Assembly (NCBI GenBank): GCA_024331045.1
Contig: JANDJC010000006.1
Span: 1-64,000 of the forward strand
Direction of reading: 5' to 3'
Source: Nitrospira sp.
GTDB lineage: Bacteria; Nitrospirota; Nitrospiria; Nitrospirales; Nitrospiraceae
Length of the DNA: 64,000 bases
The position numbers and the translations under genes were made by a program. Below the pieces are notes generated by a model. It saw only the letters and a list, made by a program, of their open reading frames with translations, was not told the DNA's origin and searched no databases. Within the stretch, counting starts at the first letter, position 1. Every line of letters starts with the position of its first letter. This document shows positions 1 to 64,000 of this stretch, one piece after another.

Positions 1-531
1 CTTCATCGGGAAGTCGAACAGAACCGGTTTCGCGAAGATTTATACTACCGACTGAACGTGTTTCCCATCACCATTCCACCGCTCCGCGAGCGGCTTGGCG
101 ATGTTCCGATGTTGGCGCGACATTTCGCGGCCAAGGCGGCGGCCAGAAACGGAATGGCTCAGCCCCCGATTCCTGACAGCACCGTGGCCTATTTGCAGCG
201 TCTGCCGTGGAAAGGCAACGTGCGCGAATTGGAGAACGTGATCGAGCGGGCGGTATTGCTGGCCGGGGAGGGTCCGATTCTGCCCGAACATTGTTTGGTT
301 GAGGTGCGAGATGCCACGGCTCCGCTGACCGAGCGGAATCAGCCGTCTCAGCCGTCGATCAATGGATCGCTCTGGGAAATGGAGCGGGAGCTGATCTTTA
401 AAACACTGGCTCGGACGAACAACAACCGAACCAAAGCCGCCAAGGAACTGGGCATCAGCATTCGGACGTTGCGGAACAAGCTGCGCGAGTACAGAGATGG
501 CGGTTGGGCCGCACAGCTTCCTTCTTCATAG
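1..531 (+). CDS. Sigma-54-dependent transcriptional activator (NtrC/FleQ-type), 3' part only
   Basis: The reading frame is open from base 1, so the gene begins outside the window. The visible 176 residues start with 'FREDLYYRLNVFPI' and 'PPLRER', the conserved end of the sigma-54 AAA+ ATPase domain. A C-terminal Fis-type helix-turn-helix follows ('TKAAKELGISIRTLRNKLREY'). Such proteins use ATP to open sigma-54 RNA polymerase complexes. The N-terminal domain is not visible, so whether this is a phosphorylated response regulator or a FleQ-like protein cannot be told. Its place just before flgB, and the sigma-54 promoters at three points downstream, make it the likely flagellar master regulator (inference). 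Confidence 0.93.
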   Translation, partial: LHREVEQNRFREDLYYRLNVFPITIPPLRERLGDVPMLARHFAAKAAARNGMAQPPIPDSTVAYLQRLPWKGNVRELENVIERAVLLAGEGPILPEHCLVEVRDATAPLTERNQPSQPSINGSLWEMERELIFKTLARTNNNRTKAAKELGISIRTLRNKLREYRDGGWAAQLPSS

Positions 532-671
532 GGGGCAAAAGTTGCCGAGAGGAACAATGTGCCGGTGCGATATGTGCCAAGGGCGGGAAAGATTTGAAAA
601 GAGCGATCCCGTCGGCAGAATGATCGTTGGTGCGAGAAAGCCACCACACGTCGGAGACGGAGTGAGGAAGG

Positions 672-687
672 CGGCATTGAGGTTGCA
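672..687 (+). promoter_or_regulatory. Sigma-54 promoter of the flgB block
   Basis: CGGCATTGAGGTTGCA fits the -24/-12 consensus TGGCACGNNNNTTGCW. It has GG and GC at the required 12-base offset and a full TTGCA. Transcription would start near base 699, leaving about 100 nt before flgB. The site lies between the activator gene and its probable target operon. Confidence 0.7.
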
Positions 688-802
688 TTAACGAGCAAAG
701 CCAGCCGTTGTCAGGAGCAGAGGACAATCTCGTGCGGGAGGGGAGACACGCTCACGGGTCGGGGAATGGAGCGCAAGGCGAACCAAAGCAAGGGAGGGGC
801 CG

Positions 803-1213
803 ATGACGATCTTTGACCGGACGATGCAGTTGCTTGAACGGACCTTGGACCTTCGCAGCGCGCGGCAGCGAGTGATTGCCTCCAACGTAGCTAATGAGGA
901 GACGCCCGGCTACCGCGCAACCGAGCTCAATTTTCTCGGTCACCTGCGATCGGCGTATCGAGGTCGGCCCCCGGTGGTGCTGACGGCTACCCATGGCCGT
1001 CACTTTGGTCTTGCGGGTGCGAGAGGATTCGAGGCGGTGAGTGGAAAGCTCAGCCAGGTGCCGGCTGGCGACCTGCCGTTGGACGGAAACTCGGTCAATT
1101 TAGAGCTCGAAATGGCCAAACTGTCCGACAACGTCATGCAATACAACGCGGCGGCGACGATCCTTGCCAAAAAGTTTCAAGGGTTGCTCAATGCCATTCG
1201 AGAAGGTCGCTAG
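803..1213 (+). CDS. flgB: Flagellar basal-body rod protein FlgB
   Basis: FlgB forms the proximal rod on the MS ring. The 136-residue length is normal for the family. The N-terminal rod signature 'ASNVANEETPGYRA' is at residues 26-39. The C-terminal helix ends in the typical 'AAATILAKKFQGLLNAI'. The ATG at 803 follows a purine-rich 'aagggagggg'. It is the first gene of the block transcribed from the sigma-54 site at 672-687, followed by flgC and fliE as in most flagellar operons. Confidence 0.96.
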   Translation: MTIFDRTMQLLERTLDLRSARQRVIASNVANEETPGYRATELNFLGHLRSAYRGRPPVVLTATHGRHFGLAGARGFEAVSGKLSQVPAGDLPLDGNSVNLELEMAKLSDNVMQYNAAATILAKKFQGLLNAIREGR

Positions 1214-1306
1214 ACACGAGGAGAGAGGAAGCAGAGAAGAAGTGTCCATTGAGGCTGGTGGTTGGAGCATGGTTCTTCATTGCTGGGCAACAAAGGGAGG
1301 TTGTCG

Positions 1307-1756
1307 ATGGAATTGATGGATAGCCTGGCCGTGTCGGTATCCGGCATGGATGCCCAACGGCGCCGTCTCAACATCATCGCAAGCAATTTAGCCAACGCCC
1401 AATCCACACACACGCCGGGAGGGGGGCCGTACAAACGGCGGGACGTGGTGTTTCGGTCCGTGCCCATGACCGGTTCGTTTGATCGGCTGTTCCGGCGGAT
1501 TGCCGTTGGACAGGGGCGCCATGCGCTGGACGGTGTGGCGGTCGCGCGCATCGTGGAGGACAAGACACCGGGCCATCAAGTGTACGATCCCCACCATCCA
1601 GACGCCGATGAAAAGGGATTTGTCCGCCTCCCCAACGTCAACGTTCTCGAAGAAATGGTCAACATGATCGGAGCGTCGCGGGCCTATGAGGCCAATGTCC
1701 AGGCGATTAATGCGACGCGAGCGATGTGGAACAAGGCCTTGGAGATCGGGAGGTAG
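1307..1756 (+). CDS. flgC: Flagellar basal-body rod protein FlgC
   Basis: This is a proximal rod subunit of 149 residues. I chose the ATG at 1307 over the longer ORF because it has 'aaagggagg' six bases upstream and gives the usual FlgC start ('MELMDSLAVSVSGMDAQ'). The signature 'IIASNLANAQSTHTPGGGPYKR' region is at residues 23-44. The C-terminal 'VNVLEEMVNMIGASRAYEAN' motif packs against neighbouring rod subunits in this family. Two bases separate it from fliE. Confidence 0.96.
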   Translation: MELMDSLAVSVSGMDAQRRRLNIIASNLANAQSTHTPGGGPYKRRDVVFRSVPMTGSFDRLFRRIAVGQGRHALDGVAVARIVEDKTPGHQVYDPHHPDADEKGFVRLPNVNVLEEMVNMIGASRAYEANVQAINATRAMWNKALEIGR

Positions 1757-1758
1757 CA

Positions 1759-2064
1759 ATGAAAGAAATTGGCGGCATCACAAGCTCCATCGGTTCTCCG
1801 TCTGGAGGCGCGGCGATCGAGGCGGCGGGGGGGATAGGAGAGTCAGCGGGGTTCATGGAGTCATTGAAGCAGGCCATTGGGCAAGTCAATGACGCTCAAC
1901 TTCAAGCGGGCCGCGCCGTCGATGCGCTCATGACCGGCGAGTCGGAGGACATTCACCGTGCTATGGTCGCGCTGCAGCAGGCCGACGTCTCGTTTCAGTT
2001 GATGATGCAGATTCGAAACAAACTGATTGCAGCCTACGAGGAAATTCAACGGATGCAGGTGTGA
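1759..2064 (+). CDS. fliE: Flagellar hook-basal body complex protein FliE
   Basis: FliE joins the MS ring (FliF) to the rod. The ATG at 1759 is two bases after the flgC stop and gives a 101-residue protein, a usual length. The first 30 residues are rich in Gly, Ser and Ala. The C-terminal half carries the FliE pattern 'ALQQADVSFQLMMQIRNKLIAAYEEIQRMQV'. The position between flgC and fliF supports the call. Confidence 0.94.
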   Translation: MKEIGGITSSIGSPSGGAAIEAAGGIGESAGFMESLKQAIGQVNDAQLQAGRAVDALMTGESEDIHRAMVALQQADVSFQLMMQIRNKLIAAYEEIQRMQV

Positions 2065-2096
2065 AGCGGCTGGCGTAGAGGGGGCAGGCGGCACGA

Positions 2097-3674
2097 ATGT
2101 TATCCAAGCTTTCGATCAACCAGCGCATGATCGTGCTGGCCGCACTAGCCGCGTCCGTGGCGCTTCTTGTGGCCGTCGCTCTCTGGACTCAACAGCCGGA
2201 GATGCAGGTGCTGTTCACCAACCTGACCGGTGAGGATGCGGCGGCGATCGTCGACAAACTCAAAGAAACCAAGGTGCCCTATGAACTTTCGGGCGGAGGG
2301 ACCACCATCTTGGTTCCTAGCACGCAGGTCCATGAGCTCCGTCTGCAATTGGCTGCGCAGGGGCTACCCCACGGTGGAGGGGTGGGGTTTGAGATCTTTG
2401 ATCGGACTTCGATCGGCATGTCGGAATTCGTTCAAAAACTCAATTACCGGCGGGCCTTGCAAGGTGAACTGGCTCGGACCATCGCCCAAATGCCGGAAGT
2501 GGAGCGGGCCCGTGTTCATCTCGCCATTCCCGAGAGGCGGCTCTTCGCCAATGAGCAGGAGCGGCCCCGTGCGTCGGTGGTGCTCTCTCTCCGCAACGGC
2601 TTCACCTTGAGCAAGGCGCAGGTGCAAGGGGTCGTTCATTTGGTCTCCAGCAGTGTCGAAGGGCTGCAGGCCAAGGATGTCACCGTCGTTGATGGTCATG
2701 GGAATCTGCTGTCCGGTTCGACGGCAGATGAAACGCTCGGATTGACGAGCGCGCAGCTCGACTATCAACGCGCGGTTGAAAAGGACATCGAAACCCGCAT
2801 TCAAACCATGTTGGAGCGGATTGTTGGGCACAATAAGGCCGTGGTGCGGGTGTCGAGCCTCATCGATTTTCGCAAGATCGAAACGACCGAGGAACGGTTT
2901 GATCCAAACGGTCAGGTGGTGCGGAGCGAACAGCGGGGACAAGAAAAAACAAGCGGCACCAACGGCCTCGTGGGCGGTGTGCCGGGAGTACAGTCGAACG
3001 TCCCGCCGGGAGCCGATCGGGAACCGGTTGAAACCAGCTCCAGTAGCAGCCAGACGAAGAACGAAACCATCAACTACGAGATCAGCCGAGTGGTCTCCAA
3101 GATTGTCGAGCCGGTCGGCGTCGTGAGGCAGTTGTCGGTGGCGGTGTTGGTGGACGGCACCTACGAAACGCCGAAGGCGGCGGAGGGAGAAACGGCGGGT
3201 ACCGAACCGGCGGTGGGGAAACGATATGTGCCGAGGTCGGAGGAAGAGCTCAAGCGGATCGAAGAAATCGTCAAAAAGGCGATGGGGTTCTCCGAGGAGC
3301 GCGGCGACCGGGTGCAAGTGACCAATGTGCAGTTTGACCTGGGGACGGATGAGTTGGCGGCTGGCGCCGACATGGCCGAGAGCGCTTCACGGTGGTGGCT
3401 GCCCTACCTGCGTTACGGTGTCGGTGTCTTGTTCTTTGTCCTGATCCTCTTTTTTGTCGTCCGTCCATTGCTTGGCCTGTTGGGTACGGGGAGCAAGGAG
3501 CAAGAAGCTGGCATGGCCATGTCCCCGTTACCGCAGCCTTCCTCCGACGGGGAGTCGCCCAAGCTCGTAGAACTTCCTGATCGTGCACAAATCATCGAAA
3601 TGGCCAGAAAGAATCCGGACGCGACGGCCGTCATCGTCAAACAGTGGCTGAAGGGTTCGTCAGTCAACGGATAG
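2097..3674 (+). CDS. fliF: Flagellar MS-ring protein FliF
   Basis: FliF builds the MS ring in the inner membrane, the foundation of the basal body. The 525-residue product has an N-terminal membrane helix (about residues 11-30), the periplasmic ring-building region, a low-complexity Ser/Gly stretch near residues 290-325, and a second membrane helix at about 428-455. The C-terminal tail ('IIEMARKNPDATAVIVKQWL') is the part that binds FliG. The long minus-strand ORF inside it is a shadow. Confidence 0.97.
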   Translation: MLSKLSINQRMIVLAALAASVALLVAVALWTQQPEMQVLFTNLTGEDAAAIVDKLKETKVPYELSGGGTTILVPSTQVHELRLQLAAQGLPHGGGVGFEIFDRTSIGMSEFVQKLNYRRALQGELARTIAQMPEVERARVHLAIPERRLFANEQERPRASVVLSLRNGFTLSKAQVQGVVHLVSSSVEGLQAKDVTVVDGHGNLLSGSTADETLGLTSAQLDYQRAVEKDIETRIQTMLERIVGHNKAVVRVSSLIDFRKIETTEERFDPNGQVVRSEQRGQEKTSGTNGLVGGVPGVQSNVPPGADREPVETSSSSSQTKNETINYEISRVVSKIVEPVGVVRQLSVAVLVDGTYETPKAAEGETAGTEPAVGKRYVPRSEEELKRIEEIVKKAMGFSEERGDRVQVTNVQFDLGTDELAAGADMAESASRWWLPYLRYGVGVLFFVLILFFVVRPLLGLLGTGSKEQEAGMAMSPLPQPSSDGESPKLVELPDRAQIIEMARKNPDATAVIVKQWLKGSSVNG

Positions 3675-3702
3675 GGGAAACGAATGGGAATGGGGAGTCG
3701 AG

Positions 3703-4695
3703 ATGGCACGCAATCTGACAGGAGAACAAAAGACAGTCATTCTCCTTCGCGCGATTGGCGAGGATGCCGCAGCACAGGTCATGAAGCAGCTCGATCCCAA
3801 AGAAATCAAGAAGCTGGGTAGTTTTATGCAACAGGCGGCGCACATTTCCAAAGAGGAGGAGGATCAAGTCATCGCCGATTTCAAGGCCATGAGCGCCAGG
3901 GGAGCAGTGCAGTTTCAGGGGGCGGAGCTCATCAAAAACATCCTCGTCAAGGCATTGGGTCCCGAAAAGGCGGCCCGCATTATCGAGGCGATGACGAAAA
4001 AACAGTATCCGGGACTGGAGGGACTGCGGTGGGTCGATACCAAAACCCTCGTCCATATGTTGAAGGCCGAACATCCACAAACCGTGGCCGTCATTGTGGC
4101 TCACCTGGAAAGTGATCAAGCGAGTCAGGTGCTGGCGGCGCTGCCAGCACCCCTCCGGGACGACGTCGCCTTGCGGCTTGCAACGATGGAAGATGTGCAG
4201 CCGGAAATTCTCCAGGAATTGAGCGACACGTTGCAGGAAACCTTGTTGACGAGTCAGGGAATGGGGGCGCAGAGCATCGGTGGCGCGGAAGTCGTGGCGG
4301 ACATTCTTGCCCGTATGGACAAGGCGACCGAAAGTGGCATCATGAGTAAGATTGCCGAGCGGAACCAGTCGCTGGCTGAAACCATCAGGGCCCTCATGTT
4401 CGTCTTTGATGATTTGGTCAAGGTGGATGATCGTGGGATTCAGGAATTGCTCAAGGAGGTGAGCAAAGAGGATCTTCCGCTGGCGCTGCGGGGTGCCAGC
4501 CCGGATGTGCGGGAAAAATTTTTCAAAAACATGTCCAGCCGTGCAGCCGAGATGCTCAAGGACGACATGGAATCAAAAGGGCCGGTTCGAGTGTCGGACG
4601 TCGAGAAAGCGCAGCAGAATATCCTCAAAGTCTGTCGGAAGTTGGAAGAAGAAGGACGCATCGTGATTGCTGGTGCAGGAGAGGAGTTGGTGTAG
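3703..4695 (+). CDS. fliG: Flagellar motor switch protein FliG
   Basis: FliG is the rotor protein that touches both the MS ring and the stator. At 330 residues it is full length. It shows the N-terminal domain ('LTGEQKTVILLRAIGEDAA'), the middle 'EHPQTVAVIVAHL' motif, and the charged C-terminal torque helix region around 'LVKVDDRGIQELLKEV'. The TAG stop is immediately followed by the GTG of the receiver-FliH gene, so translation of the two is probably coupled. Confidence 0.97.
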   Translation: MARNLTGEQKTVILLRAIGEDAAAQVMKQLDPKEIKKLGSFMQQAAHISKEEEDQVIADFKAMSARGAVQFQGAELIKNILVKALGPEKAARIIEAMTKKQYPGLEGLRWVDTKTLVHMLKAEHPQTVAVIVAHLESDQASQVLAALPAPLRDDVALRLATMEDVQPEILQELSDTLQETLLTSQGMGAQSIGGAEVVADILARMDKATESGIMSKIAERNQSLAETIRALMFVFDDLVKVDDRGIQELLKEVSKEDLPLALRGASPDVREKFFKNMSSRAAEMLKDDMESKGPVRVSDVEKAQQNILKVCRKLEEEGRIVIAGAGEELV

Positions 4696-5733
4696 GTGAA
4701 GGGAGGGGGACGCACAGCGGGAGCGACCCCGTATGAGCAGAGGGGCTTGCCGGCGAGGCGAACGACACTTTCCGGGTCCGTTCTTGTCGTCGACGATGAG
4801 GAAGCAATTCGACGGTTGTTTCTTGAGTGGTTTCGTCCGGAGGGGACGGCGATGCGGGTTGCCGCCACGGCCGAGGAAGCTCTGGCGATGGTGAGGGAAT
4901 CTTCCCCGGATCTCCTGATGGTAGATGTTTCCTTACCAGGACGCGACGGTCTGGCGGTATTGGAAGAGGCGGTAGCGATCGACTATCGAATCAGCGGTGT
5001 CGTGATGACCGGTTGGGCAACCGTTGATCTGGCAGTTCGCGCCATGAAGGCCGGAGCCGCGGACTTTTTGATGAAGCCGCTAGAGCGAGAGGCGGTGCTG
5101 GCCACCGCGCGACGACTGCTCGAGCGCCGACGATTGCGCGCCGAAGAGCCGGTGGTCAAGCAGACCGCCATCAGGTCCGGAGCGATCCGCCTTTCCAGCC
5201 TGCCCTTGCAAGCGTTTGATCAGGAAGACATTCCCCCGGCCGAGGAGGGACCGACGGAATACGAGCGGGGACTCGAAGAAGGAGAACGCCGAGCCTCCGA
5301 GCGATGTCGCCGCGAACATGCAGTGCTGGCGGATGCTGTCCGCAAGTTTAGCGAGGCGCAGGCTGCGTTGCGAGTTTCATTTGAAGACGAGGTCGTGGCG
5401 CTGGCTTTCCACATTGCGACAAAGATTCTGCGCGAATCGGCAGAGACCTGTAAGGAGCACATCATCGCACAGGCGAAATCAGCCTTGGCGGCGGTGCCAG
5501 AGTCGGGGACGGTGGTGATCCATGTGCACCCTGACGATGCGCCGACGCTCGCGGTCGCACAGGCTGAGCTGACGGCCAACCGGGATCTTGCGCTGACCAT
5601 CAAGATTGAACCGGTGGCTTCGTTGCCGCGGGGGAGTTGTCTTATCCGAACAGCCAAGTTTGTCATCGATGCGTCGCTGGACGCTCAATTGCTGCGGTTA
5701 GGAAGTGCGTTGAAAAACAGGGCGATCCTATGA
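4696..5733 (+). CDS. fliH: Response-regulator receiver domain fused to flagellar export protein FliH
   Basis: The 345-residue protein has two parts. Residues about 27-145 form a complete CheY-like receiver: acidic pair D33/D34, phospho-acceptor D77 in 'LLMVDVSLPG', T105 in 'VVMTG' and K127 in 'LMKPL'. Residues about 190-345 are FliH-like, with 'YERGLEEGERRASERC', a coiled-coil linker and the export-type C-terminal domain. FliH regulates the FliI ATPase and links it to the switch; usual FliH proteins are near 230 residues and have no receiver. The gene starts with GTG directly at the fliG stop and overlaps fliI by ATGA. All known catalytic receiver residues are present, so phosphorylation is possible, but no partner kinase is in the window. 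An alternative TTG start at 4747 would keep both domains. Confidence 0.9.
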   Translation: MKGGGRTAGATPYEQRGLPARRTTLSGSVLVVDDEEAIRRLFLEWFRPEGTAMRVAATAEEALAMVRESSPDLLMVDVSLPGRDGLAVLEEAVAIDYRISGVVMTGWATVDLAVRAMKAGAADFLMKPLEREAVLATARRLLERRRLRAEEPVVKQTAIRSGAIRLSSLPLQAFDQEDIPPAEEGPTEYERGLEEGERRASERCRREHAVLADAVRKFSEAQAALRVSFEDEVVALAFHIATKILRESAETCKEHIIAQAKSALAAVPESGTVVIHVHPDDAPTLAVAQAELTANRDLALTIKIEPVASLPRGSCLIRTAKFVIDASLDAQLLRLGSALKNRAIL

Positions 5734-7037
5734 ATCCGTACACCGTGCTTGATCGTCTTGATCCCATCTCCGTGGCGGGGCGGGTCGTCCAGGCTGTGGG
5801 GCTCGTGATCGAAGGCTATGGTCCGGCGACAACGGTCGGCGAGCTGTGCGAGATCCGTCCAGAGCACGGCGAGCAACCGATCGTGGCCGAAGTGGTGGGG
5901 TTTCGGGACGATCGGATGTTACTCATGCCCTTAGGTGAAATGCGAGGGGTGGGACCCGGCAGCCTCATCACCATGACGGGCCGTGTTCCCACCGTGCCGG
6001 TGGGACCCGGTTTGTTGGGCCGGATTGTGGATGGACTGGGCCGTCCCATTGACGAACGGGGGGATATCCGCGCATCGAAGCGCTACCCCCTCCATGCCGA
6101 TCCTCCCAGCCCTCTCCGACGTGCCCGCATCCAGGAGCCACTTGATCTCGGCGTGCGAGCCATCAATGGATTCCTCACCTGTGGAAGGGGACAGAAGATG
6201 GGCATTTTTTCCGGCGCCGGTGTTGGGAAAAGCGTCCTCCTCGGCATGATCAGCCGTTATACCAAGGCCGATGTGAATGTCATCGCGCTGATCGGCGAGC
6301 GGGGACGGGAGGTCAAGGAGTTCCTGGAGCGGGATTTGGGAGAGGAGGCTCTTCAACGGTCGGTCGTCGTCGTGGCGACGTCCGATCAGGCGCCGTTGGT
6401 TCGATTACGGGCAGCGTTAGTCGCAACAGCCATTGCGGAATATTTCCGCGACGAGGGTCTGCAGGTGTTGTTGATGATGGATTCCCTCACTCGGCTGGCG
6501 TACAGCCAACGGGAGGTCGGTCTGGCAATCGGCGAGCCACCAGCGACCAAGGGGTACCCTCCCTCCGTGTTCACTCTCCTGCCAAAATTGTTAGAGCGAG
6601 TCGGGACTGGTCCCGGGCCGGGGGCCATTACTGGTCTCTACACGGTGCTGGTCGAGGGAGACGATTTAAGCGATCCGGTGGCCGACGCCGCTCGATCCAT
6701 CCTTGACGGCCACATCGTGCTTTCGCGCGCCCTCGCCGCACGCAATCACTTTCCGGCGATCGATCTTCTCCACAGCACCAGCCGTGTCATGCGCGACATC
6801 GTCGCCAAGGAGCACCGGGAAGCAGCCGGGCTCCTGTTGGAATTGGTGGCCCGCTATCGACAGTCTGAAGATCTCATCCTCGTGGGGGCCTACAAGGAGG
6901 GGGCGAACAAGGCCCTAGACCAAGCGGTGCGTGCGCAGGACGTCATCAATGCCTATTTGCGGCAAGACATTGACCAGCCGGCGCCCTTGCCGGCGGCGGT
7001 TGACCAATTGATTCAGTTGGCCAAGCGTGTCTCATGA
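5730..7037 (+). CDS. fliI: Flagellum-specific export ATPase FliI
   Basis: FliI is the F1-beta-like ATPase of the flagellar type III export apparatus at the cytoplasmic face. The ATG at 5730 overlaps the fliH stop and gives 435 residues, the normal size. The P-loop 'GAGVGKS' is near residues 162-168. Family motifs 'ALIGERGREVKEFLE' and 'MMDSLTRLAYSQREVGLAIGEPP' are intact. The following fliJ overlaps by four bases (ATGA). Confidence 0.97.
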   Translation: MNPYTVLDRLDPISVAGRVVQAVGLVIEGYGPATTVGELCEIRPEHGEQPIVAEVVGFRDDRMLLMPLGEMRGVGPGSLITMTGRVPTVPVGPGLLGRIVDGLGRPIDERGDIRASKRYPLHADPPSPLRRARIQEPLDLGVRAINGFLTCGRGQKMGIFSGAGVGKSVLLGMISRYTKADVNVIALIGERGREVKEFLERDLGEEALQRSVVVVATSDQAPLVRLRAALVATAIAEYFRDEGLQVLLMMDSLTRLAYSQREVGLAIGEPPATKGYPPSVFTLLPKLLERVGTGPGPGAITGLYTVLVEGDDLSDPVADAARSILDGHIVLSRALAARNHFPAIDLLHSTSRVMRDIVAKEHREAAGLLLELVARYRQSEDLILVGAYKEGANKALDQAVRAQDVINAYLRQDIDQPAPLPAAVDQLIQLAKRVS

Positions 7038-7468
7038 GCCTGGAGGCATTGCGTAAGTTTCGGGCGCAGGAGCGGGAGACCCTCATGATGGAGTTGGCAA
7101 GCGTCAGCCGTGAATTGATGAGCTTGGAGCAACGGTGCGGGATGTTGGAAGAGCGATTGCGGACCGACGCCTCTTTTGCTCAGCGTCAGGCCGTGCAGGG
7201 GGTGACGGCGCCCACGTGGTTGGAATGGGACGAGCGGCTTACTTCGCAGTGGCTGTTGTTAAAGCAGGTTCAAGAAGCGGTGCGGCGGCTGACCGACGTG
7301 TGGGGTAGGACGCGGGCTCGCCTGATCGAGGCCCTGCAGGAGGGGAAAGTGCTTGATCGACTAGCGGATCGGCGGCAGGCGGAGCGCGAGGCGCTCAAGA
7401 GGAAGCAGGAGCAACGAACTGCTGATGATATGGCTTCCAGACGGCTGTTTTTAAACAAGAGATCGTGA
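7034..7468 (+). CDS. fliJ: Flagellar export protein FliJ
   Basis: FliJ is a small coiled-coil protein that sits in the FliI hexamer and links it to FlhA. The 144-residue product is almost wholly charged helix with heptad-like spacing of Leu, Ala and Val, as expected. Sequence conservation of FliJ is weak, so the call leans on size, coiled coil and position directly after fliI with an ATGA overlap. Confidence 0.88.
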   Translation: MSLEALRKFRAQERETLMMELASVSRELMSLEQRCGMLEERLRTDASFAQRQAVQGVTAPTWLEWDERLTSQWLLLKQVQEAVRRLTDVWGRTRARLIEALQEGKVLDRLADRRQAEREALKRKQEQRTADDMASRRLFLNKRS

Positions 7469-8280
7469 TGAAACCGGGTCTGCTTGCTCGGGCCGGCAAT
7501 CGGGGAACTGGGAATCAGATGGTTCGAGGTGGGGTTGGAGCGCGGAGGGCAGGTGGGCGTAAGGGGATGAGAGCGGTTGCTGTCCCACCGATGTCCTGGT
7601 TCTGGATGGCGGCAGGTGTCTTGCTCGCTTGCGCCTTATTCTTGTGGGGGGCAACGCAGTTTGGACATGCCTCCCCGAATGCCAAGACAAGACCAGAGGT
7701 AATGCCTCCGCAACAGCCGACGTCTGTGCCTCCAGCTCAGCAGGGTGGCCTGGGAGCTACTGGAGCTCCACCGGCGGAACCACCGGCCCAACCGTCCGCT
7801 GGACCGAGAAATATGGTTCAGGGGCCGGCGCTGGATGTGCCGGAAGAAGTCCTGGCCCTCTTGGATCAGCGAAAACGCTCATTGGATCGTCGTGAAGAAA
7901 CAGTGAAACAGCAAGAGGAGCGGCTGCTGGCCCTGCGGACCGAACTTGACAAGTTGTTGGTTCAAAACGAGGCGATAGCCAAACGAATTGAGACTGCCTT
8001 GGCCAAGGAGGCCCAGCAGACAGCCGTCCAGAAAGCTGCGCAGGCAAAGGCGTTGCAAGAGAAGGAGCGGCTGGCACAGGAACAACGAGCTCAGCTCGCC
8101 AAGATGTATGAAACCATGCCGCCCGAGGATGCCGCCGCTCGTCTCGAACGGATGCCAGAGCGAACCGCGATCGAGATCCTTCGCCTTGTCAAGACCAAAA
8201 CAGCCGGCGCAATCCTCGCGCAAGTCAAACCGGAGCGCGCGGCCAAACTTACCGAGCAGTTGCTGGCGCACACGCCCTGA
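7468..8280 (+). CDS. MotE-like flagellar protein (membrane anchor, coiled coil, MgtE-N-like end)
   Basis: The ATG at 7468 overlaps the fliJ stop and gives 270 residues. There is one membrane helix at about 44-65, then a Pro/Gln/Ala-rich periplasmic linker (70-115), a long charged coiled coil (about 120-210) and a C-terminal helical repeat ('MPPEDAAARLERMP...AILAQVKPERAAKLTEQL') of the MgtE N-terminal type. This layout and the location between fliJ and fliK match proteins annotated as MotE, a chaperone of stator-associated MotC in alphaproteobacteria. The exact role here is not established. Confidence 0.8.
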   Translation: MKPGLLARAGNRGTGNQMVRGGVGARRAGGRKGMRAVAVPPMSWFWMAAGVLLACALFLWGATQFGHASPNAKTRPEVMPPQQPTSVPPAQQGGLGATGAPPAEPPAQPSAGPRNMVQGPALDVPEEVLALLDQRKRSLDRREETVKQQEERLLALRTELDKLLVQNEAIAKRIETALAKEAQQTAVQKAAQAKALQEKERLAQEQRAQLAKMYETMPPEDAAARLERMPERTAIEILRLVKTKTAGAILAQVKPERAAKLTEQLLAHTP

Positions 8281-8462
8281 TCCTGCCGAGTCGTTCCTGC
8301 CCAGCGGAGAGCAGGATTTGCCGGCTGACCGATCAAGTTCTCCTTCCCGTTCTCGCATCGTTGGTTGAAGCTCTCTTATATTTCCGATGGTTCCGCGATC
8401 AGCCGACTGGCATAGGGCTTGTAGGCGTGTCAACGGACATCAAGAGCGACGATGGGTGCGCA

Positions 8463-10205
8463 ATGTCATCGATCATGACCATGCTGGTGCCTGTTGCGAT
8501 GGATGTGGAGGAAACTCGCGAGTTGTCGGCAAGCGGGCCGGCGGAATCCAAGAAATTCTTCGGGGATCTCAAGTGCAAAGACCCCAAGGGCCTTGCACGG
8601 CGTGCTTTTCCCTCCACGCTGCGAGCTGCTGAACGAGCACAGAATTCATCCAACGTCGACTCCAAAGTGGAGCGGGTGGAATCAAGGCCTCATCAGGGAT
8701 CACGACCACGCGCGGTAGATGAACAGAATGAACTGCCGGTCCGAGCGGTCAACGATCGCCGATTCTCAGACGATGGATTTTCAGACGACGATGGAGGAAA
8801 TGCGCAGCCGGCTGGTAGTCCAGCAGGATGCCGTGATGAGAACAAAGGATCAGAAGCGGCGGTCACGGGATCAGCCATTACTGAGCAACGAGGAGGACTC
8901 TTGTCTCAGGATCAACCGGAGCCTTCGCCGGGGGGGGCGTCTGATTTGCCGGCTCTGGAACAATGGGCGTGGTTGACGGGGATAAACGGCCTGGAAACCG
9001 TCGGGATGTCTTCGCTCGAATCTGAGTCAACACCGGCTGGTCACAATACCACGGCCTCGTCCGAACCGATGTCGTTTCCTGGACCTCGTACCCCAGACTC
9101 TTCCCTTGCGGCAAGGGGACCGTCGGTGTCAGAGAGGCACGATGTGGCGGCACAGGGACGAGATGAGAAGGGCGGGAGGCTCTTCCCGACCGGACCGTCC
9201 GTCCCGTTAAGTGAAGTGAGTATTGCCGGTCCTTCTCCAGGGGGTAACCAGGATCGTCGCCCGGCAAATGCCGACGGCGGTGGGTGGCCGCCGGTGGATC
9301 AGCCGATCCACCTCTCTGCGAGCGAAACACAAGAGCCGACTCTTCTTTATGACCTTGCTGAGATCGAGATCTCGTCGGGCCTTGGGTACGATGATCCCTC
9401 GTCGGGCAAGCTGAGCGGGGCGGCGAAGGCACCGACGAAAGAAGGACGGTCCGCGTTCTCTTTAGGCCAAGGGATGTCGCTCCATGCGGTCTCTTCACAT
9501 GCGACGTTTCCTGGAGGAGAAGCGCCGAGTGCGGATCTCTTCGTCCCATCGTCCAGCCACCTGGCTCTCACTCAATGGGAGAACCAGATGGTGCAACAGG
9601 AGCAACCGAAACGGGATGAGGAGACTTTTCAGACAGAGTTACAAAACTCACGGTTCCCTGGTATCTCGCCGGCCAGTGGGCAGGAACAGGTTGTGCGGCT
9701 CATTCAGCATCCTGAGATGGTAGCTGTGACGGGAGCGTCGCCGCAACCAACGCCAGTGGAGGGGGGGCGCCTTAGTGATGGCGTATCACCCTTGCGAGTT
9801 GCCACCGTCGGCCTCGCTCAAGAAACCATAGGAGCCGCCTCGCCCCGCGCTGTGGCGTTCGAGGTTTCCGGGCCAGAATTGGGCCACGTTAATGTTCGCG
9901 TCGCCGTCAGAAACGAGCTGGTCCATGCTCATATGTTGTCCGATCGTCCAGAGGTCGCCGCCTACTTGGCAACCGGCCATGATCGATTGCAGTCGGCATT
10001 GCAAGCCAGTGGTTTAGAAATGGGCCACTTTCGCGTCGATATTGATCGTCACGGCGCGAACCGGTCTTTTCAGCAGAATGCCTCGCCGGAGCAGGGGTGG
10101 TCTTGGCAACTGGGGCAGCGGGAGTCCGAACCTCTGCGGGATCAGGCCGATTGGTCCAGAAAGCCTGATCGGTTGTATACCGGTTTGCTAAATGTGGTGG
10201 CGTAA
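8463..10205 (+). CDS. fliK: Flagellar hook-length control protein FliK
   Basis: FliK measures hook length and switches export from hook to filament substrates. The ATG at 8463 gives 580 residues; the ORF stays open to 8361 and no strong ribosome site decides the start. Residues 1-450 are low-complexity, disordered and rich in Ser, Gly, Pro and Glu, typical of the FliK ruler. Residues about 463-530 form the conserved C-terminal Flg_hook domain ('VSGPELGHVNVRVAV' then 'LQSALQASGLEMGHFRVDI'). It precedes flgD and flgE, the hook cap and hook genes. Confidence 0.92.
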   Translation: MSSIMTMLVPVAMDVEETRELSASGPAESKKFFGDLKCKDPKGLARRAFPSTLRAAERAQNSSNVDSKVERVESRPHQGSRPRAVDEQNELPVRAVNDRRFSDDGFSDDDGGNAQPAGSPAGCRDENKGSEAAVTGSAITEQRGGLLSQDQPEPSPGGASDLPALEQWAWLTGINGLETVGMSSLESESTPAGHNTTASSEPMSFPGPRTPDSSLAARGPSVSERHDVAAQGRDEKGGRLFPTGPSVPLSEVSIAGPSPGGNQDRRPANADGGGWPPVDQPIHLSASETQEPTLLYDLAEIEISSGLGYDDPSSGKLSGAAKAPTKEGRSAFSLGQGMSLHAVSSHATFPGGEAPSADLFVPSSSHLALTQWENQMVQQEQPKRDEETFQTELQNSRFPGISPASGQEQVVRLIQHPEMVAVTGASPQPTPVEGGRLSDGVSPLRVATVGLAQETIGAASPRAVAFEVSGPELGHVNVRVAVRNELVHAHMLSDRPEVAAYLATGHDRLQSALQASGLEMGHFRVDIDRHGANRSFQQNASPEQGWSWQLGQRESEPLRDQADWSRKPDRLYTGLLNVVA

Positions 10206-10281
10206 CGTCTCGTGCGAGGGAGACGATAACTGAATCGAAGACCGTCAAAGCAATGCCGCCACTAAAGGAGGATGACGCACA

Positions 10282-10938
10282 ATGGCCACCATTGCTGGTA
10301 TTACCGCGTCGGAGAGTGCCACCGATGTGACTCGCTCCACTGGGCCTCGGGAATTGGGACAGGAGGATTTTCTCAAACTGCTGGTGACGCAGCTCAAGCA
10401 TCAGGATCCTCTGAATCCTACCACCAACACCGAATTCGTCGCGCAGTTGGCGCAGTTTAGTCAGCTTGAGCAGAGTATCAAACAAGCCCAGCTGCTCCAA
10501 CGGACTGTGGAGGTGCAACAGGCGTCGCTTCAGTTTGCCGTGATGCCTCTTGTGGGGCGCAAGGTTAGCGTTGATAAGCCCCTCATCGAGCTGGCGGATG
10601 GACCGGCGACGATCCGTTTTGCCTTAGAACGGGGTGCGACTAGGGTGCGTCTCGATATTCTGGATGAGCAGGAGCAAGTCGTTCGATCGCTGGACTTTGC
10701 CAACCGTCCCGCTGGCCTGAACGTGATTGAATGGGATGGTCGAAGAGGGAGTGGAGAACCGATGTCAGCGGGAGTCTATCGGTATCGGGTGAATGCCACG
10801 GATGCCCATGGCGATCCTGTCGTCACCCGCAGCCGCGCCGACGTCACGGTCTCGGCGATTCGAATGGAAAATGGCTCACCGAAATTGGTTGCCGGGCAGT
10901 TGAGCCTGGATCCAGCGGAAGTTGTGGAACTGCGCTAA
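10282..10938 (+). CDS. flgD: Flagellar hook assembly (capping) protein FlgD
   Basis: FlgD caps the growing hook and guides FlgE assembly. The ATG is preceded by 'aaaggagg' at 10265-10272. The 218-residue protein has the N-terminal signature '[22 protein letters not shown]', followed by the FlgD Ig-like domain with '[23 protein letters not shown]' near residue 151-173. Size and position between fliK and flgE agree. Confidence 0.96.
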
Positions 10939-10974
10939 GGTGCCACGAGGTTTTGAGAAAGGAGGTCTGTCCGT

Positions 10975-12711
10975 ATGGGAATTCTCTCGTCGCTGTTCAC
11001 CGGAGTGAGCGGTCTTAACGCCAACGGGATGGCGTTGTCCGTCATCGGGAACAACATCGCCAATCTCAGCACCGTGGGGTTTAAGGGAAGCAGGGCCACG
11101 TTCGCCGACTTGATCAGTTCGTCAATTACGGGAGGAGCGGGCGCAATCCAAACGGGGATCGGTGTGGCGTTGACCTCCGTGCAGGGAAATTTTTCGCAAG
11201 GGTCGCTCGCATCCTCGTCGAACGTCCTCGATCTGGCCATTGACGGCAATGGATTCTTTATCGTCGAAGACGTCAACGGCGGGCGGTTCTATTCACGAGC
11301 CGGGATTTTTCGGCTGGATCAAAATAACTACGTTGTCGATCCGGTTGGATTTCGGCTGCAAGGGTATCTGGCCGATGCCACCGGTACGATCACGGGGACG
11401 CTCGGCGATATTTCCTTGCCTTCAACCACCGCGCCACCCCGCGCCACTACGACGGCGTTCATTGCGGCCAACTTAAATTCTGCCAGCATACCGACGGGTG
11501 TCAGAGGCAATCTGGTGGGATCTGCTCCCTCCACCACGACGACGGCGGCCGGCAACAACAGTTTTAATATCAATCTAAACGGCGATGGTGTACGAACAAT
11601 CACGGTCGCCAACGGGCTTACGGGCGCGGCCCTGGCCACGGCTATCCAGAATGCTGTGCGGGCACTCACCCCCAATAATCCCTATCTTGCCGCCGCCTAT
11701 TCTGGCTTTACCGCAACGGTCGGTCCCACCGGAGTCTTTACCTTTACATCCGGTATGACGGGGATACCCAGTGGCTTCAGCGGAGCAACGGGGACCGTTA
11801 CGGTCACGGCCAACGGAGGCGATACCTTGGCGGCGAACTTGAACATGACGACAGGGACCCAAACAGCTGGAACGGATTTTCTGATGTCCAATCCCTCTGG
11901 CACCTCGGATTTCTCAACTTCCATGACGGTGTACGATTCGCTCGGGAACCCGCATCTGTTGACAACCTATTTCACGATGATCGGCGACAATACGTGGAAT
12001 TATAACGTGGTGGCCTCGATCAACGAGGTGGTCACGGCGAATTATCATACGAGCAACATCGACACCACGTTGGGCATCGTGAGGGTTGGCTCAGGAACGT
12101 TGACGTTCAACACAGATGGAACGCTCGACCGGGAGAGTCCGGTGATTCGCTACGATACGGGAACGGCGGCCGGAACTGCCGGGACATCGCCCGGTATGTT
12201 GCAAGTCGACTTTGTCGGGGCCACGCCGGATCAATTGATCACGCTAGATTTCGGTACCAGCGTGACTACCGATGGTGGGACTGGTTTGGATGGCACCACA
12301 CAATTCGGTTCACCCTCGGCGTTGGTGCAGTTGACGCAGGATGGATTTTCGGCCGGCACCTTGCAGGCGTTTTCGGTCGATACCAATGGCGTGATCAATG
12401 GGCGGTTTTCCAACGGTCAATTGCGCACCTTGGCGCAGGTGGCGCTGGCCCGTTTCCCTGATCCCATCGGATTGGTTCGAATGGGCAAGAACGTCTTTGC
12501 TGAGTCCGGCAGATCCGGTCAGCCCTTGATTGGGGTACCGGAAGGGGCTGGCCTTGGACGGGTGCTCTCCAATTCCCTTGAGCTGTCGAACGTCGATTTG
12601 GGAGAGAGTTTCATCGAGATGATCGCCGCGCAACGTGGGTTCCAAGCCAATTCACGGGTGATCACGACATCGGATGAAATTTTACAAGAGCTGGTCAATC
12701 TCAAACGCTAA
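10975..12711 (+). CDS. flgE: Flagellar hook protein FlgE
   Basis: FlgE polymerises into the hook. 'gaaaggagg' precedes the ATG at 10975. The 578-residue product has the rod/hook N-terminal motif ('LSVIGNNIANLSTVGFKGSR') and the C-terminal 'MIAAQRGFQANSRVITTSDEILQELVNLKR'. It is longer than the roughly 400-residue enterobacterial hook protein because of a Thr/Ser/Gly/Asn-rich surface insertion at about residues 165-300. A hairpin terminator candidate follows. Confidence 0.95.
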   Translation: MGILSSLFTGVSGLNANGMALSVIGNNIANLSTVGFKGSRATFADLISSSITGGAGAIQTGIGVALTSVQGNFSQGSLASSSNVLDLAIDGNGFFIVEDVNGGRFYSRAGIFRLDQNNYVVDPVGFRLQGYLADATGTITGTLGDISLPSTTAPPRATTTAFIAANLNSASIPTGVRGNLVGSAPSTTTTAAGNNSFNINLNGDGVRTITVANGLTGAALATAIQNAVRALTPNNPYLAAAYSGFTATVGPTGVFTFTSGMTGIPSGFSGATGTVTVTANGGDTLAANLNMTTGTQTAGTDFLMSNPSGTSDFSTSMTVYDSLGNPHLLTTYFTMIGDNTWNYNVVASINEVVTANYHTSNIDTTLGIVRVGSGTLTFNTDGTLDRESPVIRYDTGTAAGTAGTSPGMLQVDFVGATPDQLITLDFGTSVTTDGGTGLDGTTQFGSPSALVQLTQDGFSAGTLQAFSVDTNGVINGRFSNGQLRTLAQVALARFPDPIGLVRMGKNVFAESGRSGQPLIGVPEGAGLGRVLSNSLELSNVDLGESFIEMIAAQRGFQANSRVITTSDEILQELVNLKR

Positions 12712-12760
12712 CGCTCTCAAGCGCTCACTCAAGTGTGCGCTCGAATGCTGATGGGTGGCT

Positions 12761-12796
12761 TCGGGGCAGACTAGCCGGTCTGCCCCGACCGTCGTT
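12761..12796 (+). terminator. Hairpin terminator after flgE
   Basis: A perfect 11-bp stem TCGGGGCAGAC / GTCTGCCCCGA with the six-base loop TAGCCG is followed by 'ccgtcgttttc'. The stem is strong, but the T tract is short and offset, so termination may be partial. It lies 50 bases after the flgE stop and upstream of the fliL promoter, which fits a boundary between transcription units. Confidence 0.6.
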
Positions 12797-12969
12797 TTCT
12801 CGAACCATGTCCCCGTCGGTGGCTTCCACCCTGTGCTGGAGCACGTCAGTTTTCTGACACCACTGCGAGTCCCTTTGACACATTCTGCCGTTCTTTTGTC
12901 CTTCCTCTGTCGCAGTCCCTCAATTGATAGAACGAGAGACCTACGGTAGTCGAAATTACTGTTCGATAG

Positions 12970-12985
12970 TGGCATAGGCATTGCA
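12970..12985 (+). promoter_or_regulatory. Sigma-54 promoter of the fliL block
   Basis: TGGCATAGGCATTGCA matches TGGCACGNNNNTTGCW at all key bases, including GG/GC spacing. Transcription would begin near 12997, which also shows that the fliL start must be the ATG at 13041 and not the upstream ATG at 12981. Confidence 0.78.
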
Positions 12986-13040
12986 CTTCTTACGAGACGC
13001 GAAAGCAGGGCAAGGAGCTGAGTTAACGAGGAGGATCGTT

Positions 13041-13574
13041 ATGGCCGAGGCGGCGGCGGAAGAAAAAACGGCAGTGTCGGCTGCGGCGCCTCCACTCCCG
13101 GTTAAGCTCATCATCATCGTGGCAGTTGTGGCGTTGATCATGGGGGTCGGTGGCGCGGTGGTGGCGATCAAGCTGTTGGGTGGGACGGGCAAAGGAAATG
13201 GCGGCATGGCCGAGCATGGGGTAGAAGATGGTAAGGGCGGGGATGCGAGCAAGCTGGGCAGCGTGTCAACTCCTGGCGTGATGGTGGATCTCGAACCCTT
13301 CATCGTCAATCTGGCCGACACGCCAGAGATTCGCTACCTCAAGATCGTCATCAAGCTGGAAGCGGACAACGACGCGGTTGCGAACGATCTGAAGAGCCGT
13401 GTGGCGCAGGTGCGGGATACCATTTTGGTGCTTTTGACCAGCAAGGACGCCAACAGTGTGAGGACGGCCCAAGGCAAGTTCCAGTTGCGCGAGGAGATTA
13501 CGCAGCGCGTCAACGGCTTGTTACCGAGACCGGGAGTCCGCGGAGCGTATTTCACCGAGTTCGTCGTGCAGTAG
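13041..13574 (+). CDS. fliL: Flagellar basal-body-associated protein FliL
   Basis: FliL is an inner-membrane protein around the stator that supports torque. The ATG at 13041 has 'gaggaggatcgtt' upstream and yields 177 residues. An Ala-rich cytoplasmic leader precedes one membrane helix (about 22-46). The periplasmic domain shows 'VDLEPFIVNLAD...RYLKIVIKLEAD', the usual FliL pattern, and the end 'RGAYFTEFVVQ'. It leads the fliM-fliN-fliO-fliP genes as in many genomes. Confidence 0.94.
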   Translation: MAEAAAEEKTAVSAAAPPLPVKLIIIVAVVALIMGVGGAVVAIKLLGGTGKGNGGMAEHGVEDGKGGDASKLGSVSTPGVMVDLEPFIVNLADTPEIRYLKIVIKLEADNDAVANDLKSRVAQVRDTILVLLTSKDANSVRTAQGKFQLREEITQRVNGLLPRPGVRGAYFTEFVVQ

Positions 13575-13584
13575 GCGCCGTACC

Positions 13585-14559
13585 ATGGAGAAAATTCTCT
13601 CGCAGGAGGAAATCGATGCGCTGCTCAAGGGGATGGAGTCGGGGGATGTGGACACGACACCCAAGGCATCGACGCCGGAGCAGGGCAAAGTCGCTCCCTA
13701 TGATCTGGTCAATCAAGAACGGATTGTCAGGGGGCGGATGCCTGCCTTGGAAATGGTAAGCGATCGATTTGTCAGACGGCAGGCTGTCTCATGGACGAGC
13801 ATGATGCGAGAAATGGTCGATCTGTTAGTGGTCGGGACCCAGGTCATCAAGTTCGGCGAGTTTTTGAAAAAAGTTCCCCTGCCCTCTTCGATCAATGTGT
13901 TTCACATGCATCCGTTACGGGGCAGTGGTCTCTTCGTCATGGACGCGTTCTTGGTGTATTTGATCGTCGATTATTTTTTCGGCGGCAAGGGGCAAACACA
14001 CGTCAAGCCCGAGGGGCGAGACTTTACGCCGATCCAACTACGCATCGTCAAGAAATTGCTCGCTCACGTGCTGGGGGACCTTGAGAAATCGTGGCAGGCC
14101 GTGTTGCCGGTCAAGGTGGAATATGTTCGCTCGGAAAGCAATCCTCAATTCGCCATGGTTGTGACGGCGTCCGAAATCGTGGTGGTCGTGACGATTCAGG
14201 TGCTCCTAGGAGAGGCGGCCCGCGACTTTTTCCTCGTCTATCCCTATTCGATGCTGGAGCCAATCAAGGAAAAACTGTACTCGGGGCTGGTGTCGGATCA
14301 AGTCGAGCAGGACAGTGCATGGACGGCTCGCTTTCGAGAGAAGCTGGAGGAGTGTCCTCTCTCCGTTTCGGTGCGGCTGGGAACGGCGACCGTGACGTTG
14401 CGCGACGTTCTCAACTTTTCACCGGGTGATGTGGTTCTGTTGGACCAGCGGCCTGGCGATCCGTTGGATTGCTACGTGGAAGGGATCAGGAAATTTCAAG
14501 GAAGCCCCGGCGTGTATCGGGGCAACCATGCCTGCCGAATTACGAGGATCTTAAGCTAA
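13585..14559 (+). CDS. fliM: Flagellar motor switch protein FliM
   Basis: FliM is the C-ring protein that binds CheY-P. The N-terminal peptide 'KILSQEEIDALLKGMESGD' is the conserved CheY-binding segment. The middle CheC-like domain and the C-terminal SPOA domain ('LGTATVTLRDVLNFSPGDVVLLDQ') follow. Its 324 residues are standard. It lies 10 bases after fliL. Confidence 0.96.
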   Translation: MEKILSQEEIDALLKGMESGDVDTTPKASTPEQGKVAPYDLVNQERIVRGRMPALEMVSDRFVRRQAVSWTSMMREMVDLLVVGTQVIKFGEFLKKVPLPSSINVFHMHPLRGSGLFVMDAFLVYLIVDYFFGGKGQTHVKPEGRDFTPIQLRIVKKLLAHVLGDLEKSWQAVLPVKVEYVRSESNPQFAMVVTASEIVVVVTIQVLLGEAARDFFLVYPYSMLEPIKEKLYSGLVSDQVEQDSAWTARFREKLEECPLSVSVRLGTATVTLRDVLNFSPGDVVLLDQRPGDPLDCYVEGIRKFQGSPGVYRGNHACRITRILS

Positions 14560-14583
14560 CAGTTTGCACCGGGAGTCACCAGC

Positions 14584-14973
14584 ATGGCCGAATCCGAAAC
14601 GATGCCCGAAGCGGGAGGGAAAAGGGAAACCAGCCGAGGAGACGTTAACGCTACCGCCACCCCGCAGCCGGCGTCCTTTCCACCCGTTCAGAATGCTGAA
14701 CCAGCGGGGACGCCGAAAAATATTGAGTTCCTGCTCGATATTCCTATGAACGTCTCCGTCTACGTTGGCTCAACCAAGATGGCCATCCGTGATCTGCTCC
14801 AATTGGCGCAAGGGTCGGTCATCGAGCTGGACAAACTGGCTGGGGAACCGATGGACGTGATGGTGAACAACAAATTGGTGGCCAAGGGCGAAGTGGTCGT
14901 GGTCAACGAAAAGTTTGGCATCCGCTTGACGGAGGTCATCAGCGCCGCGGAGCGGGTTCAACAACTCGGCTGA
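14584..14973 (+). CDS. fliN: Flagellar motor switch protein FliN
   Basis: FliN forms the lower C ring with FliM. The 129-residue protein has a variable N-terminal part of about 45 residues and a C-terminal SPOA domain starting at 'IEFLLDIPMNVSVYVGSTKMAI', with 'GSVIELDKLAGEPMDVMVNNKLVAKGEVVVV', which is diagnostic. It sits between fliM and fliO. Confidence 0.96.
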   Translation: MAESETMPEAGGKRETSRGDVNATATPQPASFPPVQNAEPAGTPKNIEFLLDIPMNVSVYVGSTKMAIRDLLQLAQGSVIELDKLAGEPMDVMVNNKLVAKGEVVVVNEKFGIRLTEVISAAERVQQLG

Positions 14974-14992
14974 CAAACGACGGGGCGTGGAC

Positions 14993-15382
14993 ATGATCGA
15001 TTTCTGGGACAGCCTCCTTCGCACGGCGTCGGCTCTGCTGGTCGTGTTGGCGTTGATGGCGCTTGCGGCGGCCGCCGCGAGGCGGCTGGTGGAGAGAAGA
15101 TGCCTTCCGCCTCGCGGGCGTGCGCTGGTGCGCGTCGTGGCCAGCGAATCCATCGCTCCCCGGAAGATCATCGCGGTGGTGGCTGTGGCGGGAGAGTATT
15201 TTGTCGTCGGTGCCACTGCGACGGACCTGGTGCCACTGGGGCGAGTGAGCGACACGGAAAAGGTACGCGAGTGGTTGGCGTTGGAAGAGCCGTCATCCGA
15301 GCCGCCGGCCGTGACGCGGACGATGGATTGGTTACAGTGTCTGTCCGCCACCCTTTTTCGCCGTCGGGAGTTCCATGACTGA
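14993..15382 (+). CDS. fliO: Flagellar biosynthetic protein FliO
   Basis: FliO helps assemble the FliP ring of the export gate. The 129-residue product has one N-terminal membrane helix ('TASALLVVLALMALAAAAA') followed by a basic cytoplasmic domain with 'VVASESIAPRKIIAVVAVAGEYFVVGATATDLVPLG', the typical FliO core. A GTG at 14987 is an alternative start. The end overlaps fliP by eight bases. Confidence 0.88.
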   Translation: MIDFWDSLLRTASALLVVLALMALAAAAARRLVERRCLPPRGRALVRVVASESIAPRKIIAVVAVAGEYFVVGATATDLVPLGRVSDTEKVREWLALEEPSSEPPAVTRTMDWLQCLSATLFRRREFHD

Positions 15383-16160
15383 CAGTAATCGCTTCGGCTG
15401 TCCCACATGGGCGGCGGGTGCAGGAGTCTGGACTATGCTGCTGCTCACGATCCTGTTGTGCTGTTGGCCCATGACCGACGCGTGGGCCTCTGGTCCCACC
15501 ATCAGCATCGACCTCGGTTCCGATTCACCAAAACAAACCGCTGCCGTCATTCAAATTCTGATTCTGCTCACAGTGCTGTCGTTGGCGCCGGCGCTGTTCA
15601 TCATGGTCACGTCGTTCACCCGGATCGTGATCGTGCTGTCTTTTCTTCGTCAGGCTCTCGGTACCCAGGCGGTGCCGCCGAACCAGGTGTTGCTGTCCTT
15701 GGCTCTGTTTTTGACTCTTTTCGTGATGGCTCCGGTGGGACAGGCCGTGTACACCGATGCCCTCCAGCCCCTCATGGCCGAGAGGATTTCGTATGAGGAG
15801 GCGTGGACGAGAGGCATGGCGCCTGTCCGGGGGTTCATGTTGCGACAGGTCAGGGAGCGGGATCTTGAACTGTTTATCGATCTTGGCCGTTTGCCCAAGC
15901 CGGAGAAGGTGGAAGACCTCCCAACCCATGTCATCATTCCGGCATTTATGCTGAGCGAACTACGCATCGCGTTTCAGATCGGTTTTTTGATCTACATTCC
16001 CTTTTTGATCGTCGACATGGTGGTCGCCAGCGTCCTGATGTCCATGGGGATGATGCTGCTCCCGCCGGTGGTAATCTCGCTGCCGTTTAAGCTGGTGCTC
16101 TTCGTGCTTGCCGACGGCTGGTACTTGGTTGTGGGGTCGATGGTTCGGAGTTTTCAATAA
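15375..16160 (+). CDS. fliP: Flagellar export gate protein FliP
   Basis: FliP is a core membrane subunit of the export gate. The 261-residue precursor begins with a cleavable signal sequence, usual for FliP, then 'TVLSLAPALFIMVTSFTRIVIVLSFLRQALGTQ' and 'PPNQVLLSLALFLTLFVM'. The second signature 'IPAFMLSELRIAFQIGFLIYIPFLIVDMVVAS' is complete. It is followed by fliQ. Confidence 0.97.
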   Translation: MTDSNRFGCPTWAAGAGVWTMLLLTILLCCWPMTDAWASGPTISIDLGSDSPKQTAAVIQILILLTVLSLAPALFIMVTSFTRIVIVLSFLRQALGTQAVPPNQVLLSLALFLTLFVMAPVGQAVYTDALQPLMAERISYEEAWTRGMAPVRGFMLRQVRERDLELFIDLGRLPKPEKVEDLPTHVIIPAFMLSELRIAFQIGFLIYIPFLIVDMVVASVLMSMGMMLLPPVVISLPFKLVLFVLADGWYLVVGSMVRSFQ

Positions 16161-16246
16161 CGGAAGCTGGTAGGCGAGAGGAGAGGTCTGTTCGGTCTGG
16201 TGATGCGGCGAGGCGGGGCCGTGCGTAAACAAGCGAGGGAGGATCT

Positions 16247-16516
16247 ATGACGCCCGAAATGGTTGCGGAGTTGGGACGACAAACGTTGGAGACCACGTTG
16301 CTGATAGCAGCACCGATTCTCGGTTTGAGCCTCGTGGTTGGATTGGTCGTGAGCGCCTTTCAGGCAATGACGCAGTTGAACGAAGCCACGCTGACCTTCG
16401 TCCCCAAAATTTTGGTGCTGTTTGGGGCGTTGCTCTTCTTTTTCCCGTGGATGATGAGCGTGCTGACGACCTTCACCGTCAATTTGTTGGCCAATATCCC
16501 GCAGTATGTCCGCTAG
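16247..16516 (+). CDS. fliQ: Flagellar export gate protein FliQ
   Basis: This is a small two-helix membrane subunit of the export gate. It has 89 residues, which is standard. Two hydrophobic segments ('TLLIAAPILGLSLVVGLVVSAFQAMTQ' and 'ILVLFGALLFFFPWMMSVLTTF') flank 'NEATLTFVPK', the conserved FliQ loop. 'gagggaggatct' precedes the ATG. Confidence 0.97.
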   Translation: MTPEMVAELGRQTLETTLLIAAPILGLSLVVGLVVSAFQAMTQLNEATLTFVPKILVLFGALLFFFPWMMSVLTTFTVNLLANIPQYVR

Positions 16517-16521
16517 GGCCC

Positions 16522-17310
16522 ATGGCGTTGGCGCAGACCATTCAGATCCTGTTGCCGGAATGGCAGTCCTTTCTGGCGCTGATCGTGCGCGTCGGCGGCC
16601 TGGTGGCCGCGCTGCCGATTCTGAGCGGACACGCCGTTCCCATGAAAGTGAAGGTGTTATTGGTTCTGGCGTTGGGGGCGGTGTTGGCGCCGCTGATCCG
16701 CCTCCCGGCCGTGCCGTTTGATCCCCTGGCGCTGGCGGCAGGGCTTGCGGGGGAACTAGCGATCGGCCTCACGATCGGCCTAGCGGTGCGATTGTTTTTC
16801 GGGGCTCTCGAGCTGGCGGGTGATATTGTCGGCATGCAAATGGGATTTGGGGTCGTCCAGCTCTTGGATCCGGCCACGTCGCATCAAACGCCGGTCATCG
16901 GTCGGTTCTTCACGCTGTTGGCCTTGCTGGTGTTCCTGTCGCTCAACGCCCATGTGTTGGTTGTCTCGACCATCGTGGCAAGCTACGAGGCAATTCCTGC
17001 GTTTGGAACGTTGCTCCCCATGGGGTTGGGCGAGGAGATTCTCTACCTCTCCCGCGAAATGTTCGTCATTGGCCTCAAACTGGCCGCGCCGGTTTTGGCC
17101 ACGGTCCTCGTCACCAACGTCTTGTTGGCGATCTTGGGACGGACGGTCGCCCAGATCAATGTCTTCGTGCTCAGTTTTCCCGTCACGATCGCGGGCGGAT
17201 TGGCGATTCTCGCGTTGGCGATCCCGTTTGTCGTCGGGTTGCTAGGGAGGGAAATCGAGCGGCTGGAATTAGAGATCGAGCGGCTTTTGAGCGTGATGGG
17301 CTATGGCTGA
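16522..17310 (+). CDS. fliR: Flagellar export gate protein FliR
   Basis: FliR closes the FliP/FliQ gate assembly. The ATG at 16522, five bases after fliQ, gives 262 residues; the longer ORF would overlap fliQ. Six or more hydrophobic segments are visible. The stretch 'GELAIGLTIGLAVRLFFGALELAGDIVGMQMGFG' is the family signature. It overlaps flhB by eight bases. Confidence 0.95.
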   Translation: MALAQTIQILLPEWQSFLALIVRVGGLVAALPILSGHAVPMKVKVLLVLALGAVLAPLIRLPAVPFDPLALAAGLAGELAIGLTIGLAVRLFFGALELAGDIVGMQMGFGVVQLLDPATSHQTPVIGRFFTLLALLVFLSLNAHVLVVSTIVASYEAIPAFGTLLPMGLGEEILYLSREMFVIGLKLAAPVLATVLVTNVLLAILGRTVAQINVFVLSFPVTIAGGLAILALAIPFVVGLLGREIERLELEIERLLSVMGYG

Positions 17311-18400
17311 GGACTACGGCAACAAAACCGAGCGGGCGACACCGAAACGCAAGGAGGAAGCACGCCAAAAGGGGCAGGTACCCTTGAGCCGGGATCTCTC
17401 CACTGCCGCCGTGCTGTTGGGGGGCATTGGGTTGCTCGCCGCGACGTTGCCGGTCGGCCTCCAGACGATGATTGAGGTGACCAGGGAAGGGTTGACTCTC
17501 TCGTTGTCGGATGGCTGGCGCAACGACTTGACGGTCGAGCAGGTGCACGAACGGGTGATCCAAGCTGGCAGGAACGTGCTGATGGTGACGCTGCCGATTG
17601 CTGGAGGGCTTTTGCTGATCGGAGGGGCGGCAACGGTCGTCCAAACAGGGTTTCTTTGGAGACCCGATGCGCTGCAGTTGGATCCCGGCCGCATCAACCC
17701 GTTCAAGGGCTTGTCCCGGCTGTTGTCGCTCCGCTCCCTGGTGGAATTGCTCAAGGGGCTGCTGAAAATCGCGATCGTGACCGGGATCGGATTCGCTGTG
17801 TTGCGGGGGGATGTTCCTCTGGTGCCGGGATTAAGCGATGTGGACCTCGGTTCGTCGCTGCATGTGACCGGCTGGCTGTTGTTCAAGGCGGCGCTGGTGG
17901 TCGGTGGCGCCATCGCCGTGCTCGCCAGCCTGGATTATCTCTACCAGCGGTTTGAGTGGGAACGCAGCCTGCGCATGACGAAAGAAGAAGTCAAGGAGGA
18001 ACTCAAATCGACGGAGGGAGATCCGTTGATCAAGAGCCGGGTCCGTACCATCCAGCGGCAGCTTGCGAAGAAACGGATGATCGCGGCCGTGAAGACCGCC
18101 GATGTTGTGGTGACGAACCCCACGCACCTGGCCGTGGCGCTCAAATATGACGCATCCCGTATGGCGGCTCCCTGTGTGGTGGCGAAAGGAGCCGGAGAAG
18201 TGGCCGAACGGATTCGCGAAGTGGCCCGCCACCATGGCGTGCCGGTGGTCGAGAACAAGTTTGTTGCCCGGACCCTCTTTACGCTGGTGGATGTCGGAAA
18301 GGAAATTCCGTCGGACCTCTATCGCGCGGTGGCCGAAATCCTTGCGTTCGTCTATCGCGCCAGGGGAATGACGGCTGGGGCGGGGGCCGGTGGCCTGTAA
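17303..18400 (+). CDS. flhB: Flagellar export switch protein FlhB
   Basis: FlhB changes export specificity after autocleavage. Of the 365 residues, the N-terminal part begins 'DYGNKTERATPKRKEEARQKGQV' and carries four membrane helices. The cytoplasmic domain has the cleavage motif N272-P273-T274-H275 in 'VVTNPTHLAVALKY'. All expected elements are intact, so cleavage and hook-to-filament switching with FliK should be normal. Confidence 0.97.
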   Translation: MAEDYGNKTERATPKRKEEARQKGQVPLSRDLSTAAVLLGGIGLLAATLPVGLQTMIEVTREGLTLSLSDGWRNDLTVEQVHERVIQAGRNVLMVTLPIAGGLLLIGGAATVVQTGFLWRPDALQLDPGRINPFKGLSRLLSLRSLVELLKGLLKIAIVTGIGFAVLRGDVPLVPGLSDVDLGSSLHVTGWLLFKAALVVGGAIAVLASLDYLYQRFEWERSLRMTKEEVKEELKSTEGDPLIKSRVRTIQRQLAKKRMIAAVKTADVVVTNPTHLAVALKYDASRMAAPCVVAKGAGEVAERIREVARHHGVPVVENKFVARTLFTLVDVGKEIPSDLYRAVAEILAFVYRARGMTAGAGAGGL

Positions 18401-18419
18401 CCCATGAGTTGAGCCATCC

Positions 18420-20516
18420 ATGTCGACCAAGGTCGAACCGATTCAGCGCGCGCCGTTCGTCAAACATTCCGACATCATCATTTCCATGGGCGTCGTGGCC
18501 ATCTTGATGGTCATGTTACTGCCCCTTCCCCGGTTCTTGCTGGACCTCTTACTCAGCTTCAACATCACCCTGTCCGTCATCATTCTGCTGGTTGGCCTCC
18601 AGGTACGGCGGCCTATTGAGTTTTCGGTCTTCCCGTCCATTTTGCTGATGGTTACCCTCTTGCGGCTGTCGCTCAACATCGCCTCGACCAGATTGATCCT
18701 GCTGCATGGCAACGAGGGGGCTGGCGCGGCCGGCGAAGTCATCAGGGCATTCGGCAATTTCGTGGTCGGCGGCAATTACACCGTGGGGTTGGTGGTGTTT
18801 TGCATTCTCGTCGTCATCAACTTTGTGGTGGTGACCAAAGGCGCTGGTCGTGTGGCTGAAGTTGCAGCTCGATTCACGTTGGATGCGATGCCGGGCAAGC
18901 AAATGAGCATCGATGCGGACCTGAATGCGGGATTGATCAATGAGGCTGAGGCACGACGGCGGCGCCGAGAAATTGCCGAGGAAGCCGATTTCTATGGGGC
19001 GATGGATGGCGCGAGCAAATTTGTGCGGGGTGATGCCATCGCCGCCGTCCTCATCATCCTGGTTAACATTATCGGCGGCTTGGCCATTGGGATCCTCCAG
19101 AAAGGTATGAGTCCCGCGCTGGCCGCGCAAACCTACACGTTGTTGACCGTAGGCGAAGGCTTGGTTGCCCAAATTCCCGCCTTAATCGTTTCTACGGCTG
19201 CCGGCATCGTCGTCACGCGCGCCGCTGCCGAGACCGATCTCAGTGGAGAAATCACCAGACAGTTGCTGACGTCGTCCAAGGCTGTCGGCACGGCCGCCTC
19301 GATCCTACTTGTGCTGGGGCTGGTGCCTGGTCTGCCACACCTGGCGTTTTTAGGATTGGGCACGCTCGCGGGATGGATGGCGTATCGCCTCCGTCAGGAG
19401 GAGCGAACCGCCGAGGCGGCTGCGGTGGCTCCGGCGGTTCCCAAGGCGGACGAAGGGGTGACGCGCGTGGCACCTCTTGAACTGATGGAACTCCAGGTGG
19501 GGTATGGCCTGATCGGCCTCGTCGAAGGCACCAACGGAAACGCTCTGTTGGATCGAATCAAAGGATTGCGACGGCAGATTGCCGAGACGATGGGATTTAT
19601 CGTTCCGCCCATTCATATCCGCGACAATCTCCAGCTCCGGCCGAACGAGTATGTCGTGCTGTTAAAAGGAGTGGAGGTGGCGAAGGCCGAGGCGTTGCCG
19701 GGTCATCTATTGGCTATCGATCCTGGGACGGGCCAACGGGGGCTGGTGCAGGGAATTCCGACGAAAGAGCCGGCGTTCGGCCTTCCGGCGTTGTGGATCA
19801 CCGAAGACGTGCGCGAGCAGGCGCAGTTGGCGGGGTTGACGGTGGTTGATGCCGGCTCGGCGATCACGACTCACTTATCTGAGGTCATTAAGCGTCACGC
19901 GCACGAACTGCTGGGGCGGCAGGAGGTCCAGATCCTGCTGGATGAAGTCGGGAAAACCAGTCCTAAATTGGTAGAGGAGTTAATCCCGACATTGTTGCCT
20001 CTTGGAACGGTGGTCCGGATTTTGAGCAATCTGCTCAGGGAAGGAGTTCCCATCCGCGACCTCCGTTCAATTCTCGAGGCTGTTTCGGACCATGCCACAA
20101 CGATCAAGGATCCGGACGCCCTCACGGAGTTTGCCCGCCAAGCATTGGCCCGAACGATTACCAAACAGTATCAGGCGCCGGACGGAACACTTCAGGTCAT
20201 CACGTTGGATCCACTCTTGGACCGATCCTTGGCAGAGCAGGCGGGCAACCTTCCGCCTGGTGGCTCGTTGCTGCTGGACCCCGCCCTGTCGCATAAGCTG
20301 CTGAGCGGGTTGAAACAGGCGGCTGAACGAGTCGCGTCACGAGGTCACCAGCCGGTTGTGCTCTGTTCACAGATGTTGCGCCGGCATCTGCGCCGGTTGA
20401 CCGATCGCACGCTCCATGCCGTGCCGATCATCGGTCTCAATGAAGTGGACGCGCGGGTGCGCCTCCAATCGCTCGATACGGTACGGATCGACGCCGAGCT
20501 CGCGCAGCCGTCGTGA
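18420..20516 (+). CDS. flhA: Flagellar export gate protein FlhA
   Basis: FlhA is the large export gate subunit. It has 698 residues, the standard length. The N-terminal half has about eight membrane segments plus the FHIPEP-type motif region ('RLTLDAMPGKQMSIDADL' equivalent, here 'FTLDAMPGKQMSIDADLN'). The C-terminal cytoplasmic domain binds chaperone-substrate complexes. Nineteen bases separate it from flhB, and flhF follows nine bases later. Confidence 0.97.
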   Translation: MSTKVEPIQRAPFVKHSDIIISMGVVAILMVMLLPLPRFLLDLLLSFNITLSVIILLVGLQVRRPIEFSVFPSILLMVTLLRLSLNIASTRLILLHGNEGAGAAGEVIRAFGNFVVGGNYTVGLVVFCILVVINFVVVTKGAGRVAEVAARFTLDAMPGKQMSIDADLNAGLINEAEARRRRREIAEEADFYGAMDGASKFVRGDAIAAVLIILVNIIGGLAIGILQKGMSPALAAQTYTLLTVGEGLVAQIPALIVSTAAGIVVTRAAAETDLSGEITRQLLTSSKAVGTAASILLVLGLVPGLPHLAFLGLGTLAGWMAYRLRQEERTAEAAAVAPAVPKADEGVTRVAPLELMELQVGYGLIGLVEGTNGNALLDRIKGLRRQIAETMGFIVPPIHIRDNLQLRPNEYVVLLKGVEVAKAEALPGHLLAIDPGTGQRGLVQGIPTKEPAFGLPALWITEDVREQAQLAGLTVVDAGSAITTHLSEVIKRHAHELLGRQEVQILLDEVGKTSPKLVEELIPTLLPLGTVVRILSNLLREGVPIRDLRSILEAVSDHATTIKDPDALTEFARQALARTITKQYQAPDGTLQVITLDPLLDRSLAEQAGNLPPGGSLLLDPALSHKLLSGLKQAAERVASRGHQPVVLCSQMLRRHLRRLTDRTLHAVPIIGLNEVDARVRLQSLDTVRIDAELAQPS

Positions 20517-20524
20517 GGTAGCCG

Positions 20525-21892
20525 ATGAAAGTCAAGACGTTTCACGCCCTGAGCATGCAGGACGCTTTGCGGCAGATCAAACAGGAGATGGGGCCGGATG
20601 CGATCATTCTGTCGTCCAAGGAAGTGTGGGACGGGGGCAGGCCGTTGCGGGTATTCGATCGCCCCGTCCTGGAAGTCATGGCCGCCTGTGAAGAGCCCGC
20701 CGCGTCTCCAACAGCTCCCCCGCGAGATGAGTCACAAAGAGAAGAGCCTCGCCAGACCGAGGCTGTGCCGTCCAACCGGTCGACGGCCGCTCCTGATTTT
20801 CGCTCCGTGCTTCGATCTGCCTTGGAGCCGGGCGCTACTCTCCTTGCCAAGAGGGGTACACGGTCGGGAAGGGCGGTCGGTTCAGGTGTGGAGTGGCGGC
20901 GCAAACGATTGCAGCATCTGCGCACCGAGTTGGGGGAGGTCAGTCGCCTGTTGGGACAAACGTTGCTGCAAGACACGCAGCCGACTTTTTCGTCGTCGGT
21001 GACGATGCTGGACCGGTTATGTGGCTCGTTTGTTCGGCAAGGTATGCATCTTTCGTCGGCGGAGTCGCTGGGAACCAATCTGCGGCGGCGGGTGGAGGAG
21101 GCCGATGCCAACAATGGGGACGCTATCGTTCGGGCTCTCGGCCAAGAGATCGCCAGTCGGATTCCAGTCCAGGGTGATTCCCTCGGTCAACTGAATGGTC
21201 GGGCCGTGTGTTTGATCCTCGGTCCCAGCGGGGTGGGAAAGACGTTGAGCGTGGCCAAATTGGCCGCCCGCTGCCGTTTGAAGCAACGCTCTGCCGTTGC
21301 TGTTGTAACCTTTGACGCCTGTCGAGAGGTTTCGGTGGAACAGTTGCGGCGGTATGCACGGACGCTCGGCGTGCCGTTCGCGTTGGCAAGGTCGCCGAGG
21401 CAACTGCGGGAGGGATTGCGTCGTTATGGCAAGGCACGGCTGGTGCTGGTGGATATGCCGGGGGTCCGGCATGATGACGTGACCGCCGCAGTGGAGCTTC
21501 ATCAGATGCTGAGTGAGGGCTGGGAGGTGGCCGCGCATCTGGCCCTGCCGGCTTTTGCACGGGCAAGAGAGCTGTGTGCCATCGTTGATCGCGCCAAAGT
21601 GCTGCCCTCGTTGCACCTCCTGTTCACCAAGCTCGATGAAACGGAGTCGTTTGGAACCCTCTACGAGGTGGCGCATCAAACCGGTCTTCCTCTGTCCTAT
21701 TGGGGGGTCGGCCAGCGGGTTCCCGAGGACATCGAGCCAGCGTCACCCCTTCGCCTGGCTGAATTGTTGATCGCGCAACGATATGTCGCCAGACACGACG
21801 TCCCCTGTCCCGCTTTGAACGGATCGGTGAACGGTTCGGAAGCGGGTCGAGAACTAGCGTCGGTCGGGCCCATCTTCCATTTCATGACGTGA
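20525..21892 (+). CDS. flhF: Flagellar biosynthesis SRP-type GTPase FlhF, with altered G motifs
   Basis: FlhF sets flagellar place and number in polar flagellates. The 455-residue protein has the FlhF N-terminus ('MKVKTFHALSMQDALRQIKQEMGPDAIILSS' region), a basic linker, an N domain and a G domain. The P-loop GPSGVGKT is at 233-240. The usual 'DTYR' is 'DACR' (264-267). The usual 'DTAGR' is 'DMPGV' (310-314), which keeps D and G but changes the rest. 'FTKLDETESFGTLYEVA' is the conserved C-terminal FlhF motif. It is followed by its regulator flhG. Confidence 0.94.
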   Translation: MKVKTFHALSMQDALRQIKQEMGPDAIILSSKEVWDGGRPLRVFDRPVLEVMAACEEPAASPTAPPRDESQREEPRQTEAVPSNRSTAAPDFRSVLRSALEPGATLLAKRGTRSGRAVGSGVEWRRKRLQHLRTELGEVSRLLGQTLLQDTQPTFSSSVTMLDRLCGSFVRQGMHLSSAESLGTNLRRRVEEADANNGDAIVRALGQEIASRIPVQGDSLGQLNGRAVCLILGPSGVGKTLSVAKLAARCRLKQRSAVAVVTFDACREVSVEQLRRYARTLGVPFALARSPRQLREGLRRYGKARLVLVDMPGVRHDDVTAAVELHQMLSEGWEVAAHLALPAFARARELCAIVDRAKVLPSLHLLFTKLDETESFGTLYEVAHQTGLPLSYWGVGQRVPEDIEPASPLRLAELLIAQRYVARHDVPCPALNGSVNGSEAGRELASVGPIFHFMT

Positions 21893-21905
21893 CGGAGGAA
21901 TCGCC

Positions 21906-22766
21906 ATGCACAAGCAGGTCAGCGGTCTCGATGCCACTCCGACGATCGGGAGGGCGCCCGAAACGCACACGAGAGTCATCGCGGTCTCGAGCGGGAAAGG
22001 CGGCGTGGGAAAAACCAATGTGGTCGCCAGCTGGGCGGTGGCACTGGGGCGGATGGGACGGCGGGTGTTGGTGTTGGATGCCGACTTGGGATTGGGCAAT
22101 CTAGATGTGCTGCTGGGCTTGGTGCCATGCCGCACGATCGAACATGCCTTGTCCGGCGTCTGTACGCTAAAAGAGATTTGCCTGCAAGGGCCGGCCGGCA
22201 TCCAGGTTTTGCCCGCCAGCTCGGGAGTGCCGCATCTCACCTCGTTGACGGATTCCCAGCAAGTGGTGATCCAAGAACAATTGGAGGAGCTGGCCACCGG
22301 CATGGACGTGCTCTTGATCGACACCGGAGCTGGCATCTCGCCCAATGTCACGTTCTTTGCCTCTTCGGCCCACGAGATCGTGATTGTCGTGACTCCCGAG
22401 CCGACGTCGCTGACCGATGCCTATGCCTTGATCAAGGTGTTGACCCAGCGGTATCGGGAACGTCGCTTCAAGGTTCTGGTCAATCTGGCCAAAGGACCGA
22501 GAGAAGCGGCGGAGGTGTTTCGCAAGCTGGACGCGGCCGTTGATCGTTTTCTTCATGCGATCGTCGAGCCTATCGGTTATGTCCCACAAGATGATTATGT
22601 CCCGCTGGCCGTTATGAGACAAAAGGCGGTGGCGGACTTATTCCCCGATGCGCCAGCCTCGCAGGCCTTTGCCCGCTTGGCTCGCCAGGTCCTGCAATGG
22701 CCCCTGCCGACACTGCCCAAAAGCTCCGTCCAGCTTCTCTGGCAAAAGATGATTCGTCTTGCATAG
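21906..22766 (+). CDS. flhG: MinD-like ATPase FlhG (FleN)
   Basis: FlhG limits flagellar number by stimulating FlhF GTPase and, in some species, restraining the sigma-54 activator. The deviant Walker A 'SSGKGGVGKTNV' is near residues 28-39. 'VLVLDADLGLGNLDVLLG' and 'DVLLIDTGAGIS' are the other ATPase motifs. Its 286 residues are normal. Cotranscription with flhF and fliA is common. Confidence 0.96.
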   Translation: MHKQVSGLDATPTIGRAPETHTRVIAVSSGKGGVGKTNVVASWAVALGRMGRRVLVLDADLGLGNLDVLLGLVPCRTIEHALSGVCTLKEICLQGPAGIQVLPASSGVPHLTSLTDSQQVVIQEQLEELATGMDVLLIDTGAGISPNVTFFASSAHEIVIVVTPEPTSLTDAYALIKVLTQRYRERRFKVLVNLAKGPREAAEVFRKLDAAVDRFLHAIVEPIGYVPQDDYVPLAVMRQKAVADLFPDAPASQAFARLARQVLQWPLPTLPKSSVQLLWQKMIRLA

Positions 22767-22806
22767 GGCCATGGTGTCGGCAGGGAAGGCCAGGAAGGAA
22801 GTGAAC

Positions 22807-23553
22807 ATGGGGAAAGCGGTTCCCGCAAAGACCAAACGATCCATCCCATCCAAGGAAGTGAGGCGAGAGCAACTTATCAAGGAATTTGCCCATGTGGTCC
22901 ACGCCATGGCGCACCGGCTGTCCTTTCGGCTGCCCGCGTATCTGGACGCGGAAGATCTGATTTCGGTCGGCATGATTGGTCTTATGGATGCCATGGAAAA
23001 ATATGATCCGACACGCGAGGCCAAGTTCAAAACCTACGCCGAATTTAGAATCAGAGGAGCCATGCTGGACGAGATCCGATCGATGGACTGGATTCCACGC
23101 TCGGTACACGAACGGATCACGTTGCTTCAGCGGACGCATGTGGAGTTGATGCATCGTCTCGGTCGGCCGCCGACCGATGAAGAGGTTGCCGCCGAGCTCA
23201 AGATGTCGCCAGAGGAACTCGATGAGTTCCTGACCAAGGCGAAGGGAGCGGTGATGGTCAGCATCGAAGACCTCAACCTTCAAGACGTGGACGGACACAA
23301 GGTATTAGCGGCGTTGGCCGACACACAGAATCCTGATCCGCTTGCTCTGTTGGTCGGCGAGCGGGAGCGGGAGGCCGTCGGCAAGGCAATCGAAAATCTG
23401 CCCCCCAAAGAACGTCAGGTGTTGACCCTCTATTACTTCGAAGAACTCACCATGAAGGAAATCGGCGACATGATGAAGGTGACCGAGTCTCGCGTCTGTC
23501 AGATTCACGCCAAGGCCATTCTCCGATTGAAAGCGCAACTCTGTTCCTTGTGA
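22807..23553 (+). CDS. fliA: Flagellar sigma factor FliA (sigma-28)
   Basis: FliA directs late flagellar transcription. I chose the ATG at 22807, which has 'aggaaggaagtg' upstream and gives 248 residues; the ORF track start overlaps flhG. Region 2 ('DLISVGMIGLMDAMEKYDPTREAKFKTYAEFRIRGAMLDEIR'), region 3 and the region 4 helix-turn-helix ('MKEIGDMMKVTESRVCQIHAKAILRLKAQL') are complete. Its anti-sigma FlgM is encoded at 29125-29430. Confidence 0.96.
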   Translation: MGKAVPAKTKRSIPSKEVRREQLIKEFAHVVHAMAHRLSFRLPAYLDAEDLISVGMIGLMDAMEKYDPTREAKFKTYAEFRIRGAMLDEIRSMDWIPRSVHERITLLQRTHVELMHRLGRPPTDEEVAAELKMSPEELDEFLTKAKGAVMVSIEDLNLQDVDGHKVLAALADTQNPDPLALLVGEREREAVGKAIENLPPKERQVLTLYYFEELTMKEIGDMMKVTESRVCQIHAKAILRLKAQLCSL

Positions 23554-23863
23554 TGACACGAGGAGCTGCGGGGAGGGAGTCTAGGGGCGATGATCTCCTG
23601 TCTTCGGCAAGCCGCCGCTTCCGTTCGAGAGAACGAGCGAAGGGAAGATTTTTCCCCGCCATGCGGCAAAGCTCTCCTGAACGAAGGAGCCGGGGATCCC
23701 CCAACGTTGGTCTGCCCTCGTGCGCGGGAAGGCACCGAGGGATCTCCTGCTAAAAAATCAATCGTTTTGCTTGATGAGCCGTACAAGGGTGGTGATTGGG
23801 CAGGGCGAGGACGGTTGGCACAGGGGTTGCTCACAGCCGAGGTGAGGAGGAAATGAGCCAGTT
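23554..23863 (+). other. Intergenic region between fliA and flgF
   Basis: These 310 bases carry a consensus sigma-54 promoter at their right end (23816-23831). ORFs called through it (23550-23753, 23590-23856) have no ribosome site or recognisable family and look like chance frames. A four-codon mini-ORF (23853-23867) overlaps the flgF start. Confidence 0.65.
23816..23831 (+). promoter_or_regulatory. Sigma-54 promoter of the flgF block
   Basis: TGGCACAGGGGTTGCT is an exact match to the -24/-12 elements TGGCAC-N5-TTGCW. The transcription start would be near 23843, only about 20 bases before the flgF ATG. It is the best of the three sigma-54 sites in the island. Confidence 0.85.
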
Positions 23864-24631
23864 ATGAATCGTGGGATCTATCCTGCCTTGTCTGGCGCGT
23901 TGGCCCATGAACGGCGCATGCAGATCTTCGCCAACAACATGGCCAACGTGACCACAGCCGGTTTCAAACAAGATCAGCAGGCCTTCAAAACGGTGTTCCC
24001 CCCTCGTCAAGGGTTTGTGCCCTCGATGGGAAGCACCGGTGTGATTCAGCGGGCCATTGCCCGGCCGCTGGGGACGCCGGAGCGGCTCTTTGCGGCTCCG
24101 GATCGTGTGACGACGATGTTCGAGCCGGGGCGAATTCGTTTGACCGGCAATCCGTTGGACCTGGCAATTCAGGGCGATGCGTTCTTTGAAGTGCGGACGC
24201 CGCAAGGGATTCGCTATACCCGCAACGGCATGTTTTCGCTCGATAGCCAACGACGGCTGGTCACAGGTCTGGGCTATCCAGTGATGGGAACGTCCGGTGA
24301 GATCACTCTGCCGGTCGGAAAGGTGGAGATCAATGCCCAAGGGGCGATCCGAGTCGACGACAAACCGGTCGCGACGATCAAACTCGTGGAATTTCCACCC
24401 GACGCGATGCCGCAGAAATCCGAAGGAGGGCTGTTTGTTTCAGATCAAGGCAGGCCCGCCAAACAGTCGGTGATTCAAGTCGGCTATGTTGAAGAATCCA
24501 ACGTCAACGTGATCGGTGAGATGGTCAAACTCATTCAGGGTATGCGGGGGTATGAGTCGGCGCAAAAACTGATCCAGACACTCGACAGGATGGCTGAGAC
24601 GGCGATCCAAGAAGTCGGACGGGTCGCGTGA
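23864..24631 (+). CDS. flgF: Flagellar basal-body rod protein FlgF
   Basis: FlgF is a proximal rod protein; the 255-residue length is normal. It starts 'MNRGIYPALSGALAHERRMQIFANNMANVTTAGFKQDQ' and ends with the rod/hook C-terminal helix ('GEMVKLIQGMRGYESAQKLIQTLDRM'). The shorter size and the central 'DAFFEVRTPQGIRYTRNGMF' separate it from hook protein. FlgG follows directly, which supports FlgF over FlgG. Confidence 0.92.
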   Translation: MNRGIYPALSGALAHERRMQIFANNMANVTTAGFKQDQQAFKTVFPPRQGFVPSMGSTGVIQRAIARPLGTPERLFAAPDRVTTMFEPGRIRLTGNPLDLAIQGDAFFEVRTPQGIRYTRNGMFSLDSQRRLVTGLGYPVMGTSGEITLPVGKVEINAQGAIRVDDKPVATIKLVEFPPDAMPQKSEGGLFVSDQGRPAKQSVIQVGYVEESNVNVIGEMVKLIQGMRGYESAQKLIQTLDRMAETAIQEVGRVA

Positions 24632-24636
24632 CGCCA

Positions 24637-24669
24637 TGGTTTTCTGATGACGGTGGTTTTCTGATGACG
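24637..24669 (+). repeat. Two tandem 16/17-bp repeats between flgF and flgG
   Basis: TGGTTTTCTGATGACGG is followed at once by TGGTTTTCTGATGACG. The copies are identical over 16 bases and lie a few bases after the flgF stop. The 127-base gap shows no other element. A replication slip duplication or a regulatory site are both possible. Confidence 0.85.
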
Positions 24670-24758
24670 CAAACGATGCGTACGATCGAGACAGGCGTCA
24701 TCGAGCGATCGCCGCTCAAGAATGGAAGTGAACGGGAGAAACGACGAGGAGAGACGAC

Positions 24759-25550
24759 ATGATTCGAGCCATGTGGACGGCGGCGACTGGCATGACCGCC
24801 CAACAGATCAATGTCGATACGATCGCGCACAACCTTGCCAACGTCAACACGAACTCTTTTAAACGGAGTCGGGCGGAGTTTGCCGACTTGCTGTATCAAA
24901 TTCAGCGTCTGCCTGGCACCAATGCCTCAAATGTGGGCGTCTTCCCCGTGGGCATTCAGGTAGGAGCCGGCGTTCGGCCGACTACGGTGGCCAAGGAATG
25001 GCTCCAAGGGAATATGCGCCAGACCAATAACGAACTCGATTTGGCGATCGATGGCCCTGGCTTTTTCCAGGTGTCCCGTCCGGACGGCACGATCATGTAC
25101 ACGCGTAACGGCTCGTTCAAGCGCGACAACGTCGGCAATCTGGTTACGGGGGACGGGGATCTGCTGAATCCTGTGATCACGATTCCCTCCGGCGCCTTGA
25201 AGATCGATATTGGGCAGGACGGTACGGTGTCGGTTCTGTTGCCGGGTGTGACGCAAGCCTCGCAAGTCGGTCAGATCCAACTGACCCGTTTCGACAATCC
25301 AGCTGGATTGGTCGCCATGGGCAACAACCTTTTTATCGATAGTTTTTCCTCTGGTCCTCCGATCCAGGGCACGGGAGGGTTTGCGACTGGCTTTGGGACG
25401 ATTCAACAAGGATTTCTGGAAAGTTCGAACGTCAATTTAGCGGAGGAGATGGTCAACATGATCATCGCTCAACGGAGCTATGAGATCAACTCGAAGACCA
25501 TTCAAGCTTCGGACGAAATGATGGCCATCGCCAACAATCTGCGGCGGTAG
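24759..25550 (+). CDS. flgG: Flagellar distal rod protein FlgG
   Basis: FlgG forms the distal rod. The 263 residues include the N-terminal 'MIRAMWTAATGMTAQQINVDTIAHNLANVNTNSFKRSRAEF', highly typical of FlgG, and the C-terminal 'NVNLAEEMVNMIIAQRSYEINSKTIQASDEMMAIANNLRR'. 'gacgaggagagacgac' precedes the ATG. flgA follows after 18 bases. Confidence 0.97.
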   Translation: MIRAMWTAATGMTAQQINVDTIAHNLANVNTNSFKRSRAEFADLLYQIQRLPGTNASNVGVFPVGIQVGAGVRPTTVAKEWLQGNMRQTNNELDLAIDGPGFFQVSRPDGTIMYTRNGSFKRDNVGNLVTGDGDLLNPVITIPSGALKIDIGQDGTVSVLLPGVTQASQVGQIQLTRFDNPAGLVAMGNNLFIDSFSSGPPIQGTGGFATGFGTIQQGFLESSNVNLAEEMVNMIIAQRSYEINSKTIQASDEMMAIANNLRR

Positions 25551-25568
25551 AAGCGGCAAGGAGGAATT

Positions 25569-26303
25569 ATGAAGCGTGTGTCGGCATTGTTGGCCTGTGC
25601 GTTGATCGGAATCGTGGTGGGCGCAGACGATCGCGCCTGGGCCGAGACGCTGGCGGGAGCGAAGCGAACCTTGACGCCGGAGGCGATCGGGAAAGCCATA
25701 GAGCTGTATCTGGAAAAAGAATGGGCATCGGTGATCAAGGATGTGCAGGTGACGGTCTTGGACCCTGCTGAGCCGATCACTTTGCCGGCTAGCACCGCGG
25801 ATTGGCGGGTGGTGCCGGTGCGTCCGGAAGAGCGGATGGGGCGTCGTCATTTCCAGGTGGCGGTGACCGTCAATGGCAAGCCGTGGAAGACGATCGATGT
25901 CGCGGCCGATGTCGTGGCGATGGTCGATGCGATCGCGCTTAATCGATTTGTCAAGCCGGATGAGATTATCGAGGAGGCCGACCTCAAGACCGTGCGGGTG
26001 CGCGTGTTTCAGCTCAACCATGCGTACCTCGTTGATGCCGGGCAGGTGATCGGACGGAGTGCGGCACGGCCGCTGCCCATGGATACCCCGATCCGGGCGG
26101 CCTTCTTGAAAGCTCCTCTTGTGATCAAAAAAGGCGAGCGGGTCTTGATTGAGGCCCGACGTGGTGGCTTGGCCGTTCACGCATACGGAGTCACCAAGTC
26201 GAGCGGGCAGGTCGGCCAAACAATCACGGTGGCAAATTCGGATTCCGGCAAGGAATTACGCGCCAAAGTGGTGGCTCCCGGCCTCGTTCAAGTGGAGTTC
26301 TGA
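25569..26303 (+). CDS. flgA: Flagellar P-ring chaperone FlgA
   Basis: FlgA is a periplasmic chaperone for P-ring assembly. The 244-residue precursor has a signal peptide ('RVSALLACALIGIVVGADDRAWA'), an N-terminal domain and a C-terminal SAF-type domain with 'VIGRSAARPLPMDTPI' and 'VKAPLVIKKGERV'-like sequence, ending 'GKELRAKVVAPGLVQVEF'. 'aaggaggaatt' precedes the ATG. The neighbours flgH and flgI encode the rings. Confidence 0.94.
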   Translation: MKRVSALLACALIGIVVGADDRAWAETLAGAKRTLTPEAIGKAIELYLEKEWASVIKDVQVTVLDPAEPITLPASTADWRVVPVRPEERMGRRHFQVAVTVNGKPWKTIDVAADVVAMVDAIALNRFVKPDEIIEEADLKTVRVRVFQLNHAYLVDAGQVIGRSAARPLPMDTPIRAAFLKAPLVIKKGERVLIEARRGGLAVHAYGVTKSSGQVGQTITVANSDSGKELRAKVVAPGLVQVEF

Positions 26304-26465
26304 ACGGGAAGTGGCCGGTCTAGGTTGTGTGTCGGTTGACCGTGTGCTCTTGCGTGCGAGATCGGCAGGTCGGTGCAGGTCGGTAGAGAACGATCGGCAA
26401 AGCAGCTGAGGGTTGGAGACAACCGCTCGGCGACGGTACCGTCATGGGCTGAGGAAAGAGCAAAT

Positions 26466-27152
26466 ATGACAAGGCGCGACCTGCGAGGATGGTGGGTGGG
26501 GGTGATGTTGATATCCGGCGCCTGTGCCTCTCCTCCCGACACGTCCAGCAAAGTCACCGTCCCCCCTCTGCCGCCTCCCAAGACCCTGGGGTCCCTCTGG
26601 CAGGAGGAAAATGGACGAGCTTACCTGTACGAAGATCTGCGCGCCATGAGGGTCGGTGACATTCTGACGGTCAGAATCGATGAGAAACACAAAGGCTCAA
26701 AATCGGCCGACACGGCCGCGCAGCGGGAGTCGACCGTTCAAAACAGTTTGGTTGGCAGCGGAATGGGGTATCTGGGAATCCCAGGTTTCAGGGTCAGTGA
26801 TGAGACCAGACGAGGGTTCGGCATTGACGCGTCGGCGAACAGCAAGTTTGGAGGGAAAGGCGCAACCAGCCGGACGGGGACGTTAACCGGCACCATTTCC
26901 GCCATCGTGACCGAGGTCCTGCCGAATGGCGACCTTCGCATTGAGGGACGGCGGGAGGTCACGGTCAACAACGAGAAACAGTTAATGACGATTTCAGGTG
27001 TGGTGCGTCGCGTGGACGTTGATACCAAAAACACGGTGCTGTCCTCGGCCATTGCCGACGCGAAGATTGAATATTCAGGGCTCGGAGTCTTGGACGATGT
27101 CCAGCATCCAGGGTGGTTCGTCAGAATTTTGGATTGGCTCTATCCTTTTTAG
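26466..27152 (+). CDS. flgH: Flagellar L-ring lipoprotein FlgH
   Basis: FlgH forms the L ring in the outer membrane. The ATG at 26466 gives 228 residues; the ORF track start lies upstream. A short lipoprotein signal ends at C20 ('LISGAC'). The core motifs 'GSLWQEENGRAYLYEDLRAMRVGDILTVRI', 'LTGTISAIVTEVLPNGDLRIEGRREVTVNNE' and 'AIADAKIEYSGLGVLDD' are typical. It proves that the organism has an outer membrane. Confidence 0.96.
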   Translation: MTRRDLRGWWVGVMLISGACASPPDTSSKVTVPPLPPPKTLGSLWQEENGRAYLYEDLRAMRVGDILTVRIDEKHKGSKSADTAAQRESTVQNSLVGSGMGYLGIPGFRVSDETRRGFGIDASANSKFGGKGATSRTGTLTGTISAIVTEVLPNGDLRIEGRREVTVNNEKQLMTISGVVRRVDVDTKNTVLSSAIADAKIEYSGLGVLDDVQHPGWFVRILDWLYPF

Positions 27153-27473
27153 GCTATGAGTGACGGGAACAACAGAGGTGCTTCCATGTCCAGGTCCAAA
27201 CACGAGGTGCCGCCGATGGGACGGCTCCGACCTCTCTCGATCACCATCGCATCTCTGCGCATGATGGTTATTAGCGGGGTCTTGCGGCGTGCCGATCGCA
27301 ACCCTCCCCTGTTGCCGGGGCGCGGACACGAAGGAACCCTGGACCGTCCTCCTATGGCTCTGTCACCTGAACCGATGGCCGAAAAGGGGTGGCTTTCGCG
27401 CATTTGGATTCGCCGGAGGCAAACCCAGGCGACCTGTTCGCGGCCGGCTGGCGGCCTGCGCCGCTCGAGGACG
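27153..27473 (+). other. Region between flgH and the mature flgI reading frame
   Basis: These 321 bases are open in the flgI frame from the ATG at 27156. They would add about 100 Arg/Pro-rich residues before the FlgI signal peptide. I read them as leader or untranslated DNA. An ATG at 27186 with 'agaggtgc' upstream is the best long-form start. Confidence 0.5.
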
Positions 27474-28604
27474 GTGCTGTCGCGCGTTGTCGTGTGGATG
27501 ACGGTGATCGGCTCATTGCTCTGGCCGCTTCCGGCCACCGCCGTGCGGATCAAGGACATCGGCTCTATCGAGGGAGTGCGGGACAATCAGTTGATCGGCT
27601 ACGGGCTGGTGGTCGGATTGGACCGAACGGGCGATCAGGTGATTGGTGGGCAGTTCACCATTCAGGCGATGATGTCGATGTTGAACAAAATGGGGGTCAA
27701 TCTGGTCATTGATCCGATTCAGTTGTTGACCAGGAACATCGCCTCCGTGATGGTGACCGCCAAATTGCCGCCGTTTGCGAAGCCCGGCATGACGCTCGAT
27801 GCGGTCGTCTCATCGATGGCCAATGCCAAAAGCCTACAGGGCGGCACGTTGTTGCTGACCCCTCTTAAGGCGGCGAATCAGCAGGTGTATGCGGTAGCGC
27901 AGGGACCAGTGTCGATCGGCGGGTTTCTCGGTGGGACCGGCGGGGCAGGGGGGGCAACGGTGATAAAGAATCATCAGGTCACCGGTATTGTGCCAGGGGG
28001 GGCCATCATCGAGAAGGAGGCGGTGGTCGATATCGATTCGTGGGAAACGGTGTCGGTGTTGCTCCGACAGCCGGATTTCACGACCGCGGCTCGGGTGGCG
28101 GAGGCGATTGGAGGGGCCTTCGGCAAGGGCAGCGCCGTGGCCGTCAATGCGGGGCAGGTGAGGGCCTCGGTTCCTCCGGAATTCCATGGGCGAGTGGTGG
28201 AGTACATTGCTTCAATAGAAGGACTCGACGTGGCCGTCGATGCGGCGGCGAAAGTCGTCGTCAACGAACGGACCGGCACGGTGGTGTTGGGAGAACATGT
28301 TCGGATTGCGACCTGCGCCATTTCCCATGGGAACCTGACGATTTCCGTCAAAAACACGTTACATGTCTCGCAACCGCCCGCCCCGGTGGTCGGCTCGACG
28401 GGTGGACAAACGGTCGTCACACCGGATGTCCAGACCGAGGTGAAGGAACAGGAGTCGCGGTTGATGGTCGTGGACCAGGCAGTGACGTTGGGCGACGTAG
28501 TTCGCGCGCTGAACGCCGTGGGAGTGACTCCGCGGGACCTGGTCGCCATTTTATCGGCCTTGCAATCGGCTGGATCGCTGCAGGCCAAGTTGGAGATCAT
28601 GTGA
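27474..28604 (+). CDS. flgI: Flagellar P-ring protein FlgI
   Basis: FlgI polymerises into the periplasmic P ring. The GTG at 27474 gives 376 residues, the usual size, with a clear signal peptide ('VVVWMTVIGSLLWPLPATA'). The mature start 'VRIKDIGSIEGVRDNQLIGYGLVVGLDRTGD' is diagnostic. So are 'NVASVMVTA'-type and 'PPFAKPGMTLDAVVSSMANAKSLQGGTLLLTPL' motifs. The ORF is open up to 27156 (482 residues), so the true start is unsettled. Confidence 0.93.
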   Translation: MLSRVVVWMTVIGSLLWPLPATAVRIKDIGSIEGVRDNQLIGYGLVVGLDRTGDQVIGGQFTIQAMMSMLNKMGVNLVIDPIQLLTRNIASVMVTAKLPPFAKPGMTLDAVVSSMANAKSLQGGTLLLTPLKAANQQVYAVAQGPVSIGGFLGGTGGAGGATVIKNHQVTGIVPGGAIIEKEAVVDIDSWETVSVLLRQPDFTTAARVAEAIGGAFGKGSAVAVNAGQVRASVPPEFHGRVVEYIASIEGLDVAVDAAAKVVVNERTGTVVLGEHVRIATCAISHGNLTISVKNTLHVSQPPAPVVGSTGGQTVVTPDVQTEVKEQESRLMVVDQAVTLGDVVRALNAVGVTPRDLVAILSALQSAGSLQAKLEIM

Positions 28605-28626
28605 CGGAGGCGAAAGGCGGTGCACG

Positions 28627-29040
28627 ATGATCGAGCGATTGAATGGAAGGGAGAGCGGTCTGCTGTCGTCACGAACGATGGTGCCCGATCTGTGGCTGGA
28701 GCGGGGATCGTTTCAAACCGTCGGCTTGACAAGGCAAGCTCAAGCCGGTCATGGCATTGATCCTCAAGAGGAAGAGCGTCGGCGATTGGTGGAGGCAGGC
28801 CGAGCGTTTGAGGCGTATTTTATCTCCTATCTGTTCAAGGTCATGAGGGAAACCATCCCCCAGGGAGCCATAGCCGACAGGGAGGGAGCCTATCTGCATT
28901 TCTTCTCCGATGAAGAGATTGGAAGGCGGGCTGCGGAAGCAGGCGGCATTGGCCTGGCTCGTCTGTTCGAGACCTACGCCGAGCAGCAGAGATTGGTGAG
29001 GGCTGGAGCGGCTCAAGTTTTGGCCCCTCATAACCGATAA
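28627..29040 (+). CDS. flgJ: Rod-binding FlgJ-like protein (no peptidoglycan hydrolase domain)
   Basis: The 137-residue product matches the N-terminal rod-binding domain of FlgJ: 'LVEAGRAFEAYFISYLFKVMRETIPQGA' and 'GIGLARLFETYAEQ'. The muramidase domain of enterobacterial FlgJ is absent, as in many non-enteric species, so another enzyme must open the wall for the rod. It lies 22 bases after flgI. Confidence 0.88.
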   Translation: MIERLNGRESGLLSSRTMVPDLWLERGSFQTVGLTRQAQAGHGIDPQEEERRRLVEAGRAFEAYFISYLFKVMRETIPQGAIADREGAYLHFFSDEEIGRRAAEAGGIGLARLFETYAEQQRLVRAGAAQVLAPHNR

Positions 29041-29124
29041 AACAATGGCAAGAAAGAAAGGACTCGCCCTGCTGCAGAGGGAAGACCGTGGGAAGGAGAG
29101 AGCGGGAAGCGAAGGAGTATCCAT

Positions 29125-29430
29125 ATGCACATATCGGGAAACGGGAAAGCCGATCATCTAGCGAGGCTGCTCTTTGGAGTGCAGGACGTCGATGGGCTAG
29201 GGGGGAAATCCCAGACTGTCCCGCGGGAGCCGGCGACGGATCAGGTTCAGATCTCCGAACGGGCTAAAGAGCTCCAGCGGATGCTGGCCATGGTCGAGCA
29301 GCCGGATCCGGCCAGGCTGGAGCGCATCAATCGAATCAGACAGGAAATTGAGAACGGCACGTACGACGTGAGTGGGCGGAAGGTGGGTGATGCGTTGATC
29401 AAGTATGTGCTGACCGACACCATACTCTGA
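29125..29430 (+). CDS. flgM: Anti-sigma-28 factor FlgM
   Basis: FlgM holds FliA inactive until it is exported through the finished hook. The 101-residue protein has the FlgM C-terminal half: 'QISERAKELQRMLAMVEQPDPARLERINRIRQEIENGTYDVSGRKVGDALIKYVL'. The N-terminal half is Gly/Asp-rich and probably disordered. It sits before flgN and flgK, the usual late genes. Confidence 0.94.
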   Translation: MHISGNGKADHLARLLFGVQDVDGLGGKSQTVPREPATDQVQISERAKELQRMLAMVEQPDPARLERINRIRQEIENGTYDVSGRKVGDALIKYVLTDTIL

Positions 29431-29480
29431 TTTCGTTTGATCGTCCCGTTGGAATCGGAACGAAGACGCAGAGAGGCCGT

Positions 29481-30035
29481 GTGACGGGTGGTTCCACCGT
29501 CCAGGCCGTTCCGCAAGAAGCCTTCATGAACACACCGTCTCATACGCTGGCGGAAGCCAATCTGTTGCGACTGATCAGTGAACAAGAAGCCGTTTGTCGG
29601 ACGTTGCTCCAAACGATTCACGAGGAGCGACAGGCGATTCGGAGCTTGGACCTTGAGCGATTGCACACCGTGAATGCCAAACGGCTGACGTTGCTAGAGT
29701 TCCTCCAACGGCTGAGCCGAGAGGCGAACGAAACGGCGCGAACCCTTTTACCCCAGCAAGGGGATGATGCTCCGGCGTCTCTGCACGCTGTGGGAGAGCA
29801 GCTTGGGTATGAAACGGCGGCGGCCGTTCGAGTGCGATACGACTCGTTACATCGAACGGCTCAGGCAGTTCGCGAGGAATTGAAGAGGAACGGCTCCTTG
29901 GTCGAGGCCATTCGCTTGTTACTCGATCAAACCCTGTCGGCCGCAAGCTTGGTGTCGTCGGGACCAGACGGCTATGGAAGCGACGGCCGGCGTACATCCG
30001 TGTCAGCGCACGGTCTTCTATCGCAGCAGGGGTAA
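29481..30035 (+). CDS. flgN: Flagellar export chaperone FlgN
   Basis: FlgN is the cytoplasmic chaperone of FlgK and FlgL. The 184-residue helical product has the FlgN pattern 'LLRLISEQEAVCRTLLQTIHEERQAIRSLDLERLHTVNAKRLTLLEFLQRL'. The GTG at 29481 has 'agagagg' upstream; an ATG at 29526 would give 169 residues. FlgN sequences vary, so position directly before flgK adds weight. Confidence 0.86.
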   Translation: MTGGSTVQAVPQEAFMNTPSHTLAEANLLRLISEQEAVCRTLLQTIHEERQAIRSLDLERLHTVNAKRLTLLEFLQRLSREANETARTLLPQQGDDAPASLHAVGEQLGYETAAAVRVRYDSLHRTAQAVREELKRNGSLVEAIRLLLDQTLSAASLVSSGPDGYGSDGRRTSVSAHGLLSQQG

Positions 30036-30037
30036 CC

Positions 30038-32065
30038 ATGACGGGTGGCATCGGTTCTCTTTTTGAGATTGCCAAAAGCGCGTTGGCCACCTCGCAATTG
30101 GCATTAACCGTCACGGGCCATAACGTGGCGAACGTCAATACGCCGGGGTATTCGCGGCAGACGACTGTTTTATCCGAGCGTCCGCCGATCACTGGCCGTC
30201 CAGGAATGGTCGGCACCGGTGTGTATGTTGCCTCGATTCGCCGCTCCGTTGATCAATTTGTGGACAGGCAGGTGACGTTGTCGCGACAGAATATGGGGCG
30301 ATTGTCAGTAGCCAAGGACCTGTTGTCCCGCCTGGAGATGGTCTTTGGCGACGGTGTCACTCATGGGGTGGCGGGCGGGTTGACGGAATTTTTCCGCGCG
30401 GCCCAGGATGTCGCGACCAATCCAGGCGAGCTGGCGGCTCGGTCGGTGTGGCTGAGCAAAGCTCAACACCTGGCGTTCAGCTTCAATCAAGCCTCCTCCG
30501 ATTTCGCGGGGGAAAGACAGGCAATCAATTTCCACATTCGACAGACCATCAGTGAAATCAATAGCCTGTCGCGCAGAATCGCCGAGCTGAACGGCAAGAT
30601 TGTGACCGCCGAACTGACGGGCCAAAACGCCAACGACTTGCGAGATCAGCGGCAGCAGGCCATTAACGAATTGGCGGACAAGATCGATGTAACGACGCTG
30701 GAGCACTCTACTGGCGCCATGTCCGTATTTGTCGCGAGGGGCCAGGTGCTAGTGGACGGAGAGGTTGCGCGGGAACTGAGCGCCGTGGAGGAGCCAGGAG
30801 GCGATGGCGATGTGTCTGTTGGCTATTTGATGGGTGGCACCAGGGCGTTGAGTATCGGCGATCTGATTGCTAATGGGCGGTTGCGGAGCCTGCTCGAGGT
30901 GCGAGATTCGACCCTCGCCGATTTGCGGCGGGCGTTCGATCGCATTGCCGCGACAGTGGCGAACGCCGTGAACCAGATTCATCGCAACGGATACGGTCTC
31001 GACGGAACGACAGGGTTGGAGGTGTTCAGCACGCCGGCTGTTTCGGCTGAAGCCGCGCCGTCAAATCAAGGGACGGCCTTGGCTCAAGGGGGGGGACTCA
31101 CGGCGCCCAGTCTCTTGACCTTTCACGACTATGAAATTCGATTTTCTTCGGCGACGACTTATGCGCTCGTCGACCGAACAACTGGCTTGTCGGTTCGTGG
31201 AAATTATCTGGGCACAGCCATCACGGCTCCCTCCGTGGACGCTCCCCTTTCGATTGTGACGGGCAGCAATGATACGTTGACCGTGACGGTGGACGGGATC
31301 GCGTCGGGAACCATTACGCTTACCGGCGCCGCGTCACCTGGCCAGCCCTACACGTCTGGCGCCTCGCTCGCGTTGGAGATTCAGACTCGCATCAATGCCG
31401 ATACCACGTTGCAAGCAGCCGGAAAATCGGTCACGGTGGTGTTTGACACGACCACCAACCGGTTCGTGTTGACGTCGAACTCGACGGAGTCCTCTTCGTC
31501 AGTCGACGTGACCAGTGGCACAGCGCGGTCGTCGCTCGGTCTCCTTTCAGGGCTCAGCACTGCGGCATCGGGCTCCTACAGTGGTCCACAGACGTTCCAT
31601 TTTGATGGAATCAGCGTGGCGGTCACGGGTGTTCCCGCCTCCGGCGATGGACTGTTTGTCAATTCATACGATCACGCGGCGAGGGACATGGCTGTGGTGT
31701 TGACGGAGCCGGCGTTGGTTGCCGCCTCCTCCGTGCGTAACGGGGTGCCGGCCAACAATGCGAACATGCTGGCGTTGGCCGGACTGCAATCCCGCCCCTT
31801 TGAACATCTGGGACCAGCAACGCTAGAGGAAGCCTATCGGCGGCTTGCGGCGGATTTCGGAGTGATTGTCAACGCGACCACGCGGGAATTCGATGCCAAC
31901 GAAGTGCTTCGAGATCAAGTCAATGCGATGCGAGCTCAGGTGTCCGGCGTCTCATTGGACGAGGAGTTGGTTGCGTTGATCAAATTTCAGCGAGGGTTCG
32001 AGGCGGCGTCGCGCCTGATCCGAGTGTCCGATGAGATGGTTCAAACCATCCTGTCCCTCAAGTAA
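30038..32065 (+). CDS. flgK: Flagellar hook-associated protein 1 FlgK
   Basis: FlgK is the first hook-filament junction protein. The N-terminal 'LALTVTGHNVANVNTPGYSRQ' and the C-terminal 'VSLDEELVALIKFQRGFEAASRLIRVSDEMVQTILSLK' are diagnostic. At 675 residues it is longer than the enterobacterial protein (about 550). The extra part includes a 'Y-IRF-S-T-Y' module near 361-378 and a flagellin hook IN-type module ('GSNDTLTVTVDG') at about 405-505. Both recur in FlgL. Confidence 0.96.
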   Translation: MTGGIGSLFEIAKSALATSQLALTVTGHNVANVNTPGYSRQTTVLSERPPITGRPGMVGTGVYVASIRRSVDQFVDRQVTLSRQNMGRLSVAKDLLSRLEMVFGDGVTHGVAGGLTEFFRAAQDVATNPGELAARSVWLSKAQHLAFSFNQASSDFAGERQAINFHIRQTISEINSLSRRIAELNGKIVTAELTGQNANDLRDQRQQAINELADKIDVTTLEHSTGAMSVFVARGQVLVDGEVARELSAVEEPGGDGDVSVGYLMGGTRALSIGDLIANGRLRSLLEVRDSTLADLRRAFDRIAATVANAVNQIHRNGYGLDGTTGLEVFSTPAVSAEAAPSNQGTALAQGGGLTAPSLLTFHDYEIRFSSATTYALVDRTTGLSVRGNYLGTAITAPSVDAPLSIVTGSNDTLTVTVDGIASGTITLTGAASPGQPYTSGASLALEIQTRINADTTLQAAGKSVTVVFDTTTNRFVLTSNSTESSSSVDVTSGTARSSLGLLSGLSTAASGSYSGPQTFHFDGISVAVTGVPASGDGLFVNSYDHAARDMAVVLTEPALVAASSVRNGVPANNANMLALAGLQSRPFEHLGPATLEEAYRRLAADFGVIVNATTREFDANEVLRDQVNAMRAQVSGVSLDEELVALIKFQRGFEAASRLIRVSDEMVQTILSLK

Positions 32066-32078
32066 TTGAGAGGCACCT

Positions 32079-33845
32079 ATGCGCGTCACGGAAGCGCACG
32101 TCTTTGGCCTACTGGCCAGCAATTTGCAGCGTTCTCGCGCCCGCTTGTTGGAATTCCAACAACAGGTCTCTACCGGCAAGGCGGTACGCCGACCGTCCGA
32201 TGACCCCCATGCATTTCACCGCGTGTTGCACCATCGGGTATCTCTTGCCAGCCTCGATCAGCGGCTGCGGAACATCAGCGTTGCGAAAACGCGCCTGGAT
32301 CTCTCCGATCAGACGTTGCAAGGGGTGTCGGGGACCCTGTCACGTCTTCAGCAACTGGCTGTTCAGTTTCGCAGTGATACGCATGGATTAGCGGAACGAA
32401 TTATCGGTGCCGCAGAGGTTCGAGAGCTATTTGCGCAACTCCAACTGCTGGCCAATACCGATTTGAACGGTCACCCGATTTTCACCGGTACCAGCACCCA
32501 TGGGAGGGCGACCGGTTTGCCCATTACCGAGCCAATTTCTCTGACGAATGGCAGCAACGACACGTTGATCGTGGAGATTGATGGAGTCCTGTCCGGCACC
32601 ATTGATCTGACATCAGGAACCGAGTCGCTGACGGGCAGTGAGCTGGCGAGCCGCCTCCAAAGCCGGATTAACGCCGATGCCACGTTGACCGGTGCGGGCA
32701 AGCGCGTAACGGTTACGTTCGAGGGGGATCGGTTGGTGATAGCCTCCGATTCGTACGGCTTGGCTTCACGGGTGGCGGTTGTTGGCGGTTCGAGTCGGGC
32801 AACATTGGGATTTGACGGTGGCAGTATGACGACGGGCGAGGTGCCCTTTGCGTTGACGGCGACCGTCAGCCCAGGATCAGGCAACACAGGTGGGGCGGTG
32901 GCCGGTCAGGGGACGGTGGTAGATCCCAATGCCGTGACGCTGGATGATTATGTCATCCGCTTTACGAGTGCCTCTACCTATGAGGTGTTGAATGTCACCA
33001 CTCCCGTGACCGTTTCGGCTGGTGCGGCCAATACAGGGGGCGTGCGGGTGCTGGATAGTGGCATGACCGATCCGATGTCGCTGACGTTGCATCAGTACCG
33101 GATCCAATTTACGTCGCCTACTCAGTATTCCGTGCTTGATGTGACAGCCGGCACAACAGTTTCGTCCGGTAACGTGTTTGTCTCTGGTGCGCCAATTGAA
33201 TTCGACGGCCTACGGGTCGTGCTGGCCACCAGCGGAGGAGGAGGTCCTCAGACGGGAGATCAGTTTGATATCAGCCTGACGCCCCAAATGGTGGCGGCCA
33301 ACCAACCGTACTTGTCTGGCCACCCTATCATTGTCAATGGCATCAGGTTGACGATCACCGACGGAGCGGGTACGCCGCTAGCTGGAGATCTGTTTGCCAT
33401 CGTAACCGGTGTGCAATATCAAGGTGACGACGACCTCCAGCCAATTGAGGTGGGGGCCGGCCACACTGTTCAAACAAACCTGCCGGGAAGCCGCACATTT
33501 ACTGCAAACGGCACCGATATCTTTGCCTCTGTGAAACAGTTGGTGCGTGCCTTACGGGGCAATGATCGGATGGGCATTACTGGGGCGTTGGGGGGGCTGA
33601 ACCACGGGATTTCGCATATCGGCAGCCTGATGGGCGAAGTTGGGGCATTGGCCAATCGGCTGGCAGTCGGCGCGGATCAGTTAGAAAGCGTCAAGGGGTT
33701 CTACACGGAACTGCTGTCCCGGACGGAAGATATTGACTTGGCAAAGGCTATCTCAGATCTGGTGTTGCAGCAGTATGCGGTCGAGGCCGCTGGCCGCACG
33801 TTAACCCAGGTGTTCGATAATTCGCTTCTTCGATACTTGCGATAA
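32079..33845 (+). CDS. flgL: Flagellar hook-associated protein 3 FlgL, enlarged
   Basis: FlgL is the second junction protein, bridging FlgK and flagellin. The flagellin-like N-terminus ('LEFQQQVSTGKAVRRPSDDP') and C-terminus ('DIDLAKAISDLVLQQYAVEAAGRTLTQVFDNSLLRYL') are clear. At 588 residues it is almost twice the usual 300-plus. The surface part holds an IN-type module ('GSNDTLIVEIDG', about 156-250) and two 'Y-IRFTS-T-Y-V-D/N' units near 287 and 337. A shorter FlgL-like protein cannot be obtained by another start. Confidence 0.94.
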   Translation: MRVTEAHVFGLLASNLQRSRARLLEFQQQVSTGKAVRRPSDDPHAFHRVLHHRVSLASLDQRLRNISVAKTRLDLSDQTLQGVSGTLSRLQQLAVQFRSDTHGLAERIIGAAEVRELFAQLQLLANTDLNGHPIFTGTSTHGRATGLPITEPISLTNGSNDTLIVEIDGVLSGTIDLTSGTESLTGSELASRLQSRINADATLTGAGKRVTVTFEGDRLVIASDSYGLASRVAVVGGSSRATLGFDGGSMTTGEVPFALTATVSPGSGNTGGAVAGQGTVVDPNAVTLDDYVIRFTSASTYEVLNVTTPVTVSAGAANTGGVRVLDSGMTDPMSLTLHQYRIQFTSPTQYSVLDVTAGTTVSSGNVFVSGAPIEFDGLRVVLATSGGGGPQTGDQFDISLTPQMVAANQPYLSGHPIIVNGIRLTITDGAGTPLAGDLFAIVTGVQYQGDDDLQPIEVGAGHTVQTNLPGSRTFTANGTDIFASVKQLVRALRGNDRMGITGALGGLNHGISHIGSLMGEVGALANRLAVGADQLESVKGFYTELLSRTEDIDLAKAISDLVLQQYAVEAAGRTLTQVFDNSLLRYLR

Positions 33846-33909
33846 TGACGCCCGAGCGGGAACGTCTCCGGCATTTTCGCGTTGGAACAATCATTGAGGA
33901 GCAGTCACC

Positions 33910-34173
33910 ATGCTGGTTCTGACCCGCCGACGGGGAGAGGGTGTGACCATAGGGTCAGATATCAAGGTGATCGTTCTGGGGATGAGGGATGGGCAGGTGC
34001 GTTTGGGAATCGAGGCCCCGCCCCATGTCCAAGTTCATCGCGACGAAGTGTACGCACGGATTCTTCGAGAGAATCAATTGGCGGCGCAAACCGGCGTTGT
34101 GCCGGTGGAAGCCTTTCGGCCCCTCCTGCAAAGAAAGGCGAGTGAGAGACGAGGACGATGGAGCAAGCCATGA
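33910..34173 (+). CDS. csrA: Translational regulator CsrA
   Basis: CsrA binds GGA motifs in mRNA leaders and can repress flagellin translation. The 87-residue protein begins 'MLVLTRRRGEGVTIGSDIKVIVLGMRDGQVRLGIEAPP', matching the family throughout its beta-sheet core. The C-terminal tail from about residue 60 is about 25 residues longer than E. coli CsrA and is basic. 'gaggagc' precedes the ATG. Its 3' end overlaps fliW. Confidence 0.96.
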   Translation: MLVLTRRRGEGVTIGSDIKVIVLGMRDGQVRLGIEAPPHVQVHRDEVYARILRENQLAAQTGVVPVEAFRPLLQRKASERRGRWSKP

Positions 34174-34652
34174 AGTGTTCGTCCAGCCGGTTTGGGACAT
34201 TTGAGATTACGGAGGGACAGGTGCTGACGTTTCCGTCCGGTCTGTTGGGGTTTCCCGACCATCGGCGGTACGTGATCCTTGATCATGATACCGAAGCCCC
34301 CTTTCAGTGGCTCCAGTCTCTCGATGAAGGGGGGCTGGCGTTTGTTATTTTGGACCCCGATCTATTTCTGGGAGAAGAGTATCGCATCGAGGTTTCCGAT
34401 GAAACGTTGGCCGAAATCCACGGCAAGAGGGGCGAGCCCCTGTCCGTGGCCGTGATTTTGACGATTCCGTCAGATGATCCCCGTCGCATCACTGCCAATC
34501 TCAGAGGGCCGTTGGTGATGAATCCTCGTACCAGGCTTGGTAAGCAAGTGATCTTGTCAGAGGAATATCCCACACGCCATCCGTTGTTTCCTCTCCCGGC
34601 ACCAGCCGTTGCTGAGCCTGCAAAAGCCGTCGCCTCCCAGACCTGCTCATGA
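34158..34652 (+). CDS. fliW: Flagellar assembly factor FliW (CsrA antagonist)
   Basis: FliW binds CsrA and flagellin and so links flagellin level to its own translation. The 164-residue product has 'GTFEITEGQVLTFPSGLLGFPDHRRYVILDHD' and 'VILTIPSDDPRRITANLRGPLVMNPRTRLGKQVIL', diagnostic for FliW. The ATG at 34158 overlaps csrA by 16 bases. The ATG at 34170 forms an ATGA overlap with the csrA stop and is an equally good start. The flagellin gene itself is not in the window. Confidence 0.95.
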   Translation: MEQAMKCSSSRFGTFEITEGQVLTFPSGLLGFPDHRRYVILDHDTEAPFQWLQSLDEGGLAFVILDPDLFLGEEYRIEVSDETLAEIHGKRGEPLSVAVILTIPSDDPRRITANLRGPLVMNPRTRLGKQVILSEEYPTRHPLFPLPAPAVAEPAKAVASQTCS

Positions 34653-34771
34653 GAGCGGAACGACGTCGTGGAAACCCCTTGATTCAAGTAGATTCCTGGA
34701 TTTATCCCCTTCCCTTTCGGTAAGATGCCGTGGGGGCTTTTTCTCCGGACGGTTCTCACAACGGGGCGCGC

Positions 34772-37700
34772 GTGGTTTCTCGTCGAGTGACGCTGGTCGT
34801 CATCCTTGCCCTGGCCATTCTCATCGGTGCGGTCCTCGTTTTATCTTTCAAGTTTCTGACCGGCGGACAATCTCTCAAAGATCTGGTGTCGCAACAACTG
34901 GAAGCTGGGCTTGGGCGAACGGTTGATGTGAGGGACGTCAAGTTCCTCGTTTTCCCCAGCCCCCGCCTCGAATTGTCGGACCTGAGAGTCCATGAGCCAC
35001 ATTCGGATCAGGTGTTGGTAGAGGCGAAGCGAGTCACCCTGGTTGTGAGGCTGTTCCCGCTTCTCCGCCAACGCCTCGTGGGGAAACGCCTGCAGATCGA
35101 AGAGCCCACTGTGACGCTCAGGCGGAATGTCGGTGGGCAGTGGAATGTATTGGCTGCCACCGGGGCGGGAGAGTCTCAAGGCTGGCCAACGGAGGCTGGA
35201 GGAGGATTGTTCACCATTCAAGAGGTCATTCTGACTAATGGAACTTTGACGGTGATCGATGAAGTTGGGACCGGTGGGTCCCGCTCCATCACCTTCGACC
35301 ACGTGGAGGCGACCTTCCTTCTGCATCCTGATCGAGAGATTGCAGACCTGCGTGTGGCCACCGGCCAGTCCGAGGCTCCAGGATCCCTGGCCTTGTCGCT
35401 TAACGGAACGGTGAGCCTGACCGAGGAACGAGCGCCGCTGGACGACGAGAATAGCCCATCGCCATTGCCGCCCGTTCAATTCGATGGCCAGCTGGACGTT
35501 GTGCTCCTTGACGTAAAGGCGCTCACCGATTTTCTGGGATTCTTCCCTATGCCGACGTCTCCAGAGGGAACGGCCTCGTTGCACAGCACAGTACAGATAC
35601 GGCCCGGGGTGGTCGGATACGACCTGTTATTGTCCGACCTGTCGGCGAAGGTGAACGAGGTGACGTTGACCGGAAAAGCCAGCCTCTCCGGTCTCTTGAC
35701 AGGGCAGCCGGCATTTTCGTTGACCTTCAGCAGCTCGATGGTGTCGTTGTCTCAGGTGATGCAGGTTGTTCCAGCCGGATGGATTGATCCGGGACTGCCC
35801 GCGGTTCTGGCAGAGCGGCACATCCAAGGAAACGTCCAAGTCGTCAACGCGACGTTGACGGGGGCGGCCGCTGAAGGCGCACGTCTATCACTCACTGGAG
35901 TATTTCATGTGCAGGATGCTCAAGGGCTAATCGGTCGCGATCGCGTCCTGGCGAAAGACATCGCCTGTGATCTGGTAGTGGAGCCTGGACGTATCAGAGC
36001 CACCAGCGTCAGGGGGACCTATGGGGCCATGCACCTGAGTGATGGCAAGGCAATGCTCTCGTTTTTGGAGGCGGGGCCGTGGTTGGAGGTGGAAGTTTCG
36101 GGGAAAACGAGCGCAGCGCAATTGATAGAGGTGTTCACTCAAACGGTGAGGGTGGAGCTCCTCAGCCGCGTCCTGGCCGATGCTCGGGAAATCGAAGGAT
36201 CAGTCGAGCAGACGTTTCGCCTAGCCGGATTTCTAGAGCAGGGTGACGGATTATCGTTTGTGGGTGGGGAGATTGTCGCTCATGCCGTCGGCCTTACTCA
36301 TCCGTCGTTGCCGGACCGAGTGACGGGGCTTAACGGTCGGTTCGTGCTGAGCAGCCGCGAAGTCCGGCTGGAGAGAGTACGGGGACATTTGGGGGAGACA
36401 CTCGTCGAGGTGCAGGGGACAATGACGGCGGGAGAATCCGGGGCCTTGCAGGATGTGCTGATAGAGGCCAGCGGCCCGGCTGCCGAGCTCGTTCATGCCC
36501 TTGCCGGCAAGTCGCCCGGAGATGCTGTGGAGGGGCGGTTGGTCGCCAGGGCCAAGCTGTTTGGCGCTGCGACAGCCCCGCATCTGCGCGGCGTTGTGGT
36601 ATTTGACCAAGCAAAGGTGATGGTCCCGTGGTTGGGAGAAAAGCCAGTCGGCGCGCCAGCGACCATTGAATTCGAAGGAGACATCACCCAGGCCGGTGGC
36701 CTCCTCCTGAGTCAACTGGATCTGATCGCCCCCTCGCTTCATGTGCCGGCGAGGGGGCGTCTGATGATCGGGGATTCATTCAGTGCCGACATGTCGATTG
36801 CAACGGGCACGGTCTCTCTCTCGCGCTTGCCGGAATGGATCGCCAAAGGTGGCCTTGAGGCAGGCAATGCGGAAATCTCGCTTGATATCAAGGGCAAAGG
36901 AACAGATTGGAGCTCCTGGCGAGTAACGGGGTGGGTGGCCCTGACCAACGGCCTTGCGACAGTATCCGGCATGGGAGGAGGCGGCCGCGTACAGGATCTA
37001 TACGCGCGTGTCAAGTTGGTACGCAACGGCGCCGAGATCAAACGGCTGTCGTTTAAAGTCCTGGATAGTGACATCGCGCTCGAAGCCCTTGTCAAGAACT
37101 GGAGTACAAAGCCGGTGATTACCGGCAAGATCGAATCAAATAGACTTGATCTCAGCTTACTGGTTCCGAGAGGAGAACGATCGCCCCTTCGGGAATTTTT
37201 TGAAAACCTTGCGGCCACAACGCAGGCGACGCTGTCCGCGACCGTTGCCGACGGCCGCTATGAGCATCTGGCATTGGGGGCCCTGTCGGCCCGCCTCACC
37301 GTTCAGGATGGTCTGATCGACATCGATCGGATTTCAAGCGACTCGCGGATTGGACAAATCGCGGGCCGGCTCGTAGCGCAGCTTCCGCAGAAATCGCCGG
37401 CGGAGGTGGAGGTATCGTTTCGCGCCACCGGGTTCCCCGTTGAGGCGGTGCTCCGATTGACCGACCCCGAGGATGCCCATGGCGTCAGTGGTGTCGCGCG
37501 CGTGAGTGGTTCCTTAAGAGGCCATGGGCGCAATCCACACGGGATCGCGCCATCGCTCAATGGAAAGATAGAAATTCTGCTCCAAGATGGGCGCATTTTG
37601 AAATCGAACGAGCGCATTATCTGGAAGATTCTAAGTCTCTTGAATCTGCCAGCGGTGCTCCAAGGGAAGGTGGATTTGGAAAAAGAAGGCCTGCCCTACA

Positions 37701-38134
37701 ACACCATCACCGCCACGGTCACGGTGACGAACGGTCTGGTGGAAACGGACAATCTCATCGTCAGTAGTCCGATTTTGAAAATCACAGGGGCCGGTCGCTA
37801 CGATGCACCGACCGATCACCTGGATTTTGTCACGGCGGTGAGCCCCTTCGGGTCCTATTCTCAATTTCTTCAGACCATTCCCCTGTTCGGACGGATCTTT
37901 GCGGGCGAGCGGAAGGGGGTGGCCACGGCGATCTTTGCGGTGAAGGGGCCTCTTCGTCGACCAGACGTTACCTACCTCCCGGTCAAATCGTTTGCGTCAG
38001 GCTTGTCCGGTCTGGCCCAACTGGCGGTCGACGTGCTCGTCAATTCCTTGAGCATGCCGCTCGATTTGATGGCGCCGGATCAAGAGGAATCGCGCCCGGA
38101 GTCCGAACGAGCGTCGAAACAGGCCAATTCTTAG
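34772..38134 (+). CDS. Large AsmA-family membrane-anchored protein
   Basis: The product has one N-terminal membrane helix ('RVTLVVILALAILIGAVLVLSF') and a long periplasmic beta-rich region. 'GRTVDVRDVKFLVFPSPRLELSDLRVHEP' is the AsmA N-terminal pattern. The C-terminal part ('NLIVSSPILKITGAGRYDAPTDHLDFVTAVSPF') matches AsmA-like C-terminal domains. Such proteins are implicated in lipid transport to, or homeostasis of, the outer membrane. The start is uncertain: a GTG at 34730 would add 14 residues. About 1120 residues is long for AsmA but within the AsmA/TamB-like range. Confidence 0.85.
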   Translation: MVSRRVTLVVILALAILIGAVLVLSFKFLTGGQSLKDLVSQQLEAGLGRTVDVRDVKFLVFPSPRLELSDLRVHEPHSDQVLVEAKRVTLVVRLFPLLRQRLVGKRLQIEEPTVTLRRNVGGQWNVLAATGAGESQGWPTEAGGGLFTIQEVILTNGTLTVIDEVGTGGSRSITFDHVEATFLLHPDREIADLRVATGQSEAPGSLALSLNGTVSLTEERAPLDDENSPSPLPPVQFDGQLDVVLLDVKALTDFLGFFPMPTSPEGTASLHSTVQIRPGVVGYDLLLSDLSAKVNEVTLTGKASLSGLLTGQPAFSLTFSSSMVSLSQVMQVVPAGWIDPGLPAVLAERHIQGNVQVVNATLTGAAAEGARLSLTGVFHVQDAQGLIGRDRVLAKDIACDLVVEPGRIRATSVRGTYGAMHLSDGKAMLSFLEAGPWLEVEVSGKTSAAQLIEVFTQTVRVELLSRVLADAREIEGSVEQTFRLAGFLEQGDGLSFVGGEIVAHAVGLTHPSLPDRVTGLNGRFVLSSREVRLERVRGHLGETLVEVQGTMTAGESGALQDVLIEASGPAAELVHALAGKSPGDAVEGRLVARAKLFGAATAPHLRGVVVFDQAKVMVPWLGEKPVGAPATIEFEGDITQAGGLLLSQLDLIAPSLHVPARGRLMIGDSFSADMSIATGTVSLSRLPEWIAKGGLEAGNAEISLDIKGKGTDWSSWRVTGWVALTNGLATVSGMGGGGRVQDLYARVKLVRNGAEIKRLSFKVLDSDIALEALVKNWSTKPVITGKIESNRLDLSLLVPRGERSPLREFFENLAATTQATLSATVADGRYEHLALGALSARLTVQDGLIDIDRISSDSRIGQIAGRLVAQLPQKSPAEVEVSFRATGFPVEAVLRLTDPEDAHGVSGVARVSGSLRGHGRNPHGIAPSLNGKIEILLQDGRILKSNERIIWKILSLLNLPAVLQGKVDLEKEGLPYNTITATVTVTNGLVETDNLIVSSPILKITGAGRYDAPTDHLDFVTAVSPFGSYSQFLQTIPLFGRIFAGERKGVATAIFAVKGPLRRPDVTYLPVKSFASGLSGLAQLAVDVLVNSLSMPLDLMAPDQEESRPESERASKQANS

Positions 38135-38224
38135 GACGGTCGTTTCTTGACCAACCATCACCCCCATGGTAGCATCCCAAACGGGCCGACGCTGTGCGCC
38201 GGGGCCCGTCGATTCCTCTCATTC

Positions 38225-39385
38225 ATGAAACCATTCCCTCCCCCATCAGATAAATCGGGCAGCGTCGTTCTCTTCATTGCCGCCAGCGAATACGACTCGA
38301 ATTTGTATTATGCGACCAGGTTTATCGCGCCGGATCCGTTTATTTTTCTAGAAGTCAAAGGTGAGCGCATTCTGATCATGAGCGATCTGGAATTTGACCG
38401 TGCCAGGTCTCAGGCTACGGTGGATCGGGTATTGTCCTATTCCGAATTTGAGCGGAGAGCGAAACGGCAGGGAGTGGCGGATCCGACGCCAGTTGACATT
38501 GTCCACCTATTCTTGAAGAAACGGAATGTGGAGACGTTAGTTGTCCCTGCCAATTTTCCGTTTGTTCACGCTGCGCGATTACAAGAATTGGGCTACAGGC
38601 TGACGGCCAAGCGGGATCCCTTTTATGAACGTCGTGCGTTAAAGACCTCAGAAGAAATTCGGTATATCGAGGAAACTCAGCGGGCAACGGAAGAGGCCGT
38701 GGCTGCAGCAATGACGGCCTTGCGCCGGTCGACCATCAAACAAGGGGAACTGTGGCTGGATGGAGAACGGCTCACGTCCGAGTGGGTGAAGAAGCTGATC
38801 AATGTAAAGCTGATGGAACGGGATTGCGTCGCCCAACATACCATTGTGGCAGGGGGCGAGCAGGCCTGTGATCCTCATCATGAGGGATCTGGACCGTTGC
38901 CGGCGAGGCGCACCATCATTTTCGATGTGTTTCCTCGATCAGCCGTCAGTCGGTACTTTGCGGATATGTCACGGACCGTCATCCGCGGCCCCGCGAGTAA
39001 AGACCTGCGGCGATTGTATCAAACGGTCAAGGATGCCCAAGAAGAGGCCATTGCTAAGATCAAGGATGGAGCAGATGGCAAAAAGATTCACCAGGGTATT
39101 TGTGAACGGTTCGAAAAAGCCGGTTATCGGACAGGGAGGGTCAACGGTCGCATGCAGGGGTATTTTCACGGGACTGGTCATGGCGTCGGTCTTGATATCC
39201 ACGAGGCGCCACGGATCAGCCGAACTGGCTCATTGCTCCAGGAGGGGCACGTTGTGACGGTTGAACCAGGTTTGTATTACCCCGGCTTGGGAGCAGTCCG
39301 AATTGAAGACATGGTGGTGGTGACGAAGGATGGCTGCCGGAATCTCACCTCGTTTCCGAAGGTCTTTGAGCTTGACAGCGAGTGA
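38225..39385 (+). CDS. M24-family metallopeptidase (Xaa-Pro peptidase-like)
   Basis: This is a pita-bread-fold peptidase that removes N-terminal residues, often before proline. The ATG at 38225 gives 386 residues. The five metal ligands are visible: Asp in 'IIFDVFP', Asp in 'FADMSRT', His in 'GTGHGVGLDIHE', Glu in 'TVEPGLYYPG' and Glu in 'VRIEDM'. The N-terminal creatinase-like domain begins 'SVVLFIAASEYDSNLYYATRF'. No signal peptide is seen, so it is probably cytoplasmic. The substrate is unknown. Confidence 0.9.
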   Translation: MKPFPPPSDKSGSVVLFIAASEYDSNLYYATRFIAPDPFIFLEVKGERILIMSDLEFDRARSQATVDRVLSYSEFERRAKRQGVADPTPVDIVHLFLKKRNVETLVVPANFPFVHAARLQELGYRLTAKRDPFYERRALKTSEEIRYIEETQRATEEAVAAAMTALRRSTIKQGELWLDGERLTSEWVKKLINVKLMERDCVAQHTIVAGGEQACDPHHEGSGPLPARRTIIFDVFPRSAVSRYFADMSRTVIRGPASKDLRRLYQTVKDAQEEAIAKIKDGADGKKIHQGICERFEKAGYRTGRVNGRMQGYFHGTGHGVGLDIHEAPRISRTGSLLQEGHVVTVEPGLYYPGLGAVRIEDMVVVTKDGCRNLTSFPKVFELDSE

Positions 39386-39432
39386 TTCGCATGTGCCCCG
39401 TGCCCTCGTTGAGTCACCGAAGGCTCAATCCG

Positions 39433-39846
39433 TTAGGGCGTGCCGCCTATCTGGGCGATCGAGGATGCGTCCTCGCCCTGTCGTTCGTATGGTTGTTTTC
39501 CCAGTTCTTTGATCAGTTGTTGAAGCCGGGACCAATCTGGCTCGCTCAAGTCGAGGAACTCCAGTCCAAACAGGCCGTTGCCGATCCACCGAACAACTGC
39601 CTGACGGACGTGGATGGATTGTCCGTCGTCCCCTATTTCCAGGCGTAAGTCCAGGCTGGTGCCTGGCCGCACCGGGGCTGAACTAAAAATTTTACATCCG
39701 AACAGAGAAATGTCTTGTAAGACGCCGTTTCCAGAGACAATGTTGACCGAGTGAAACGAGCTACGAAATCGAACGGGGAATCGTGGGTGACGACGACTAT
39801 CCATAAGAGGGAGGAAAGACTCTCTCGCCTGGTGATCTCCGCACAT
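39433..39846 (-). CDS. PilZ-domain protein
   Basis: PilZ domains bind cyclic-di-GMP. The 137-residue product has the binding motifs 'RRHPRFPVRF' (RxxxR) at about 18-27 and 'DISLFGCKI' (D-S-x-x-G) at about 44-52. A C-terminal 'WIGNGLFGLEFLDLSEPDWSRLQQLIKEL' completes the barrel and helix. The second Met (start at 39804) is an alternative. It is convergent with the M24 peptidase gene. Its target is unknown, but it may connect cyclic-di-GMP to motility or surface life (inference). Confidence 0.88.
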   Translation of the reverse strand: MCGDHQARESFLPLMDSRRHPRFPVRFRSSFHSVNIVSGNGVLQDISLFGCKIFSSAPVRPGTSLDLRLEIGDDGQSIHVRQAVVRWIGNGLFGLEFLDLSEPDWSRLQQLIKELGKQPYERQGEDASSIAQIGGTP

Positions 39847-39876
39847 GCTCGACCAACCCGGCCCGCTACCGTTGCC

Positions 39877-41295
39877 TTAGGCTGCCTCAGGGACTGTTTT
39901 TACCTTGGAGGCTTGGCCTAGGATATCTAAGGCGGCAATGCGATAGGCCTCAGCATACGTGGGGAAGTTAAAGACGTTGTCAATAAAGGATTCGATGGTT
40001 GCGCCCTGTTGAAGGGCCAATTGTCCGATGTGAACCAATTCCGTCGCTCCATCGCCCACCACCTGGACGCCCAACAGTCGCTCCGCCGAGGGGTCGGCCA
40101 CCATTTTGAGCAGACCGTGACCTGCGCCGGAGATTTGCGCACGGGCGACTTCTTCATACCGGGCTCGTCCGATCAGGGGGGCTCGGTACCGTTCGCGGGC
40201 GCTTCGTTCATCCAGGCCGATGCTGGCCATTTCGGGGATAGTATAGATGCCTACCGGAATGGTGGAGGCTGCATCCCCTACGGGGAGCCCTAGCGCATGC
40301 CGCACCGCTCTGCGTCCTTGCTCCATGGCCTTTGATGCAAGGGCGGGGGGGCCGACCATGTCGCCAACAGCGTAAATGTGTGGGACTTCTGTTTGGCAAT
40401 ATTCATTGACCGGCACGGTTCCCTTGTCAGTAGCTGTAAGACCAGCGGCACCGAGATTGAGGCCTTCGAGGTTGGCCTGTCGGCCGAGTGCCACCAACAG
40501 TTTTTCACTTCTCACTGTTTCTCCGCTTCCCAGTGTCGTGACGACATGGGCAGCTCCATCCCATCGAACGTCATGGATTGTCTGTCCTCCCAGGTATCGT
40601 CCACCGTTTGACTCGAAGGCGGCGAGGAAGTGCGCGACGAGTTCGGGATCCATGAACTGAAGGGGCATGGGGGCTCGATCAATGAGTGTTACTTCCGTGC
40701 CCAGAATGGAAAAGACAGAAGCGTATTCGCATCCGATGACGCCTCCTCCGATGATGGCAAGGGATTTAGGCAGATAGATCATCGACAGTAATGAATCGCT
40801 GTCCAGGATGTGCTCGTGATCCACGGGGATGTCTTCCGGGTTTCTGGGGCGTGAGCCGGTGGCTAACACGATGATCGGGGCCGTGAAGAGCTGCATGCCC
40901 CCATCAACCGTCTCCATTTCAATGACAGTGGCGCTGCGAAATCGCGCCCGGCCGTGGAAGAGATGGATTCCATTGCGGCGAAGCTGGAAACTCATGAACC
41001 GGTCATGTGCCTTGACGACTTCCTCCAATCGGCTTAGAAGCGTCGCGATTTGCATGTCCGGTTTGAGACTACAGTCGAAAGCCTTGCTCGTTCGCTGGAG
41101 GCGGTCCAACTGAAGGGCGCTCTCGCGTAAGGTTTTGCTGGGAATGGTTCCCCTGTAGACACAACTGCCACCGATACCGCGCTCTTGCTCGATGAGCGCG
41201 ACTCGTTTGCCGGCCTTGGCTCCCTGGATCGCAGCCTTTTGGCCAGCAGGCCCGGCTCCGATCACGATAATATCGAAGGTGAACGAACGACTCAT
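39877..41295 (-). CDS. sthA: Soluble NAD(P)+ transhydrogenase (SthA-like flavoprotein)
   Basis: This FAD enzyme moves hydride between NADPH and NAD+. The 472 residues show the FAD dinucleotide motif 'IIVIGAGPAGQKAA', the second GxGxxG 'IIGGGVIGCEYAS', and the family C-terminal dimer domain. The active-site segment is 'GGSCVYRGTIPSKTLR': C45 is present, but the second redox cysteine of disulfide reductases is Thr (T50), as in SthA. It is therefore not a lipoamide dehydrogenase. It overlaps the HDOD gene by ATGA. Confidence 0.9.
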   Translation of the reverse strand: MSRSFTFDIIVIGAGPAGQKAAIQGAKAGKRVALIEQERGIGGSCVYRGTIPSKTLRESALQLDRLQRTSKAFDCSLKPDMQIATLLSRLEEVVKAHDRFMSFQLRRNGIHLFHGRARFRSATVIEMETVDGGMQLFTAPIIVLATGSRPRNPEDIPVDHEHILDSDSLLSMIYLPKSLAIIGGGVIGCEYASVFSILGTEVTLIDRAPMPLQFMDPELVAHFLAAFESNGGRYLGGQTIHDVRWDGAAHVVTTLGSGETVRSEKLLVALGRQANLEGLNLGAAGLTATDKGTVPVNEYCQTEVPHIYAVGDMVGPPALASKAMEQGRRAVRHALGLPVGDAASTIPVGIYTIPEMASIGLDERSARERYRAPLIGRARYEEVARAQISGAGHGLLKMVADPSAERLLGVQVVGDGATELVHIGQLALQQGATIESFIDNVFNFPTYAEAYRIAALDILGQASKVKTVPEAA

Positions 41296-42155
41296 AGGTT
41301 CATCGATTCTACAATGGCCAGGACTTTGTCTTTGCTCTTAACCAACTGCTCGACATCATTGGGGTAAAGATTCAATTCCACGAAAGCCGGATGGTCGCGC
41401 AACGTCTCCTCGGGTATCTCGTCGGGAAACAACAGATGAGTCGCCAACCAATCGGCCACGCAGGTAAGAACACATTCCTGTCTGAAAGAAGGGGCATGGT
41501 CATAGTCCTTGTAGTATTGCGTGGTTTCGACCACTTGTTTGGGCAACCCCCATTGTTCTCCAATGATGCCACCAATTCGTGTGTGGTGTCCCTCAACCAG
41601 AATGTCCACCGTTGCTTTATCGAGAGGAAGGTTTTGCTCTCGTGCGATGGCTACCACTGTTCGTAAAACAACAGGTTTTCCGATCTCATGGAGCAGTCCG
41701 CAGAGATAGGCGCTTTCCACGTTCACTCGACGAGCCCGGGCGATCTCTTTCGCAAATGCGCCGCTGGCGAGGGAATGCTGCCACAGCGTTCTGACCCGCT
41801 CTTCATGACCGGGCACCTGAAAGATGCCAGCCTTGATTGATGCGGCAAAGGTGATCTCCGACAAAAGAGTCAAGCCCAACATTGCGATGGCATGTTGCAA
41901 AGACACGACAGGACTGCGAGGCATATAGGCGGGGGAATTCACAATGCGCAGCACGTGGGCGGCCAGGGCCTGGTCTTTGTGGATAAGGGCCGCCAATTTC
42001 GCTGCATCAGCCTTTGGGTCGGCCGCCAAGGCCATCACTTCACTGGCCACCTGGGGTAACAGGGGCAGATGAAGCTCACCATGCTCAACCTTGCGCAGGA
42101 AGGCCCGCTCGATTGCCTCAAGGGAATCTGTAGCGGTCGAGAAATCGGAGGGCAT
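41292..42155 (-). CDS. HDOD-domain signalling protein
   Basis: The 287-residue product has the HDOD core: 'LPLLPQVASEVMALAADPKADAAKLAALIHKDQALAAHVLRIVNSPAY' and a degraded HD region ('YLCGLLHEIGKPV', 'VEGHHTRIGGIIGEQWGLP'). HDOD proteins act in regulation and are often coupled to motility or second messengers; the biochemical function is poorly known. Its stop overlaps the sthA start, so the two are cotranscribed and probably translationally coupled. Confidence 0.92.
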   Translation of the reverse strand: MPSDFSTATDSLEAIERAFLRKVEHGELHLPLLPQVASEVMALAADPKADAAKLAALIHKDQALAAHVLRIVNSPAYMPRSPVVSLQHAIAMLGLTLLSEITFAASIKAGIFQVPGHEERVRTLWQHSLASGAFAKEIARARRVNVESAYLCGLLHEIGKPVVLRTVVAIAREQNLPLDKATVDILVEGHHTRIGGIIGEQWGLPKQVVETTQYYKDYDHAPSFRQECVLTCVADWLATHLLFPDEIPEETLRDHPAFVELNLYPNDVEQLVKSKDKVLAIVESMNL

Positions 42156-42345
42156 AGAGACGAGTTCCTTGGCTCAAAGCGTGATCCGGTTCGTACGACG
42201 CATTCCTTTGTCGGAATGTTGTGGCTTGAAGTTTAGCGGTGGCCGAACCCCCCGGACCATTGATGAGAGGGAAGGTGATGCGGTAAAGGAACGCCACGGG
42301 GGGCTACTCGGTACCACCTCTGCTCATGGACAGTTTGAAGGAGGA

Positions 42346-42373
42346 AGAGAAAAGGGGAGAGGCCACCCTCCCC
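42346..42373 (-). terminator. Terminator after the cytochrome c gene
   Basis: Read on the minus strand, GGGGAGGG-TGGC-CTCTCCCC forms an 8-pair stem (one G-T) and is followed by TTTTCTCTT. It lies 36 bases beyond the stop codon of the minus-strand cytochrome gene. Confidence 0.65.
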
Positions 42374-42408
42374 CCCTATAGGATGACAGAACGAAACAAT
42401 GCCGAAAC

Positions 42409-42873
42409 TCACGGTTTGTAGCAGGACCGGTCGGCTGGCTTCCCGTCGTGCGAGAACTGATTTTCAAACGCCATCACCTGCCAAATCTGTTCCTCGGTCA
42501 GCAGACCCTTGTTGCCCTTCATTTTGGTTTTGGGAACACCTTCAGCGATTCGCCAGAACCAATAGGCGTCCGAATACCGACATACGATTTTGGGATCGCG
42601 GAGATCACGCGCTCCCTTCTTGACAGGCTTGCCGTCCTTGCCGTGGCAACTGGCGCAATTGACATCGGTTTTATATTCCCCCATGTAAATTTTTCGCCCC
42701 TCTTCGATAAATTTAGGGTCGGTCCACCCTCCAGGGGGCATTTTTTTGTCCGCGTACTCGGGAGGAACGGGAGGCAGCGGCGGCAAATCTTCCGCCGACG
42801 TCGAGTTTGCTGAAGAAAGGAATAGTACGCCTCCCATGATCATGACTGACAGCCGACACATCTTTCGAATCAT
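42409..42873 (-). CDS. Small periplasmic cytochrome c
   Basis: The 154-residue precursor starts at the ATG with a perfect 'aaggagg' upstream; the longer ORF start is not used. It has a signal peptide ('LSVMIMGGVLFLSSANSTSA') and one haem c motif C73-A-S-C76-H77 in 'NCASCHGKDGKPV'. A Met-rich segment 'GVPKTKMKGNKGLLTEEQIWQVMAF' could supply the distal ligand. It is a class I, mono-haem electron carrier. The partner enzyme cannot be told from the neighbours. Confidence 0.93.
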   Translation of the reverse strand: MIRKMCRLSVMIMGGVLFLSSANSTSAEDLPPLPPVPPEYADKKMPPGGWTDPKFIEEGRKIYMGEYKTDVNCASCHGKDGKPVKKGARDLRDPKIVCRYSDAYWFWRIAEGVPKTKMKGNKGLLTEEQIWQVMAFENQFSHDGKPADRSCYKP

Positions 42874-43381
42874 CTGCACCTCCTTAACTGCCTGCAATGT
42901 GGCATGATTACTGTGAAGTTTGACCGCAATGCTTTGAGCCGTGTAGAAAGGACCGGCCAGCAAACAGCCGGTAACTATAGCACAAATGTTTAATAGCCAG
43001 AACAGTTTGGATAAAAATTTGTTTTGCTGGTGCGCAGAGCAAGCACGGCATGGAAGAAACCCTCAAACATGACGGGGCAGGGGTGAGAGCCGGCGGTGAG
43101 ATTCAGGGCCTGATCGGACGGGAAGGTTGGATTTCGATCCCCCATGTTCTGCGTAGATGCGCAGAGGGATGCTGAGCAGCAAGAGAGCAAATCCACCACT
43201 ATCGGAATGGCGAATGGGCGGAATGTTGAAATGTTGAATGGGTAAGGAGAGTCACAAGGGAAGGCCTCCACGGAAACGACAGGCGTAACCGTCTTCCATG
43301 ATGGCAGCTCGAGAACCATGGTCCTGGCACGAATGAAACGAGGCACGAATAAGGATTGAGGCGGAAGAAAGGAGTCGCGGC
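42874..43381. other. Intergenic region between cytochrome c and cupin genes
   Basis: These 508 bases separate two divergent genes. An extended -10 candidate for the cytochrome gene is at 42974-42982. A minus-strand ORF (42990-43346) has no ribosome site or family motif and is probably chance. A short run of 'gaatg'-like repeats lies near 43205-43240. Confidence 0.6.
42974..42982 (-). promoter_or_regulatory. Extended -10 promoter candidate for the cytochrome c gene
   Basis: On the minus strand TGCTATAGT is an extended -10 element (TGn plus TATAGT, 5 of 6 to consensus). The -35 region is weak. It lies about 100 bases upstream of the ATG at 42873. Confidence 0.4.
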
Positions 43382-43711
43382 ATGCAAGTGGTCAACTTGG
43401 CTGACTACCGGCAGTTTAGCAGTGACAAAATGAAAAAGAACAATGTGTTCGAAACCAAGCGGTTATTTTGCGATGTCTATTGCTTTGAGCCAGGGCAGGA
43501 ACAGAAGGGACATACCCACGGGGAGCAAGACAAGATCTATTTTGTTTTGGAAGGAGAGGGAACATTTCAAGTAGGAATGGACAAGCGGGTGCTGGGCGAA
43601 GGACAGGGAACGATCGCGCCTGCGGGCGAAGAACACGGGGTGAAAAATCATACGCAAAACCGGTTGCGGGTGCTGGTGTTCGTCGCACCAAATCCGTCTT
43701 CACACCTATGA
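43382..43711 (+). CDS. Small cupin-domain protein
   Basis: The 109-residue single-domain cupin has metal-binding residues in 'GQEQKGHTHGEQDKIYFVLEGEGTFQVG' (motif 1, two His and Glu-like) and 'GTIAPAGEEHGVKNHT' (motif 2, His). 'gaaaggag' precedes the ATG. There is no signal peptide. Cupins of this size range from sugar isomerases to sensors; the substrate is not deducible. Confidence 0.88.
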   Translation: MQVVNLADYRQFSSDKMKKNNVFETKRLFCDVYCFEPGQEQKGHTHGEQDKIYFVLEGEGTFQVGMDKRVLGEGQGTIAPAGEEHGVKNHTQNRLRVLVFVAPNPSSHL

Positions 43712-43746
43712 GAGGCGTTTGCCAGTGGCGAGTGGAATCGGCTTGG

Positions 43747-44103
43747 TTATTGGGAAGGCGCGGAGACCATCGGACCAACGGAGATGCACCCCTCGATAAA
43801 TTCTGCCCGGCACTGACTGCCTGGAGGGATGACCTCATTGACGATTGCCTTAAAATCGTCAACCGTTAACGGGCCTCGAACATGGTCGATCAGGACGTGT
43901 CCTTCGACCAGATCCATGTCCACGCGCTTGACGCCCGGGATCTGAGACAACCGCTGGGCGATCCGTTCTCTCTGCGCTGGACATTCGGAGCCTGATAAGG
44001 TCAAGGCAATGCGATCGTTTACTTGTTGCTCGGCATGGAGGTCGCCACTGATAAAAACGACGACATTGATAATGGCAAAAATCGATGTTCGGCCAATCTT
44101 CAT
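43747..44103 (-). CDS. Secreted HMA-like small protein
   Basis: The ATG at 44103 has 'agaagga' upstream and a signal peptide ('IGRTSIFAIINVVVFISGDLHA'); the ORF track extension lacks these. The mature part of about 95 residues has an HMA-like beta-alpha-beta pattern: 'DRIALTLSGSECPAQRERIAQRLSQIPGVKRVDMDLVEGHVLIDHVRGPLTVDDFKAIVNEV'. The metal-binding CxxC loop is reduced to one Cys ('GSECPAQ'), so metal binding is doubtful. It follows the transketolase stop closely on the same strand. The function is unknown. Confidence 0.75.
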   Translation of the reverse strand: MKIGRTSIFAIINVVVFISGDLHAEQQVNDRIALTLSGSECPAQRERIAQRLSQIPGVKRVDMDLVEGHVLIDHVRGPLTVDDFKAIVNEVIPPGSQCRAEFIEGCISVGPMVSAPSQ

Positions 44104-44339
44104 GATGATCCGTCCTTCTGTTTCAGAAGGGCCAAGGTTGCGACCAAGAGAATGCCCCCACCAAGCGTGATTTTTCAGCCTTGGCAAAGAAGGCCGCTTG
44201 ATTAGTGGCACCATACAGGAAGGTGCGCAGTCTTTCAATACCGACAATGCCGAGCGAGCTATATTGAACGGCGCCGTCTCCCTTTGTTTACCTGGGCTGT
44301 CCGAAGAGGGAGAAAAGCGGATACTCGACGATGCGTCGG

Positions 44340-46205
44340 TCACTTGACAATATGATGAACCGCTTCGACGATCGCCCGCGCGCCGATTCCGTAATGATCG
44401 ATTAATTCCTCAGGCTTGCCACTATGGGGAATCTGGCGGACGGCCAGCTTATGCACCTTGATTCCTTCCGTTGAAACAGCATCCAGCACGGCATCGCCGA
44501 GACCGCCGTGAGCATAATGGTCTTCGACCGTGAGAATACGGTTTTGTGTTGCCCTGGCGCTGTCGAGGAGGGTGGTACGGTCAATGGGGGTGATGCTGTA
44601 CAGATCGATTACGCGGACCATGATTCCCCCTGTCCGCAGTTCATCATGGGCCTTGAGGGCTTCAAAAAGAGTGATGCCGGCTGCCACAATCGTTAACGAG
44701 TCAGAAGAACTTTGTCGAAGAACTTTGCTTCCACCGATGTGAAAGGTTTCTTCCGGTCCATACAGCACCGGAGTCTTTGGTCTGCTGGCACGGATGTAGA
44801 CCATACCCTTGTGGTGGGCGGCTGCTTCGACGAGCCGATGGGTCGCCGCGCCGTCTGCGGGATACAAGACTGTCATGTTTGGCTGTGCGGCCATCATTGC
44901 GAGATCTTCGAGCCCCATTTGGGAAGGGCCGTCTTCACCGATGCTGACCCCCACGTGGGTGCCGACCAACTTGATATTGGATTCGCTGATGGCAGCCATG
45001 CGGATAAAATCGTAGGCACGTGTAAAGAACGCGGCGAAAGTGGAAACGAACGGAATCTTGCCACAGGCCGCGAGACCTACGGCGGTACCCACCATGTTTT
45101 GCTCGGCGATGAAATTTTCAAAAAACCGATCCGGAAATTTCTTGGCAAATTTGTCGGTGTAGGTGGAGTTCTTGACGTCGGCGTCGAGCGCGACCACCGA
45201 AGGATTGGCATCTCCAAGGGCGACGAGTGCTGTTCCGAAGGCTTCGCGCGTTGCGATCATGTCACCCGGTTTATAAGGGGGGGGAGCCATGGGCATCGTT
45301 GGTTTCTGGCTAGAGACAAATGAAGGAGGAGTGTTGATCTTTGGTACGAAGTCGGTTGGTTTAAGGAGCCTCGTCAATTCGTTGATGGCCTGTTGTGACT
45401 CGGGCCCCTTAGGGATCGGTTTGCCATGCCAACCGGGATGGTCTTCCATGAAGGAGACCCCTTTCCCTTTGATCGTTTTAGCGAGCAACACCGTTGGGAC
45501 GTTTTTCGTCCGTGCTGCCTTCTCAAACGCTGTCAGCAACGCCTTGTGGTTGTGGCCATCGACAAGGACCGTGTTCCATCCAAAGCCGCGCCAACGAGCT
45601 TTATAGGCTTGCATGTCGTACTGCAACATGGTTGGGTCGCTTTGCCCCAGGCGATTGACATCCACAATGGCGCAGAGGTTATCCAGCTTAAAGTGACGGG
45701 CCAGCTCGACCGCTTCCCAGACGGAGCCTTCAACGGATTCACCGTCTCCCATTAAGACATAGATCCGAGCCCCGTTTTTTTCGAGCCGCTTGGCGTTGAG
45801 CGCTAGTCCGACACCCATGGCCAGTCCTTGCCCTAAGGAGCCGGTTGCGACGTCAACAAACGGCAGCCGGGGAGTTGGGTGGCCTTCCAGATCAGACTCA
45901 AGGGTTCGCAGCTTCAAGAGATCGTCGGTTGGGAAAAGACCGGCTTCTGCCCAGGCCGCGTAGAGAAGCGGCGCCGCATGGCCTTTTGAGAGAACAAATC
46001 GATCGTTCTGAGGAGCCTTGGGATTGTGAAGATCGTACCGCATCACTGAAAAAAACAGCACAGCGACAATGTCGGCTGCCGAACAGCAACTCGATGGGTG
46101 ACCGCTCCCCGCTTCGCTGGTGGCGCGCACACTTTCAATGCGAAGGCGAGTCGCCGTGTTTCGAAGAAAAGTTAAGAGATCGGACGATCGATTTGAACCG
46201 GCCAT
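44340..46205 (-). CDS. tkt: Transketolase
   Basis: Transketolase moves two-carbon units in the pentose phosphate and Calvin-type pathways. The ATG at 46205 with 'agaaggagc' upstream gives 621 residues; the ORF track start is 99 bases further. The thiamine diphosphate motif is 'GDGESVEGSVWEAVELARHFKLDNLCAIVDVN'. The pyrimidine domain with 'FENFIAEQNMVGTAVGLAACG' and the C-terminal domain are present. The size is nearer the shorter (~620-residue) transketolases than the roughly 660-residue E. coli type. A TTGACT-N17-TAGCTT promoter lies upstream. Confidence 0.95.
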   Translation of the reverse strand: MAGSNRSSDLLTFLRNTATRLRIESVRATSEAGSGHPSSCCSAADIVAVLFFSVMRYDLHNPKAPQNDRFVLSKGHAAPLLYAAWAEAGLFPTDDLLKLRTLESDLEGHPTPRLPFVDVATGSLGQGLAMGVGLALNAKRLEKNGARIYVLMGDGESVEGSVWEAVELARHFKLDNLCAIVDVNRLGQSDPTMLQYDMQAYKARWRGFGWNTVLVDGHNHKALLTAFEKAARTKNVPTVLLAKTIKGKGVSFMEDHPGWHGKPIPKGPESQQAINELTRLLKPTDFVPKINTPPSFVSSQKPTMPMAPPPYKPGDMIATREAFGTALVALGDANPSVVALDADVKNSTYTDKFAKKFPDRFFENFIAEQNMVGTAVGLAACGKIPFVSTFAAFFTRAYDFIRMAAISESNIKLVGTHVGVSIGEDGPSQMGLEDLAMMAAQPNMTVLYPADGAATHRLVEAAAHHKGMVYIRASRPKTPVLYGPEETFHIGGSKVLRQSSSDSLTIVAAGITLFEALKAHDELRTGGIMVRVIDLYSITPIDRTTLLDSARATQNRILTVEDHYAHGGLGDAVLDAVSTEGIKVHKLAVRQIPHSGKPEELIDHYGIGARAIVEAVHHIVK

Positions 46206-46310
46206 GGAAGCTCCTTCTGTCAAGATGCCAAGTGGGAGAGAGCAGCCACCCAACTGCCCCTTATCATCTTTTTGTGGGCTTGTGGGCTGGGTTGGATGGT
46301 CCATTGTTGG

Positions 46311-46339
46311 AAGCTAGCAAATCACGAGGGGTGAGTCAA
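46311..46339 (-). promoter_or_regulatory. Sigma-70-type promoter candidate for transketolase
   Basis: On the minus strand TTGACT-N17-TAGCTT lies about 100 bases before the tkt ATG. The -35 box is 5 of 6; the -10 box keeps TA and the last T. The same boxes occur before glyQ. Confidence 0.4.
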
Positions 46340-46377
46340 TTGATCAAAGCAATTGCTGTAGTCAATGTTGATCCTAC

Positions 46378-46399
46378 GATCCGCTTCCGATCCGCTTCC
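46378..46399 (+). repeat. Tandem 11-bp repeat
   Basis: GATCCGCTTCC occurs twice head to tail. It is followed 38 bases later by a second pair (46438-46458). Confidence 0.85.
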
Positions 46400-46437
46400 T
46401 GATGGATTCGGTTCCGTTTTGCACGAACGTCACCACA

Positions 46438-46458
46438 GCCTCTTCGCGGCCTCTTCGC
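46438..46458 (+). repeat. Near-tandem GCCTCTTCGC repeat
   Basis: GCCTCTTCGC occurs twice, separated by one G, in the gap between tkt and the fibronectin-III lipoprotein gene. Confidence 0.85.
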
Positions 46459-46528
46459 TAGAGGTGTTGGTCGCGAGACCGACAGCATACAGGCAGTATA
46501 TAGAATTGAAGCCTTCGTTTGACGTTCG

Positions 46529-46978
46529 TTATGTCGTGACTTGCACCTCGTTCGAGCAAGAGCTGTGAACACCGTTGTATGCGCTCACCGCAAAGTAGTA
46601 TGTCGAGTTGGGGTCGAGATCAGTAACGGTGCCTTGCGGGGTTGAAACGAACTGCGATTCCTCATAAGCGCAAGACCCCACCTGATTGGGTGATTGCTTG
46701 CCATAATGAATGTAATAGCCGACGACGGTCGGATCGGAGACGGGGTCCCATTCCAAGGTGACCGCTGCTCCGGCTGCCGACAGAGAGGACGTCATGAGTC
46801 CCTGCTCATTGCCGGTTCCACATGCGGTGAAGAGGAGACCAAGGGTTGCGACGATTGCCGTAACGACGGAACGAATGGGATGGGCGGATGGGGATTGAAT
46901 TGCTTGGCGGATGAGTCCAATCGATCTCGTATGCTCCGATGACGTTTCCAACTTTCCCAACAATCGCTTGCTGCTCAT
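46529..46978 (-). CDS. Fibronectin type III domain lipoprotein
   Basis: The ATG at 46978 follows 'gggaggaggaac' and gives 149 residues. An N-terminal membrane segment ends in a lipobox-like 'LLFTACGTG', preceded by a long, charged 40-residue n-region, which is unusual. The rest is one FnIII domain: 'AVTLEWDPVSDPTVVGYYIHYGK...TVTDLDPNSTYYFAVSAYNGVHSSCSNEVQV'. Two extra Cys may pair. It is probably surface- or periplasm-exposed; its binding partner is unknown. Confidence 0.85.
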   Translation of the reverse strand: MSSKRLLGKLETSSEHTRSIGLIRQAIQSPSAHPIRSVVTAIVATLGLLFTACGTGNEQGLMTSSLSAAGAAVTLEWDPVSDPTVVGYYIHYGKQSPNQVGSCAYEESQFVSTPQGTVTDLDPNSTYYFAVSAYNGVHSSCSNEVQVTT

Positions 46979-47345
46979 AGTTTGTTCCTCCTCCCAATTG
47001 GTCTGGCCGACTGCGCCACACTCGCGATGGGAGCCGCTCCGAATCCTAACGACCGTTCGGTCTGGCCCAGTCCGCGTCAATTCTGAGCCGGAAGGGTGCA
47101 ATCCAAGTGCCGCGACAGGGAGAGTTTGAACCGTTGAATTAACAAAGGGATTTGCGTGATTCGACGCCGCAGGTGAAGGTCAGGTCGTTCAAGATTTTCC
47201 ACGCAGGTTCGCCTGTGGAAAAGGAGTAGTCGATTGCTCTCAATTGCATGATTTCATTTCCGGATGTGGATGGTTGGTAAGGTGTAATGATGTTCGGGAA
47301 CGAACAGAGGATTTGTCGGAAGGGTAGGAGAGGCCGCTCTGCTGT
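46979..47345. other. Intergenic region between the FnIII lipoprotein and permease genes
   Basis: These 367 bases hold a large imperfect palindrome at 47195-47222 and no credible gene. Confidence 0.6.
47195..47222 (-). terminator. Large hairpin, probable terminator of the rrf2-permease operon
   Basis: TTTTCCACGCAGG-TTCG-CCTGTGGAAAA folds into an 11-pair stem with a two-base bulge and a TTCG tetraloop. It has A and T runs at both ends, so it could end transcription in either direction. It is about 125 bases past the permease stop on the minus strand. Confidence 0.5.
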
Positions 47346-48191
47346 CTAAGGTGGCGAGGGAGTTCTGCTCATGAAGTACCGCAACAGCAAATAACCGTTC
47401 AAGACAATGACGATTCCAAAGATAGTGTATGTTGTTATAGGAGTGGCCAAGTGGAGTTCTCCCAACACGCGAGTGAGGCCGAATCCCACCACCAGGGCGT
47501 CAAATGCCATCGAGATTCGTCGGAAGGTCTCGGGATCCATCCATTGAATGAGATAGGTGCCCAGGGGAATCCCGATGAGCACGCCTGGTATGATGTACGG
47601 CAACAAGTCCAGGCTCTCGCCGCTATAGAATCCGATCAACAGATAGGCAATGGCGGTAAAAACCGATTCGGCCGTGCGGATCACACCCAGCGCCGCGCGA
47701 AAGTCTTGCTTGGCATAGCCCTGGTTGTTGAACAAAAGTGCCAGTGGCGGCCCCGAGATGGTCGTGACGGAGTACAGCAGTCCGATGCCGGTGCCGAAGG
47801 GAAGAGCGATGGCGCGTTCGGCTCGAATGGGTTTTCGGATGCCGGCGGCCTGCAATAGGATCAGCGGCAGCAGGAAAAAGTACGTGACGAACTTAACCCA
47901 GGCGGGATGAACAAATGAAAGAATGTAGCTGCCAATCGAAACACCTACCGCGAGGCCGACAAGAATAGGGGCTACGCGTCTCCAGACGTGAGGCACACTG
48001 GCTCGATTGATGAACAAGACGTAGCCGTTGATGACCAGCTCCACTAAGACGAGCGCGGGATTCAAGACGCGGTTGGAGTAATACAATAACGCTACAGGGA
48101 CAGTAATGGAGGAAAATCCATAACCGATCGCCCCATTGACCGTCGCAGCGATCAAGGTGATCGCGGCCAAGACAATATGGTCCATCATCAT
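47346..48191 (-). CDS. TauE/SafE-family permease (probable sulfite/sulfonate or anion exporter)
   Basis: The 281-residue membrane protein has about eight hydrophobic segments in two similar halves. The start 'HIVLAAITLIAATVNGAIGYGFSSITVPVALLYY' and 'GTGIGLLYSVTTISGPPLALLF' are typical of the family, members of which export sulfite, sulfoacetate or related anions. It overlaps the rrf2 gene by ATGA, so an Rrf2-type sensor probably controls it. Confidence 0.88.
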   Translation of the reverse strand: MMMDHIVLAAITLIAATVNGAIGYGFSSITVPVALLYYSNRVLNPALVLVELVINGYVLFINRASVPHVWRRVAPILVGLAVGVSIGSYILSFVHPAWVKFVTYFFLLPLILLQAAGIRKPIRAERAIALPFGTGIGLLYSVTTISGPPLALLFNNQGYAKQDFRAALGVIRTAESVFTAIAYLLIGFYSGESLDLLPYIIPGVLIGIPLGTYLIQWMDPETFRRISMAFDALVVGFGLTRVLGELHLATPITTYTIFGIVIVLNGYLLLRYFMSRTPSPP

Positions 48192-48631
48192 GATGAGGCG
48201 TTCCTCGCGCCGGCCGCAAAGTCGGTGAGCGAATAGTGGTCTAGAATGCCGGCAATCGCATCACGCACCGCGCCCATTGCCTGTTGGACGGGGCAGGAAG
48301 GGCGTCCCGCATATGGGCAATCGTCACATTTCTGATACGCCGTTCTGCTGACGCAGCCGATGGGAGCCAAGGGGCCATCCAAAATTCGGATGACCTGTCC
48401 CAATGTAACGTGGGACGGCGGTTTGATGAGGCGGTAGCCTCCGTTCATCCCTCTACGGCTTGCAAGGAGGCCAGCCCGTTTCAGAGTCAATAGGACCTGT
48501 TCGAGAAATTCGACAGGGATGTTCTGGCGAGAAGCAATGTCTTGGCGCTGGACAAACGAGGATGTTTCGTAAGCGAGAGTGAGTTCGAGCAGGGCGCGAA
48601 GGCCATACTCGCTTTTTTTGCTGAGTTTCAA
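48188..48631 (-). CDS. Rrf2-family Fe-S cluster transcriptional regulator
   Basis: The 147-residue winged-helix protein begins 'MKLSKKSEYGLRALLELTLAYE', typical of Rrf2/IscR. The DNA-binding part includes 'QDIASRQNIPVEFLEQVLLTLKRAGLLASRRGMNGGYRL'. Cysteines at 93, 102, 105 and 113 could bind an Fe-S cluster. It is the first gene of a two-gene operon with the permease. A strong TTGACA lies upstream (48675-48680), but no good -10 box follows. Confidence 0.92.
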   Translation of the reverse strand: MKLSKKSEYGLRALLELTLAYETSSFVQRQDIASRQNIPVEFLEQVLLTLKRAGLLASRRGMNGGYRLIKPPSHVTLGQVIRILDGPLAPIGCVSRTAYQKCDDCPYAGRPSCPVQQAMGAVRDAIAGILDHYSLTDFAAGARNASS

Positions 48632-49062
48632 AAGGTATGTCCAAAAATTAAGTTAGTTTGTCAACAAGCGTCACAATAAGCGACCGTCTTTCTCATTGTC
48701 AAGATGGCTTTTGATCAATACTGCTCCGCAGAAAGTTTTTCGCAACCTCAGGCCCTTGGGGTTCAAGAAACTGGCACGATGACGACATCGGTCAGTCATT
48801 AACGCTCAATCACAGTGCACAGTGGAGAAGAGCGATTAGTGAGAAAATAGCTTGCTTCAGCGGCCTGCTGGCAGGGGGATCACACACCAGTATCTGATAA
48901 GCGGCGGGAGCCAGCCATTGATCGAAGAAGTAGTCAAAGAGAGGAGAGTTGCTTGACAGCTATCGGCATTCTTGTTAGCTTGCCGCCTTGTTTTTTTGAA
49001 GTCGAGGGGATTTCGGCGGAGCAATTCCTGATCGGGCGTCCCCCATCGATATCGAGCCTGCC
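48632..49062. other. Divergent intergenic region between rrf2 and glyQ
   Basis: These 431 bases contain the rrf2 upstream region (A/T-rich near 48640-48690) and the glyQ promoter candidate (48953-48981). No tRNA or T-box-like leader was recognised by eye, and no credible gene was seen. Confidence 0.6.
48953..48981 (+). promoter_or_regulatory. Sigma-70-type promoter candidate for glyQ
   Basis: TTGACA-N17-TAGCTT has a perfect -35 box and exact spacing; the -10 box matches at three of six. It lies about 80 bases before the GTG of glyQ. Confidence 0.45.
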
Positions 49063-49947
49063 GTGACGTTTCAAGAGTTGATCTTCAAGCTGCAACAATT
49101 TTGGGCTGAGCAAGGTTGTGTCATCCATCAGCCCTACGACATGGAGATGGGGGCTGGCACATTTCATCCGGCGACGTTTCTGCGCGCGCTGGGGCCTGAA
49201 CCCTGGCGATCAGCCTATGTACAACCCTGTCGTCGTCCGACGGACGGTCGGTACGGTGACAATCCCAATCGTCTTCAGCACTACTATCAATTCCAGGTGG
49301 TGCTCAAGCCGGCACCGGACAATATTCAAGACCTGTATTTGCGGAGCCTGGCTCGGGTGGGAATTGACTATAAGCGACACGACGTTCGGTTCATGCAAGA
49401 CGACTGGGAGTCGCCGACGTTGGGCGCCTGGGGCCTGGGGTGGGAGGTTCGTTTGGACGGGATGGAAATCACGCAGTTTACTTACTTTCAAGAAATCGGC
49501 GGGGTTGAGCTCAGTCCTGTGACCGGTGAAATTACGTATGGGACCGAGCGGATCGCTATGTACTTGCAGCACGTCAATAGCGTTTTCGATCTTGCGTGGA
49601 CCGACTCCATCACCTATCGCGACCTTCACCATGAAACCGAGGTCCAAGGCTCACGCTACAACTTCGAGGAAGGTGACGTGCCCATGCTGATGCACCTGTT
49701 CCAAGCGTATGAGGCTGAATGCAAACGGTTGCTTGCGAAGGTCGACAAGCGGTTGACGTTGCCGGCGTACGACTACTGCATTAAGGCATCACACGCCTTC
49801 AATCTATTGGATGCCCGCGGCGCTATCAGTGTCGCGGAGCGCACTGGCTACATTGCCCGGGTGCGGGCGTTGGCCAAACGGTGTGCCGAACGTTATATCG
49901 AGGAACGAGCTGCGATGGGCTATCCGTTGCTGAGGGGCAGCGGATGA
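49063..49947 (+). CDS. glyQ: Glycine-tRNA ligase alpha subunit
   Basis: GlyQ is the catalytic subunit of the alpha2-beta2 glycyl-tRNA synthetase. The 294-residue product starts at GTG and shows '[47 protein letters not shown]', near-identical to the family, then '[29 protein letters not shown]'. glyS follows 86 bases later. The two-subunit form is typical of bacteria. Confidence 0.97.
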
Positions 49948-50032
49948 GGAGCTGGTCTGCCACCGACGGCCACACGGTTATCGGCGGTGGGGCTGATGGA
50001 GCCCCTCATTAGAGCGGAGCAATGGAGAGACG

Positions 50033-52195
50033 ATGGGTGACCTCCCAAGAAAACGGGCACGATCATCGGCGCCGCACGTTTCGGATTTGCTGCTCGAAAT
50101 TGGCGTCGAAGAATTGCCGTACCAGTTCATCGCGCCGGCCTTGACGCTTCTCAGAGAAATGATGGAACGATTGCTCAAGGATCAGCGGCTGATGTTCGGA
50201 GCCATTCGCACTATGGGAACACCCCGCCGGTTGTCCCTCATAGTTGAAGGACTTGCCGCTCAGCAGACTGCCACCGTGAAGGAGACCATGGGGCCTCCCA
50301 AAAGTGCGGCGTTCGACCAAGCTGGTCAGCCGACCAAGGCGGCGCTGGGATTTGCTGCGACTCATGGTGTTGCGATCAAGGATCTGGAGGTGCGCCGCAC
50401 GGCAAAAGGTGAGTATCTCTTCGCCGTGAAACGGGAAGAAGGACGGCACGCGTCCGCGGTGTTGATCGAGTGGCTTCCCACGGTGATTGGCGGTCTGACA
50501 TTCCCCAAAACCATGAAATGGAACGATAGCGGCGTGCGTTTCGCTCGCCCGATCCGCTGGTTGGTGGCGATGTATGGGAACACCGTGCTCCCCTTCCGGA
50601 TGGCGGGCGTGATGGCGTCGAATCGGACTCTGGGTCATCGGGTGGTGGGCGGTGGGAGATGGATTCGCCTCAAGCATGCCGCATCGTATCCGACGTTGTT
50701 GGAACAGGGGGGGGTCATCGTTGAGCCAGAACGACGGCGGGAGCTGATTCGGCAACAGATCGATGCGATCTGTCGCGAAAGCGGCCTGGTGCTGCATGAG
50801 GACGAGGTGCTGCTCGAACAGGCCATTTATTCGACGGAGCTGCCGACCGCGCTGCTTGGGTCGTTTAAAGAAGCCTATCTGGACGTGCCGGAAGAAGTTC
50901 TTATGACTTCCATGAAGGAACATCAGGGGTTTTTCTCCCTCCGGTATAAGGAAACCGGCCGACTGGCGCCCCACTTTATGGCGGTGGCGAACACACGCAT
51001 GGAAGACATGTCCCTCGTTCGGGCGGGCAATGAACGGGTTTTGGAAGCGAGACTGGCCGACGCCAAGTTCTTTTTCGAAGATGATCGAAAGGTACGGTTG
51101 AGCGAGCGGGTTCCCAAACTCTCCGGGGTGACGTTTCACCAACAGCTCGGCACGATGGCGCAGAAGCAAGAGCGGGTGAAACGATTGGCCGGTTTTATTG
51201 CAGCGTGTCTCCGTTCGACGAGCGAGGATTTGCGATTGATCTGCGAGCGGGCCGCTTCGTTGGCCAAGGCCGATCTGGTGACCGGTATCGTCGGAGAGTT
51301 TCCCGAGCTGCAAGGGATCATGGGGAGCGTGTACGCCCTTCATGATGGAGAATCAGCCGAGGTGGCCATGGCGATCCGCGAACAGTACCTGCCCAAGGGA
51401 ATGGAAGGCGAGTGCCCGCGCACCGAGGCTGGCCGCATCCTTGCGCTAGCCGATCGGCTTGATTCCCTCGCAGCGTTTTTTCACGTCGGCATCGTGCCAA
51501 CGGGATCGGAAGATCCCTTTGCCCTCCGACGGCAAGCCACGGCGATCGTGCGGATCATTGTGGAAGCGGATCTACGTGCCGATCTAACGTCCATTGTTAC
51601 AAAGGCGAGGCACCTTGTCTGCGAGGATGGGATTGCCGGATTGCCGGACGCGGAGAGTCATGGAGTTCGGCTGGTGATCGAGTTTATCCTGGAGCGGCTG
51701 CGGCATTATTGCCGAGTCGTGTATGGGTTCAGGGAGGACGTCATTGAGGCGGTGGTAAAGGCGGTTGGTGATCAGTCGCTAGACCTCGTTGACCTTATTC
51801 GTAAAATGAAGGCCCTTCAAGCTGTGACTGCCAAGCCGGAATTCAATGCCCTGATCATCGGGTTTAAGCGGGTGCATCGATTGGTGACAAAAGAGCAGTG
51901 GACCAGAGAAGCGGTGGATGCGACTCGGTTTCAACATGATGCCGAAAGCCGGCTCTATCAGATGATGACGAAGGCATATGAGCTGGCCAAGGTCTCGATT
52001 CCAGCCGGTGAGTATGATCGGACCTTAGAGGCGTTGATTGCGCTGAAACCGGCCATCGACGGATTTTTTACCGAGGTCCTGGTCAATGTTGAGGATCAGG
52101 TCGTTCGTCAGAATCGATTGTCGTTGCTCAAGGACATTGATGAGTTGTTTCTGTCCTTCGCCGATTTTTCGCAGATTGTGGTGCAAGGGAGCTAG
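50033..52195 (+). CDS. glyS: Glycine-tRNA ligase beta subunit
   Basis: GlyS binds tRNA and helps catalysis. The 720-residue protein has the start 'DLLLEIGVEELPYQFIAPALTLLREMMERLL' and 'GLTFPKTMKWNDSGVRFARPIRWLV' plus the C-terminal anticodon-binding domain. An N-terminal extension of about 17 residues makes it slightly longer than E. coli GlyS. The 426-residue minus-strand ORF inside is a shadow. Confidence 0.97.
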   Translation: MGDLPRKRARSSAPHVSDLLLEIGVEELPYQFIAPALTLLREMMERLLKDQRLMFGAIRTMGTPRRLSLIVEGLAAQQTATVKETMGPPKSAAFDQAGQPTKAALGFAATHGVAIKDLEVRRTAKGEYLFAVKREEGRHASAVLIEWLPTVIGGLTFPKTMKWNDSGVRFARPIRWLVAMYGNTVLPFRMAGVMASNRTLGHRVVGGGRWIRLKHAASYPTLLEQGGVIVEPERRRELIRQQIDAICRESGLVLHEDEVLLEQAIYSTELPTALLGSFKEAYLDVPEEVLMTSMKEHQGFFSLRYKETGRLAPHFMAVANTRMEDMSLVRAGNERVLEARLADAKFFFEDDRKVRLSERVPKLSGVTFHQQLGTMAQKQERVKRLAGFIAACLRSTSEDLRLICERAASLAKADLVTGIVGEFPELQGIMGSVYALHDGESAEVAMAIREQYLPKGMEGECPRTEAGRILALADRLDSLAAFFHVGIVPTGSEDPFALRRQATAIVRIIVEADLRADLTSIVTKARHLVCEDGIAGLPDAESHGVRLVIEFILERLRHYCRVVYGFREDVIEAVVKAVGDQSLDLVDLIRKMKALQAVTAKPEFNALIIGFKRVHRLVTKEQWTREAVDATRFQHDAESRLYQMMTKAYELAKVSIPAGEYDRTLEALIALKPAIDGFFTEVLVNVEDQVVRQNRLSLLKDIDELFLSFADFSQIVVQGS

Positions 52196-52273
52196 GTCAG
52201 GCCGGTTGCAATCAGGAGACGTCGCATGCGTTCCCTTGAGGAGTGCATGTCTGTCCACAAAGGAGAGGCGCGC

Positions 52274-55042
52274 GTGGCAAAGAAATACGTCTATTACTTT
52301 GGCGATGGCAGGGCCGAAGGCACTGCCGCCATGAAGGAACTGTTGGGTGGTAAAGGCGCAGGGTTAGCGGAAATGACGAATTTGGGCATCTCGGTCCCCC
52401 CGGGGTTTACGATTTCGACCGAGGCCTGTGTCGAATATTACAAGTTGGGCAAGAAGTTCCCTCCGGGTATGTGGGAAGCCGCGTTGCAGGCCCTCAAACG
52501 GGTGGAACGGTCGATGGGCTCGAAATTCGGGGACCCGGAGCGGCCGTTGCTCGTCTCCGTGCGATCCGGCGCACGGGCGTCCATGCCCGGTATGATGGAT
52601 ACGGTGTTGAATGTCGGCTTGACGACCAAAACGGTGGAGGGGCTGGCGGCCAAGACCCGCAACGACCGGTTTGCTCAAGACAGTTACCGGCGGTTTGTGT
52701 CGATGTTCGGCAGCATCGTCATGGGAGTGCCACGCGAGCATTTTGAGGCCATTCTCAAGCACAAAAAAGAGGAAGTCGGGGTCGAACACGACACGCACCT
52801 CGATGCGAGGCACCTGCGCGATTTGGTGGCCAGCTTCAAGGCATTGGTCAAGGAGGAGACGAAGAAGGATTTTCCGGACGATCCGCTTGAGCAGTTGCGG
52901 ATGGCGATCAATGCTGTGTTCTCCTCCTGGTTTGGAGCGAGGGCCGTGACGTATCGCCGCTTGTATAACATTCCCGATTCGTGGGGAACGGCGGTGAATG
53001 TCGTGGCGATGGTCTTCGGCAATATGGGGGAAACCAGTGGCACAGGGGTGGTCTTCACCCGCAATCCGATGACCGGGGAGCGAGGCCTGTTTGGCGAGTG
53101 TCTGATGAATGCGCAGGGCGAAGACGTCGTGGCCGGTATTAGAACGCCCCTGCCGGTGGCTGATCTCGCCCACAAGGTGCCGACGGCTTACAAGGAATTG
53201 GAACAGACCTACAAGAAACTCGAACGCCACTATCGCGACATGCTCGATCTGGAGTTTACGATCCAAGAGGGCAAGCTCTACATGCTGCAAACCAGGGTGG
53301 GAAAGCGGACGGGAATTGCGGCGGTCAAGATCGCGGTGGACATGGTGAAAGAGGGGTTGATTACCAAACAGGAAGCGGTGCGACGGATCGAGCCGGACCA
53401 ACTGGCCCAGTATCTGTACCCCATTTTTGATTCCAAAGAAGAAGCCAAGGCCAACCCGCTGGGCAAGGGGCTGCCGGCTGGACCTGGCGCTGCGGCAGGT
53501 CGCATCGCACTGTCGCCGGATCGCGCTGTGGAAATGAAAGCGGCAGGTGAACGGGTGGTGCTCGTGCGTCAGGAAACGAGCCCGGATGACATCCATGGGA
53601 TGAACGCGGCGGCCGGATTCCTGACGGCTCGGGGGGGCATGACGTCTCATGCCGCTGTCGTTGCGCGTCAAATGGGAAAGGTGTGCGTGGCTGGATGCGA
53701 GGCCGTCGAGGTTGACGGACAGGTGGTCAAAATCGGTGGAAAGGTCTTTCGTGAAGGTGACTACATTTCCATTAACGGTTCAAACGGCAATGTGTACGAA
53801 GGCGATCTTCCCGTTGTCGAATCCGAAGTCATTCAGGTCATTCAAGGCACGTTGGATCCGGCCAAGTCGGAAAAGTACCGGCTCTTCACGACCATTCTGT
53901 CGTGGGCCGATCGGTATCGACGCCTGCGGGTGCGAGCCAATGCCGACATCCCTGAGCAAGCCAAGATTGCTCGAGGATTCGGCGCCGAAGGGATCGGTCT
54001 CTGCCGGACGGAGCATATGTTTTTTGCCGAAGACCGGATCCCCATCATGCAGAAGATGATCTTGGCTCGTACTACGGAAGAACGGGAAAAGTATCTGGAG
54101 CAATTGCTGCCTCTCCAGCGGCAGGACTTCATCGGGCTCTATAGGGAGATGGAGGGCTATCCGGTGACGATTCGCTTGCTGGATCCTCCTCTGCACGAGT
54201 TTCTCCCTAAGCGAGAAGAGCTGATGGTCGAAATCGCTCGGTTGGAGCTGACAGGGCGGGATGGCGCCGCGCTCGAAGAAAAACGACGACTGTTAGCGCG
54301 AGTTGAAGAACTGCACGAATTCAACCCCATGCTCGGACTGAGAGGGTGTCGGCTGGGTATTACCATGCCGGAAATCACCCGGATGCAAGCCCGGGCGATT
54401 ATGGAGGCCGCCTGTGAGCTGGCCAAGGAAGGCAAGAAAATCGTGCCGGAAATCATGATTCCGCTGGTCGGCATGGCGTCGGAGATGAAGGCGCAGAAGG
54501 ACTTGGTTCGTGAAGTGGCTCAGGAGACCATGAAGCGGTATAACGTCAAACTGTCCTATTTGGTGGGGACCATGATCGAGTTGCCCCGTGCTGCGATGAC
54601 CGCCGATCGTATTGCCGAAGAAGCCGAGTTTTTCTCATTCGGTACGAATGATCTCACGCAAACGACGTTTGGATTTTCACGGGACGACGCGGCCAAGTTC
54701 ATCGATGCCTATCGGACCATGAAGATCATGGATTCGGATCCCTTTGCCGTTTTGGACCGAGAGGGAGTTGGGGCCTTGATGCGGCAGGCGATCACCGGCG
54801 GACGCAAAACGAGACCCACCCTCAAGCTCGGTATTTGTGGAGAACATGGCGGTGATCCGAGCTCGGTAGAATTTTGTCACCAGGTCGGCTTGGATTATGT
54901 CAGTTGCTCCCCCTATCGAGTGGCCATCGCCCGGCTGGCAGCCGCCCATGCCGCATTGGCTGAAGAAGCCGCCAAGCAAACGGTTGCGGCAGCGTCGCGA
55001 CCTAAGGCAACCAGGAAGGAGCCCTCGCGCAAGAAACGGTGA
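52274..55042 (+). CDS. ppdK: Pyruvate, phosphate dikinase
   Basis: This enzyme interconverts pyruvate and phosphoenolpyruvate using ATP and phosphate. The GTG at 52274 has 'aaaggagag' eight bases upstream and gives the usual start 'MAKKYVYYFGDGRAEG' (922 residues); the ATG at 52226 would add 16. The phospho-histidine loop is 'GGMTSHAAVVARQMGK'. The PEP-binding end has the catalytic Cys in 'GICGEHGGDPSS'. It supplies PEP for gluconeogenesis or for a reductive carbon cycle (inference). ribD overlaps by four bases. Confidence 0.97.
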   Translation: MAKKYVYYFGDGRAEGTAAMKELLGGKGAGLAEMTNLGISVPPGFTISTEACVEYYKLGKKFPPGMWEAALQALKRVERSMGSKFGDPERPLLVSVRSGARASMPGMMDTVLNVGLTTKTVEGLAAKTRNDRFAQDSYRRFVSMFGSIVMGVPREHFEAILKHKKEEVGVEHDTHLDARHLRDLVASFKALVKEETKKDFPDDPLEQLRMAINAVFSSWFGARAVTYRRLYNIPDSWGTAVNVVAMVFGNMGETSGTGVVFTRNPMTGERGLFGECLMNAQGEDVVAGIRTPLPVADLAHKVPTAYKELEQTYKKLERHYRDMLDLEFTIQEGKLYMLQTRVGKRTGIAAVKIAVDMVKEGLITKQEAVRRIEPDQLAQYLYPIFDSKEEAKANPLGKGLPAGPGAAAGRIALSPDRAVEMKAAGERVVLVRQETSPDDIHGMNAAAGFLTARGGMTSHAAVVARQMGKVCVAGCEAVEVDGQVVKIGGKVFREGDYISINGSNGNVYEGDLPVVESEVIQVIQGTLDPAKSEKYRLFTTILSWADRYRRLRVRANADIPEQAKIARGFGAEGIGLCRTEHMFFAEDRIPIMQKMILARTTEEREKYLEQLLPLQRQDFIGLYREMEGYPVTIRLLDPPLHEFLPKREELMVEIARLELTGRDGAALEEKRRLLARVEELHEFNPMLGLRGCRLGITMPEITRMQARAIMEAACELAKEGKKIVPEIMIPLVGMASEMKAQKDLVREVAQETMKRYNVKLSYLVGTMIELPRAAMTADRIAEEAEFFSFGTNDLTQTTFGFSRDDAAKFIDAYRTMKIMDSDPFAVLDREGVGALMRQAITGGRKTRPTLKLGICGEHGGDPSSVEFCHQVGLDYVSCSPYRVAIARLAAAHAALAEEAAKQTVAAASRPKATRKEPSRKKR

Positions 55043-56148
55043 CGGGCGATCTTCAGTTCATGACCCAGGCCCTTCGGCTCGCGGCGAAGGGGCGAGGGAC
55101 CACCAGTCCCAATCCGATGGTCGGAGCTCTGGTCGTCAAGGATGGTCGGGTGGTCGGTCAAGGATATCACCGGCGGCCAGGCCTTCCCCATGCTGAAATC
55201 CTGGCCCTCCGTCGGGCCGGCGCCCATGCTCGCGATGCCACCCTGTACGTTACGCTTGAACCCTGTTGCCATGTTCGTAAACGAACACCGCCCTGCGTGC
55301 CAGCTGTGATCAGCTCGGGGGTCCGCCGAGTGGTCATCGCCACGACCGACCCGAACCCGGCTGTGAGGGGGCGAGGTGTCGTGGCGCTTCGGCAGGCTGG
55401 TCTCGCCGTGACGGTCGGCGTCGCACGTCGGGAGGCTCAGGAGTTGAACAGAGCCTACTTCCGTTGGGTCACCACCGGCTATCCGTTTGTCATCTTGAAG
55501 GCCGGTATGACACTGGATGGAAAAATTGCCACGGCCGCGGGAGAATCACACTGGATTACCGGTCAACAGGCCCGGTGCGAGGTCCATCGGCTCCGTCGCG
55601 AAGTGGATGCCATCTTGGTTGGCGTGGGAACGGTCCTCCGGGATGATCCATCGTTGACCGCGCGAACCGGCCCGCGGTTAGCCCGCTTGGCTGGAAGACA
55701 GCCGCTTCGTCTTGTTGTGGACAGCCGCTTGCGCGTGCCGGAAAGGGCGAAGATTCTTGATCATCAAGAGGCCGCGAAAACCCTGGTCGCCACCACTGCC
55801 CTAGCCGATCCTGCGCGAAAGCAACGGTTACAAGAACGGGGAGTTGAAGTCCTCACACTTCCAAGCACCGGGGGGCGAGTGTCGCTACGGTCGCTGATGC
55901 GGGAATTGGGACAGCGGGGAGTGACCTCTGTGCTGCTGGAAGGCGGCGGAGAGTTGAATGCCGCCATGCTCCACGCTGGCCTCGTCCAACGGGTCCGCCT
56001 CTATGTGGCGCCGTTGTTGCTGGGGGGGGAGAAGGCCAAGGGGCTCATTGGGGGGCAAGGGGCCGCACGATTAGCATCGGCCCATCAACTACGTCACCTG
56101 ATGATCCGTTGGGTGGGAAAGGATCTGGTGATCGAGGGCGATCTATGA
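55039..56148 (+). CDS. ribD: Bifunctional riboflavin biosynthesis deaminase/reductase RibD
   Basis: RibD performs the second and third steps of riboflavin synthesis. The deaminase domain has the zinc ligands in 'HAEI' (H51) and 'PCCHVRKRTPPC' (C76 or C77, C86). The reductase domain from about residue 150 begins 'PFVILKAGMTLDGKIATAAGESHWITG' and ends with 'VTSVLLEGGGELNAAML'. It starts at GTG overlapping the ppdK stop; 369 residues is normal. A secreted esterase gene overlaps its end. Confidence 0.96.
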   Translation: MTGDLQFMTQALRLAAKGRGTTSPNPMVGALVVKDGRVVGQGYHRRPGLPHAEILALRRAGAHARDATLYVTLEPCCHVRKRTPPCVPAVISSGVRRVVIATTDPNPAVRGRGVVALRQAGLAVTVGVARREAQELNRAYFRWVTTGYPFVILKAGMTLDGKIATAAGESHWITGQQARCEVHRLRREVDAILVGVGTVLRDDPSLTARTGPRLARLAGRQPLRLVVDSRLRVPERAKILDHQEAAKTLVATTALADPARKQRLQERGVEVLTLPSTGGRVSLRSLMRELGQRGVTSVLLEGGGELNAAMLHAGLVQRVRLYVAPLLLGGEKAKGLIGGQGAARLASAHQLRHLMIRWVGKDLVIEGDL

Positions 56149-57431
56149 GGAGCCTGTGGGTTAGTCTGGCTGTTCTGTTGGTGCTATGGTGGCCGCCGAC
56201 GGGTGGTTTGGCCAAGGACACTCATGAGAAAGAACCGGATGAGCTGGCCATTAAGGTCTTTCAGTATTTCGATGCGCCGACGAGCGAGGAGGCAGAGCAG
56301 AAGTTAGAGGAGCTCCTAAACCATCCGGAGGCGTCCCTTGCTCGGATAGAAAGTATCATGAGGGCTGGGCGGTCTTATGACGTGAGGCAAACCGGAACGT
56401 TTTCCGATCTGCAGGTGTCTGTTCGTGGACGGTCCTATTCCTTGGCGCTTGCCGTTCCCTCATCCTATGACCCGGCAAAAAGCATCGGACTGGTCGTCTG
56501 TTTACATGGAGCTGGCTTTGACGGCGAGGCGTATTTGGAGCGGTGGCGGGCCCGATTGGGTGATGCCTATATCCTGGCCTGTCCGACCTATCCCTCCGGG
56601 GCGTGGTTTACGAGGCGGGCCGAGGACTTGGTACTGGCGACCGTCTCTGACCTGCGTCGAAAGTACCACATCGATCCTGACCGCATTTTTCTGACCGGTA
56701 TGTCGAATGGAGGCATTGGGACCTGGTTGATCGGCCTACACCATGCCTACCTGTTTGCGGGACTGGCGCCGATGGCTAGCGGATTGGATCGGGTCTTGTT
56801 ACCGTTCCTCGAAAATCTCCGAAATACGCCGGTCTATATCATCCATGGAGTCAAAGATCAGGTCATGCCGGTGGAGTTAAGTCGAACCATCGTCCGTGAA
56901 CTGGAGGCATTGGGGTATCCCTATGTCTATCGTGAGCATGAACGAGAACACCCCCTAGCGGGCGGACATTATTTCCCGCGGGAGGAACTGCCGGACCTCG
57001 TGGCATGGCTGAACGGCCAACGCCGTAATCCTTTGCCTGCTCGGCTGACGGTGGTGCGAGACGCGAGCCACCTTCAGTCGTTCAGCTGGGTTCGTCTGGA
57101 GGTGACGGATCATATTGCGGCCTTTTCCGACGACTTGGTTGACAAGACGGACGACCGGATCAGACGACGTGAATATGCGAAGCTCGATGCCATGGTCGCG
57201 GGAACGAACAGGATTGAAGTCCGGACCGAGCGGGTCAGACGGTATAGTTTGTTTTTGAATGATCGTTTGGTGGATCTGTCCAAACCCGTCACCGTGGTGA
57301 CCAATGGACGGGTCTCGTTTGAAGGGATGGTGACCCCCTCGCTCAGGACCCTCCTTGAGCAGGCGCGACTGCGGCCATGGGAGGAACCATTTCCCGTCCA
57401 CCTCACGATCTCGGTCGAGGATCACCCATGA
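56145..57431 (+). CDS. Secreted alpha/beta-hydrolase (esterase/depolymerase-like)
   Basis: The ATG at 56145 overlaps the ribD stop and gives 428 residues with a signal peptide ('LWVSLAVLLVLWWPPTGGLA'). The hydrolase core has 'GLVVCLHGAGFDG' (oxyanion), nucleophile S187 in 'GMSNGG', Asp in 'IIHGVKDQVMP' and a candidate His in 'LAGGHYF'. It resembles PHB depolymerase or feruloyl-esterase-like proteins. The C-terminal 120 residues look like a separate beta-rich domain. The substrate is unknown, and the position within a riboflavin cluster gives no clear link. Confidence 0.85.
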   Translation: MRSLWVSLAVLLVLWWPPTGGLAKDTHEKEPDELAIKVFQYFDAPTSEEAEQKLEELLNHPEASLARIESIMRAGRSYDVRQTGTFSDLQVSVRGRSYSLALAVPSSYDPAKSIGLVVCLHGAGFDGEAYLERWRARLGDAYILACPTYPSGAWFTRRAEDLVLATVSDLRRKYHIDPDRIFLTGMSNGGIGTWLIGLHHAYLFAGLAPMASGLDRVLLPFLENLRNTPVYIIHGVKDQVMPVELSRTIVRELEALGYPYVYREHEREHPLAGGHYFPREELPDLVAWLNGQRRNPLPARLTVVRDASHLQSFSWVRLEVTDHIAAFSDDLVDKTDDRIRRREYAKLDAMVAGTNRIEVRTERVRRYSLFLNDRLVDLSKPVTVVTNGRVSFEGMVTPSLRTLLEQARLRPWEEPFPVHLTISVEDHP

Positions 57432-57574
57432 ACTGGCAAGGGCTGAGGGGGGCAAGGGGTTCGCGAGAGGGATTCTGTGGCGGTTCTGTTAGGGCCTGTT
57501 CTTGACCAACGGACTCCTGTCCGGGCAAAGGTGTTCCAGCCTCCACCGCTCGGTCTCGCCGGCGTGGTGCGGCG

Positions 57575-58744
57575 ATGACCACGTCCCGCAGTTTCGTGTT
57601 AATCTGCACGGTCGGCGTCTTTTGCTTTATTAGCTACAACATGGTGCGGATGCCGGCTTTGTCGCTGTTTGCGGAATCGCTGGGCGCGGACCCGGAACGA
57701 ATCGGACTTGTGGTCTCCGTCTCAACCCTAACCGGCGTTCTGCTCAAACTGCCGGCTGGCGCTCTCTCGGACGTCTATGGTAGGCGGATGCTGTTGCGGG
57801 TTGGGGTCGTGGCCTTTGGGCTTCCACCGTTTGTCTATCCCTTCGTCAGTGACATCAATACCCTGACTCTCCTCCGGTTTGTTCATGGGTTTGCTACAGC
57901 CATTTTCGCGCCGAGCGCGCTGGCGACGGTTGCCGAGCTCTACCGCGAACGGCGAGGAGCGGCATTGGGGACCTATACGGCCTGCACACAATCGGGAGCC
58001 TTGCTGGGACCATTTATGGGAGGGCTGTTGGTTCATAATGTCGGCTTTCCAGTCGCCTTCGTGACGGCCGGTTTGTTCGGTTGCATTGGCATGGTGCTGT
58101 TTTACAGTCTGCCGCTTAACGTCGCGGCTCCGTCAGTCAAAGACAAGCGATGGGCGGCAGCATGGTCTGAGATGTGGAAAGGGTTCACTGCAGTCGCGCG
58201 AAACACGAAGGTATTGGTGACGAGCGTGACGGATGCGGCAAAGATGATCGCCAACGGGGCCTTGATGGCATTTTTGCCCTTGTACGGGGTGACAGTGGGT
58301 TTGAACCCCGGCGAAGTGGGGCTTTTATTCAGTGTGCAGGCCTTCACCTCGTTTTTTTCTAAGCCGATCATGGGGCGGGTCTCGGATCGAGTCGGACGCC
58401 GGCCATTGATCCTGTTCGGGTTGGGCATCTGCGCGGCGACGTTTGTTGCGATTCCGCACATCTCAATGTTCCCTATACTGGTCGTCCTCTCAGCCGGTTT
58501 CGGCTTTGGCGAAGCGGTCGTGTCCTCTTCATCGTCGGCCTTGGTCGCCGACAGTTCCGAGTTCAAGCGGCTGGGGGCGGGGCTGGGCATGCAAGGAATG
58601 ATCATGGATATCGGTCATGCGAGTGGGCCGCTGCTGGCCGGCCTGCTGGTTGCGCGTCTGAGCTACGAACAGGCGTTCGCCATCATCGGCGCCGTTCAAT
58701 TGATGGCCGGGGCTCTGTTCTGGCTGGTGACCAGAAATCGCTGA
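57575..58744 (+). CDS. Major facilitator superfamily transporter
   Basis: The 389-residue membrane protein has about twelve hydrophobic segments. The MFS loop motif is present as 'GALSDVYGRRMLLRVGV' and repeated as 'GRVSDRVGRRPLILFGLGI' in the second half. The substrate is not evident; multidrug-type permeases have this size. The gap to the hydrolase gene is 143 bases. Confidence 0.9.
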   Translation: MTTSRSFVLICTVGVFCFISYNMVRMPALSLFAESLGADPERIGLVVSVSTLTGVLLKLPAGALSDVYGRRMLLRVGVVAFGLPPFVYPFVSDINTLTLLRFVHGFATAIFAPSALATVAELYRERRGAALGTYTACTQSGALLGPFMGGLLVHNVGFPVAFVTAGLFGCIGMVLFYSLPLNVAAPSVKDKRWAAAWSEMWKGFTAVARNTKVLVTSVTDAAKMIANGALMAFLPLYGVTVGLNPGEVGLLFSVQAFTSFFSKPIMGRVSDRVGRRPLILFGLGICAATFVAIPHISMFPILVVLSAGFGFGEAVVSSSSSALVADSSEFKRLGAGLGMQGMIMDIGHASGPLLAGLLVARLSYEQAFAIIGAVQLMAGALFWLVTRNR

Positions 58745-58755
58745 CCGACGAGCGG

Positions 58756-58764
58756 TGTTATAAT
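58756..58764 (+). promoter_or_regulatory. Extended -10 promoter candidate for ribE
   Basis: TGTTATAAT is a perfect extended -10 box (TGn-TATAAT). No -35 box is needed or seen. It lies 71 bases before the ribE ATG. Confidence 0.5.
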
Positions 58765-58834
58765 GCCTCGCAAGCCGCCGTCTTTTATGGTTGCGGTGGT
58801 GCTACGTCCTCAACCTCACAGGGAGCGCTGAGCC

Positions 58835-59494
58835 ATGTTTACGGGCATTGTCGAAGAAGTGGGCGCTATCGTCTCCGTTGAGAAGACAGTGAAGGGCGCC
58901 AGGCTGACTATTCTGGCCTCGAGAGTGATGGATGATCTGCGAGTCGGTGATAGTGTGAGTGTCAATGGGGTCTGTTTGACGGCGGCGTCGGTCGGAGAAA
59001 AAGACTTTTCCGTGGATGTCTCGTCTGAAACGCTCGCCGTGACCACGTTGGGAGGAGTCGTCATCGGTACCCCGGTCAATTTGGAGCGGGCGATGCGCTT
59101 GAACGAGCGGATCGGGGGCCACCTGGTGGCGGGCCACGTCGATGGAGTTGGAATTGTAAAAAGTCGACGACAGGAGGGAGATACCACGGTGCTGACCATC
59201 GAGGCTCCGTCATCGATCCTACGGTATTGCGTAGCCAAGGGGTCGATTGCGGTGGATGGCGTGAGTTTAACGATCAACGGGGTCACTGATCGCAGCTTCA
59301 GTGTGGCCATCATCCCTCATACGGCCAAGGTGACGACCTTGGGGCTTAAGCAAGTGAACGACGCGCTCAATCTTGAATCCGACTTGATCGGCAAATATGT
59401 CGAGCGTCTGCTTCAGGAGCGAAGCCAACTTTCAAAACCCAAGACGGCTCCCGTCATCGATGCAGACTATCTTCAGAAGCGGGGATTGATCTAA
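58835..59494 (+). CDS. ribE: Riboflavin synthase, alpha chain
   Basis: The last enzyme of riboflavin synthesis, it dismutates two lumazines. The 219 residues contain two similar barrels: 'MFTGIVEEVGAIVSVE' with 'VGDSVSVNGVCLTA', then 'HLVAGHVDGVGIV' with 'KGSIAVDGVSLTING'. The start is certain from 'MFTGIVEE' and 'agggagcgctgagcc' upstream. ribBA and ribH, expected next to it, are not in the window. Confidence 0.97.
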   Translation: MFTGIVEEVGAIVSVEKTVKGARLTILASRVMDDLRVGDSVSVNGVCLTAASVGEKDFSVDVSSETLAVTTLGGVVIGTPVNLERAMRLNERIGGHLVAGHVDGVGIVKSRRQEGDTTVLTIEAPSSILRYCVAKGSIAVDGVSLTINGVTDRSFSVAIIPHTAKVTTLGLKQVNDALNLESDLIGKYVERLLQERSQLSKPKTAPVIDADYLQKRGLI

Positions 59495-59528
59495 GTGGTG
59501 GTTGAGATGGTTGAAGCGGGTCAGCACC

Positions 59529-59753
59529 TTACGGTTCGTTCTGGGCGGAAGAGCGGAAGAGGACATGCAGACCGAGACCGGCGAGAATGGAAGTGATGAT
59601 CACAATGAGTAGCAAGGTGTCAAAGCTTGGCGGGCCGAAGAGGAGTTTGTACACGTGCACGGCGACAATAGGAAGGGCCACGGCGCCGGTCAGTGCCATG
59701 ATATGTCGACGCAGGTAGATTGGCTCACCCGGTCTTCTCCCGCCCCTTCCCAC
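59529..59753 (-). CDS. Small two-helix membrane protein of unknown function
   Basis: The 74-residue product has two hydrophobic segments ('IMALTGAVALPIVAVHVYKLLF' and 'FDTLLLIVIITSILAGLGLHVLF') and a basic N-terminus, so it is an inner-membrane protein. It lies 18 bases downstream of acs on the same strand, as DUF485-like partners of acetate enzymes do, but its sequence does not clearly match that family. The function is unknown. Confidence 0.65.
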   Translation of the reverse strand: MGRGGRRPGEPIYLRRHIMALTGAVALPIVAVHVYKLLFGPPSFDTLLLIVIITSILAGLGLHVLFRSSAQNEP

Positions 59754-59771
59754 GGCCGTTCCTCCGCATCC

Positions 59772-61661
<1,890 letters not shown>

Positions 61662-61707
61662 GAATTATGACCTCCTTCCTTCTCGACGGCTGAGTGCCCT
61701 GGTGTGC

Positions 61708-61736
61708 ATTATGGAGAAAACATGCTCAGGCTGCAA
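61708..61736 (-). promoter_or_regulatory. Sigma-70-type promoter candidate for acs
   Basis: On the minus strand TTGCAG-N17-CATAAT is centred about 60 bases before the acs ATG. The -10 box is 5 of 6; the -35 box matches only in TTG. Confidence 0.4.
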
Positions 61737-61824
61737 CTGAATGAGGCCGACGGGACCACGAATCCATTCCGCGGCGGATTTGCGGTATTTTATCGTGGAT
61801 GAGCAAGCCGGACGTGCCGCATTC

Positions 61825-61853
61825 TTGACAGTGGGAGGAGGGGGCGGTAGGTT
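61825..61853 (+). promoter_or_regulatory. Sigma-70-type promoter candidate for the caspase-fold gene
   Basis: TTGACA-N17-TAGGTT has a perfect -35 and three of six -10 bases, like the glyQ site. It ends about 70 bases before the ATG. Confidence 0.35.
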
Positions 61854-61924
61854 GGCTGGCAATTTGTCAAGGGACCTTTATCCGATATCCATTATCTGTT
61901 CCGTCTGTTCTGATTTTTGAGACG

Positions 61925-62818
61925 ATGATGAAACGGTTTTTTCGGGGGTGGGGATGTGGCATGGCGTTGTTGATAGTAGTGGTCGGTCTGTGGCAGTGCC
62001 TCTGCCCTCCGAGTGGGTGGGCGCAAGCGGGAAAACCAGAGGGGCTTTATTATAAGTCCTGGGCCGTGGTCATTGGCATTGAACACTACGTGGTGGCGCC
62101 GCCCGTTCCAGGAGCGGTCACCGACGCCAAGCAGGTGGCAGAAGCGTTTCGGCGATTGGGTTTTGACGAAGTCGTGGAGATTTACGACAAGACCGCGACC
62201 TCCCGCCACCTCCATCAATTGTTGACCGATATTTTGCCCAGGAAAGTCGGTCGCATGGACCGGCTGGTGATCTTTTATACGGGCCATGTCGGGACTGCAC
62301 AGGATGCGGATGGCGAGGAGCGGAGTTACTTGGTGCCAATCGATGCGCAGATCGCCCATCCGGGTAAGGCTGTGACGGTGGGGCACCTAAAGGAATTTAC
62401 GAGAAGGACCGCCTCGAAACATACGGTGTTACTGTTTGATGCGCCTGTCTTTGGATGGGAGGTGACTCCGCCAGCCAAGCTGTCGCTAGAAGGCCGGGCG
62501 GTGCCCGAGGAGGAGATGGAACGACGAGCCGTTCAGGTGATCAGTGCGGCTCGCAAGGGCGAGTCTTCGATGCGTGTGGAGGGAAACAGCCTGTTTGTGC
62601 AGTCGCTCCTAGCCGGACTCGCTGGTCAAGCGGATCTGGACAGAAATGGCTGGCTGTTGGTTTCCGAGTTGGGGAGGTATCTTGTCGAGCAGGTTGAACA
62701 AGCATCCGGCGGTACCCAGCATCCCGTGAGTCTCAGAATCGATGGCGACGGCGATACCGTGTTGATTGAGGGGCGAAAGGAGTCTCTCACTGGAGGCCAC
62801 GAAGCAAACAGCCCCTGA
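61925..62818 (+). CDS. Secreted caspase-fold protein lacking the catalytic cysteine
   Basis: The 297-residue precursor has a signal peptide ('GMALLIVVVGLWQCLCPPSGWAQA'). The next 180 residues follow the peptidase C14 (caspase) fold: 'WAVVIGIEHY', 'GAVTDAKQVAEAFRRLGF', 'RLVIFYTGHVGTAQDADGEERSYLVPID'. The catalytic His is kept (H121), though 'YSGHG' is 'YTGHVG'. The strand that normally ends 'DACxSG' reads 'LLFDAPVFGWEV', with Pro174 in place of the catalytic Cys. It is probably enzymatically dead and acts as a binding protein. The C-terminal part resembles the 'F...LL.GL.G..D.n.dG' region of metacaspases. Confidence 0.85.
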   Translation: MMKRFFRGWGCGMALLIVVVGLWQCLCPPSGWAQAGKPEGLYYKSWAVVIGIEHYVVAPPVPGAVTDAKQVAEAFRRLGFDEVVEIYDKTATSRHLHQLLTDILPRKVGRMDRLVIFYTGHVGTAQDADGEERSYLVPIDAQIAHPGKAVTVGHLKEFTRRTASKHTVLLFDAPVFGWEVTPPAKLSLEGRAVPEEEMERRAVQVISAARKGESSMRVEGNSLFVQSLLAGLAGQADLDRNGWLLVSELGRYLVEQVEQASGGTQHPVSLRIDGDGDTVLIEGRKESLTGGHEANSP

Positions 62819-62909
62819 AACCTCCACGCTGCTGCGGGGGATGTGTAAGATCACCACGGTTCCGGTTCTTGCGATTGAGGGAGCGGAGAGTCGAGGGTGT
62901 TCCTGATTG

Positions 62910-63080
62910 CTAATCTTTTTCTCCTCCCTGCAGATAGCTCAACCCGATCTTGATGGCGCGGCGGGCGATTTCCGCCTGGCGCTCTGTCGGATAGGCGGCC
63001 AGGATCGCTGCCGCCTTGGGGTCCTGAATATCAAGATTCACGATCGTGATAACTCCATTTGCAATATGAATGTCCGCCAT
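62910..63080 (-). CDS. Small protein of 56 residues, unknown function (absent from the ORF track)
   Basis: Read from the minus strand, the ATG at 63080 gives 'MADIHIANGVITIVNLDIQ' followed by 'DPKAAAILAAYPTERQAEIARRAIKIGLSYLQGGEKD' and TAG at 62912. 'agaaaggatgg' is placed six to ten bases before the ATG. The sequence is soluble, Ala/Ile-rich, mixed strand then helix, and free of low-complexity bias. It is too short for the ORF track cut-off. No family was recognised. Confidence 0.6.
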   Translation of the reverse strand: MADIHIANGVITIVNLDIQDPKAAAILAAYPTERQAEIARRAIKIGLSYLQGGEKD

Positions 63081-63287
63081 AGGCCCATCCTTTCTCTTCA
63101 GGAAGTAGTTTTTTCAGAAGTCTGTCAGGTGACGACAGGAGGCCTGTCCTCCTTCTTGGCTTCGATGGTGTTTCGTTGACGATGTTGGGGGGGCATGTTA
63201 GCATGACATCGCTTTTTTCTGGGCTCAAAGTTGATCCCTCCAGGTCATGCTTCGGTCATCTTTGGTCGTCTCAAAGGAGGACGTGTT

Positions 63288-63857
63288 ATGGCGTGGCGAG
63301 CGATCCATCTCAAGCTCAAGCTGGCCGGAACCGGTCTTCTGGCCGTTTTTCTGCTGGGGTTGACGGCGTGCGGTGGTCCTCCCAAGTGGGTGCAACGGGG
63401 GTCGGGAGCGTTCAACGACAAAGATCAGAAGGCGTTTTACGGTGTGGGTTCGGTAGTGGGCGTCAAAAACGAACCGCTCGCGTGGGATACGGCTGAGAAT
63501 CGAGCCAGGGCGGAAATCGCCAAGACATTTGAAACCTATACGGGCTACTTGATGAGGGACTATGCTGCTTCAACGACGGCGGGGGATTTTACGCGGAACA
63601 CGGAAGAGCAACATGTGGAGCGGGCCATTAAAACGGTCACCACGGTGACGTTGAGCGGTGTACGCCCTATCGATCGCTACAAAGACGAGAAGAGCAATAC
63701 CTATTACGTGCTGGCCATGCTGAGTCTGGAAGACATGAAAAATAATTTAGAGCGGGCCAAGGAGCTGAATGCGGAGATGCGCGACTTTGTCAGGCGCAAT
63801 GCAGATCGGTTGTTCGATCGTTTAGAGAGGGAGGAAGAGAAGCGCGGGATTCGATAG
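63288..63857 (+). CDS. LPP20-family lipoprotein
   Basis: The ATG at 63288 has 'aaaggagg' seven bases upstream and gives 189 residues. The signal ends in the lipobox 'LGLTACGG'. The mature part ('PKWVQRGSGAFNDKDQKAFYGVGSVVGVKNEPLAWDTAENRARAEIAKTFETY') has the LPP20 pattern, including 'TYYVLAMLSLEDMKNNLERAKELNAEM'. Such lipoproteins of the outer membrane have no agreed role. A second lipoprotein gene follows. Confidence 0.88.
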   Translation: MAWRAIHLKLKLAGTGLLAVFLLGLTACGGPPKWVQRGSGAFNDKDQKAFYGVGSVVGVKNEPLAWDTAENRARAEIAKTFETYTGYLMRDYAASTTAGDFTRNTEEQHVERAIKTVTTVTLSGVRPIDRYKDEKSNTYYVLAMLSLEDMKNNLERAKELNAEMRDFVRRNADRLFDRLEREEEKRGIR

Positions 63858-63897
63858 GAGCCGTCTCGTAAGGCGACGACATGATGGGTGAGGAGGC

Positions 63898-64000
63898 ATG
63901 ACCGTGGTCCAAAGCAAGTTCCTGCCGGGTATGTGGTCAATCGTCATGTTGCTTGTGGCGGCTGGTTGTGGCCATGAAGTCAAAGTGACGCGCGTGGATG
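63898..64000 (+). CDS. Lipoprotein, 5' end only, possibly LpoB-like
   Basis: The ATG at 63898 follows 'gaggagg'. The 34 visible residues hold a lipoprotein signal ('SIVMLLVAAGC') and then 'GHEVKVTRVD'. In LpoB-type penicillin-binding protein activators a lipobox is followed by a similar 'VTRVD' segment, and they often sit next to LPP20-like genes. The rest of the gene is outside the window, so the family call is tentative. Confidence 0.7.
   Translation, partial: MTVVQSKFLPGMWSIVMLLVAAGCGHEVKVTRVD

Follow-up and report, generated by a model that had tools for sequence, protein, structure and literature searches.

The two proteins of the hook-filament junction, FlgK and FlgL, encoded in the 64,000-nucleotide stretch of Nitrospira DNA analysed here (the window), carry outer domains of two kinds, D2 beta-sandwiches and an IN-type module, stacked and nested in one another in FlgK and probably in FlgL. 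This state would have arisen once, each gene has since kept its own copies, and the domains probably form an outer shell over the junction. In this study, we ran profiles for the IN-type module and for the front (UN) and back (UC) halves of D2 on FlgK and FlgL of ~85 loci. These comparisons establish the anatomy of the two proteins, the homologies of their parts, the descent of the modules gene by gene and their co-variation with the size of the hook protein. They bring to light a clear domain-in-domain case at the hook-filament junction that can be read from the sequence, with the same hinge used in both partners (certain in FlgK, likely in FlgL).

The IN-type module of FlgK and FlgL

The genes flgK and flgL are adjacent in a flagellar cluster, and FlgE is also encoded within the window. 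Both products pass the equivalog cut-offs (FlgK, TIGR02492, 348 bits with a cut-off of 171; FlgL, TIGR02550, 181 bits with a cut-off of 127), and each contains one copy of the IN-type module:

30038..32065, + strand: flgK, hook-associated protein 1, 675 aa (TIGR02492 E 9e-104; PF22638 E 2e-64)
31238..31561, + strand: IN-type module of FlgK, residues 401-508, flanked by the D2 halves (alignment with the FlgL copy, z 23 and BLASTP E 4e-20; profile E 1e-40)
32079..33845, + strand: flgL, hook-associated protein 3, 588 aa (TIGR02550 E 6e-53; PF00669)
32526..32831, + strand: IN-type module of FlgL, residues 150-251 (profile E 1e-41)

The two copies are 48% identical over ~105 residues and have the motifs GSNDTL, RINAD.TL and AGK.VTV in common. 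Their Smith-Waterman score is 210, against 40.6 +/- 7.3 for shuffled sequences (maximum 73 of 2000; z = 23), and BLASTP aligns FlgK with FlgL at 44% over 124 aa (E = 4e-20). The first-pass annotation had proposed a shared module of this kind, and its likeness in the two proteins lies far above that of shuffled sequence. The proposal that such surface modules explain the enlarged FlgL also held, as sister lineages without modules have an FlgL of ~296 aa and an FlgK of ~464 aa, against 588 and 675 in the window. The closest named relatives of the genome are Nitrospira MAGs and N. moscoviensis, the latter (L043) with an identical layout.

The same annotation had suggested a search with PF07196 (Flagellin_IN) and a test for the modules in flagellin and FliD, neither of which revealed them. 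PF07196 matched neither the window FlgK and FlgL nor any of seven diverse module sequences, and in the genome itself it matched only FliD. In the 2.85 Mb of this incomplete genome, no further copy of the IN-type module or of the D2 unit was found beyond FlgK and FlgL; the FliD matched by PF07196 lacks the module of FlgK and FlgL, and the sole flagellin found is a plain 281-residue frame. Profile-profile comparison (hhalign) did align the IN-type module with the Flagellin_IN segments of Nitrospira FliD over 72-73 columns, with a probability of 89-93 and a score of 37-41 (the best score of 150 column shuffles was 20.6), which suggests that the module is remotely related to Flagellin_IN. It may fold as strands, a helix and strands, as predicted for residues 153-236 of the FlgL model (pLDDT 45-80); a structure search for solved structures containing it returned nothing convincing.

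We also considered a phage origin of the module and set it aside, the matches being weak (DUF3383, E 5e-6, below cut-off; phrog_19400; Xanthomonas phages, E 0.07). The DUF3383 phage protein family (PF11863) reached 26.2 bits against a cut-off of 34.9, and this with one of seven module members only. In plasmid-borne FlgL relatives, the core alone was covered.

Elsewhere in the Nitrospirota, the module has relatives in FliD (L100-L104, L107, L112-L114), FlgE (L106, L110, L116, L117), FlgK (L115, L118) and FlgL (L108, L109), and in a few large proteins that are not flagellar. PF07196 was not detected at the module positions of these axial proteins in the ten proteins scanned, which suggests that an IN-like module missed by the Pfam Flagellin_IN model is spread over FlgE, FlgK, FlgL and FliD within the phylum. 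The proteins that do not look flagellar include a lipoprotein-like frame of 787 residues (L105, 730-3090) and a frame of 2119 residues (L119, 136-6492).

Such a distribution would suit a history in which the FlgK and FlgL copies were acquired separately, from this wider pool (FliD, FlgE) or from other lineages, and were not copied from one gene to the other. The same can be said of relatives in the class that have the module in FlgL and none in FlgK (in L061-L066 the D2 of FlgK is plain), several of which also have it in FliD. We regard separate acquisition as possible and on balance unlikely, as the window copies share the three motifs given above and some FlgK/FlgL module pairs reach 67% identity.

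The D2 domain and its interruptions

The halves of D2 were located as follows in the two proteins:

31103..31213, + strand: FlgK D2 front half (UN), residues 356-392, DYEIRFSSATTYALVDRTTG (own profile E 1.5e-19; joined to the back half in the FlgK of outgroups)
31577..31681, + strand: FlgK D2 back half (UC), residues 514-548, FDGISVAVTGVPASGDGLFV (own profile E 1e-13)
32922..33038, + strand: FlgL D2 front half 1 (UN1), residues 282-320 (profile E 6e-20)
33069..33176, + strand: FlgL D2 front half 2 (UN2), residues 331-366 (profile E 6e-20; PF21158 match at FlgL 316-398)
33177..33296, + strand: FlgL D2 back half 1 (UC1), residues 367-406, abutting UN2 (profile E 1.5e-17; model pLDDT 77-89 over ~341-410)
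33309..33425, + strand: FlgL D2 back half 2 (UC2), residues 411-449, just ahead of the FlgL-type hinge QYQGD (profile E 3e-16; the half nearest the single D2 of outgroup FlgL)

What had been described at first as a 'Y-IRF' unit is indeed common to both proteins (z 10-13), with a score of 86 between FlgK and FlgL (shuffles 31.7 +/- 5.2; z = 10.4) and of 90 between the two FlgL copies (shuffles 25.9 +/- 4.8; z = 13.3). However, this stretch covers no more than the front half of a unit of ~75 residues, and the back halves, which read 'FDG...GD.F', lie partly outside positions 31120-33200, where the shared modules had been placed. Searched against the PDB, the profile of the unit found Xanthomonas FlgL 5ZIZ (E 1.2e-7), Burkholderia FlgK 4UT1 (E 1.8e-4) and 7C7Z (E 2.1e-4); Legionella FlgL was among the proteins matched. 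PF21158 matches five of seven unit sequences (best E 2.5e-9), and its match to FlgL at 316-398 reaches 26.1 bits over a cut-off of 24.2; the window FlgK has no PF21158 match because its D2 is split. The best structural matches of the predicted FlgL model are 5ZJ0 and 5ZIZ (E 7e-12), and an outgroup FlgK aligns through the D2 region with Salmonella FlgK 9GO6. The PDB and PF21158 matches and the alignment with Salmonella FlgK identify the 'Y-IRF' unit together with its back half as D2 (PF21158), a beta-sandwich already described in both proteins. That D2 is common to FlgL and FlgK was reported with the structure of Xanthomonas FlgL (PMC6155364), so the unit is no novelty transferred between the two genes.

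In the window FlgK, D2 lies between D1 segments, yet it is not continuous, being interrupted by 108 residues of IN-type module. Contrary to the order first proposed, in which the unit was followed by the module, the module sits inside the unit, between its halves. The same position, between UN and UC, is found in all module-bearing Nitrospiraceae FlgK examined, and all the module-bearing Nitrospira sampled show one and the same module architecture. The two halves are contiguous (~75 residues) in most outgroup FlgK and FlgL that have D2. Relatives within the order (L069-L074) have a plain D2 in both proteins, present as two in tandem in the FlgL of L071. The predicted model of FlgK was poor (pLDDT 47.4) and unusable.

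For Nitrospira FlgL, profile mapping gave the order IN, UN1, UN2, UC1, UC2, with UN2 joined directly to UC1. The earlier reading was of IN followed by two units, but the real succession is IN, front, front, back, back; likewise, the arrangements in FlgK and FlgL do differ, although not by the order that had been claimed. It is likely that one D2 of FlgL is inserted in another (UN2-UC1 inside UN1-UC2), because UN2 meets UC1 in just the way seen in proteins with a single D2, because this stretch is confidently modelled (it is the best-modelled part of a model that is middling overall, pLDDT 57.5), and because FlgK certainly has an insertion at this hinge.

The single D2 of outgroup FlgL clusters with a composite of UN1 and UC2, taken as the outer unit, and the inner unit (UN2+UC1) forms a lineage of its own. 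In a control, UC2 was nearer to outgroup FlgL than UC1 in 51/51 cases, and UN2 was nearer than UN1, also in 51/51; since it is UN2 and UC2, and not UN1 and UC2, that are nearest the outgroup D2, the grouping of the outer unit may come from UC2 alone. Pairing the halves by their similarity to outgroup halves was set aside as ambiguous and partly counter to a simple nested reading. The nearness of UN2 and UC2 to the outgroup FlgL D2 is what would be expected if the order had come about by separate half-domain duplications, or as an interleaved pair (UN1 with UC1, UN2 with UC2), with no nested domain. We hold this to be unlikely, given the gapless and well-modelled UN2-UC1 and the insertion at the same hinge in FlgK, which is met again in the FlgL of L057-L060, where the inner unit, which has a degenerate front half, accommodates two IN-type modules between UN and two UC. 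A D2 nested in a D2 is therefore the reading of FlgL that we retain as likely.

Loaded and bare loci and the junction

A tree of the FlgK and FlgL cores divides the family into two sister clades, one loaded (modules in both proteins) and one bare (modules in neither; L081-L087 belong here). One genus (g4) appears in both, with L058-L060 loaded and L083, L085 and L087 bare, which suggests that whole flagellar loci have been replaced or transferred between genera. A larger hook protein goes with loaded FlgK and FlgL: among 23 bare genomes the PF07559 stretch of FlgE measures 366-369 nt, as against 471-516 nt among 21 loaded genomes (lists read by hand from the profile search output), a co-variation that is essentially one split of the tree and is therefore a correlation with little independent replication. 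In two loaded, incomplete genomes (G316, G326), a short FlgE match only was found.

The FlgE of the window has 578 residues (10975-12711), and its PF07559 match is ~140 nt longer than in bare relatives. A second, short FlgE is present in three or four genera; the loaded genomes G060, G143 and G220 have both a short and a long hook protein gene or PF07559 match. Flagellin does not follow the split between loaded and bare, with 281 residues here, 281-319 in most Nitrospira sampled and >600 in some loaded relatives. One Nitrospira genome (G070, contig C20, 110483) has a flagellin frame of 652 aa, against ~281-319 in the congeners sampled, possibly a transferred gene.

Salmonella FlgK and FlgL expose their D2 domains at the surface of a junction that serves to buffer mechanical stress (PMC12221982), and it has been proposed that the layers formed by FlgK and FlgL touch through D2 (PMC6155364). 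By analogy, a mechanical role at the junction is a candidate function of the modules. In our model, the conserved D0/D1 core of FlgK and FlgL carries stacked surface domains, the D2 beta-sandwich and the IN-type module (~105 residues), with the module inserted in FlgK in the loop between the D2 halves, and placed in FlgL ahead of a D2 whose corresponding loop most likely accommodates another D2. After export, these modules would fold outside the tube and could build a lower outer ring of FlgK and, stacked on it, an upper one of FlgL, which would prolong the outer shell of the hook across the hook-filament junction and be reinforced by D2-to-D2 contacts between the layers, the IN-type modules being the outermost knobs.

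Alternatively, the modules could be mainly decoys or adhesive decorations, selected by phages or surfaces, that contribute nothing to the mechanics of the junction. They are surface parts, and the FlgK module does weakly match phage proteins (the DUF3383 and phrog_19400 matches given above), but their architecture does not vary among the module-bearing Nitrospira sampled, it tracks the hook protein and not the filament, and the junction is a small share of the flagellar surface, all of which makes such a role quite unlikely. An outer shell over the junction is the function that we prefer. FlgK, FlgL and the hook can change their outer decoration jointly while the filament stays plain, and the proposed D2-to-D2 ring contact can therefore be tested by comparing loaded and bare relatives in one family. 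More tentatively, and with more doubt than conviction, the loop between the D2 halves might be a general landing site for repeated, nested uptake of domains by axial proteins, with hook, FlgK and FlgL acquiring and losing their outer shells jointly, as a matched set.

Descent by gene and known systems

In the module tree, read here as unrooted, for its groupings and not for which gene was copied from which, the copies separate by gene (FlgK-IN clade 97/91). The nearest relative of each FlgK copy is another FlgK copy (48/48), and across 48 genomes FlgK/FlgL pairs are 50.7% identical within a genome and 50.6% between genomes (permutation p = 0.38). At the DNA level, the best stretch between the two window copies is 74% over 54 bp, with no long identity, a similarity too faint for a recent copy. 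The proposal that surface modules are exchanged between the adjacent flgK and flgL by recombination or gene conversion is very improbable, for although the genes are neighbours, the search of the genome found for each IN-type module no relative but the other and one original copying event is possible, the copies cluster by gene and not by genome, same-genome pairs are no closer and long DNA identity is lacking. From these sequence comparisons, exchange as a continuing process is refuted; the sharing is real but ancient, and one old duplication or copying event, or two separate acquisitions from the axial-protein pool, fits better. In the account that we favour, the loaded state would have arisen once, before the module-bearing Nitrospiraceae genera diverged, each gene having kept its own copies since.

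Flagellin has hypervariable D2/D3 domains nested in D1. As in those, the outer domains described here enter and leave a conserved D0/D1 core at one loop; the difference is that the same principle is repeated inside the D2 of the junction proteins, with two recurring domain types. Flagellin_IN (PF07196) occurs in host proteins of the same class, FliD and flagellins, and its remote homology with the IN-type module was detected by profile-profile comparison; however, no member of the module was matched in Pfam scans, and the module has ~105 residues and a signature of its own (GSNDTL...RINAD...LG). Burkholderia FlgK is similar in being a junction protein with a second domain of D2-like fold, D3 (PMC5691160). 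By sequence, its D2 match (367-427) is complete and the second, similar domain comes later, and the passages of its report consulted here mention no IN-type module. Finally, the D2 of FlgK and FlgL (PF21158; Xanthomonas FlgL 5ZIZ/5ZJ0, Burkholderia FlgK 4UT1, Salmonella FlgK 2D4Y/9GO6) is the same domain as the unit described here, with the distinction that in the window the D2 of FlgK is interrupted by another domain and that of FlgL probably holds a second D2.
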